Positions 1-34,687 of a stretch of DNA of 34,687 bases are shown here, piece by piece. The notes under the pieces were generated by a model. The model ran no database searches. It was not told the origin of the DNA and was given only the letters and a program-made list of their open reading frames with translations. A program made the translations under genes and the position numbers. Source of the DNA: a virus. The stretch is taken from IMG/VR virus record IMGVR_UViG_3300010293_000020, positions 1 to 34,687 of that record. The stretch is one strand, 5' to 3'. Within the stretch, counting starts at the first letter, position 1. Each line of letters starts with the position of its first letter.

Positions 1-1
1 C

Positions 2-775
2 ATCCGACCTGGCCAGCCAACCATTGTGGAGAAGGCCGGACAGTCAGTATATGACTTCAAGTTCCTTGCGCCCCAGGAGCTTGTGGAAACACTATCCCAT
101 GAGTGGGGTCCGTTTGAGTCTATTAGCCAGTCAATCCAGCAGATGTATGGGCAAACGCTGGTCGACTCGTTAAACGTGTTGAAAGCCGCGAAACAAAGCC
201 TTTCTGAGAACTCGGAGATTGTAAAGGACATGTTAGCCGCGGTGGCTAGCGGCCAACTCAAATGGAATCAAGTAAAGGACACAGCATCAGAGTTGGTACG
301 TGATTTTATTGAAGGCCAGGCAGTTCAACCCTGGCGTGTCGATACCCCATTAATCTACAAGAATACGGAGCGCCGGACCTACGAGTTCCCATTTAACCTG
401 ATCTCGGTAAAAGGTGATCCATACAACGAAGTGGTTGAGCCGGTTAAGCTGCTTATGAAACTATCCTGTCCGGAAAAACCGGAGGATGCAACCACTGGCT
501 ACAACCCCATTGTCATACCGCCATATGTGTTCAAGATTACCACAGCCACCGGAGATGATTCTGATTATCACCCGCTGATACATATACCTTATGCAGCACT
601 CCGATCGGTGAACCCGGTATGGAAAGGTCCTTACATGGACAATTTTCCGACCAGGTGTGAGTTACGGTTATCATTACAGGAGATAGAACCGGTGTATGCG
701 CGAAGCATTGAAACCAGCACGGTGATAAAGGTTGAATCCACAGTTCCACCGCCTGCCATCTGGGACTATGAATAA
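2..775 (+). CDS. Baseplate tail-tube junction protein, gp48/gp54-like (5' end cut off by window)
   Basis: The frame is open from base 2 to the stop at 775, so the true start lies upstream; the GTG at 26 is only the first start-like codon. The C-terminal half has a run around 'YKNTERRTYEFPFNLIS' followed by a final segment ending 'CELRLSLQEIEPVYA'. This resembles the C-terminal layout of T4 gp48/gp54, which cap the tail tube and join it to the baseplate hub ('VFTWDLTPRS...' and '...FTLEITMREI'). It sits directly ahead of gp53- and hub-like genes, the expected neighbourhood. The family match is by pattern from memory, not alignment. It could instead be another tube-terminator or hub-associated protein. 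Confidence 0.55.
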   Translation: MRPGQPTIVEKAGQSVYDFKFLAPQELVETLSHEWGPFESISQSIQQMYGQTLVDSLNVLKAAKQSLSENSEIVKDMLAAVASGQLKWNQVKDTASELVRDFIEGQAVQPWRVDTPLIYKNTERRTYEFPFNLISVKGDPYNEVVEPVKLLMKLSCPEKPEDATTGYNPIVIPPYVFKITTATGDDSDYHPLIHIPYAALRSVNPVWKGPYMDNFPTRCELRLSLQEIEPVYARSIETSTVIKVESTVPPPAIWDYE

Positions 776-806
776 ATGGTAAACCCCAGCGTAAGGGAGT
801 AATAGC

Positions 807-1181
807 ATGATAAAAGAAACCACCAAGACATATGAATCCGTCAACTCAGGCAAATATCTCAGCGGAACGTCATTCCTCAAGCTGTTCCCAATACTGAGTG
901 ACAATGGGGTGAATGTGTATAACCTGTTCCGACCCTATGTCCTGAATGAGACCATCTTCAATAACCGGAACTTTGATCCCACTGTGTTGTCCAACGGTGA
1001 ATGGTGGGAAAACATAGCATATGACTATTATGGCACGGCGGAGCTATGGTGGCTCATGTGTCTCGCTAATAAGGTGGTGAACCCGTTTGAGGAAATTGAT
1101 GAGGGTGATGTGGTGTACCAGTTAAAATCCAACTTCCTCAATATGCTGGGGTCTGATATGGAGAGGGTGAGGAGCCTGTGA
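807..1181 (+). CDS. 53: Baseplate wedge protein gp53-like
   Basis: This 124-residue protein starts at ATG 807 behind an AGGGAG-type ribosome site. The core 'YDYYGTAELWWLMCLANKV' followed by 'NPFEEID' and 'GDVVY' corresponds to the T4 gp53 pattern 'YGNPQLYWVLLMCNDNYDPY', a LysM-like fold in the baseplate wedge. T4 gp53 is about 196 residues, so this is a short form. Its stop overlaps the next gene's GTG by four bases (GTGA), which suggests translational coupling. In T4, gp53 clamps neighbouring wedges together around the hub. The neighbours (gp48/54-like, hub, gp25, gp6) support the call. Confidence 0.72.
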   Translation: MIKETTKTYESVNSGKYLSGTSFLKLFPILSDNGVNVYNLFRPYVLNETIFNNRNFDPTVLSNGEWWENIAYDYYGTAELWWLMCLANKVVNPFEEIDEGDVVYQLKSNFLNMLGSDMERVRSL

Positions 1182-2416
1182 GAGAATACCAAGAGACCAA
1201 TTTCAGCGTAATACTCTTTACTGAGCGGACAGGTAAGCCGGCTGTGTTGGAAAACAACTCTATCAACAAGCTGACGTTCTACGAGGACATATTCAGCATG
1301 GTACCTCTTGCCACCCTTGAGTTTGTTGACAGAGCTGGTTTGGTGGAAGCTGGCCCCATAACAGGCCGGGAACTGGTTGCAATAGTCTATGGGCCGGGAA
1401 GTCAGACCAGCCCTAATGAGGATTCAAGCCTCCGGCACCAGATGTTTGTCACATATGACATTGATTTCAGGTCGGAAATACAGACCGCTGGTGCTGGTGT
1501 CACGGTGGTCACTATGAAGCTGGTCAACCTGCTCTATATCACCCTGAACCATGGTAAGTATAGTAAGTCCTGGCTCAATAAGAAAGGTAGTGAAATCATT
1601 ACCGACATATGCACCAACATGCTTGGAGGTGGTCAACCAACAGAATTTGTACTGTTTGAACAGTCAGAAGGCTATATGGGTGTTAAACTGGATGAGAATA
1701 ATACCGCTCTGGCCTTCCCATACTGGACCCCTGGTGAAATGATCAAGTGGCTATTGAACAGGATGCAGAGTGTTACATCACCTGGCTACCTGTTCTACTG
1801 TAATACCAAAGGCTTCAATCTGGTGACATTGAATACATTACTAGGTGGTACACCAGAAGATCGGGCCTATTTCTTCACCGACACGAACCGGGACACATAT
1901 TTTGATGAAAACAGGATACTCAACTGGAAGATGTATCCACCCTCGAACCAGGCGTTGACATACCTACCAGGTGGCATAATAACAAGCTCAAAGTTTGAGG
2001 GTAAGGACCAGCGGGAGGACATCAACGTAGGTTCTCAGGAACCAGACCGGTATACACAGCTTGGCGCTAAGCCCCTGTATAACATAAGCAATAACGTCAG
2101 GTCCCAGGTCAACCTAATGGGTGGTGACTACACAACGCTAAATGTGTCGTTCCGTGATAAGTGGATCAAGAGGTACATGAAACAGTTACAGTTTGACCTG
2201 ATGTTGAAGGGCCATGTGAAACGGTATGCTGGAATGATGATAAAAATCATATGGCCGGCAATGAAAAGCGGAGCACAGAACCACATGTATAACGGACGCT
2301 ACATAGTGAAATCGATTCAGCACATCTTTACACCAGGCGAGACACCGGCTTATAAACAGATGGTGAGAGTGGTAAAGTCCAGCTATGAGGACACTCAAGC
2401 AGGGGGCACGTTATGA
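1178..2416 (+). CDS. Baseplate hub protein, gp27-like
   Basis: The protein has 412 residues with a GTG start inside the previous stop, and its end overlaps the next ATG (ATGA). The N-terminal third looks like a beta-barrel ('LTFYEDIFSMVPLATLEFVD'). The middle has the helical stretch 'SEIITDICTNML' and a segment 'PYWTPGEMIKWLLNRM' followed by 'GYLFYCNTKGFNLVTLNTLL'. That layout is typical of gp27/gpD-type hubs, which form a trimeric torus between the tube and the spike. A gp5-like spike gene follows immediately, as expected for the (gp27-gp5)3 complex. T4 gp27 is 391 residues, so length agrees. Identity rests on layout and context rather than a diagnostic motif. Confidence 0.65.
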   Translation: MREYQETNFSVILFTERTGKPAVLENNSINKLTFYEDIFSMVPLATLEFVDRAGLVEAGPITGRELVAIVYGPGSQTSPNEDSSLRHQMFVTYDIDFRSEIQTAGAGVTVVTMKLVNLLYITLNHGKYSKSWLNKKGSEIITDICTNMLGGGQPTEFVLFEQSEGYMGVKLDENNTALAFPYWTPGEMIKWLLNRMQSVTSPGYLFYCNTKGFNLVTLNTLLGGTPEDRAYFFTDTNRDTYFDENRILNWKMYPPSNQALTYLPGGIITSSKFEGKDQREDINVGSQEPDRYTQLGAKPLYNISNNVRSQVNLMGGDYTTLNVSFRDKWIKRYMKQLQFDLMLKGHVKRYAGMMIKIIWPAMKSGAQNHMYNGRYIVKSIQHIFTPGETPAYKQMVRVVKSSYEDTQAGGTL

Positions 2417-3507
2417 ACAAAGGCTCGTTCACAGACAATGTTATAAACACTGGCGGCCTTTACGGAATCTATCGCGGCGTGGTGGAGGATAACAAGGATC
2501 CACAGAAAGCCGGTAGATGCAAGATACGGGTGTATGGTATACACACAGACTCGGTGGTACAAACAGGGGATGATGGGATACCCACGGCTCACCTACCTTG
2601 GGCTGAGGCAGCAGGTCCTATATTTGGTGGATCCTCCGGCATAGGTGTCTTTGGTGTGCCGGTGCAGGGAGCCAGTGTGTTCCTATTCTTTGAGGCCGGT
2701 GACATTCTGCAACCACGCTACTTTGCCACCGCTCTGGGTATCCCATATCACGGCCAGCCTAGAAATACCATTGGCGATGCGGATGCCACGGTAGGCTTTG
2801 TTGATCCAGATGGGGTGTATCCAAAGCCTGAAAGGGCCATGGCCCCAGACTCCGATACCGGTGGCACACCAACCGACTATACAGAGGTGTATGTTCTGAA
2901 AGGGCACTGTGGTCATATGATCCAGCTTGACTCCACGCCAAGCAATGAGTGTATAACCATCAGGCACGGCTTTACGGAAGCCTTTATCCAGCTCGACTCC
3001 TCTGGTAACATACAGATCCATGCAGCCCCTAGCGCATCTATAATGGACTCCACTGGCCAGCGATATATCATTACTACCGGTGACCATGATGTGAACATAA
3101 GTGGGGATTACCTTATAGCCTCCAAAGATTCCAAGGAACAGGTTGCGGGGAATAAGAACGTGCTTGTCACCGGTGCTCGATCAGAGACCACGTTGGAAAA
3201 CTGGGACATGAAGGCCAAAGGGGTTAGTATAAACTCAAACGGCGATGCACTGGTGGCTGGGTCTGGTGATGCTTCTTTTGTGGCTGGTAATGATTGCCTG
3301 GTAAAATCGGCCGAACGGGATGTACTAGTCAAGGCCCTCATGGGCAACGTGGAACTCAATGCCATTATGGGCCAAATACAGGGTAGAGCCATGACCGTGG
3401 ACATCCAGGCAACCACCATGGCGACATTTACAGGTTTGCTGACGACCGTTGGGGGATCAACATCCAGTATAACCTCCGTGACTGGTCAACTAGTAATGAT
3501 AGGATGA
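2413..3507 (+). CDS. 5: Baseplate central spike protein, gp5-like, without lysozyme domain
   Basis: This 364-residue protein overlaps the hub gene by four bases. Residues about 15-110 form an OB-fold spike domain ('GIYRGVVEDNKDPQKAGRCKIRVYGIH', later 'LPWAEAAGPIFGG' and 'GASVFLFFEAGDILQPRYF'), the classic gp5/gpV/VgrG signature. After a linker the C-terminal half is rich in short repeats such as 'QRYIITTGDHDVNISGDYL', 'AVGSGDASFVAGND' and 'DVLVKALMGNVELNA', as expected for an intertwined trimeric beta-helix. No T4-lysozyme-like domain lies between the two. T4 gp5 is 575 residues with the lysozyme, so the shorter length fits its absence. The needle should be tipped by the PAAR protein encoded at 4382. 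Confidence 0.82.
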   Translation: MNKGSFTDNVINTGGLYGIYRGVVEDNKDPQKAGRCKIRVYGIHTDSVVQTGDDGIPTAHLPWAEAAGPIFGGSSGIGVFGVPVQGASVFLFFEAGDILQPRYFATALGIPYHGQPRNTIGDADATVGFVDPDGVYPKPERAMAPDSDTGGTPTDYTEVYVLKGHCGHMIQLDSTPSNECITIRHGFTEAFIQLDSSGNIQIHAAPSASIMDSTGQRYIITTGDHDVNISGDYLIASKDSKEQVAGNKNVLVTGARSETTLENWDMKAKGVSINSNGDALVAGSGDASFVAGNDCLVKSAERDVLVKALMGNVELNAIMGQIQGRAMTVDIQATTMATFTGLLTTVGGSTSSITSVTGQLVMIG

Positions 3508-3513
3508 TAAACT

Positions 3514-4374
3514 ATGCCAACTGTTGAAAACATATGGTCAGAATATGAGAAGATGATGGCCACACCAACACCAGAGCCTTCGTATGGTACCCTTGTTGTC
3601 CAGAGGCGAGGCACTGTAGCCAGCCCTACCTATGGTGTGTCCTTCACCCCGTTCAACACGGCCGTAACCCAGATCACTGCTTTCACGGACAAGGTGGCCC
3701 AGTTACCAACGGATGCCGCAAACGTAGGTACTGCGGTAACAGACCTGGTCAACTATATCCAGACCACCGGTAAGAATATACCCATATCATTCAATGTGAA
3801 CGACATCATAGACCTCAATGGCCTAACGATAAATTTTGACATTGCGCTCTCTGTTGGCAGCTTATGTGGCCTTGAATCCACGCTACCAACCAATGTCCTT
3901 GGTGCCATCCAGAACGTCGGACATGCTGTACTCCGGGGCCTAATTACCAACGTGATGAACTACCTGGACAAGATCAACCAGGCCTTTGCCTGTCCTACAC
4001 GGATGCTCAACAACCTCAACACCTGGATGGGTAACACCAAGGAATCTGTAAAAGTTCCATTCTCCAATGAACGGGCGGCCGCCATGAAATCCTTGAGAGC
4101 TGCGCGCCGGGAGCTGAAACTGACCAATGACCCAGCAGTGAAGATACAGATCAACACCTATATGAATACTATTGGATCACTGGACAATAAGATCCGTGGC
4201 CTAATCACAAAGCTGGAAGCGTTGGAACGGGCCATAAACATATTCAAGGTTGACCTAGAGAACTGTGCCAGGCTTGGCGTTGGATTGGTCAAGAACATAA
4301 AGAGCATTATGGCTGCCTGGCAGAAGGACTTCACCTGCATCCAGACCAGGTTCAAGTCTCTCATTGAGTCGTAG
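3514..4374 (+). CDS. Unknown baseplate-operon protein, helical
   Basis: The protein has 286 residues, starts seven bases after the spike gene and ends in the ribosome site of the PAAR gene. I do not recognise a family. Residues about 1-50 are low in structure and rich in T/P/S. A beta-like segment follows ('IPISFNVNDIIDLNGLTINFD'). From about residue 130 to the end it is strongly helical, with a charged region ('AAAMKSLRAARRELK', 'IRGLITKLEALERAINIFKVDLENC') that could form a coiled coil. Five cysteines are scattered through it. Being locked between spike and PAAR genes suggests a hub or spike accessory, perhaps a chaperone or a central-hub plug. This is inference from position only. Confidence 0.6.
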   Translation: MPTVENIWSEYEKMMATPTPEPSYGTLVVQRRGTVASPTYGVSFTPFNTAVTQITAFTDKVAQLPTDAANVGTAVTDLVNYIQTTGKNIPISFNVNDIIDLNGLTINFDIALSVGSLCGLESTLPTNVLGAIQNVGHAVLRGLITNVMNYLDKINQAFACPTRMLNNLNTWMGNTKESVKVPFSNERAAAMKSLRAARRELKLTNDPAVKIQINTYMNTIGSLDNKIRGLITKLEALERAINIFKVDLENCARLGVGLVKNIKSIMAAWQKDFTCIQTRFKSLIES

Positions 4375-4381
4375 GAGGCAT

Positions 4382-4678
4382 ATGTTACCAATAGCACGGA
4401 TGATGGATATGGCGGTAGGAACATGTGTGGGTCATAAGTCACCAATTAGTACCATGGGCTATGTTATGGCCATGTGTCCAACTGTGCTGGTGAATGGGAT
4501 GCCAATAGGTCGCCAGATGGACATGGTGATGACACTATGTGGTCATGTGGGATATGTAACACAGGGGTCAAGCAACATAATGGCCTCCGGGTTACCAGTG
4601 GCCAGAATGGGTGATATGGTATCAGGTATATTTACGGGCTACATCGTGAGTGGCTCATCAACTGTATTGTGTAAGTGA
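4382..4678 (+). CDS. 5.4: PAAR-type spike tip protein (gp5.4-like)
   Basis: The product is 98 residues when started at ATG 4382, just behind AGGAGG (4373-4378). A TTG at 4364 in the same frame is less likely because that site would then lie inside the coding region. The protein is a chain of short glycine-turned strands with PAAR-like elements: 'LPIARMMDMAVGTCVGH', 'GMPIGRQMDMVMTLCGH' and 'GLPVARMGDMVSG'. Paired Cys/His residues fit the metal site found in PAAR tips. PAAR proteins form the sharp cone on the VgrG/gp5 needle of contractile injection systems. Its place two genes after the spike supports this. Confidence 0.82.
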   Translation: MLPIARMMDMAVGTCVGHKSPISTMGYVMAMCPTVLVNGMPIGRQMDMVMTLCGHVGYVTQGSSNIMASGLPVARMGDMVSGIFTGYIVSGSSTVLCK

Positions 4679-4689
4679 GGGAGTAGAGC

Positions 4690-6153
4690 ATGCCAGACGT
4701 AACCAGCTATATAGGTAAAGAATATCCATTGATGAACTATGGCGCACAGGCTAGTGTTTCAGCGTCCGACGGGCCAAAGGCCAGGCTTGAGGCCGAGAGG
4801 GATGAATTGCTGGATATCCGGGCCTTGATTGAGGCCGAGTGGAGCGACCTGGTGGACACCTACTATGCCACCGTGACCGATCCATATGAAAGTGAATCAC
4901 CGTCAGCATCACCACCTTCCGGCTCTACAGTAACCAAAGGGGTATCAAAGTATAGTCAGTTTGGCGCCTTTCAGTGTTGGGTGAAGGTTGTGGATAATGA
5001 TACCGCGGAGGAAACCTGGTATTTCTGGGGGCCAAGCGACTGGACTGTTATGTCCAATGATGGTCCTGAGCCACGGGCTATGGTGATGGAACCAACTAGC
5101 TGGATGATAGGTTCCGGTGATGTATCATACCTTAATGGTGGGGCAGTATTACTAGCAAAACACAGGTTTGGTGAGGACGCATTGGTATCAGTGGCCACCG
5201 CTGCTTATAGTGTTGAACATGATGAAACGACGATGGGTATTGAGGTGGAAGGAACACTGAATGGTTCCCTGCTTAGGCTGGAAATATTAGCCACGGATGG
5301 TTCCCCTGCGAGCGACTCGGATGTTCAGCTGGCATGTAATGACCTGAAGTTCATTGATACCCATATATATGGTCTGCCATCTACCCAAGGCACCCAAGGT
5401 GTGGTTCCAAAGATCAAGGCACTTGAGCGTGGTAACAGTGTGATGACAAGCAATGTGACCGTGTCCAACCAGATCAATGATTTTTACAGGGGCAATAATA
5501 TACTTGCCACAGACTATACGACATGGACACCCTTGACCAGTGCTGCCGACATCAAGTATGTCAATACGTCCGGTGGAGAATGGTTGTATGGAGATGATAT
5601 TGACACCCTTGACCAGTACAGTATAGCCATTAAGAACGATATGACCGCCTCAGCTCCATCTGGTACCAACTTCCTACTGGATATGACAGTAGAAGGTGTT
5701 TCAAGCCACCGATACACCGCGGCTCTATCGGCTTCGTATCATGAGACCGCTTTGGCTCATTATACGGAAGTGATATTATCGCCTGACATCTATTCAACAA
5801 TCAACTTCAAGGCGGTTACAGCGTCCAATGAGTTTGGTGACCTAATGCTTGATAGTGATCTGGTTAGTCTGGAAGTAAGTGGTGGCTCAACATACACAGA
5901 CCTGCTCTATAAGAACCAGCTGACTGTATGGATTGGTGGTGTATCGGCTTCCCAGTTACCGTTGGATCTGGGTTCCGTGCCTGCATCTGGTCAGCCTACA
6001 CCAATCACGGCGGCCTACAGTTCTGGCCCGGACAATTATTTCAATGTGTTCAAAAAAACGGATGGTGATGATCCATTCGCCGGATACACTGTGGTCAAGC
6101 TGGAAAATGGGTTACCGATTACTTACCAAATAGATTACATCAACACGGAGTGA
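4690..6153 (+). CDS. Unknown baseplate/tail structural protein
   Basis: This 487-residue protein lies between the PAAR gene and gp25; its start ATG follows 'gggagtagagc'. I do not recognise it. A helical segment at about residues 28-60 ('ARLEAERDELLDIRALIEAEW') is followed by a Ser/Pro/Thr-rich hinge near 65-85. The rest is long and beta-rich, heavy in Thr, Ser, Gly, Asp and Tyr, like many tail appendage proteins. The short helix plus beta-rich body suggests a trimeric appendage or wedge-bound protein, but nothing in the sequence proves it. It shares strand and close spacing with the operon (11 bases after PAAR, 4 before gp25). Confidence 0.6.
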   Translation: MPDVTSYIGKEYPLMNYGAQASVSASDGPKARLEAERDELLDIRALIEAEWSDLVDTYYATVTDPYESESPSASPPSGSTVTKGVSKYSQFGAFQCWVKVVDNDTAEETWYFWGPSDWTVMSNDGPEPRAMVMEPTSWMIGSGDVSYLNGGAVLLAKHRFGEDALVSVATAAYSVEHDETTMGIEVEGTLNGSLLRLEILATDGSPASDSDVQLACNDLKFIDTHIYGLPSTQGTQGVVPKIKALERGNSVMTSNVTVSNQINDFYRGNNILATDYTTWTPLTSAADIKYVNTSGGEWLYGDDIDTLDQYSIAIKNDMTASAPSGTNFLLDMTVEGVSSHRYTAALSASYHETALAHYTEVILSPDIYSTINFKAVTASNEFGDLMLDSDLVSLEVSGGSTYTDLLYKNQLTVWIGGVSASQLPLDLGSVPASGQPTPITAAYSSGPDNYFNVFKKTDGDDPFAGYTVVKLENGLPITYQIDYINTE

Positions 6154-6157
6154 GACC

Positions 6158-6568
6158 ATGCTAACATTTTCATCATCAGCCAGCAATTATGAGCTGTTTG
6201 CCGACTTTAACGTGGATATGGAAAAGGATCCAAACACCTATGACATACTGAAGGACATTGATGTGGAGGCTCTAAAGACCTCCATACGTAACATCCTTAT
6301 GACACGGAAGGGTACAAGAAGGATGCAGCCGGAGTTTGGTGCCAACCTGGAAGATAAACTGTTTGAGCCTCTGGATACCACTACGGCTAGAAGCATAGGT
6401 GAGATCATCAATGAGCAGATCGAGATGTGGGACCCTGATATCCGAATCCACGGAATAAATATAGTGGCAGATGAGGTCAGGCTAAGATACAACGTGACCA
6501 TTACATTTTCCACAAAAACGTCCAGCATAAACACTACCACAATCAAGTTTATACTGGAACAGAGATGA
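6158..6568 (+). CDS. 25: Baseplate wedge protein gp25
   Basis: A 136-residue protein, the usual size for gp25/gpW-type wedge subunits. It shows the family layout: 'ALKTSIRNILMTRKGTRRM' then 'PEFGANLEDKLFEPLD' then 'IGEIINEQIEMWDPDIRI', with 'MWDPDIR' in the place of the family's W-E-P-R element, and a last strand pair ending in an anti-parallel hairpin ('EVRLRYNVTITF'). gp25 resembles the first-ring sheath initiator and links the baseplate to the first sheath layer. gp6 follows directly, the standard order in myoviruses. Confidence 0.88.
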   Translation: MLTFSSSASNYELFADFNVDMEKDPNTYDILKDIDVEALKTSIRNILMTRKGTRRMQPEFGANLEDKLFEPLDTTTARSIGEIINEQIEMWDPDIRIHGINIVADEVRLRYNVTITFSTKTSSINTTTIKFILEQR

Positions 6569-6598
6569 TACTAAATACCATCATGGAGTAAAAGTGAT

Positions 6599-8299
6599 AT
6601 GTCAACAACGACACAAACGCTTATACCAAGCTATTTGAATATGGACTTCGCCACGGCTAAGTCCACGCTAATTGAGTTGCTTCAAAAGAACCCAATCTAT
6701 GCCAACTACAGGCTGGATGCAGAAGGGAACAACATCACCATACTGATCGAACTGATTGCTTACCTGAATCAGCTCACCACGTATTATACCAATATGTTGG
6801 CCAAGAATCAGTACCTCTCCACATCAGAGCTGTTTGAGACCACCCATATGCTGGCTGGTCATAGTGGCTATAACCCACAGGGATACAGATCATCCCAGGG
6901 GGTGGTAACGGTGACCATAGACACCTCTGCCGCCGGGCTTGAGGTAAACGATGTGATCACCATTCCCTCCTGGAAAAAGATGTATTGCACGGAGCTAAGC
7001 CACCCTATAACAGGTGAGGTGATCCAGTTCGCCAACACAATCACTGAAACCAGTACCGTGGCGACCACTGCTTCCGCTCTTACCATGTCTGTATCTGCAA
7101 GAGAAGGAGTAATTACCTCACTAACTTATCATGGTAGTGATATAGAAAATGACTATAGGCTCTACCTGCCTATGCAACCCTATGATTATGGTGATGATAT
7201 AGACAATGGTGTGCCGTGTATGGTGCTATTTGTCAATGGGACCCCTTGGACCAGGCTGTCCGACTTCTATGAGTCATCGTCCGGCCTAACGGAAAACAAC
7301 AATGTCTTTATGATGAAGATAGACAAATATAAGAGGTACTTCATTGAGTTCTCATCCAGCCGTAATGTACCAAACAACCAGGATGAAATACTCATTGGCC
7401 TACTCAAGACATCTGGTATATATGGCAATGTGCCCTCTGGGAGTATTATCAACAGTGAGTCCCAATTCGTATATAACGTGACCGACAGTGCTTGGGTTTC
7501 CAATAACTATGTATCGTTATCCAACTCAGTGGCCACAATTGGTGGAGCAGGTGTTGAGACGGTTGAGGAAATCAAACAGAGCGCAATAGGGTCCTATCAC
7601 TCCCAGTTCAGGAACGTGAACAAAGACGATTACATATCACACCTGGAATCTCGGGCTGATGTAGTCAAGGCCACGGTTTGGGGTGAACAGGATATAAGCC
7701 CATCTGGCTCAACGGCCGACTACAACAGGGTGTACATGTCACTGATACCAAGCATATGGGACGCATCGACCATATCAAGCACTACCACATCGGCCGGACT
7801 TATAGTTCCATCGGCATACAACACCACCTGGAAAAATGTTATCATGGAATACCTAGAGCCTCGGAAGATCATAACCACCTACGAGGAGTTTGTGTTGCCT
7901 GATTTGATATACTTTTCCTTCATTGTTGGCCTGAAGATCAGAACCAACTATACCTTCGCGGCAGTTCAAGCGGATGTTGTGGCCAAGCTAACTTATTATA
8001 TGCTGTCATCCAGAAGGTACTTCCATGACATCATATCTCATACAGATATTATTGACTTTATGATGGACACCACCATTGAGTCCGATAGTGATGATTTTGA
8101 TTGTGTCAAGGGCCTCCAGACATTTACTGTTCGGGACATCATAAGGGATAATGGCGCCATCAATGCATATGGGTCTGCAACTTTCCCATATTATATGACC
8201 GCCCTGGAAGCAACATATGACAACCAGATCAGGCGGATACAGTTGGGGTATAACCAATTCCCAATGCTAAACACATTGACCTGTATACAGGAGTACTAA
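6599..8299 (+). CDS. 6: Baseplate wedge protein gp6 (baseplate J-like)
   Basis: The protein has 566 residues. Its N-terminus ('TLIELLQKNPIYANYRLDAEGNN') and the stretch 'LFETTHMLAGHSGYNPQGY' with 'SQGVVTVTID' are typical of gp6/baseplate J proteins. The middle carries 'VSLSNSVATIGGAGVETVEEIKQSAIGSYHSQFRNVNKDDY', close to the conserved 'GGxxxEsieeiR..ap......gR.vt..DY' block of that family. gp6 dimers form the backbone ring that joins wedges and triggers baseplate opening. The gene lies right after gp25 and its stop abuts the next GTG (TAAGTG). T4 gp6 is 660 residues. Confidence 0.8.
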   Translation: MSTTTQTLIPSYLNMDFATAKSTLIELLQKNPIYANYRLDAEGNNITILIELIAYLNQLTTYYTNMLAKNQYLSTSELFETTHMLAGHSGYNPQGYRSSQGVVTVTIDTSAAGLEVNDVITIPSWKKMYCTELSHPITGEVIQFANTITETSTVATTASALTMSVSAREGVITSLTYHGSDIENDYRLYLPMQPYDYGDDIDNGVPCMVLFVNGTPWTRLSDFYESSSGLTENNNVFMMKIDKYKRYFIEFSSSRNVPNNQDEILIGLLKTSGIYGNVPSGSIINSESQFVYNVTDSAWVSNNYVSLSNSVATIGGAGVETVEEIKQSAIGSYHSQFRNVNKDDYISHLESRADVVKATVWGEQDISPSGSTADYNRVYMSLIPSIWDASTISSTTTSAGLIVPSAYNTTWKNVIMEYLEPRKIITTYEEFVLPDLIYFSFIVGLKIRTNYTFAAVQADVVAKLTYYMLSSRRYFHDIISHTDIIDFMMDTTIESDSDDFDCVKGLQTFTVRDIIRDNGAINAYGSATFPYYMTALEATYDNQIRRIQLGYNQFPMLNTLTCIQEY

Positions 8300-11200
8300 G
8301 TGCCTAAGTTTTCTGAAATACCATTCTTTGCTCTCAAGGATTACTTCACCAGGCGTGATCCGGATGATACCTATGCGCTGCCGGTGTTTGGCCAGGTGCC
8401 ACCTTCAGGCTCTTGCACATTGCGTGGGCCAAACACCGGCTTCACAGCCTTAGGGGGTTATGGTATAGAACTGTATATCAAGACCTCCAATGACTTTTAC
8501 CGCCTAAAAGGCGTATACAAGGTATCCTCAGAGGATAACGATACCACTAAGCTATATTCAAGAGAGTCCCTTGAGGACGCCTTTATTAGCTTTGGCAAAC
8601 AGAACAGGTTCAGCTTTGAGCTTATCCCATCAGGCTCCGCTTACGCCGGCTCGGAGTTTACAAGGGATGAGCTATTCCTGCAAACTGATGAAGGCAATTT
8701 CGCCGGATCAAGCATATACGTCAAGAAAGGTACACCCATCTATGATTACTTTGTAGACCAAGGATACAACGATTTCATCAATGTCAATAAGTCGTTCCTA
8801 TACATTGGCAAACTATGGCCTGGTTTGACCGATACAAGTATAGACGTATACTCGGAGCATTTCAAGGACTATGTTTACAAGTGCTTACCACCTCACAACC
8901 GGTCTGACAATTATGATGAGTTTCTTGGTGTGGCGTTCGACCAGCTGTATGGGCCTACCTACAACCTATTGAAGGATGTTCACGCCCTGGCTGACCCCTT
9001 TGAGGTCAAACAGGAATACCTGATGTATATGAGGGAGATGTATGATGTTCCATCAATGGGCGGTAGCGATATACAGGAGAGGGTATACCTGAACAGGATC
9101 AGCACTCTGCTGAAACGGAAAGGGACCTACACACAAATATATGCCATATGGCGCATTGTCAATGACACCATCAACCGGCTTAATGTATATGAACGTTGGC
9201 ACACCTCTCTAGCCCCATCTTCAGTGCCCTATTCATACTTTGAGGACCATCTGTATACCAAAAACCTGCTTTACCAAGAGGCAACACCTTCTGGTGGCGC
9301 CGGCCACCGGTATTACAGAACCACATACCCCGTCACAGTGTTCAGTGATACCCATACGGGTATTGATGTTCCTTACCCTATGTATGGGTCCAGTGATTAC
9401 GCCTTTGATGTGGATACGGTTTTCATGGAGACCTCCGGTGCCAGCTCTTGGAGCCTTACACATGGTCTAAGCAGCCAAACGGATATAATGGTTCAGGCCT
9501 GGGATGCAGACCTGTATAACATATGGCCCGCAACACTTACCAGGGATTCCAAGCTGGTAACCAGTATCACTAATGGTTCCACGTCGGCTTCCACAATACT
9601 GTTCAATGGAGCGCAAACAGGATATGCCTTTGCAGCATCAGCGGACTATGTGCATACAGAGTCAATACCATCCACCGCTTGGTCCATAACACATGACCTG
9701 AACAATATGTACCCAGTAGTGGATATTATGGATACCACCTATGTCCATCTAAGTCCATCTGCATACACCATTCAGGCTATCGATGACAACAGCCTGACCG
9801 TGACCTTTACTGGTGGGTTCCAAGATGGATATGGCCTGATAGGCACACCAGACTACACCTACACACAGACCGCGGCGTCGGCTTCATGGTTTGTGGAACA
9901 TACGTTAGACACGGACTTTAACCTAATCACGTTATATGATGCTGACACGGACCAGGTGATGTCTCCAAGCGCAAGCCGGTGCTACAAATGGGCCAATGGC
10001 ATACTGGTAACATTTGACTCGGCAAAGTATGGATATGCCTCGTTGAAGTCGGCAGCATTGGCCTCTGAGTCCAGAGAGCGCATACATAACCTTAGCAAAG
10101 AGCTATCCACCCATGTGAAGATAGAAATCGACCTCACAGATGAACCTATGGAAAACAATAGCATTATCAGTGAGGACAGGCTCACCAGGCTCAGAACACT
10201 ATGGGACAAATTCAGACCGGTAGCCAGGGTGTACCACTATGGTATGGTGATTGGGCCGTCGGTAGATTTTACTGGTAATGAAGTACCTTTGTATCCAACT
10301 GGTAGAGTGGAATTCAACTCCAAGTGTTTGCTGGACCCAATAGTCCAGGTACCAGACTGTTATGTAAAGCTTGTGGCCACTGGGACAAAGATTGTAAACA
10401 TATTCCATGGCTTGGACTATGAGGATGTTATTGTCCAGTGTTATGACCCCAATAACAATATGGTTCAGCCTTCCGAAGTATACCTCACTGGGCCAAACAC
10501 GGTTAAGGTAATGTTTGACACCATGTATGATGGCTACATTACCATTAGCAAAGACACAACCACAGTGGAAGTTACAGGGGCCGCGTTGTCCGGTTCGTCC
10601 TATGTATGGGACATCACCAGTATGCCGGCAACAGCTGGTTTCACACATATACCACAAGTCACCGATGCTGATAAGCACACATTAGTACCGGATGAATTGG
10701 TAAACCTGGGATCATACCCATTGGTCCTATTCAGCGAGGAAGTATCGGCGGGGTACTATATGGCGGTTTCAGCCGGTACATATAATTTCCATGTGCCTTC
10801 TGGAGGCTCACCATCCACACAGATCATGCACAACCTCAACGGAGAGTCGTTCCAGGTCAGTGTTTTCAACAATGAAGATGAGTATATCTACCCTAACGAG
10901 ATAAGTATTAGCAATAAGGACACCATCACACTGGCCTTTGATTCCGAAACACTACCTGTCTCGGGTTATGCGATCATCAAAAAAACATCCAACATAGGCT
11001 ATTTGGCTAATTATTCATTTGGATCTGTCAAGCTGGGCTATGGTTCCTCGGGTGCCAGGTATAACCCCGTGACCACCAACACCCTACAAAGCCCGTATCC
11101 TGAAACCTACACCATAGCCGATAGGGATATTGATGAGGATGACCAATACTACTATATCACTATAAATATAGATGAGAACATAGACTATTCAACCAACGGT

Positions 11201-11323
11201 ATCAGAGAGGTTGGCATATACAACGATACCGGTGAAATATTGTTTTACTCACATTGCGGTACCATTGACAAGCCGTTAGGTGTGTCCTTGAAGCTGTACT
11301 ACAAGGTGAGAAAGCGGGTCTAA
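8300..11323 (+). CDS. Giant baseplate wedge/tail-protein-I-like protein with repeat modules (gp7 position)
   Basis: A 1007-residue protein with a GTG start abutting the gp6 stop. Residues about 200-300 ('YDEFLGVAFDQLYGPTYNLL', 'EVKQEYLMYMREMYDVPSMG', 'LLKRKGTYTQIYAIWRIV') look like the P2 gpI/gp7 N-terminal wedge domain. Downstream is a repeated module of roughly 70-80 residues. It starts W-x-(I/L/V)-x-H-x-L, has a V-x-x-x-D strand and ends near F-x-x-G-Y. Copies start near residues 382, 459, 529, 698, 767 (degenerate) and 840. The C-terminus ('REVGIYNDTGEILFYSHCG') resembles fibre-attachment ends. Order after gp6 fits gp7. The modules may act as an extended arm or carbohydrate-contacting region; that part is inference. 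Confidence 0.65.
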   Translation: MPKFSEIPFFALKDYFTRRDPDDTYALPVFGQVPPSGSCTLRGPNTGFTALGGYGIELYIKTSNDFYRLKGVYKVSSEDNDTTKLYSRESLEDAFISFGKQNRFSFELIPSGSAYAGSEFTRDELFLQTDEGNFAGSSIYVKKGTPIYDYFVDQGYNDFINVNKSFLYIGKLWPGLTDTSIDVYSEHFKDYVYKCLPPHNRSDNYDEFLGVAFDQLYGPTYNLLKDVHALADPFEVKQEYLMYMREMYDVPSMGGSDIQERVYLNRISTLLKRKGTYTQIYAIWRIVNDTINRLNVYERWHTSLAPSSVPYSYFEDHLYTKNLLYQEATPSGGAGHRYYRTTYPVTVFSDTHTGIDVPYPMYGSSDYAFDVDTVFMETSGASSWSLTHGLSSQTDIMVQAWDADLYNIWPATLTRDSKLVTSITNGSTSASTILFNGAQTGYAFAASADYVHTESIPSTAWSITHDLNNMYPVVDIMDTTYVHLSPSAYTIQAIDDNSLTVTFTGGFQDGYGLIGTPDYTYTQTAASASWFVEHTLDTDFNLITLYDADTDQVMSPSASRCYKWANGILVTFDSAKYGYASLKSAALASESRERIHNLSKELSTHVKIEIDLTDEPMENNSIISEDRLTRLRTLWDKFRPVARVYHYGMVIGPSVDFTGNEVPLYPTGRVEFNSKCLLDPIVQVPDCYVKLVATGTKIVNIFHGLDYEDVIVQCYDPNNNMVQPSEVYLTGPNTVKVMFDTMYDGYITISKDTTTVEVTGAALSGSSYVWDITSMPATAGFTHIPQVTDADKHTLVPDELVNLGSYPLVLFSEEVSAGYYMAVSAGTYNFHVPSGGSPSTQIMHNLNGESFQVSVFNNEDEYIYPNEISISNKDTITLAFDSETLPVSGYAIIKKTSNIGYLANYSFGSVKLGYGSSGARYNPVTTNTLQSPYPETYTIADRDIDEDDQYYYITINIDENIDYSTNGIREVGIYNDTGEILFYSHCGTIDKPLGVSLKLYYKVRKRV

Positions 11324-11337
11324 AGGAGATTTGAAAC

Positions 11338-11964
11338 ATGGCACGTAGTCATTATTGGCAATATTTGCTGAACCAGGAAGGCCAGCCAATTCCTTATGCC
11401 ACCATTCAGTTATATGAAGCAAGCACCACCACGCCGGTATCGGCCTATGCAACCGAGGTTGCCACATCCATTATATCAGCAGGTGTTCTAACAACCAACA
11501 CGGCCGGATACTTTGATTTCTGGGCGGAACCGAGCCTATATCCAGATGGTATGAAATTTGACCTTCTCTGGTCTAAGCCTGGTACAATTACCTCGGGTGG
11601 TGTATATGATGTATATGTGGCTATAGTCAATGACCAGGTTGATGAGGCCGACACGGACACCACCAAAAATAAGCTTGTAAGTAACAACCTGGCCCGCATT
11701 TGGGAGGCAAAACCAAAAATCTTGGCTACCTCTGCCTCCACTTTTGTCTCTGTAACCGCGGGTGCCATTGAGACCGGTTATGACTATTACTATGACGTGG
11801 ATCACGCTTTTACCCAAGGTTACCCGGTGGTACATGTGTATGTCAATGAAGGTAAAGCCCTGAGTAACATACCGGAATATATTGATTCGGATACCATCAG
11901 AGTATGGATGAAAACGGTGGATGTGTCAGGCGGTGGAATACACAGATTTACATTAGTGGGATAA
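11338..11964 (+). CDS. Virion structural/tail appendage protein
   Basis: A 208-residue protein behind 'aaaggag' and ATG 11338. The N-terminal half ('NQEGQPIPYATIQLYEAST', then 'NTAGYFDFWAEPSLYPDG' and 'KFDLLWSKPGT') follows the common 'G-x-P-I-x-x-A-x-I-x-V-Y ... G-x-F-x-F-W' pattern of small beta-sandwich tail proteins. These are often baseplate-associated fibre or adaptor subunits. The C-terminal part has 'DYYYDVDHAFTQGYPVVHVYV', similar in spirit to the repeat module of the gene upstream. It closes the baseplate run. The exact role (gp8-, gp9- or gp10-like) cannot be settled. Confidence 0.55.
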   Translation: MARSHYWQYLLNQEGQPIPYATIQLYEASTTTPVSAYATEVATSIISAGVLTTNTAGYFDFWAEPSLYPDGMKFDLLWSKPGTITSGGVYDVYVAIVNDQVDEADTDTTKNKLVSNNLARIWEAKPKILATSASTFVSVTAGAIETGYDYYYDVDHAFTQGYPVVHVYVNEGKALSNIPEYIDSDTIRVWMKTVDVSGGGIHRFTLVG

Positions 11965-11965
11965 C

Positions 11966-12304
11966 ATGCGCCTTTTGAATTACCTGGAAAAAGCACCTCT
12001 CACACCCGAGGCCAATACCTTTAGGGCCATGTCAATTAAACTGACAGACAAACCAAGGGACTATTCACCCATACTCAATGTCCTCAAAGAATCCAGTAAG
12101 ATAGACAACATTATCAGACGTATAAATATAGAACTCAAGAGCGTATACACCGGCAAATACAGCTTGGCTCTATGTTTGGAAGAGGGAATACAAACCGAAA
12201 AAATCAAGCTAAAAGATAAATGCATGGAAAAATTAAAAGAGCTACTATACGAATCCAACACAGAGCTGGCAAAGTTCAAAGAGTCCATCGAACAAAATCA
12301 ATAG
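11966..12304 (+). CDS. Small helical hypothetical protein
   Basis: A 112-residue protein starting one base after the previous stop. It is charged and mostly helical, and Lys/Glu-rich toward the C-terminus ('KIKLKDKCMEKLKELLYES'). No family is recognised. The first residues, MRLLNYLEKAPL, resemble the shared N-terminal motif of the minus-strand block at 23227-26340 ((R)L..Y(L/I)..E). However, it lacks a clean (L/I)-x-E site, so a capsid-targeting role is only a possibility. It is followed by a sigma70-like promoter that starts a new transcription unit. Confidence 0.6.
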   Translation: MRLLNYLEKAPLTPEANTFRAMSIKLTDKPRDYSPILNVLKESSKIDNIIRRINIELKSVYTGKYSLALCLEEGIQTEKIKLKDKCMEKLKELLYESNTELAKFKESIEQNQ

Positions 12305-12308
12305 CACA

Positions 12309-12337
12309 TTTACAAAGAAGTTTCAATATGTTACAAT
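12309..12337 (+). promoter_or_regulatory. Sigma70-like promoter for the gp55-like sigma gene
   Basis: TTTACA at 12309-12314, a 17-base spacer and TACAAT at 12332-12337 match the sigma70 consensus at 5/6 in each box. It lies in the only gap before the sigma factor ATG at 12370. This would let host RNA polymerase make the phage late sigma factor before late genes are on. Confidence 0.6.
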
Positions 12338-12369
12338 TACAATATCATCGTTGTATATCAGGAGGCTCA

Positions 12370-12876
12370 ATGGCGGTTAAGCGAAAACGATCAGTTAATT
12401 ATGTGGATCCAGTAGAATTGTTAGAGGAAGTCAAGAACTATAGAAGCACCGGTGTTTGTTCTAATAGGTTAGGTAAGTTGTTGTTGCTTATGGCCACTAA
12501 TTTCGCCTCAAAAGGAAATTGGTCCGGTTATACTTGGAAACAAGATATGATTTCCGAAGCGGTTCTAACCTGTGTAAAGTACCTCCAAAACTTTAACCCC
12601 GAAAAGTCTTCCAACGCATTTTCTTATGTTACTCAAATACTTGGTAACGCCTTCAAACTCACCATCATAAATGAGAAGAAACATATACACATTAAAAATA
12701 TATGTCATCAAGCCACAATGCTTACCCCATTTATGGAGGAGAGTTCATATAGTGAGAAATCGTTGGACTATGCCAGCATCCAAAACAGGGTAGCAGAGGA
12801 TCAGATAAACACCAAAGAAAAGCCAAACTATTTGTGGGTCGAGCCTTTACAACAACCTCAGAATATAGTACAATAA
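12370..12876 (+). CDS. 55: Late-transcription sigma factor, gp55-like
   Basis: Started at ATG 12370 behind AGGAGG (12360-12365), the product is 168 residues; T4 gp55 is 185. The order of conserved pieces matches gp55: 'VNYVDPVELLEEVKNYR' at the N-terminus, then 'RLGKLLLLMATNFASKGNWSG' and 'YTWKQDMISEAVLTCVKYLQNFNPEKSSNAFSYV', the region 2-like core (T4: '[26 protein letters not shown]'). gp55 binds host core RNA polymerase and, with the gp33 coactivator and the sliding clamp, recognises TATAAATA late promoters. One such site occurs in this window at 16573. An in-frame ATG at 12220 overlaps the previous gene and is a poorer start. Confidence 0.88.
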   Translation: MAVKRKRSVNYVDPVELLEEVKNYRSTGVCSNRLGKLLLLMATNFASKGNWSGYTWKQDMISEAVLTCVKYLQNFNPEKSSNAFSYVTQILGNAFKLTIINEKKHIHIKNICHQATMLTPFMEESSYSEKSLDYASIQNRVAEDQINTKEKPNYLWVEPLQQPQNIVQ

Positions 12877-12909
12877 GTTATTACATCTCACTGTGAAAGG
12901 TTGTGACCA

Positions 12910-13905
12910 TTGAAAGCTGTTGTTCTTTCGGACATACATATAGGGGTTCATAAAGACTCGGAGCCTTGGCTAAGTCAAACCAGATCACTGTTCAACAATA
13001 TAGCCGACACATGCATTAGGGAATCCATTAATACCATTATCGTGGCCGGTGATATGTTCCATGAAAGAAAATTCCTAAACATACAAACCATGTGCCGAAC
13101 AATGGAGATAATGCTGGGGCTTCACCAATTCAGGTTCCTCTTACTTGTTGGCAATCATGATACATATTACAAGCACATCGTTTGGCCTCATAGCCTATTT
13201 ATCTTTAATGAGCTACCTAACGTCCAAATTATATCGGAACCCACTGTTATAGAGGATTTGCTATTCTTGCCCTGGAGTACAAAGCCATACTCATTTTCCG
13301 ACTATAAAGAAAAGATTGTGGTTGGTCACTTTGAAATAGATGGCTTTCCGGCCACCTGTTCGGATAACTTCGTTGGGGGCTATAAAACCAAAGACTTTAC
13401 CCAGTTTGACCTGGTCATATCGGGCCATTTCCATGTGCCTTGTCGCCGGACAAACATCCTGTATTGTGGAAGCCCGTTCCACCTCACAGCCTCAGACAGA
13501 GGGTCAAAGTGTGGTTACTATATCCTCAACGGTAGCGATATTCACCAGATTGAAAATCCGGACTATGCCAGGTTCATCAGGATCACCACGGAGGATAAGG
13601 TTACTAGGGAGCTTATAGAGGGTAACATAGTGGAACTGTTGTATACCAAGGACTATGGTTCACTTGGCAATGTTAGACGCATGGAATATATACAGTCATT
13701 GAACCCCATGCGCTTAACGACAAACTTTACCAATGTATCTATATGTCAGATGGATCCACAGAAACAAGATCAGGTTGAAATTATCACCAAGAGCAATAGA
13801 GACATACTCAAGGAATACATTGATACCATTCATGTTCCTAAGCATATTAGGAAGGCTGTGCTGAATGGTATTGTGGATAAGCTACTAAAGGAGATTGGTA
13901 CCTAA
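12910..13905 (+). CDS. 47: Recombination endonuclease subunit gp47 (SbcD/Mre11-like)
   Basis: The protein has 331 residues and a TTG start nine bases after AAAGG. All phosphoesterase motifs are present: 'LSDIHIG' (D8, H10), 'VAGDMFHE' (D48), 'GNHDTYY' (N82, H83, D84), 'VVGHFEI' and 'ISGHFHVP'. These bind the two manganese ions of Mre11-type nucleases. In T4, gp47 pairs with the ATPase gp46 to resect DNA ends for recombination-dependent replication and host DNA breakdown. Here gp46 is encoded 2.4 kb downstream in two pieces. T4 gp47 is 339 residues, so this is full length. Confidence 0.92.
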   Translation: MKAVVLSDIHIGVHKDSEPWLSQTRSLFNNIADTCIRESINTIIVAGDMFHERKFLNIQTMCRTMEIMLGLHQFRFLLLVGNHDTYYKHIVWPHSLFIFNELPNVQIISEPTVIEDLLFLPWSTKPYSFSDYKEKIVVGHFEIDGFPATCSDNFVGGYKTKDFTQFDLVISGHFHVPCRRTNILYCGSPFHLTASDRGSKCGYYILNGSDIHQIENPDYARFIRITTEDKVTRELIEGNIVELLYTKDYGSLGNVRRMEYIQSLNPMRLTTNFTNVSICQMDPQKQDQVEIITKSNRDILKEYIDTIHVPKHIRKAVLNGIVDKLLKEIGT

Positions 13906-14104
13906 CGGATTCCCTTATAAACCCTTCCCCTACCCGCAAACTGCCCACCACACAGGTATATCGTTTGTTCTGTGTCATCCCAAAAGCCGTCGATGATATG
14001 TGGTATATCGAGGGTCTGGACAGTATACCAACTATATTTATATGAATGTTTACAACAGTCAACCTACATGCTAAGATATATCCAACAATAAGCGAGGTGA
14101 ATAT
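13906..14104 (+). other. Non-coding gap after gp47
   Basis: No convincing gene is seen in these 199 bases. It holds an inverted repeat ACACAG/CTGTGT (13950-13955 and 13970-13975) and two copies of GGTATATCG (13955-13963 and 14002-14010). It also has a TATTTATA at 14035-14042, which is TATAAATA on the minus strand but has no minus-strand gene ahead of it. A third GGTATATC lies in the next gap at 14425-14432. A regulatory role is possible but unproven. Confidence 0.4.
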
Positions 14105-14407
14105 ATGGACGAATATTTTGAGAAACGAGTGCCAACAATCAATGAGGTCCTGGTAGCCATGAAGGCTGTCAGGGAGCGCATCACGGATCTAAAGGCTTTG
14201 AGGAGCCAAACGGCCACGGAAAGCCGGTTCTTTGGACAGTCTGAAAAGACTACCACACCGCTCTATGATGTAAAGAAGGTGGACCAAAAAATCGCAGAGC
14301 TTCAAACCTGGTGTACCAAAGCTGATGCAAGGATCAAAATGAGTAACGCACAAACACAAATATCTGTGGATGTAGATATGGAGAGGCTCTTGGCTCCTCT
14401 GGAGTAA
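14105..14407 (+). CDS. Small coiled-coil hypothetical protein (DIP1984-like pattern)
   Basis: A 100-residue protein behind 'gcgaggtgaatat' and ATG 14105. It has two helical stretches ('NEVLVAMKAVRERITDLKALRSQ' and 'VKKVDQKIAELQTWCTKADARI') joined by a short segment, then 'KMSNAQTQISVDVDMERLL'. The layout 'l..r..i..L.......f.......Y.v.kvd..i..L....d..I..sN' recalls the DIP1984/septicolysin-like family, but that is a weak resemblance. Function unknown. It stands alone between two gaps. Confidence 0.65.
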   Translation: MDEYFEKRVPTINEVLVAMKAVRERITDLKALRSQTATESRFFGQSEKTTTPLYDVKKVDQKIAELQTWCTKADARIKMSNAQTQISVDVDMERLLAPLE

Positions 14408-14592
14408 GAGTAACGGAGAGTTGGGGTATATCTGAGATACTTGCAGGCCACCAGCCTTCCAGCGTATGTTGATACCGCATCTTATGATAACCAAATTATA
14501 TTGTTGTGGTTTGTTTAGGCGGTAACATCTTGGTTGTGGTTAGTTGTTGTAACACTGCTATATTCCAACCTCCTCTCCACTAAAGGAGCACT
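14408..14592 (+). repeat. Non-coding gap with imperfect direct repeat
   Basis: No gene is seen in these 185 bases. Two imperfect TG-rich copies lie side by side: 14501-14527 and 14530-14554, both built as TTG(g)TTGTGGTT...GTAACA. The second ends just ahead of the next gene's ribosome site (AAGGAG at about 14583). They could be an operator, an RNA element or chance low complexity. No tRNA-like T-loop or clear sigma70 boxes were found. Confidence 0.4.
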
Positions 14593-14952
14593 ATGAGTCT
14601 TTTTGCCTATAGATGGTTACCTCGGACCATCTTACCCAATTTATATCTGTTCGCGTATGACATATACATAGGCATCAGGAACATTATACGTTGGACACCT
14701 GTTATATGGTATGATCGGGACTATGATTGGGCCTATTTGGCAGGAATCATGGAATACAAGCTCCGGCGTATGTCCAAGCTGTTCAAGGAGCACGGTCACC
14801 ATGTCAATTCGGATCGGGATGCGTTGGAAACCCTTATATGCGCGGAGCTTCTACACCGGCTTATAGAGGATGATAACCGGAGACAAAACGACTGGTATTG
14901 CAAAGAATTTGGCCGCCGGCTAGGTAAATACATGCTACACTGGTGGGATTAA
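14593..14952 (+). CDS. Conserved-type phage protein of unknown function
   Basis: A 119-residue protein with a strong ribosome site (AAAGGAG) and ATG 14593. The first 35 residues are hydrophobic and aromatic ('LPNLYLFAYDIYIGIRNIIRW') and might lie on a membrane, but no clean transmembrane span is certain. It continues 'VIWYDRDYDWAYLAGIMEYKLRRMSKLFKEH' and 'LHRLIEDDNRR'. The pattern 'WxDRDxDxxYLxxxMxxKLxRM' recurs in phage proteins of unknown role. The next gene starts 10 bases after its stop. Confidence 0.75.
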   Translation: MSLFAYRWLPRTILPNLYLFAYDIYIGIRNIIRWTPVIWYDRDYDWAYLAGIMEYKLRRMSKLFKEHGHHVNSDRDALETLICAELLHRLIEDDNRRQNDWYCKEFGRRLGKYMLHWWD

Positions 14953-14962
14953 AGGAGGTAAT

Positions 14963-15133
14963 ATGGCACCATATGAGGATATCATCAGGATTAGTAACGT
15001 CATTGAGGAGGTCACGTCGGATAGCCCTACACCCTATGATCCATCGGTACAGGAATCCAAAAACTCATATTCACCATTGATAGCTCATGCCCGGTGTGAG
15101 CTGGAATTGTGGAAAATGTTTTGGAGCTGTTGA
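14963..15133 (+). pseudogene. Short N-terminal piece of the GHSG-type phage protein (possible broken gene)
   Basis: Behind a near-perfect AAAGGAGG, ATG 14963 opens a 56-residue frame that ends at 15131-15133. Its last part, 'SPLIAHARCELELWKMFWSC', looks like the usual N-terminus of the phage protein encoded next in another frame: relatives, as I recall them, start with a 'HA(K/R)xELEL' helix and run into 'VLELLxVFxxQGHSG'. The two frames overlap at 15109-15133. The simplest reading is one ancestral gene split by a small deletion or frameshift. It could also be a real small upstream gene. Confidence 0.5.
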
Positions 15134-15450
15134 GGGTGTTTGTTGGCCAAGGCCATTCCGGCTTTTCGGCTCCATATTGTATCGATCTGTTCAAGAAGCT
15201 GGCCAACTGGGAGGTATTGACCCCATTAACCGGTGAGGATGATGAATGGATCAACCAAACAGCATTGGAGCCTGGATGTTACCAAAATAAAAGATGTTCA
15301 CATGTCTTTAAGGACAAGAGCGGCACATATGACATACAGGGTAAAGTGTTTATTAGACCGGATGGATCCGCTTACACAAGCAAGGATAGTCATGTGTCAG
15401 TAACATTCCCATATACACCAAAAACTGAATATATCAATGTAGAGGAATGA
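15109..15450 (+). CDS. GHSG-type conserved phage protein, probably missing its N-terminus
   Basis: A 113-residue frame with GTG at 15109 and no good ribosome site. It contains 'VFVGQGHSGFSAPYCIDLFKKLANWEVLTPLTGEDDEW', then 'QNKRCSHVFKDKSGTYDIQGKVFIRPDGSAYTSKDS' and 'VTFPYTPKTEYI'. This is a well-spread phage protein family of unknown function. The family N-terminus is found in the frame at 14963-15133 instead. Translation may depend on coupling to that upstream frame. No slippery heptamer for programmed frameshifting is apparent at the junction. Confidence 0.7.
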   Translation: MENVLELLRVFVGQGHSGFSAPYCIDLFKKLANWEVLTPLTGEDDEWINQTALEPGCYQNKRCSHVFKDKSGTYDIQGKVFIRPDGSAYTSKDSHVSVTFPYTPKTEYINVEE

Positions 15451-15464
15451 AAGGAGTGTAACCA

Positions 15465-16061
15465 ATGCGATACGAAGATGTAGATAGTAGTGTAGTCAAG
15501 GTGTTGGATGAGGTACGTAGTACCTGGTTCAAGGAGCTTAGCCAGGCCAAGATCAAGTGTGTGTTTGACCTGAAGGAAAGGAAGAGCAAGGGCCGGGTGG
15601 TTCTGGCAAGCATTAGGAAGACCAATGACCTGCTGCGCCACCTCACGGCAGAGGAGGCCAAGGATGAGTTTGGCTATGACTACATCATCAGCATAGACAA
15701 GGTGGTATGGGAAGCCATTGGGCCGGAAGACCGGGTGCGACTCCTAAGACATGAGGGCCGACATGCCTTCTATGTGGAGGATGAGGATGCCAAGGATCCA
15801 TATAAAATCGTTGACCATAATATACAGGACTTCATTGAAGAAGTAAAGTTGAACCAAGATGATCCTGGCTGGGCCATGAGAGTGGCCACGTTGGCTGAAG
15901 ATATATATGCCCAGCGGAAAGAGCAGGAACAAGAGGCCAAAAAGGCGGGTAAGCGTAAGAGGGGACACTCATTGAAAGGGTGTGCTAACACTAGCTCTAA
16001 GAAAAAGAAGATTGCGACGAATGTCAAAATATTATACCGAAAAAAGACTAAAGGAATCTAA
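15465..16061 (+). CDS. Putative phage metallopeptidase
   Basis: A 198-residue protein behind 'gaaaggagtgt' and ATG 15465. The segment 'DYIISIDKVVWEAIGPEDRVRLLRHEGRHAFYVEDED' carries an HExxH zinc motif (HEGRH) after an R-x-L-x-R-H helix. This matches the putative phage metallopeptidase family (PF18894-like). A later Glu/Asp-rich part ('HNIQDFIEEV') may supply the third ligand. The C-terminus is very basic (four consecutive Lys) and could bind nucleic acid. The substrate is unknown. It sits among early recombination genes. Confidence 0.7.
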   Translation: MRYEDVDSSVVKVLDEVRSTWFKELSQAKIKCVFDLKERKSKGRVVLASIRKTNDLLRHLTAEEAKDEFGYDYIISIDKVVWEAIGPEDRVRLLRHEGRHAFYVEDEDAKDPYKIVDHNIQDFIEEVKLNQDDPGWAMRVATLAEDIYAQRKEQEQEAKKAGKRKRGHSLKGCANTSSKKKKIATNVKILYRKKTKGI

Positions 16062-16063
16062 TA

Positions 16064-16354
16064 ATGGATAACGAAAAGGGTTCTATTTTTGTTAAAATTG
16101 CTACTTCCGTGGGGGAATTGGTTAAAGCTAAGAACGCCGCTTACGGGGACTCATTCTCCCAAAGCCATAGGATCATTGAGGTGCTATACCCTAATGGTGT
16201 TAAACCCGAGCAATACAGAGATATGCTAGCCACCATACGCATTGTTGACAAGCTCTTCCGAATTGCAAACCAGAAAGATTACGGGGACGAGTCGCCGTGG
16301 CGGGACGTCGCTGGTTATTCAATACTAGCCTTAGCTAACGAGGCACCTAAGTGA
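16064..16354 (+). CDS. DUF1599-like (nucleotide-modification-associated) protein
   Basis: A 96-residue protein. 'LVKAKNAAYGDSFSQSHRI' at the front and 'RIVDKLFRIAN...PWRDVAGYSILAL' at the end fit the DUF1599/NMAD1 pattern (K-x-x-x-YGDSF ... D-x-x-GY-x-x-L). That family is often found in phages near nucleotide metabolism or DNA modification genes. The role is unknown. Its stop overlaps the gp46 start by three bases (GTGA), so the two are likely translated together. Such a gene between 47 and 46 is plausible for T4 relatives. Confidence 0.65.
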   Translation: MDNEKGSIFVKIATSVGELVKAKNAAYGDSFSQSHRIIEVLYPNGVKPEQYRDMLATIRIVDKLFRIANQKDYGDESPWRDVAGYSILALANEAPK

Positions 16355-16572
16355 AAATTGAGTTCCAATCAACCACCTTCAAAAATTTCCTCACCTTCGG
16401 GAACAAAGAACAGCACCTTGAACTCAAGCCAGGTTTGACTCTTATTACAGGCCTGGACCATGCTACCGGTAGGTCTAATGGAGCGGGTAAATGTGTTGAG
16501 GGTTTTACAATGATAGATATATGTATAGAAGGTCAAGCGGAAACCGATTTTTTGACTTTCCTGCGCCGTTGA
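16351..16572 (+). CDS. 46: gp46 N-terminal fragment fused to a 26-residue split-intein N-half
   Basis: A 73-residue product with a GTG start after GAGG. Residues 1-47 are the SbcC/Rad50-type N-terminus ('MKIEFQSTTFKNFLTFG ... LTLITG') ending in the Walker A loop 'GRSNGAGK'. Residue 48 (codon 16492) is Cys and begins 'CVEGFTMIDICIEGQ', an intein block A. The frame stops at 16570-16572 after 26 intein residues. The missing Ser of the P-loop appears as +1 Ser in the C-terminal gene at 18064. So this is the N-extein plus a very short IntN of the atypical (about 25 aa, AceL-TerL-like) kind. Alone it cannot bind ATP; splicing is needed. Confidence 0.9.
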   Translation: MKIEFQSTTFKNFLTFGNKEQHLELKPGLTLITGLDHATGRSNGAGKCVEGFTMIDICIEGQAETDFLTFLRR

Positions 16573-16580
16573 TATAAATA
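16573..16580 (+). promoter_or_regulatory. T4-type late promoter ahead of the homing endonuclease gene
   Basis: TATAAATA at 16573-16580 is the exact T4 late promoter box and starts one base after the stop of the gp46 N-part. Transcription would begin about 10-13 bases downstream, leaving a short leader with GGAGG at 16597-16601 before ATG 16608. Intron- and intein-borne endonuclease genes in T4 also use late promoters. A gp55-like sigma encoded at 12370 would recognise it. Confidence 0.72.
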
Positions 16581-16607
16581 GATGTATCAAATAACCGGAG
16601 GTACATC

Positions 16608-17711
16608 ATGTCATCGAAAACATCAAGGTCATCAGGTTCACCATATACAGTAAAGCATTGGACCGACAAGGGTCTAACAGAAGAGGAAGCAAGGTGTGAA
16701 ATCCAAAAACGCCGGCCATCCAATATGCTTTACTGGACCAACAAAGGCTACAGTGAACCCGAAGCAAAACAAAAGGTTCGTGAACACCAAGGCCTTCGGA
16801 ACAAAAGCCGGCTGAAAACCAAAGAAACTGATCCGGATCAATACTATAAAAGTCATCCAACACGTATTGAATATTGGTTAGCTAAAGGATACAGTGTTGA
16901 AGATGCTAAATTGAAGCTTAGTGACCACCAAGCCACCTTCAATTTAGAAAAATGCGTCAAACGTTATGGTGAGCTAGAAGGCCAAAGAATTTGGCAAGAT
17001 CGGCAAGATAGATGGCAAAAAACCCTTAACAACAAATCAGATGAAGAAAGGGCTGCCATCAATAAAAAGAAAGATTGCATGAGCGTTGGGTTGTTTATTG
17101 AAAAATATGGTCCCGAGTTAGGTCCCTCAAAGTTCAAGGAGGAATGCAAAAAACGTTCCTGCTCATTGGAAAGTTATATCAAAAAATTTGGCGAAAGAGA
17201 GGGCCGTGAGAGATATAAGCAATTTAGGGAAAAAATTAGACGATCCAAGAGGTTTACAAATTCATCAATTTTTTCAAAGGAATCATTAGAGGTGTTTATA
17301 CCTCTCTATGAATGGTTGTTATCACGTAATTACAACCAAACAGACATCTTTATAGGATGTAATGAGCTGGGTGAATATCATCTTTTTGGAAATATGACAA
17401 GCATAAGTTCTGGAGACATGCTAACTAAGAACTATTTTTATGATTTCACTGTAAAAAGCCTAAACATTATGATTGAATATAATGGTGAAAGACATCATCC
17501 TAATCCATCAATGTCGGAAGAAAAATGGGAAAAATGGAGATCAGCGTTTGGTAAAAGAACCGCCGATGAGTGTCATAAATATCAAATGAACAAGATAGGA
17601 GTGGCAAGAAAGGCCGGATTTGATGTTTTGGAAATATGGTCATCTTCAAGTTTTACAAAAAATATAGAAATATGTAAGGAGTTCATTGCCAAACATGAAC
17701 ATAAGTTGTAA
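16608..17711 (+). CDS. Free-standing homing endonuclease, Vsr/EDxHD-like, nested in the split gp46
   Basis: A 367-residue protein. The C-terminal core has 'YDFTVKSLNIMIEYNGERHHPNP' (D279, E290, H296-H297) and 'ADECHKYQMNKIGVARKAGFDVLEIW'. This is a Vsr-like nuclease layout as in the EDxHD homing endonucleases described between split-intein genes (I-Bth0305I type). The N-terminal part is repetitive. Three copies of W-x-x-K-G-(L/Y)-(S/T)-x-x-(E/D)-A lie near residues 13-100. Three copies of K-(R/Y/F)-(Y/F)-G-x-x-x-G follow (residues about 115-225), probably DNA-contacting repeats. It has its own late promoter and ribosome site. Its last 17-26 bases overlap the start of the gp46 C-terminal gene. 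Confidence 0.88.
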   Translation: MSSKTSRSSGSPYTVKHWTDKGLTEEEARCEIQKRRPSNMLYWTNKGYSEPEAKQKVREHQGLRNKSRLKTKETDPDQYYKSHPTRIEYWLAKGYSVEDAKLKLSDHQATFNLEKCVKRYGELEGQRIWQDRQDRWQKTLNNKSDEERAAINKKKDCMSVGLFIEKYGPELGPSKFKEECKKRSCSLESYIKKFGEREGRERYKQFREKIRRSKRFTNSSIFSKESLEVFIPLYEWLLSRNYNQTDIFIGCNELGEYHLFGNMTSISSGDMLTKNYFYDFTVKSLNIMIEYNGERHHPNPSMSEEKWEKWRSAFGKRTADECHKYQMNKIGVARKAGFDVLEIWSSSSFTKNIEICKEFIAKHEHKL

Positions 17712-20103
17712 TGTTCAATCCATATGTGAATTTTATAGTATGTATCCTGAGCATATTGGACAAATTTCTGTCCACACACCATATGGATATAAAAAGGTAT
17801 TAGCGGCAGAGAAAGTGGAGGTTAATTCCCCCACACACCACATAAAAACCGTCAATCACTCACTTACGTGCTCTCCCGAACATCGAATTTGGTCGGATGG
17901 ATGGAAATTTGCCAAAGACATAAACATAGGAGATATAGTATCCACTATCTCTGGAGATGAAAAAATTGTTATTTCGTCTCCCTTGGAAACAAGACAAGAC
18001 CTATATGACATTCAAGTCGAAGATGTGGAACAATACTATTCCAATGGCATTCTCTCGCATAACTCTGCTTGCCTGGATTCCATTTGTTTTGGCCTATATG
18101 GCCGAACGAACAGGTCGGTGCTCAAGGATCGCATCGTAAACTGGAAGAACCGCAAAAACTGTGAGGTTACAGTTCGGTTCAAGATAGGAGCTAACCAATA
18201 CAAGGTATCCAGAGGCATAAAACCGGACTTCCTGGAAATCTATAAGGATGGGAAGCTGATACCCCAACCACCTGATGTACGTCAATACCAGAAGATGCTG
18301 GAAACAGACATCTTAAAAATTGACTACCAGATGTTCGTTAGCCTGGTACATATCAACCTCAACCACTATGTACCGTTCCTTCAGATGGACCTACCAAGGA
18401 AACGGGCTTTCATTGAAAAAATGTTTGGCCTGGAAATGTTCTCCGACCTCAACCGGTTAGTTAATGAAAAACTCAATATGATGGAAAATCAACTCAATAT
18501 CCATAATGCTGAGAACACATTGAAAAGCAAGCTGAGGTCAGACGCGGAGCATAAGGCCAGTATACTCAAGGGACAGCTTCGAGAACTCAGATCGTCCAGG
18601 CCGGAATTAAAGAAGGTTGTAGACCGACTCAGCAAATATAGTGATACCAAGGGGTCCATGACTGCCTTAGAATCTTCCGGAGCCGAGCTGGAGCGTCAAA
18701 AGGTTGACCTGGATCAACAGCTTACCAAGCTTACAACCAGCATAGACTTTCTTGATAAGGAACGTATAGCAATTGAAGATTCCATCATAAAAAAGTCACG
18801 AGATATAGACCAACATAGAGCATCCAGAGATCGGTTCAAAAAAATAATCTCAGAAAATAAGAATATTGATAAAAAAGTGGAACTAGAACAGGAAAGGCTC
18901 TCCATCATTGAGAAGGAGCTATCCGACTTAAACACCAAACTGAATGGTTATAATATATCCTTGGCCGAAGCCCAGGTAAGCTTAGACCATTATACAACCA
19001 ATCTTCATACATTATCAGGAGAAACTGAGTGTCCTGTGTGTATGAACAAGATTGACAAAGGTGTTATATTACCAAACATACAGGGACTAATTGACAAAAA
19101 CGCTGAGGTAGTTAAAACACTAACAGGTGACATAGAGAAGTCACGCTCCAGGGTGAATGTTTTGGAAAATGATCGGTCCCACAACACATTAGACCAATTA
19201 ATAAAGGATCGATCTCAATATCACGAAGCTAGGTCTAAACTGGAAAACATTGCCACAATAATCAAGTCCATAGATATATCATCCGATAGAAAAAGGTTGG
19301 TGGAGATCAATAAGGATTTAGACACCTATCAAATTGACCAAAAAGTGCTTGCAGAAAATCTCAGAAAATTGAAAAATCTCATTGAAAAAAATACACAAGA
19401 ACTCACGGAACTAAAGTCCCAGATAGAGTCCCATGATAAACTTCTCACCCAAAAAAAGGTTCTGGAGGAAAAGGTTGCATGGGAAGATAAGACCAAATCT
19501 GACCTACAGACACAAGTCAAACAAATTGATGAGGAATTGGTAAACCTAGGAAAGGACCTCAAGAGGATAGATGAATCCGTTACCAAGCTTTCAACCCTCA
19601 AAGACTATGTGAGTTATGTCAAGACCCTCTGTAAGGATGATAATGTCAAACAATATGCCATCGCGTCCATATTACCTTACCTGACTAAGAAGATCAATGA
19701 GTACCTATCACGGGCCGGCATGAACTACTTTGTCAATTTCACCAAAGCGATGGAGGATGAAATCAAGGGACCGGGAATCTATAACGCCTCATATAGTAAC
19801 CTATCTGGCGGGGAAGCTCGAAGCTGTGATTTAGCTATTCTGTTTGCCTTACTGGATATAAGCAGGACCCAGTTTGGTGTGTTCCCGGACTTTTTGCTTC
19901 TGGATGAATTGTTGGATTCGTCTGTGGACAGCAAAGGTTTAGATTCTGTACTAAAAGTAGTATGGCTACGACAAAAGGAAGACAACGGAAAAATATACAT
20001 CGTCACCCATAGGACCAGTGATTTTACTGATTTGGCGGAACTAAAAATGATCCGGGTTGAAAAGGAGGGTGGCTTTAGCACCATTAGTGAAATCCAAGAT
20101 TAA
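17695..20103 (+). CDS. 46: Split-intein C-half fused to the gp46 C-terminal part (SbcC/Rad50-like)
   Basis: Residues 1-123 (from ATG 17695; TTG 17686 is possible, with AAGGAG at 17676-17681) are IntC. They hold a block B-like 'SLTCSPEHRIW...GWKFAKDINIGDIV' and the C-terminal 'LYDIQVEDVEQYYSNGILSHN'. Asn is at 18061, followed by +1 Ser at 18064. The C-extein starts 'SACLDSICFGLYG', completing Walker A. Long coiled coils flank a zinc hook 'CPVC' (codons 19030, 19039). The ABC signature 'LSGGE' is at 19801, Walker B 'FLLLDE' with D at 19903, D-loop 'SSVDSKGLD' and H-loop 'IVTHR'. The spliced protein would be 47+679=726 residues; T4 gp46 is 560. Confidence 0.92.
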   Translation: MNISCNVQSICEFYSMYPEHIGQISVHTPYGYKKVLAAEKVEVNSPTHHIKTVNHSLTCSPEHRIWSDGWKFAKDINIGDIVSTISGDEKIVISSPLETRQDLYDIQVEDVEQYYSNGILSHNSACLDSICFGLYGRTNRSVLKDRIVNWKNRKNCEVTVRFKIGANQYKVSRGIKPDFLEIYKDGKLIPQPPDVRQYQKMLETDILKIDYQMFVSLVHINLNHYVPFLQMDLPRKRAFIEKMFGLEMFSDLNRLVNEKLNMMENQLNIHNAENTLKSKLRSDAEHKASILKGQLRELRSSRPELKKVVDRLSKYSDTKGSMTALESSGAELERQKVDLDQQLTKLTTSIDFLDKERIAIEDSIIKKSRDIDQHRASRDRFKKIISENKNIDKKVELEQERLSIIEKELSDLNTKLNGYNISLAEAQVSLDHYTTNLHTLSGETECPVCMNKIDKGVILPNIQGLIDKNAEVVKTLTGDIEKSRSRVNVLENDRSHNTLDQLIKDRSQYHEARSKLENIATIIKSIDISSDRKRLVEINKDLDTYQIDQKVLAENLRKLKNLIEKNTQELTELKSQIESHDKLLTQKKVLEEKVAWEDKTKSDLQTQVKQIDEELVNLGKDLKRIDESVTKLSTLKDYVSYVKTLCKDDNVKQYAIASILPYLTKKINEYLSRAGMNYFVNFTKAMEDEIKGPGIYNASYSNLSGGEARSCDLAILFALLDISRTQFGVFPDFLLLDELLDSSVDSKGLDSVLKVVWLRQKEDNGKIYIVTHRTSDFTDLAELKMIRVEKEGGFSTISEIQD

Positions 20104-20132
20104 TTGACAAATCACCAATACTATGATAAACT
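20104..20132 (+). promoter_or_regulatory. Sigma70-like promoter for uvsX
   Basis: A perfect TTGACA (20104-20109), a 17-base spacer and TAAACT (20127-20132, 4/6) lie directly after the gp46 stop. The uvsX ribosome site AAGGAG (20144-20149) follows. This could keep early expression of the recombinase independent of the interrupted gp46 genes upstream. Confidence 0.55.
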
Positions 20133-20155
20133 ATAAAAACACTAAGGAGAATCAA

Positions 20156-21301
20156 ATGGACCGTAAAGAACTAATGGACAGGAGTGAATTGATAAAATAT
20201 ATTGCCGGGAATGCCCGCGGAAGCCACATAAGTTTGATGACCGAGAGCGATATAGCCAATGTGGGTGATGTAATCAAGACCCCAGCACTGGACCTCAATC
20301 GGATACTATCTGGTAACCTGTATAAGGGTATACCGAGTCGAAACTTGGTAGGCATAGTGGGTAAGTATGGAACCTTCAAGAGTTCCTTCTCCGCGCTGTG
20401 TATGGCTGAGGCCATAAATCATGGCTACCAGCCAATCATCATTGATACCGAGGGTGCGATGTCCAGTGATTTTTGTGCCAGATGGGGTCTGGATGTATCT
20501 AAAACCATTTATATATCTGAGACCTATGTCGAACGGGTAATGGCAATTTTGGCTCAACTCAAGGAATCTGGTCAGGAAAAGATGATTATCACGATTGACT
20601 CTATTGGTGGTCTTGATAGGTATAAAGCCTTCAAGGATGCCTTAGATGATGATGCCAAGTTGGACCAGGGTCAGCTCCAAAGAAATATCAAGCAAATGCT
20701 GAAACTGCTCTTGAACATCTGTATCCATCAGAATTCCATAGGTATAATTACAGCCCACTACTATGCCAAACCTGGAGCCTATGTTACCACGGATGAGGTG
20801 GCCGGAGGTGAGTCGGTTAAGTATGTTCCAAGCATACTCATTTCACTCAAGCGGGTATCATTGAAGGGTGAAGAAAAACAGGAGAGTAGTGAAATTACAG
20901 CCACAACCATCAAGAACCGGATGTATCCACCATTTCAAACCGCCACAATTCGGGTTGACTATACATCAGGCATCCAACAGTATGCCGGCCTCTTGGATCT
21001 GGCAATCAAGGCAGGTATAGTAACGGTGAGTGGTAACACCCATAAGTTTGGTGAGGTATCATTGGGTGTAGGCGCTGGCCGGGCGGAGGAAAACCTTGGT
21101 AAGCATCCGGAGATCCTAACCAAGCTGAATGATTGGCTCAAAACCACTGGGTATTCCTCCAGAGCGACCAATATAGACCCTATGCTGCTTACCGGTCAAA
21201 GTATAGAAGAAGCAGAGGAAACGACACCAGAGGAGAAAGAAATCAAACTGGCGCTCAAGCCTACCAAGGCTCGGAAAGCCAAGTCCCTAAAGCGGAAATA
21301 A
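20156..21301 (+). CDS. uvsX: UvsX/RecA-like recombinase
   Basis: A 381-residue protein started at ATG 20156, five bases after AAGGAGA; the upstream in-frame ATG at 20123 lacks a ribosome site. Walker A is 'GIVGKYGTFKSS' (G69-K75-S76; T4 UvsX has 'GPSKSFKS'). Walker B-like 'MIITIDSIGG' follows, then 'GIITAHYYAKPGAYVTTDEVAGGESVKYVPSI', the loop region of UvsX. The acidic then basic tail ('EEAEETTPEEKEIK', 'KARKAKSLKRK') is typical. T4 UvsX is 391 residues. It forms filaments on single-stranded DNA and pairs homologues, using ends made by gp46/gp47 encoded upstream. Confidence 0.95.
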   Translation: MDRKELMDRSELIKYIAGNARGSHISLMTESDIANVGDVIKTPALDLNRILSGNLYKGIPSRNLVGIVGKYGTFKSSFSALCMAEAINHGYQPIIIDTEGAMSSDFCARWGLDVSKTIYISETYVERVMAILAQLKESGQEKMIITIDSIGGLDRYKAFKDALDDDAKLDQGQLQRNIKQMLKLLLNICIHQNSIGIITAHYYAKPGAYVTTDEVAGGESVKYVPSILISLKRVSLKGEEKQESSEITATTIKNRMYPPFQTATIRVDYTSGIQQYAGLLDLAIKAGIVTVSGNTHKFGEVSLGVGAGRAEENLGKHPEILTKLNDWLKTTGYSSRATNIDPMLLTGQSIEEAEETTPEEKEIKLALKPTKARKAKSLKRK

Positions 21302-21315
21302 TCACCACATTTACA

Positions 21316-21346
21316 TTTGGTGTTGTGCTCCATAAGTAGCACCAAA
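21316..21346 (+). other. Inverted repeat after uvsX
   Basis: TTTGGTG (21316-21322) and CACCAAA (21340-21346) are perfect complements around a 17-base loop. An alternative pairing GTGCT/AGCAC is nested inside. No T-run follows, so it is not a clear terminator. It might attenuate or protect the mRNA between uvsX and the next gene. Confidence 0.35.
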
Positions 21347-21367
21347 CCAATTTGTGGAGGTACAATT

Positions 21368-21721
21368 ATGAGTGAAAGCACGTTTGCGGTATACAGGATT
21401 ACCTATGAAATCCAGGGAGACAACCAAATGTCTGAATGGACATGCTTTATTGGTGCAGCATCCCATGAGGACGCCTTATCCCACCTGGCCGATACAATCA
21501 AGAAACCATTCCGGACCGTTTCCTCCGGGATGCAATGCCGCCTTGATGACATCTCTATGGCCATTCGGTCCAATGTGATCAGACGGTATATGCTAGAAGC
21601 TGGTAAATTTACTGGTGGTGCGGGTAAGCCGGCGGCCGAGTCGAAGCTGGAAGAAATTACCATTAAAGAGGCCGCGGAGAAAGAAGAACGTAAGCTGAAA
21701 CAACAAACCAGAAAGTTATAA
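21368..21721 (+). CDS. Small hypothetical protein
   Basis: Started at ATG 21368 behind GGAGG (21356-21360), the product is 117 residues. The first half is a likely alpha/beta domain ('FAVYRITYEIQGDNQMSEWTCFIGAASHEDALSHLADTI'). It resembles small proteins that pair beta strands with a helix, where residues 'SHEDALSHL' cap the helix. The last 35 residues are a highly charged helix ('KLEEITIKEAAEKEERKLKQQ'). No family is recognised. It is 10 bases upstream of the glycosyltransferase-like gene and probably co-transcribed. Confidence 0.7.
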   Translation: MSESTFAVYRITYEIQGDNQMSEWTCFIGAASHEDALSHLADTIKKPFRTVSSGMQCRLDDISMAIRSNVIRRYMLEAGKFTGGAGKPAAESKLEEITIKEAAEKEERKLKQQTRKL

Positions 21722-21730
21722 GGATAACCT

Positions 21731-22558
21731 GTGAATGTGAAGCTAGTCAACGGGGACCCTATACTCCAGGGTCACCTCATTTCCAATGGCGAACCGGAGG
21801 CTCTATTTATCGACTGGATACCCACAACCAGTGAGGATTCAGCTCACGCTGCTGACCTGTTGGTGCAAACCGAATCATTGGAAATGGCCATCAAGCTCGG
21901 CATAAAGGCCATACTGTTTGACCGATACCAAGCTATCACCGATACCGAGGCCAGTTGGTTGAGAAAACACAAAAACATCATCCTGACCGAGCCGGTCATT
22001 AAGCCAAGGAGTGGGTTTGAATATCTACCGTTCTGGTTAGAAACACTATCAATAAATGAACTCAGGATCGATGACACACCTAGGCCCATAACACTCCTCT
22101 ATAAGGGTGAGATTGTCAAACGGCTGCGATCTTTTGAACAATTTTACATCCCATATAAAATGTACTCTCCTGAGTCAACGGTAGCCTACTCTCCAGAGGG
22201 CCTAATCCAATCCAAAATCATCCAATACGAGTCTAAAGGCTTGACCCCAGGTCATCACACATTCTCGGAGGCACAGTACACCGTTATCATAGGTAGTGAA
22301 TCAGAGTATCGATGTGGATACCTGGATCCAAGTTATATCGAAGCCCTGAAAGCCGGCTGTATTCCTTTTATACCCAATGAACATAGGTACTACAGGGCCT
22401 TACCATCGGTATCACATACAGAAGTGTGGTGGTATTCCGGACTATATGAAAAAACATATCTTGGCCTTCTGTCGGACGTATATAAATGTATCAACCAATA
22501 CTATCCAGAGATGAAGGTCCAAAGCGTGGCCCAGCAGATTTACAATTTACTGTCCTAA
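21731..22558 (+). CDS. GT-B-like glycosyltransferase fragment or relative
   Basis: A 275-residue protein with GTG 21731 six bases after AAGGA. The N-terminal half has Rossmann-like alternation ('AIKLGIKAILFDRYQAITDTEASWLRKHKNIILTEPVI'). The C-terminal half has 'GYLDPSYIEALKAGCIPFIPNEH', close to the GT-B donor-site pattern 'GxxDPSYxEALxAGCIPxxP', where the Glu contacts the sugar nucleotide. It is shorter than most GT-B enzymes (350 or more), so it may be a reduced enzyme. It could act on DNA, on the cell surface or on virion proteins. It is far from the sugar cassette on the minus strand. Moderately sure of the fold, not of the substrate. Confidence 0.5.
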   Translation: MNVKLVNGDPILQGHLISNGEPEALFIDWIPTTSEDSAHAADLLVQTESLEMAIKLGIKAILFDRYQAITDTEASWLRKHKNIILTEPVIKPRSGFEYLPFWLETLSINELRIDDTPRPITLLYKGEIVKRLRSFEQFYIPYKMYSPESTVAYSPEGLIQSKIIQYESKGLTPGHHTFSEAQYTVIIGSESEYRCGYLDPSYIEALKAGCIPFIPNEHRYYRALPSVSHTEVWWYSGLYEKTYLGLLSDVYKCINQYYPEMKVQSVAQQIYNLLS

Positions 22559-22596
22559 TGCTACAATGGTTTCTAAAGGAGATCACCTGACATACA

Positions 22597-22617
22597 CTAC
22601 CAACTAAAGGGTTGTAG
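22597..22617 (+). other. Hairpin ahead of the 96-aa gene
   Basis: CTA(C)CAAC pairs with GTTGTAG around a six-base loop, followed by TTTC. It sits in a 74-base gap between two plus-strand genes and could be a weak terminator or leader structure. The T-run is short. Confidence 0.3.
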
Positions 22618-22632
22618 TTTCTAGGAGATTAT

Positions 22633-22923
22633 ATGGCAAAAATCGATATAACGCTTTCAAGATCAATGACCATCAATGTTGGCAACTATAACGCTATAAA
22701 ACCATCTGTAGGTTTAACGATCCATGACATAGAGTCCTCTAAGGCTAAAGAAGTATATGATGGTATTTCCGAGGTCATGGATGCACTGTTGGCAAAGGAA
22801 ACATTGAAGCTCACGGATGAGTATGAGGCCATTGCTCAACTAGGTATCAAAACGTATGTGTCGGAGCTAAGAAACCAAGAAAGGAACATCGATGGAACAA
22901 TCAAATCCTTCCCTACCAGATAA
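22633..22923 (+). CDS. Small phage protein of unknown function
   Basis: A 96-residue protein behind 'taggagattat' and ATG 22633. The front is strand-like ('MAKIDITLSRSMTINVGNYNAIKPSVGLTIHDI'), followed by a helix pair ('AKEVYDGISEVMDALLAKETLKLTDEYEAIAQLG'). The start pattern 'T(L)SRSxTxNxGNYxxIKPSVxLT' recurs, to my recollection, in small phage proteins of unknown role. Its end overlaps the next gene by 32 bases. Confidence 0.7.
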   Translation: MAKIDITLSRSMTINVGNYNAIKPSVGLTIHDIESSKAKEVYDGISEVMDALLAKETLKLTDEYEAIAQLGIKTYVSELRNQERNIDGTIKSFPTR

Positions 22924-23230
22924 AATTCCCATTTCCCGCAAGTCCTTCAAAAAGATTATTATGCCTAGTGTTGGTGATGTGATATGTGATGGTTTATTCA
23001 AAGTGGAATATGTGCATTATGGTAAGTTCCGCTTCTCGGCCTCATACAGGACCATACCTCCAACGCGGGGACATATCATCAACCTGGATGACAGGAAATT
23101 CGTGATTGATTACCTGGCTGTGGTCAAGAAAAGGTTTGGGGCATCGTTCAAGGGGTTCACACAACCGGAGGTTCCATTGCCTGAGGCTCCGGAACAAGAA
23201 ATAGCAGAAGATTTGGTCAAGGTAATCTAA
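22892..23230 (+). CDS. Small hypothetical protein
   Basis: A 112-residue protein, with ATG 22892 six bases after AGGA inside the preceding gene. The beta-rich middle ('GDVICDGLFKVEYVHYGKFRFSA') looks like a small barrel, with an acidic Pro/Glu tail ('EVPLPEAPEQEIAEDLV'). An acidic tail after a small barrel recalls single-strand-binding-type proteins, but the evidence is thin. It is the last plus-strand gene and its stop overlaps the convergent minus-strand remnant by four bases. Confidence 0.65.
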   Translation: MEQSNPSLPDKIPISRKSFKKIIMPSVGDVICDGLFKVEYVHYGKFRFSASYRTIPPTRGHIINLDDRKFVIDYLAVVKKRFGASFKGFTQPEVPLPEAPEQEIAEDLVKVI

Positions 23231-23609
23231 AGCAGTTGTTTTACTTCGTACCTTGAAACCATTAGTGGTGTTCCAGAAGTCCAGACCTCACGATTGTCTG
23301 GCAGATTTGCACCAACGGTTACAAGCTGGAAATCATTTTCCTTGGGGTTGAGTATGTCCTCAATACTGGAAAGGAAGTCAGAGCCACCAGATCGTAAAAA
23401 TTCAACCATTATCTTAAAGCCCTCCTCTGGTGATTTCTTCGAGTAACTTTATTGACCATTCTCGGAGACGATCCACAACCGCAAAGTTTTTCACCAGTTG
23501 TTGATATGTAGATGGTTTCTTTTCGGCCGCCAGGATTCTTTTTTACCCATTCCTTGGCAAATTCAAAATCCACTACTTGTCCTCTACTCTCGGTGAGATA
23601 ATTGGTCAA
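23227..23609 (-). pseudogene. Decayed paralogue of the adjacent ADP-ribosyltransferase-like gene
   Basis: Two short frames remain. The first (23409-23609, TTG start) begins 'MTNYLTESRGQVVDFEFAKEW', the same kind of start as the gene upstream. The second (23227-23409) ends 'FLSSIEDILNPKENDFQLVTV...NREVWTSGTPLMVSRYEVKQLL'. This mirrors the neighbour's 'FYKYIQDLLDPKANRFKVTKV...SEVWTDGESLLVRFGSRLEIDQL'. A third frame between them also reads well for about 40 residues ('AAEKKPSTYQQLVKNFAVVD'), which suggests frameshifts. The middle, with the R and S motifs, is gone. Alternatively the pieces are now small separate genes: the second has ATG 23409 with GGAGG upstream. Confidence 0.6.
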
Positions 23610-24390
23610 TCTCTAATCTACTCCCAAAACGAACCAGTAGTGACTCACCATCTGTCCAGACCTCCGATATATCAGCCGGCTTGTAGGATTCAACCTTGGT
23701 AACCTTGAATCTGTTAGCTTTGGGGTCTAGTAGGTCCTGAATATACTTGTAAAACGACTTGTTACCATAGTAATAGTCTGATAGGAATGGGCTGAGCTGG
23801 GGATGCTGGACATAGACCTCGGCTACAAAGTCCTTTATATTACCAATCTTATCCTTCCTATCATCGATGGATATACAGGCCCGGACAAAATCCTTGTATG
23901 TGTAAGAGTATCTCTCACCAAGTATATCACGTAGCACATCATTGAACATAGACATGTCAGCAAAGTCATACTGGCTCAATGTGTCATTGAATGAGTACCA
24001 TAAGTCAGAGGATGGACATATCCCTATTCTGGACCCAGCTTCCGGTATAACTATATAAGCATGATTACCAAATGCAGAATCCTTATCAGATGTACATATG
24101 ATGCTTCTGCTCCTTTTTGGATACCTGAACCAAGCGGGTGAGTTGTCCATAAGCCAGGTGTAATAGTTCTTTGTATTAGCTGAAACTCTCTCGGTAAGAG
24201 AGGGATTAACAAGGTATAGTGGCGCCTCCAGGTTAGCCGCTCCGCGGTATATCCATGGATCACCGGCTATAATACCCTTTAGCTTCGGAATCACGTACTT
24301 GGCCTTGGTCCTAATGAACTGGATGGCTTTTTCCTGATCAATAAGGACCGACCGGCCTTCGGTAATTAGGTATTGGTTTAGTCTGGTCAT
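23584..24390 (-). CDS. ADP-ribosyltransferase-like protein with capsid-targeting-like N-terminus
   Basis: A 268-residue protein. Residues 1-11 'MTRLNQYLITE' resemble T4 capsid-targeting sequences ending in an (L/I)-x-E cleavage site. The body fits the R-S-E pattern of mono-ADP-ribosyltransferases: 'WIYRG' (R49), 'RSIICTSDKDSAFG' (S101) and 'SEVWTDGESLLVRF' (E243). The block 'RVSANTKNYYTWLMDNSPAWFRYPKRSRSII' recurs in a phage family I have seen but cannot name. The third motif has a single Glu (S-E rather than E-x-E), so the activity could be weak, or aimed at residues other than Arg. Its start overlaps the upstream stop by four bases. T4 Alt is the precedent for a packaged, injected ADP-ribosyltransferase. 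Confidence 0.6.
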   Translation of the reverse strand: MTRLNQYLITEGRSVLIDQEKAIQFIRTKAKYVIPKLKGIIAGDPWIYRGAANLEAPLYLVNPSLTERVSANTKNYYTWLMDNSPAWFRYPKRSRSIICTSDKDSAFGNHAYIVIPEAGSRIGICPSSDLWYSFNDTLSQYDFADMSMFNDVLRDILGERYSYTYKDFVRACISIDDRKDKIGNIKDFVAEVYVQHPQLSPFLSDYYYGNKSFYKYIQDLLDPKANRFKVTKVESYKPADISEVWTDGESLLVRFGSRLEIDQLSHRE

Positions 24391-24944
24391 TGACTGGTAA
24401 ACACCTCCAACACGCGGTCCCTGTAATCATAGTCTATCAGTATATAGGAACCACACTTGAACATAACCTCGTGGTCAGTGAGTAGAGCCTGTGTTAGGCC
24501 AGTGGATTTATATGTTTTGATGTAGTATGAAAATTCCTCAACTTCCAACTCAAGGTCCTTCTTGAGTGTAGCATACATATCTTCGACCTTCGGTGACCAA
24601 AGGTACTCATATTTGCCTAGGGGAACAAAGATATATGGCCTACCATACTCAGAAGCCAACTCCGGGCTAGCCACCGCAAAGACACCTTGTGACCTAGGTC
24701 TCCAGCCAAATTTCTTTTGGAACATATCATCGACTCTATTAGATACGTTGACAGGGGTATCAGTTGGTCTACGATCCATCCTGGGTTTCCTAATGATGTA
24801 CCTGGTGAGCAGCTCATCCACACCACGGTACAGGAAGTTAGGTGAAGCCTTAGTCTCGATGATATAAGGGCGACACTGTTCCTTAAGGACCTTTTCTATG
24901 GGCGCGAATGGATCCTTCTCTATGAACTCAAGTAGGCGGCTCAT
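24387..24944 (-). CDS. ADP-ribosyltransferase-like protein with capsid-targeting-like N-terminus
   Basis: A 185-residue protein that starts 'MSRLLEFIEKDPF', like its neighbours. R-S-E elements: 'NFLYRGVDEL' (R40), 'GVFAVASPELASEYG' (S93, in the place of the S-T-S strand) and 'TDHEVMFKCGSYILID' (E159). The last matches the 'E-V-(L/M)-F-x-x-G-(S/T)' strand of ADP-ribosyltransferases. The size is near the minimal catalytic domain. It overlaps both neighbours by four bases, so it belongs to one operon. The target is unknown; T4 Alt/ModA/ModB modify host RNA polymerase and translation factors. The fold call rests on motifs I can see, not on alignment. Confidence 0.6.
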   Translation of the reverse strand: MSRLLEFIEKDPFAPIEKVLKEQCRPYIIETKASPNFLYRGVDELLTRYIIRKPRMDRRPTDTPVNVSNRVDDMFQKKFGWRPRSQGVFAVASPELASEYGRPYIFVPLGKYEYLWSPKVEDMYATLKKDLELEVEEFSYYIKTYKSTGLTQALLTDHEVMFKCGSYILIDYDYRDRVLEVFTSQ

Positions 24945-26131
24945 AGGCCCAAGACCTCTGCTATATCCGCATACGGTTCCATATCCACGGCATCCTTGGT
25001 ATTGTATATGGTCTTAACAGCTACCTTCTGGGCCTCGCCTTCCTTAGCATGGAACTCAAGGATGATTTTACCAAGAGAGTCGGTTATCCTTATGGAAGTG
25101 CTGCCAGGCTTGTGTTTAAACTCTATATTATTGAGGTTAAGCTCAGGATGCTTATCGATAAGAGATATTTTTAGGCCCTTAGCTAACCTCTGAGTTATAA
25201 CCAGCATGATTTTTGTCTTACTGTCTGTGAGCCCCATACACTTCAATATACCAAAAGCAAAGGTGTTAAATTCCTGTTTATAGTAATCCATCATTACGGC
25301 ATACACCGTGTCAGCTACAATGGGGTTTATGTCTATTCTGTCTTCGGCTCGTTTGGTCCTTAGAAACGCCAACACATCTCTGTCAAGGCGCTGTTTCTTA
25401 CCTATCTGAACCAGCTTATTGGACTCCTTAGCTTTGGTAATAAGTTTACCTAGAATCTCATGGGACTTAAACCGGCGCTTTAGGTCTGCCTCGGCCTCAG
25501 CACCCAACAGGTTCCTCACCAGACTCACCGGTGTAGGATTGTAAAGTGTCACCACGCTCTTCCGGTACAGTTTCAAGGAATAAAGGTCATACATCATCTC
25601 ACCAAACTTCTCCAGTTCAACACCAATATCAGCCTTTTGGTCCGAACCCCGCTGGAAGGAAAGATTGTCCAGGTAAATTCCATGAATAATGCAATCTGAT
25701 CTCCTGGCTTGGCCTATGAGGTAAGTAGCCATGGCTTGAGACCCTTTATATATCTCCTCATATACCTCTTTATGGTTTGGCTGAGATTTCAGCCGCTTAT
25801 GGAATTCCTTAACTTTTGTGTTGATGTCCGCTTCAACACCAGCATACTTTGCCTTGTCAATTACCACCTGATCAAATTTGCCATCTGCTTGAAATATCAT
25901 TTGGCAAACCAACACCTCATTGTAGTTCCCTTTGATTGAACTTTCAGCACCACTAAGCGAGGCCTCATTCAGCTTGGATGTCTTGATGGTAAGATGGACA
26001 ATATCACCAGGAACGAGGTCATCGGTCTCACTGGAAAACAACTGGGCTATATAGGACCTAAGTCTCTCCCAGCTGTTCTTTATCATGGAAGCCAGGCTCT
26101 CATCCAGTATATACTGTTCCAGACGCGCCAT
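24941..26131 (-). CDS. Capsid-targeted-like protein with PD-(D/E)XK-like nuclease pattern
   Basis: A 396-residue protein beginning 'MARLEQYILDES', the shared N-terminal motif with an (L)-D-E site. Residues about 55-190 carry a possible nuclease core: 'KGNYNEVLVCQM' (E72 on a helix), 'QKADIGVEL' (D168) and 'YDLYSLKLYR' (K187). The order E...D...(S)xK is seen in PD-(D/E)XK enzymes of the restriction-endonuclease type. The C-terminal half (about 260-390) is a separate mixed domain ending in strands ('STSIRITDSLGKIILEFHA'). I infer a nuclease delivered with the DNA. It could equally be a DNA-binding or scaffold-associated head protein. It shares four-base overlaps with the next gene. Confidence 0.5.
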   Translation of the reverse strand: MARLEQYILDESLASMIKNSWERLRSYIAQLFSSETDDLVPGDIVHLTIKTSKLNEASLSGAESSIKGNYNEVLVCQMIFQADGKFDQVVIDKAKYAGVEADINTKVKEFHKRLKSQPNHKEVYEEIYKGSQAMATYLIGQARRSDCIIHGIYLDNLSFQRGSDQKADIGVELEKFGEMMYDLYSLKLYRKSVVTLYNPTPVSLVRNLLGAEAEADLKRRFKSHEILGKLITKAKESNKLVQIGKKQRLDRDVLAFLRTKRAEDRIDINPIVADTVYAVMMDYYKQEFNTFAFGILKCMGLTDSKTKIMLVITQRLAKGLKISLIDKHPELNLNNIEFKHKPGSTSIRITDSLGKIILEFHAKEGEAQKVAVKTIYNTKDAVDMEPYADIAEVLGL

Positions 26132-26340
26132 TACTTAATCTCCTTGATGTAATCATCAATATAGAACTTTTTCGTATCATCACCATCGGGATCAACAATA
26201 ATGGAGAAGCTATGGCCAACGTTGGCCAGCTTCTTTATGTGTTCAAACATTTGCCTAATAGTATCAGGAGCATCACCTGTGCTAACAATGGTAATAGACC
26301 CGGTCTCTAGTTCTTCTGTTAAATACCTAGCCAATTTCAT
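26131..26340 (-). CDS. Small capsid-targeting-like protein (internal-protein-like)
   Basis: A 69-residue protein that starts 'MKLARYLTEELE' (LTE cleavage-like site) and continues 'TIRQMFEHIKKLANVGHSFSIIVDPDGDD'. The 'GHSFSI(I/V)VDPD' element recurs in small T4-like phage proteins that I associate with head-internal proteins, from memory. Cleavage after LTE would leave about 60 residues. It overlaps the end of the aminotransferase gene by 14 bases and is the first member of the capsid-targeting-like block. Confidence 0.65.
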   Translation of the reverse strand: MKLARYLTEELETGSITIVSTGDAPDTIRQMFEHIKKLANVGHSFSIIVDPDGDDTKKFYIDDYIKEIK

Positions 26341-27424
26341 CCCTGTATCTCAATACCCATTCAATAATGTAATCCAGCTCAGTGGTGGTAAGCCCCGGCC
26401 AACTCGGCAATATAACTACCTCGTTAGATAGGATTTGAGCAACTTCATCACACTCCATATTTATGCCGCCGAGGTAACTATGGTACCGAGTGCTATAAAA
26501 CATAGGCCTGGTCTCAATTCCAGCGTCCTCAAAGAATTTTTCAGCCTTAGCATAGCCTGTACCACCAACAAACTTGAGTCCAAACATCCAGTTGGCCCGT
26601 TCGGTGTTCGGTTCTTCCTTCTGTAACACAATACCGGTCTGACCCTCCAGATGCTTCTTATAATAATCGAACACATCGGACTTCATGTCCAATATCTCAT
26701 CAAGTAACTGTAACTGGCCTAATAGGAGCGCGGCTTGTAGGTTGCTCATTCTGAAATTGTTACCCAACAGCTCATGGATAAACCTTTTAGGCCCTTGACC
26801 CTGTCTCTTTACCAGCGTGATATATTCAGCCAACTTGCTATCATTGGTGAATACAGCTCCACCTTCTCCTGAAGTAACCTGCTTATTTATGAATGTGGAT
26901 ATAGAGGAAACTAGGCAATCCGTTCCGCTGTACTTACCCTCATATCGGCCCGTGAAACCCTCACAATTATCTTCTATGATGATCGCATTAGGAAACCTAC
27001 GGTGGACGCGAGGTACATTGATAATATTGCCGAGATTATGCACCACCATGATGGCCGTATCGTCCGGCACGTGATCTATCTTAGAGAGGTCCATGTTCCA
27101 GGTGTCAAGGTTGGCATCAATGGCTATGATATTGTGGTAACCCTCATACAGGATCGAGTTATACACCGCTACATAGGAGTTGTTGGGTACAATGATGTTC
27201 CTGATGCCTGGATACTTGTACCTGAGGGCCTTTATCAGGAGGTGCGTGGCCGATGTACCATTGTTTACAGGGATCACATGTTTTATGCCAACGAGGGATT
27301 GCAGTTGCTCGGTTACATTGTACACGTAAGGACCACCGTTAGCCACGTGGCCGTCGTCGAGTGCCTTGTGGGCGTAGTATAGGGACTCTGGTGGCAAATA
27401 TGGGCGATAGACCGGTATCTTCAT
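26327..27424 (-). CDS. DegT/DnrJ/EryC1/StrS-type sugar aminotransferase
   Basis: A 365-residue PLP enzyme. 'PVNNGTSATHLLIKAL' (residues 52-67) is the phosphate-binding site, 'IIIEDNCEG' (D152) contacts the PLP nitrogen, and 'STFINKQVTSGEGG' carries the Schiff-base Lys (K181). 'NNFRMSNLQAALLLGQL' is also diagnostic. These enzymes turn a 3- or 4-keto nucleotide sugar into an amino sugar. With the NeuD-like acyltransferase nearby this predicts an N-acylated amino sugar, similar to QuiNAc4NAc-, bacillosamine- or Fuc3NAc-type routes. No dehydratase is in the window, so the keto sugar must come from the host or elsewhere in the phage. Confidence 0.9.
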   Translation of the reverse strand: MKIPVYRPYLPPESLYYAHKALDDGHVANGGPYVYNVTEQLQSLVGIKHVIPVNNGTSATHLLIKALRYKYPGIRNIIVPNNSYVAVYNSILYEGYHNIIAIDANLDTWNMDLSKIDHVPDDTAIMVVHNLGNIINVPRVHRRFPNAIIIEDNCEGFTGRYEGKYSGTDCLVSSISTFINKQVTSGEGGAVFTNDSKLAEYITLVKRQGQGPKRFIHELLGNNFRMSNLQAALLLGQLQLLDEILDMKSDVFDYYKKHLEGQTGIVLQKEEPNTERANWMFGLKFVGGTGYAKAEKFFEDAGIETRPMFYSTRYHSYLGGINMECDEVAQILSNEVVILPSWPGLTTTELDYIIEWVLRYRDEIG

Positions 27425-27437
27425 AGTGACCTATTTA

Positions 27438-27725
27438 TCAGTAGGTTTTGTGCTTTGGTTGGTGATACGCTTCCGGTGTATCAGACTTCAGTATGTCCAG
27501 AAGGGTCTTGTCAATATCATCGATCAACACGTTCCGTTGGACATTCAGGTCACAGGCTTTCTGGAGAGTGTCATACAGCTTCCTCATACCGGCGGCATTA
27601 TGATACTTGACCATGAAAGCATCAAAGGACATACGCCGGATTTCATATAGGAGGTTTTGATTCGTAAACATCTTTAGGTCCACCGTTATCAACCTATCTA
27701 TTACTGATCCAAGTGTTTCTGGCAT
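27438..27725 (-). CDS. Small helical protein linked to the sugar cassette
   Basis: 95 residues from ATG at 27725, which overlaps the preceding stop by one base (TAATG) with AGGAGG just upstream; an earlier in-frame start at 27797 would run through the previous gene. Sequence 'LGSVIDRLITVDLKMFTNQNLL' and 'LQKACDLNVQRNVLIDDIDKTLLDIL' gives a helical protein. It loosely resembles small 'GxxIDkLxIxxLKxW ... QRxxLxxEID' proteins (DUF4254-like) found beside glycosyltransferases. The role is unknown; it may be a partner of the large glycosyltransferase with which it is coupled. Confidence 0.75.
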   Translation of the reverse strand: MPETLGSVIDRLITVDLKMFTNQNLLYEIRRMSFDAFMVKYHNAAGMRKLYDTLQKACDLNVQRNVLIDDIDKTLLDILKSDTPEAYHQPKHKTY

Positions 27726-30700
27726 TAGAGCCTCCTCATGATACCCAGGAATTTCTGGAATGAGCCGATATGTGTATGTTTTAGGCACCAATCCCATTTA
27801 TGCATCATACCAAGCTGACCAAATCTAAGCAGCCAGTAATCCGGACCTAGGAAGGCATGGAGGTTGGCATTGACAGACAGGGCCAAGCAATACTGGCCAC
27901 CATTACCAATTTGGAATGTTGCTTTGGCATAGTGCATTAGGGTTGCATCGGCTATCAGCTCATTCAATCTTGGAACTCTGCCAATTTCCACAGTTCTATC
28001 TTCCAACCTTAGACCTGACTGCATTATATCGTCATAGATGCAATAGTTCCAAGAGTCTATCTTGTTATCACCACCAAGGCGATGCTTCTCACCAATGAGT
28101 ACCAGCTTATACTTCCGGCTCAATTTCTTGAGGTTGGCGAAATATTCCTCCTTGATGGAATCGAAATAGGCTCTGTCAACCGAACGCACTTTGGATGTAA
28201 TGACCACATAGTTCCGGATGTCTGGCCGGCCCTGTACCAACTGTGGGAAATTGGGCTTAGTGGTCATGTCAAAGCCAAGGATGGGGAACTGATCGGTAGC
28301 ACAATATTCATACTGCTTGGTCGTCACATTGACCGGTTTGGTCATGGACTGAGCCAAGAGGTTCACAAAGTTCTTATGGAACAATCTGGTCTCCTCATCG
28401 TGGTTGTGATGCCAACGAAGCAGCCCGTTCCATACGGATATATTCACCCGCTTCACTCTGATGTCATTCTCCAACATATGCAACATGAGCAGCTGGTCTC
28501 CGAGGCTCAGTGCGGTTGAGAAAGAAGAGGTGCCGTTTTCATCCAGGAACCAATCCAACGCTTTGACCCCAAGAGCCGCTCGGCCCAATTGTTCCACATG
28601 AACAAGGAAAGTGTTAGGATCCTGGGTCACAAAACCATTATCCACCGACTCACCACCATAGATAATATCATACAGGTCAAACGGAACAATAAGGCCAACA
28701 TGATACCCCGCGACAGCTGAAGCCAGACAAAAATTACCACCTATACCGAGTGTAATGACGGCCCTGGCATATTTCATGATGTAGCAAGCCTTCTCCATAT
28801 TCATGGGGGTAATGGTTAGGTCTTCCTTTTCCGTCAGGTCGATGGCGTCAGGGATGTATTTTTTGCAATCATCATATATAGAGTATAGTCCACCTATCTC
28901 CCAAAGTTTAGACCATTCTGGAGCATTCCTGATCGACCTCTCACCCATAAGTACGATCCTGTAGGATTTTGGCAATTGGCGTAAAATCTGGAACAGCCGG
29001 TTCTTGATCCGCTGATACTCATAATTCATAAACCCTTTGACCTTGGTGTGGATGACGATATATTCCTCTTCGGGTATATCAGTTGGCTCACACAACAGGT
29101 CGGGGTAATAAGGCTTGATGGGGTAGACATCCTGTGCTGACCTGTATATATCCATAGGCATACCTGGTCCATCCTCATTGGAGTCAAGAACCAGCTCATA
29201 CCTCGGAGCCGGAAAAAAGCGTTTGAACAGGTCTATCGTATGGGTCTCATAGGTCTGTGACTTTCCAAGCGATTCTATCAGTTTCAGACGTGGCTTGATT
29301 ATGATTTTTTTGTATTTCGTATTGTCCAGCATAGCCCTGGTATAGATAATATCACCAAGGCCAAGGTGAACCGTGGCTGTAAATGTTTCCGGCCTCTCGT
29401 AACTCTTATAGGCCTTGACTTTGGTGATGAAATCCTTGGGATTATCTGTAGTGAACAATCGCCGGTGCTGGTTTTCCTCCAGGTGCTTTTCCAGTAGGTT
29501 GCTCCAACCCTCAGTGTGAATCCAAGCTGCCGTGTTACCCACGGACAAGGCCATGCAAAATAGTCCACCGTGACCAACCGAGAAATTGCATATGGCCTCC
29601 CTCATATACATACAGTTTTGCATGATGTTATCTATATCCGGTGTGCTTTCCCCACTGGTCATTGGAAAGGTCAAGTCTATGGCACCAGGTATATAGCGCA
29701 TAATGTCCTCATAGATGCTGTATACCCTGCCTGGTAAGTATACGGCATATTCTTTTGTCTGGACCAACTCCCTCTCACCCAGCACAACCACCTTGGCCGG
29801 CAAGTTTCGCAAAGCGGCATAGATGCCATCACGGTAGGTAAGATATTCCTCGTACTGTATCCCACGCACCTTGGTCATGATAGTGAAATAGTCATACGGC
29901 AGCTTTTCACCTGAGCACATCAGGTTATATAGTTCCGGCTTCACTGGTAATATGCTATCCTCGGTGATCAGCTTCAACGGGCTCTTACACGGCGCTCCCT
30001 GGTACTCTGTAACCCTGTAATACGGTGGCTTGAATAGGTGCTTGAAGAACCTCTCAAGGTACCTTCGGTATTCCGGTGTATCAGACCGGCAGAGATTCAG
30101 GGTTTCAAGGTGAGGAGATATATTCACATAGGCAAATTCGGTGCGTTTGGCATCAAGCATGGCCCGCGTCAAAAGCAGGTCCCCTATACCCACCACGGTG
30201 GCCAGGCTGAACACTCTGGTTGGTACCAGCACGATCTTGTCATTGATGACTGTGTATCTCACTGCCGGCTGCTCATTCTTGTGAACACGGTTCCTTGGCA
30301 CATAAAGAGGTGCCCCAGCCAATTTTCTAAGCAGGTACCTCATACAGTCGAAGTGGTTAGACATTCCAGATATGTCCCGAAGGTGGCCTGTCATTAACCT
30401 GTTTGACGGGAAAATCAGGATGTCATTGGGGTCTACGTTAGAATCTGTACCCCTAACATATTCCCCACTGTATGTATTATCAAATAGGTAAACCTTATCG
30501 TTTGAAAGGAAGGGTTGTATCGATATGGGTGATAGGCCTATAGTATTGGGATTGAGTAATATGAATATCTTGTCTTTTTTGTTGCAGAGGGTGTTACTAA
30601 AAACCCAAGGTAAGCCATGGGAATCACGATGGTCATACAGTTCCACATTTTTCACATCACCTATTATCCTGGAACGGTCATATGTTACAAATACAGGCTC

Positions 30701-30784
30701 ATATGATTTTGGAACCTCAACATGGTGTACAGCGGGAGAAGGAAATTCCACCTCGTAGCGACGCCTGACAACCACACCACCCAT
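27725..30784 (-). CDS. Three-domain glycosyltransferase-like protein
   Basis: 1019 residues from ATG 30784 (GGAG eight bases upstream; the GTG at 30790 is too close to it). After about 190 N-terminal residues, three homologous domains follow. Each opens with G-(I/L)-G-D-(L/I/Q)-(L/I)-x-x-x-x-M-L-(D/E) (near residues 196, 475, 759). Each then has 'xxxKVR/KGxxYxxY', a strand 'xxVVLGER', an 'IYDD' and 'IDLT', and ends with G-x-G-G-x-(F/Y)-C-(M/L)-A-x-(S/A)-V (near 406, 681, 962). This fits GT-B/GT9-like folds binding a nucleotide sugar. Three copies in one chain suggest processive or sequential transfer. The acceptor is unknown. The N-terminal part has no motif I recognise. Confidence 0.7.
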   Translation of the reverse strand: MGGVVVRRRYEVEFPSPAVHHVEVPKSYEPVFVTYDRSRIIGDVKNVELYDHRDSHGLPWVFSNTLCNKKDKIFILLNPNTIGLSPISIQPFLSNDKVYLFDNTYSGEYVRGTDSNVDPNDILIFPSNRLMTGHLRDISGMSNHFDCMRYLLRKLAGAPLYVPRNRVHKNEQPAVRYTVINDKIVLVPTRVFSLATVVGIGDLLLTRAMLDAKRTEFAYVNISPHLETLNLCRSDTPEYRRYLERFFKHLFKPPYYRVTEYQGAPCKSPLKLITEDSILPVKPELYNLMCSGEKLPYDYFTIMTKVRGIQYEEYLTYRDGIYAALRNLPAKVVVLGERELVQTKEYAVYLPGRVYSIYEDIMRYIPGAIDLTFPMTSGESTPDIDNIMQNCMYMREAICNFSVGHGGLFCMALSVGNTAAWIHTEGWSNLLEKHLEENQHRRLFTTDNPKDFITKVKAYKSYERPETFTATVHLGLGDIIYTRAMLDNTKYKKIIIKPRLKLIESLGKSQTYETHTIDLFKRFFPAPRYELVLDSNEDGPGMPMDIYRSAQDVYPIKPYYPDLLCEPTDIPEEEYIVIHTKVKGFMNYEYQRIKNRLFQILRQLPKSYRIVLMGERSIRNAPEWSKLWEIGGLYSIYDDCKKYIPDAIDLTEKEDLTITPMNMEKACYIMKYARAVITLGIGGNFCLASAVAGYHVGLIVPFDLYDIIYGGESVDNGFVTQDPNTFLVHVEQLGRAALGVKALDWFLDENGTSSFSTALSLGDQLLMLHMLENDIRVKRVNISVWNGLLRWHHNHDEETRLFHKNFVNLLAQSMTKPVNVTTKQYEYCATDQFPILGFDMTTKPNFPQLVQGRPDIRNYVVITSKVRSVDRAYFDSIKEEYFANLKKLSRKYKLVLIGEKHRLGGDNKIDSWNYCIYDDIMQSGLRLEDRTVEIGRVPRLNELIADATLMHYAKATFQIGNGGQYCLALSVNANLHAFLGPDYWLLRFGQLGMMHKWDWCLKHTHIGSFQKFLGIMRRL

Positions 30785-30797
30785 TATCACAACTCCA

Positions 30798-30977
30798 TTA
30801 GATTTTCTTGGTTCGCGTTTTCTTTACCTTAACTTCATCTACAGCAGGCTCTAGTTGAGTTTCCGGTTCATTAACCTCCGGTGCCAATTCTTCCGGTGCT
30901 TCCTGTATAACTATATGTTCCGGCTCAACTACCACTTCTGGTTTGGAGCCACCATACGTGCGTTTGATTTTTATCAC
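30798..30977 (-). CDS. Short Pro/Glu-rich linker-like protein
   Basis: A 59-residue frame from GTG 30977, which overlaps the NeuD-like gene's stop (GTGA) and has AGGAGG five bases upstream. It ends 13 bases before the next gene's start. The product begins 'MIKIKRTYGGSKPEVVVEPE', is dominated by Pro, Glu and Val in the middle and closes with 'VKVKKTRTKKI'. No fold is expected. Good ribosome site and tight packing argue that it is a real gene. It may be a tether or binding peptide. No family known to me. Confidence 0.7.
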   Translation of the reverse strand: MIKIKRTYGGSKPEVVVEPEHIVIQEAPEELAPEVNEPETQLEPAVDEVKVKKTRTKKI

Positions 30978-31603
30978 TTGATCCTCCTGGCAGGACAGCC
31001 AACATATACTCCTGGCTCAGTAATATCACCGACCACAACGGCTCCCATACCAATTATTACATTGTCGCATATATTTATACGCTCACGTATCGATGCCCCG
31101 GCTCCAATAAAACATTTTTTACCAATGGTCACGTTTCCACAGATTGTAACACTAGGTGATATGGTTGTATAATCACCTATAGTAACATCATGCGCCACAA
31201 TAGCACCCATGTTGATATGGCACTGTTCTCCGATAATAACATCGGTCGTGATTATAACACCTGGACATATCACCGGACCTGCGCCTATAAAAAATGTACC
31301 AGGACTTGTAAAGGTTACAGTGGGATCTATAACAGTCTCAAATTTACCACCAACTTCCACAATTTTCTGGCAAATTTTGTACCGGATATTCGGGTCGCCT
31401 ATAGCCACAATAGACCCAACACTATAGTCTACCCAGGAGTCATGGATCGTAGTAAGGTCATATATCTTATACCCCACGTTATACATATCTACAAAGTCTA
31501 TGGGATACAGACCTACCCTATGACACATTGTATAGGTTTCTTTGGCAAAACCACCAGTACCGAAGATATGCACCCGGTTGGTTACTCTATCCACCGATTC
31601 CAC
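30974..31603 (-). CDS. Sugar O/N-acyltransferase, NeuD/PglD-like
   Basis: A 209-residue protein. A Rossmann-like N-terminus 'HIFGTGGFAKETYTMC' is followed by 'IVAIGDPNIRYKICQKI' and then a left-handed beta-helix of hexapeptide repeats (about 95-200: 'VICPGVIITTDVIIGEQCHINMGAIVAHD', 'TICGNVTIGKKCFIGAGA'). 'IVAHDVTIG' holds the expected active-site His. These enzymes transfer acetyl from acetyl-CoA onto a nucleotide-linked amino sugar. The partner DegT-type aminotransferase is 3.5 kb downstream in the same operon. A late-promoter-like TATTTATA at 31072 lies inside this frame and may be chance. Confidence 0.85.
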   Translation of the reverse strand: MESVDRVTNRVHIFGTGGFAKETYTMCHRVGLYPIDFVDMYNVGYKIYDLTTIHDSWVDYSVGSIVAIGDPNIRYKICQKIVEVGGKFETVIDPTVTFTSPGTFFIGAGPVICPGVIITTDVIIGEQCHINMGAIVAHDVTIGDYTTISPSVTICGNVTIGKKCFIGAGASIRERINICDNVIIGMGAVVVGDITEPGVYVGCPARRIK

Positions 31604-32438
31604 TCAACACCTCCACAACATCGTTTTCATTATGTACCAGCTCAAACCTGGCACAGTCCCTTTCATATATCTGTCGGATACCAAAATCGTGCCAATAGGC
31701 CGGATCTCCATACTCCGAGCTTTCCTTATTCAACACCGATACAAACAGCTTGGATCTGTCTTCCACATTGGGCTTGATGAGACAATAGGTCCACGGGCCT
31801 GAATTGCTACCCACTATAGCCTTACAGGCCAGTGAGGTCCGCACTATGTTGATCATGTTTGGCCAACCTTTCCATGGGCTCGATATAACGTTGGGCGCCT
31901 TGACCACTGTGCCGTTGGTCACTATAAAATCTGCTTGTGGGTATCTGGTAGACAGAGCTTTTATAACACCATCCCAATCAAAGGTTTTCACTTGGTCTGA
32001 TAGAACCTGGTTGTTACAGATCAACACGGAGGGATGGGGTAGTGTAGGAGGGGTCCCGATGTTCAAAATGTCCGGTACATACATTTTGATGCTCGGCAGC
32101 TCAAGCCCCATAAGCTCTAGGAAGGTGCGTTCCATGATTTTATGTAAAGTTATCAAGGTGACACTGTGGAGAGAAAAATACTCACAATCATAGACTCTGT
32201 ACCACGTGTTTATGAAAGTCTTGCCACCGAGCGTGTGGTGCCCCATAAAATTGAGCCGGAGGCCAGGTGGCAACTTTCGCTGGATAAGTCCTTTGATGTC
32301 AGCAAGGTACACGTGGTCATAGTTATGCCAGTATGTAATGGGACCTAATCCAAGGCTCACCACATACCGCACGAATTCCTTGGACACATGGAGGTCACCA
32401 GCATGGTGCTGGTTATAGAAATTTAGTGTAGTGTCCAC
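31587..32438 (-). CDS. Glycosyltransferase-like protein
   Basis: A 283-residue protein from GTG 32438 with AAGGA six bases upstream. It starts 'LNFYNQHHAGDLHVSKEFVRYVV', a GT9/capsule-type opening in which the loop 'GDxHxSKxFVxxV' faces the acceptor. It later has 'PSVLICNNQVLSDQ' and 'AIVGSNSGPWTYCLIKP', a G-(S/P)-N-S-G-P donor-site turn. The overall size suits a GT-B relative. It overlaps the NeuD-like gene by 17 bases and heads the sugar cassette. It may add the final modified sugar. Confidence in the fold is moderate. Confidence 0.55.
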   Translation of the reverse strand: MDTTLNFYNQHHAGDLHVSKEFVRYVVSLGLGPITYWHNYDHVYLADIKGLIQRKLPPGLRLNFMGHHTLGGKTFINTWYRVYDCEYFSLHSVTLITLHKIMERTFLELMGLELPSIKMYVPDILNIGTPPTLPHPSVLICNNQVLSDQVKTFDWDGVIKALSTRYPQADFIVTNGTVVKAPNVISSPWKGWPNMINIVRTSLACKAIVGSNSGPWTYCLIKPNVEDRSKLFVSVLNKESSEYGDPAYWHDFGIRQIYERDCARFELVHNENDVVEVLSGIGG

Positions 32439-32654
32439 AACACATCCTTAACACATAAAAATATTTTTCCGGAACATGTTTACAAATCGACTCTCACCCT
32501 ATATAATAAGGCTGTAGCCGGGACGAATATTCCTCCTGGACCAGGTCCAGTGGAAATTCCGGTCCGGAGGATTCCAGTCCATGAGACCTTCCGGTCCGGA
32601 ATCCAATCCTGGAGAGAATTCCAATCCTGAATATGATTATTGAAGTCCAACAGG
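32439..32654 (-). repeat. Palindrome- and repeat-rich non-coding gap
   Basis: 216 bases without a convincing gene. It holds CTGGACC-A-GGTCCAG (from about 32537), a perfect palindrome, and two copies of TCCGG-T-CCGGA. It also has a GGATTCC/GGAATCC pair and about five loose repeats of ATTCC(A/G)(A/G)TCC(T/G)G between 32555 and 32635. The core GGACCGGA(GG) also forms the terminator stem at 33557-33584. It may be a terminator or a protein-binding array between the small genes and the sugar operon. Confidence 0.45.
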
Positions 32655-32945
32655 TCATAGGTAAAAGCTTACCAGGTGCATACTCGGTTGACTTATATCC
32701 CAACCCATTAGACAGGGCTTGAGTTTGATGGATTCCGTATGTTTTATTTTCAACACTGGTACCTCTAACCATAGCTTGTCATCCTCAACCTTATAATTCG
32801 CTATATAACCTATCACATCATATGCAAAGGCTATCTGGTACATAGGCCTAACCCTGGTAACCAGGTTAACCTGGTTCTCACCCATCAACCTGACTATAAA
32901 ATGTATGGGGAAGATGTATTGGTCAATATCACATTCAAACCACAC
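32655..32945 (-). CDS. Small hypothetical protein
   Basis: A 96-residue frame with GTG start at 32945. It has 'CDIDQYIFPIHFIVRLMGENQVNLVTRV' then 'KVEDDKLWLEVPVLKIKHTESIKL', giving alternating strands. It starts six bases after the stop of the 115-aa gene, with GGAGG inside that gene's end. It shows no known domain. It is the last gene before the palindrome-rich gap. Confidence 0.65.
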   Translation of the reverse strand: MWFECDIDQYIFPIHFIVRLMGENQVNLVTRVRPMYQIAFAYDVIGYIANYKVEDDKLWLEVPVLKIKHTESIKLKPCLMGWDISQPSMHLVSFYL

Positions 32946-32951
32946 AACTAT

Positions 32952-33299
32952 CTATGCCTCCAGGTCCTTTATATTCAGTCGTTTGCCCGTTGTTTCATCA
33001 AACATGTTCAGGTCACCTTCATCCAATTCAGGTTCATCAAAATATTCGGTCAGGTTATCCAGCATAGAGTGTAAATTTATATGCACCAGCTCAGGTCCAT
33101 ATGCAATAGACATGAATACAGAATATATATAAGCAAACATGAGGTCATAAGCCTCACGGTTCTTATCGAGGGCCCTGATGGATTCAACAAATAGCTCCAG
33201 GAATCGATCAAAATGTTCCTCTGGAGGCCAATCCTTTTTCATCTGGCTGTAAACATCTTCAACATTATTCATCACATCGGTCATATAATCTTCAGACAT
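32952..33299 (-). CDS. Small acidic hypothetical protein
   Basis: A 115-residue protein with ATG 33299 five bases after AGGAG. It is strongly acidic and helical ('VEDVYSQMKKDWPPEEHFDRFLELFVESIRALDKN'), with an acidic C-terminal part ('FDEPELDEGDLNMFDE'). No family is recognised. An acidic helical protein just behind a strong early promoter could be a host-takeover factor or DNA mimic, but that is only a guess from composition and promoter. Confidence 0.7.
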   Translation of the reverse strand: MSEDYMTDVMNNVEDVYSQMKKDWPPEEHFDRFLELFVESIRALDKNREAYDLMFAYIYSVFMSIAYGPELVHINLHSMLDNLTEYFDEPELDEGDLNMFDETTGKRLNIKDLEA

Positions 33300-33318
33300 A
33301 TCGGCTCCTATTGGTTAT

Positions 33319-33486
33319 TTATGCTCCGAAAACTTTATCCTGGCACACCTGGCATAGGCCAGAGATGAAATATTCCTTCTCGGACAAACGATCCCTGAAA
33401 GCATCCAGGTCGATAAGCTTATGGCAAAATGGGCATAGGCCGGCCTCTACCATCTTTACTTCCTTGCTAAAACCTAAGGCTTTCAT
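33319..33486 (-). CDS. Small zinc-finger-type phage protein
   Basis: 55 residues from ATG 33486 with AAAGG seven bases upstream. It carries two CxxC pairs, 'EAGLCPFCHKLI' and 'ISGLCQVCQDKVFG', with 'AFRDRLSEKEYFISG' between them. This is a widespread T4-like small protein type of unknown function ('...DRLSxKEYxISGxCQxCQDKVF'). It is the first gene after the perfect sigma70 promoter at 33517-33545, so it should be expressed early. It probably binds one zinc ion. Confidence 0.85.
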   Translation of the reverse strand: MKALGFSKEVKMVEAGLCPFCHKLIDLDAFRDRLSEKEYFISGLCQVCQDKVFGA

Positions 33487-33516
33487 GATTTTACCTTTCT
33501 ATACATGTGATGGTAT

Positions 33517-33545
33517 ATTATAGCACACTGTTATTTGACTGTCAA
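33517..33545 (-). promoter_or_regulatory. Perfect-consensus sigma70 promoter
   Basis: On the minus strand TTGACA (33540-33545), a spacer of exactly 17 bases and TATAAT (33517-33522) match the host sigma70 consensus in every position. Transcription runs into the 55-aa zinc-finger gene at 33486 and onward. It begins just past a terminator that insulates it from the gene upstream. Expected to be a strong early promoter. Confidence 0.88.
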
Positions 33546-33556
33546 GTGAAAAGATT

Positions 33557-33584
33557 GGACCGGAGGTTTGGATGCCTCCGGTCC
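33557..33584 (-). terminator. Intrinsic terminator after the zinc-ribbon gene
   Basis: A perfect 10-bp stem GGACCGGAGG/CCTCCGGTCC (33557-33566, 33575-33584) with an 8-base loop lies directly after the stop of the gene at 33594. On the minus-strand RNA it is followed by 'AATCTTTTCAC', a short U-rich run. The stem is GC-rich enough to stop host polymerase. Confidence 0.75.
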
Positions 33585-33593
33585 ATGAATTGA

Positions 33594-34481
33594 CTAGCTG
33601 AGTGATGTTCCACATGAGCCACAGAAGGCCATGTTGGATTTACTATGTTTACCGCAGGTTGGACAAACCAGCTTGGTCTGGATGGCGACCGGCTCGGAAA
33701 CAGGCACAGAGCCCTTATACCCCTTGAGCCGGAGAACGATTACATCAGCGTTTTCCTCCAGTTCACCAATGGAATCATACTGAAACACTTGGCCACTATG
33801 GCCTCCTTTCACAGTTAGACCCTCATCCGGCTGTATATCTGGTACAGTCTTACACTGGACAGAACCTGAGGAGATACCTCCAACTGATCCAAGGCAATTC
33901 GTTACGGTCACATTGCCAGCATTATAGGTGGCTGTAGCATTGGTACCAGATCCATAGGTGGCTGTAGCATTGGTATCAGATCCATAGGTGGCTGTAGCAT
34001 TGGTATCAGATCCAATGGTATAGGTCCCACTGATTGCACCCCATGTAATCCATGGTTGATAAGGTGGCCATTTTGACCAATGGTCATGCCAGTGATGGTG
34101 GTCATGGTAATAACGATCCACATGAACAGGTTTATCCTTCTCGTATTTCACTTCAATACGTACCAACCCATCATCCACTCTATCTCCCCTATGTTCCACT
34201 ATTTCCTGGGTCTTTTGGATAAACTTGAACCGGTGTCCACCGGTTAGGCTGTTTTCCAGGAACCTTTCCAACTCAATGGATTCATTAGCTTCAATGAGTA
34301 GGCTGTTTCCAATGGATTCACCATCAATGGAAATGGAGACCTGGGCTTTTTTGGAATTGAGGTTTTTGAGGTAGATGGAGTATTCGGCTCCATAAGGCAG
34401 GTGGACAACGCGTTCCGGTGATTCCCGGAGGATTTTGCCACCACTCTTGATTACTGCTACGAATTTGTTACTGTATGTCAT
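33594..34481 (-). CDS. His-rich, zinc-ribbon phage protein
   Basis: A 295-residue protein with ATG 34481 after AAAGGAGAG. The front ('MTYSNKFVAVIKSGGKILRE', then 'VVHLPYGAEYSIYLKNLNSKKAQVSISIDG') and 'LIEANESIELERFLENS' plus 'HRFKFI' look like a beta domain I recognise from phages but cannot name. A His/Trp-rich stretch ('YYHDHHHWHDHW') is followed by a 30-bp tandem repeat encoding three (G-S-x-T-N-A-T-A-T-Y) units. Near the end is a zinc ribbon 'CPTCGKHSKSNMAFCGSC'. Possibly metal-rich or capsid/tail-associated; function unknown. A terminator follows its stop. Confidence 0.7.
   Translation of the reverse strand: MTYSNKFVAVIKSGGKILRESPERVVHLPYGAEYSIYLKNLNSKKAQVSISIDGESIGNSLLIEANESIELERFLENSLTGGHRFKFIQKTQEIVEHRGDRVDDGLVRIEVKYEKDKPVHVDRYYHDHHHWHDHWSKWPPYQPWITWGAISGTYTIGSDTNATATYGSDTNATATYGSGTNATATYNAGNVTVTNCLGSVGGISSGSVQCKTVPDIQPDEGLTVKGGHSGQVFQYDSIGELEENADVIVLRLKGYKGSVPVSEPVAIQTKLVCPTCGKHSKSNMAFCGSCGTSLS
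33924..34013 (-). repeat. Three tandem 30-bp repeats in the zinc-ribbon gene
   Basis: Three near-identical 30-base units (33924-33953, 33954-33983, 33984-34013), differing at one base, encode ten-residue copies of GSDTNATATY type. Such units can expand or shrink by recombination, and the length may vary among relatives. Confidence 0.9.
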
Positions 34482-34687
34482 GTTACACTCTCCTTTATAG
34501 GCCCACCGTCTAAGGACCTGTTTATTTTAGTTTACAGACGGTTTGGATTTGGTGGAACCTTGGTACCTCCTTTATTTTCCGTATTTTCTGTTACCTAACC
34601 TAATATTGAATTTTGTTAGGAATAGTTTGGAAAGCGTTTCCTCCTCTCGTTTTTCGAGGTTAATATCATTGATTATTTGGTATACAC
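34482..34687. other. Non-coding window end
   Basis: No gene is seen. On the minus strand the leader has AAAGGAGAG before ATG 34481 and a second AAAGGAGG at about 34563-34570 with no start nearby. Inverted repeats include CCGTCT/AGACGG (from about 34507), CCTAAC/GTTAGG (34594-34620) and GGAAA-GCG-TTTCC near 34630. No clear promoter boxes were found. Confidence 0.35.

What the first reader, a model, noticed from the sequence alone, without database searches (positions are those of the whole stretch)
16351..20103. gp46 split inside its P-loop by an atypical split intein with a nested homing endonuclease
The Walker A motif is cut between GK and S: the first gene ends GAGK-then-Cys1 intein block A and stops after 26 intein residues. 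The second gene has IntC ending SHN before the +1 Ser that completes GK-S. Between them is a complete EDxHD-like homing endonuclease. This is the 'fractured gene' layout known for some phage genes, here in the SbcC/Rad50 relative. The very short IntN resembles the atypical about-25-aa group (AceL-TerL-like). I do not recall gp46 as a described host for this arrangement. Without trans-splicing the phage has no working Rad50-type ATPase.
Basis: partly seen in the sequence, partly recalled or inferred. Interest (0 to 1): 0.92.

Follow-up and report, generated by a model that had tools for sequence, protein, structure and literature searches.

The report
Phage Rad50 gene broken by intein
A virus of bacteria carries its Rad50-like DNA-repair gene in two pieces, cut inside the ATP-binding loop, with a DNA-cutting selfish gene between them; self-splicing protein tags on the pieces should rejoin them into one enzyme, and the same trick recurs in many uncultured phages.

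Summary
Confirmed. Gene 46 (SbcC/Rad50-like) is cut between the K and S of its Walker A motif. The first gene (16351-16572) ends GAGK|Cys1 plus a 26-aa IntN. A complete 367-aa EDxHD/Vsr-type homing endonuclease (HEG) follows (16608-17711). The third gene (17695-20103) starts with a 123-aa IntC ending HN, then +1 Ser. Joining the exteins gives 726 aa that align cleanly with intact gp46. Eighty viral-contig gp46 genes found by a gp46 profile have an uninterrupted GK|S.

One correction: the split is S1 (VidaL/PolB16-like), after canonical residue about 12, not S2 (AceL-TerL-like).

It is not unique. IMG/VR holds 58 loci (28 clusters) with gp46/SbcC-like genes fractured at Walker A, with or without an HEG. 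The same HEG family sits in fractured TerL, PhoH and Clp-like genes, and as a free-standing HNH form next to intact gp46. The HEG start is preceded by a T4-type late promoter (TATAAATA) and a hairpin covering its start codon, as known for I-TevI.

It belongs to the known "fractured gene" kind (Dassa 2009). I found no report of gp46 as host, but that paper could not be read. Splicing and cleavage are inferred.

The parts
16351..16491 (+). gp46 N-extein, 47 aa, ends GAGK (first part of Walker A)
   Evidence: (phrog_77 1e-5)
16492..16569 (+). IntN, 26 aa (Cys1; block A CVEGFTMIDI), stop TGA 16570-16572
16573..16580 (+). TATAAATA, T4-type late-promoter box in front of the HEG
16567..16616 (+). predicted RNA hairpin pairing the HEG start codon and part of its SD with the arm that holds the late-promoter box
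   Evidence: dG -13.5, z -1.5, weak alone; similar in L137 and L139
16608..17711 (+). homing endonuclease gene, 367 aa, SD GGAGG 16597-16601
16854..17072 (+). conserved module of the HEG family (about residues 83-155; IEYWL..GYS..EAK ... RQDRWQKTLNNKSDEE), presumed DNA-binding
17268..17702 (+). HEG nuclease domain (residues 221-365), Vsr / I-Bth0305I fold; D279, E290, H297 invariant
17676..17681 (+). AAGGAG, possible ribosome-binding site of the IntC gene, inside the HEG 3' end
17695..18063 (+). IntC, 123 aa, ends HN; Hint fold with helix 7-16 and all strands after beta2
18064..20103 (+). gp46 C-extein, 679 aa from +1 Ser; Zn-hook CPVC, LSGGE signature, Walker B LLLDE
12910..13905 (+). gp47 (SbcD/Mre11-like) partner gene, undisturbed
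   Evidence: phrog_100 2.6e-58
12220..12876 (+). gp55-like late sigma factor, would read TATAAATA promoters
   Evidence: phrog_234 1.8e-32
20123..21301 (+). UvsX-like recombinase, undisturbed

Best explanation
Gene 46 is a fractured gene. The two half-proteins are made separately, IntN (26 aa, Cys1) docks into the 123-aa IntC, and class 1 protein trans-splicing joins Lys47 to the +1 Ser. That rebuilds an intact P-loop GAGKS and a 726-aa Rad50-type ATPase, partner of the nearby gp47. The 367-aa EDxHD-type enzyme between the halves is a homing endonuclease that cuts intein-free gene 46 alleles at or near the Walker A codons, so that HEG and both intein halves are copied in together. Its own late promoter and an inhibitory hairpin keep it silent in early read-through transcripts and express it late. 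Shown: anatomy, homology, fold, precise site, recurrence in relatives, promoter box. Inferred: splicing in vivo, cleavage and target, transcription timing.
For: Clean GAGK|S join against four intact gp46 genes and 80 uninterrupted GK|S relatives. IntC profile hits solved gp41-1, Cat and VidaL inteins, E 1e-14 to 1e-13. AlphaFold IntC pLDDT 94, best match VidaL Z 16.8. Block-B His63, D105 and HN kept across 33 IntC relatives, Cys1 in 12 IntN. Matching half-genes in gp46 of L135, L136, L137, L139 with an HEG and in L138, L185 without one. 58 loci, 28 clusters of fractured gp46/SbcC-like genes. Contiguous relatives of the same intein in gp41 helicase at GK|S or GK|T. HEG nuclease domain matches Vsr (Z 9.8) and I-Bth0305I (Z 9.6). 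68 of 80 HEG-family loci with a visible 3' flank have an IntC just downstream. TATAAATA in 4 of 5 comparable spacers, chance about 2e-9.
Against: No expression, splicing or cleavage data. The contig is a 34.7-kb fragment, so an intact second copy elsewhere is not excluded. Block B has SxxH instead of TxxH, and the block F His is absent (but absent also in active Cat). The window hairpin alone is only mildly better than shuffles (z -1.5). HEG sequence-only searches are weak: no Pfam hit for the window copy.
Confidence: 0.9

Rival explanations
1. The two halves work unspliced as a two-subunit ATPase, as the split NrdA of phage Aeh1 does; the intein remnants are only docking tags.
For: Precedent of Aeh1 NrdA (PMC2988022); split inteins bind each other.
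Against: The break is inside the P-loop between K and S, and 26 and 123 extra residues would sit in the nucleotide site. Splicing residues (Cys1/Ser1, HN, +1 Ser/Thr) are kept in the fractured relatives read.
Confidence: 0.04
2. Dead pseudogene: a decayed insertion into gp46, not made functional.
For: A metagenomic fragment without expression data.
Against: All three reading frames are open. Zn-hook, signature and Walker B are intact. The IntC gene has an SD-like AAGGAG. Same layout at 48% identity and below in relatives.
Confidence: 0.03
3. RNA-level splicing: the HEG lies in a group I or other intron.
For: Phage HEGs often sit in group I introns.
Against: No Rfam intron match in the whole window. 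HEG and IntC genes overlap and have their own starts. Insertion site and flanks are those of an intein.
Confidence: 0.01
4. The gene is trans-spliced, but the HEG is only a passenger and not what moves this intein (for example it homes elsewhere, or is inactive).
For: gp46 is split without an HEG in L138 and L185. HEG relatives also stand free next to intact gp46.
Against: D279, E290, H297 and the fold are intact. 68 of 80 family members sit inside fractured genes.
Confidence: 0.15

Closest known systems
Fractured genes of Dassa et al. 2009 (NAR 37:2560, cited in PMC11766414 and others; text not held, content from my own knowledge)
   Same: Conserved phage enzyme gene broken in two by a split intein, free-standing Vsr/EDxHD-type endonuclease gene between, some with own control elements
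   Different: Host gene here is gp46/Rad50; I could not check whether gp46 is among that paper's host genes
VidaL split intein (PDB 6vgv) and PolB16 OarG
   Same: Split at S1, after beta2; VidaL is the best structural match of the IntC, Z 16.8
   Different: Known IntN are 16 and 15 aa; here 26 aa, i.e. about 12 needed plus a 14-aa tail; other host gene
AceL-TerL / GOS-TerL / Cat
   Same: IntN length class (25-37 aa); homologous IntC (CatC E 6.5e-14); Walker A site in TerL relatives
   Different: These are split at S2, after helix alpha1; here the helix lies in IntC
Contiguous TerL inteins of Ackermannviridae (e.g. Klebsiella phage Magnus)
   Same: IntC homolog (34%), inserted GK|T in Walker A
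   Different: Contiguous, no HEG, other gene
I-Bth0305I (EDxHD homing endonuclease)
   Same: Nuclease-domain fold, Z 9.6 over 94 of 97 residues
   Different: Different N-terminal modules; no detectable sequence match
I-TevI, segB, mobE control (PMC2988022)
   Same: Late promoter directly before the HEG plus a hairpin hiding the RBS/start in early transcripts
   Different: Here inside a split-intein gene; not tested by experiment

Membership tests
Fractured gene with split intein | One conserved gene in two ORFs, intein halves at the break, exteins join without loss or gain | tested here: met
Fractured gene with split intein | Endonuclease gene between the halves | tested here: met
Class 1 intein | Cys1/Ser1, block B His, terminal HN, +1 Cys/Ser/Thr | tested here: met
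   Cys1, SxxH (His63), HN, +1 Ser
Class 1 intein | Hint fold | tested here: met
   (IntC part only)
Class 1 intein | Protein splicing activity | not testable with these tools
   needs co-expression
Atypically split intein (short IntN) | IntN of 15-37 aa with long IntC (PMC13014065) | tested here: met
   26 and 123 aa
AceL-TerL subgroup (S2 split) | Split after helix alpha1 | tested here: not met
   helix 7-16 lies in IntC; model residue 1 matches residue 13 of RecA/DnaB inteins; Cat IntC matches only from model residue 9
VidaL/PolB16 type (S1 split) | Split directly after beta2, helix alpha1 in IntC | tested here: met
   IntN itself not modelled
EDxHD homing endonuclease | Vsr-like nuclease fold as in I-Bth0305I | tested here: met
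   (Z 9.6); Pfam MTES_1575/DUF559 in sister proteins
EDxHD homing endonuclease | Named catalytic residues | tested here: inconclusive
   D279, E290, H297 invariant in 11 members; not mapped one to one on I-Bth0305I
EDxHD homing endonuclease | Site-specific cleavage and homing | not testable with these tools
   needs enzyme assay and mixed infection
gp46 / Rad50 / SbcC | Split ABC ATPase with Zn-hook, signature, Walker B; gp47 nearby | tested here: met

The most novel reading that the evidence does not exclude
A modular homing-endonuclease family with one conserved core and interchangeable nuclease domains (Vsr/EDxHD, GIY-YIG, HNH) tracks Walker A coding DNA across unrelated phage ATPases (gp46, TerL, PhoH, Clp-like, clamp-loader-like) and carries atypical split inteins between them. 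Its free-standing HNH form beside intact gp46 is a before-capture or after-loss stage of the fractured gene.
Probability: 0.4. Interest if true: 0.75.

Novelty: new member of a known kind. Interest (0 to 1): 0.6.

Why it matters
It adds the phage Rad50/SbcC ATPase, cut at its catalytic loop, to the genes held by natural split inteins, and shows this is common rather than exceptional. The relatives give four states at one site: empty; free-standing HEG beside an intact gene; HEG inside a split intein; split intein without HEG. That makes the origin of fractured genes and split inteins testable at a single locus. New short-IntN split inteins, and a cysteine-free one with a longer IntN, may also be useful for protein chemistry.

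Tried and rejected
Serine-codon bias at the +1 site as a trace of HEG target choice: none (85% TCN in 80 empty sites, 9 of 10 in fractured ones, p = 1).

Group I or other intron: no Rfam match.

gp46 with an IntC among 50,697 phage records: a query spanning IntC and gp46 gave no hit spanning both in the rows listed; only 12 rows were shown, so not exhaustive.

Alignments A1 and A3 were too diverse to scan with.

L002/L003, first hits to the IntC, are tail-fibre-like proteins with a Hint-like end, not relevant.

One single origin of all gp46 inteins: not rejected (AU p 0.07), but the S2-type ones (L115, L120) fall with TerL inteins.

Vibrio phage vB_VmeM-32: its UvsX is fractured by a canonical split intein and its HEG relative lies about 2 kb downstream, so it is not the same case.

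Dassa 2009 and Bachmann 2015 are not in the paper library, so prior mention of gp46 could not be excluded.

Full report
What is there. The window is a 34,687-bp linear IMG/VR record from a T4-like phage, with baseplate genes, gp55-like late sigma, gp47, gp46 and uvsX in one neighbourhood. Gene 46 is in two pieces. The first piece is 47 aa of gp46 up to GAGK, then 26 aa starting with Cys, then a stop. The last piece starts with 123 aa ending SHN, then Ser and 678 more residues of gp46. Joined, they give 726 aa that align at GAGK|S without gap or surplus with gp46 of KVP40, P-SSM4, S-MbCM100 and a Herellevirus. All 80 gp46 loci fetched by profile from IMG/VR read GK|S uninterrupted. The two pieces share a frame, but 22 stops lie between them.

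The intein. The IntC profile hits solved gp41-1, Cat and VidaL inteins at 1e-14 to 1e-13. The AlphaFold model (pLDDT 94) matches VidaL best (Z 16.8, rmsd 1.9 over 118). Its residue 1 falls on residue 13 of the RecA and DnaB inteins, its residue 2 on residue 12 of gp41-1, while Cat matches only from model residue 9. So the break is right after beta2 (S1), the type described for VidaL and PolB16. AceL-TerL and GOS-TerL break after helix alpha1, S2 (PMC13014065).

The endonuclease. The window copy has no Pfam hit, but sisters hit MTES_1575 and DUF559. The model of residues 221-365 matches Vsr (Z 9.8) and the EDxHD prototype I-Bth0305I (Z 9.6, rmsd 2.5, 94 of 97 residues), ahead of other folds (next Z 7.8); D279, E290 and H297 are invariant in 11 relatives. 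The best-conserved part of the family is a stretch of about 70 residues before the nuclease domain. The nuclease domain itself is exchanged: GIY-YIG-like in L129 and L131 (by eye; Pfam MUG113 in 2 of 14 members), and an HNH-like sequence, by eye, in the free-standing members.

Relatives with the same layout. By IntC: gp46 or SbcC-like genes in L134/L135, L136-L140, L149-L151, L162 and L185, with N-genes ending GK|C or GK|S and IntN of 23-31 aa (55-58 aa in the SbcC-like ones). L138 and L185 have no HEG. By HEG: most members lie between IntN and IntC halves at a Walker A; of 80 with a visible 3' flank 68 have an IntC next. Of the other 12, eight stand directly before an intact gp46 (a ninth, L245, is cut by the contig end), one (L286) follows an IntN but has no IntC found, and three are in other contexts. 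In all, 58 loci in 28 clusters (80% identity) are gp46/SbcC-like genes fractured at Walker A; one of the 58 (L294) is a contig of a bacterial MAG, the rest IMG/VR. Other hosts are TerL, PhoH, Clp-like and clamp-loader-like genes. UvsX of Pseudomonas phage Paride is cut G|SGKS with a relative of this HEG between the halves, and PhoH of LR756500 is cut G|TGK.

Phylogeny. Ten S1-type gp46 inteins form one group (98/93), the window with L134, L136 and L138 (98/80), next to gp41 inteins. The S2-type gp46 inteins (L115, L120) fall with TerL inteins. This suggests at least two invasions of gp46, though one origin is not firmly rejected (AU p 0.07). That inteins favour the K|S/T position of P-loops is known (PMC5050341).

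Control. Between the IntN stop and the HEG start lies TATAAATA (16573-16580), the T4 late promoter box (box sequence from my own knowledge). The same box is in the spacers of L135, L137 and L139, 4 of 5 comparable loci with the window (chance about 2e-9). The HEG start codon and part of the SD pair with the arm holding this box. That hairpin is only mildly better than shuffles (z -1.5), but L137 (z -3.1) and L139 (z -4.5) fold similarly, whereas L136 does not. This is the I-TevI/segB/mobE scheme: closed in read-through transcripts, open in late ones (PMC2988022).

Mechanism and limits. The best reading is a trans-splicing fractured gene with a late-expressed homing endonuclease. Splicing, cleavage and timing are inferred. 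The record is a fragment; loci counts are not independent samples; host names are lacking for the contigs. I found no paper in the library on an intein in gp46, Rad50 or phage SbcC, but Dassa 2009, which from memory lists eight host enzyme types, could not be read. The finding is therefore filed as a new member of a known kind, with a broader pattern worth following.

Noticed in passing
L140 2576-2869 and 3932-4306: SbcC-like gene with a Ser1/+1 Ser split intein without any cysteine in IntN (56 aa) or IntC (123 aa). PolB16 is described as the only natural cysteine-less atypically split intein (PMC13014065).
   Followed up: partly
L223, L225, L226, L230, L234, L236, L242, L245, L252: Free-standing HNH-like members of the same HEG family lie directly before an intact, intein-free gp46: a possible before-capture or after-loss stage.
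   Followed up: partly
L129 2853-3875, L131 475-1566: HEG relatives inside fractured TerL whose Vsr-type nuclease domain is replaced by a GIY-YIG-like one while the core module is kept.
   Followed up: partly
L015 1203-4248 (Pseudomonas phage Paride): UvsX split in its Walker A (G|SGKS) by an intein with a 17-aa IntN and an HEG of this family between the halves; annotated only as UvsX-like and hypothetical.
   Followed up: partly
L005 3554-6816 (LR756500, unannotated huge phage): PhoH split in its Walker A (G|TGK) with an IntN of 26 aa, HEG and IntC.
   Followed up: partly
L173, L177, L191, L199: gp41 helicase with contiguous relatives of the same intein at GK|S or GK|T, while other contigs have it split: cis and trans forms at one site.
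   Followed up: no
L138 3603-4366, L185 3663-4369: gp46 split by the same intein family with no HEG between the halves.
   Followed up: partly
L002 3408-5456, L003 3405-5456: Tail-fibre-like proteins ending in a Hint-like domain (CLAPETQVFTKSGWKFAKDINIGD...).
   Followed up: no
window 15465-16061: Putative phage metallopeptidase (Pfam PhageMetallopep 4.7e-17) between gp47 and gp46.
   Followed up: no
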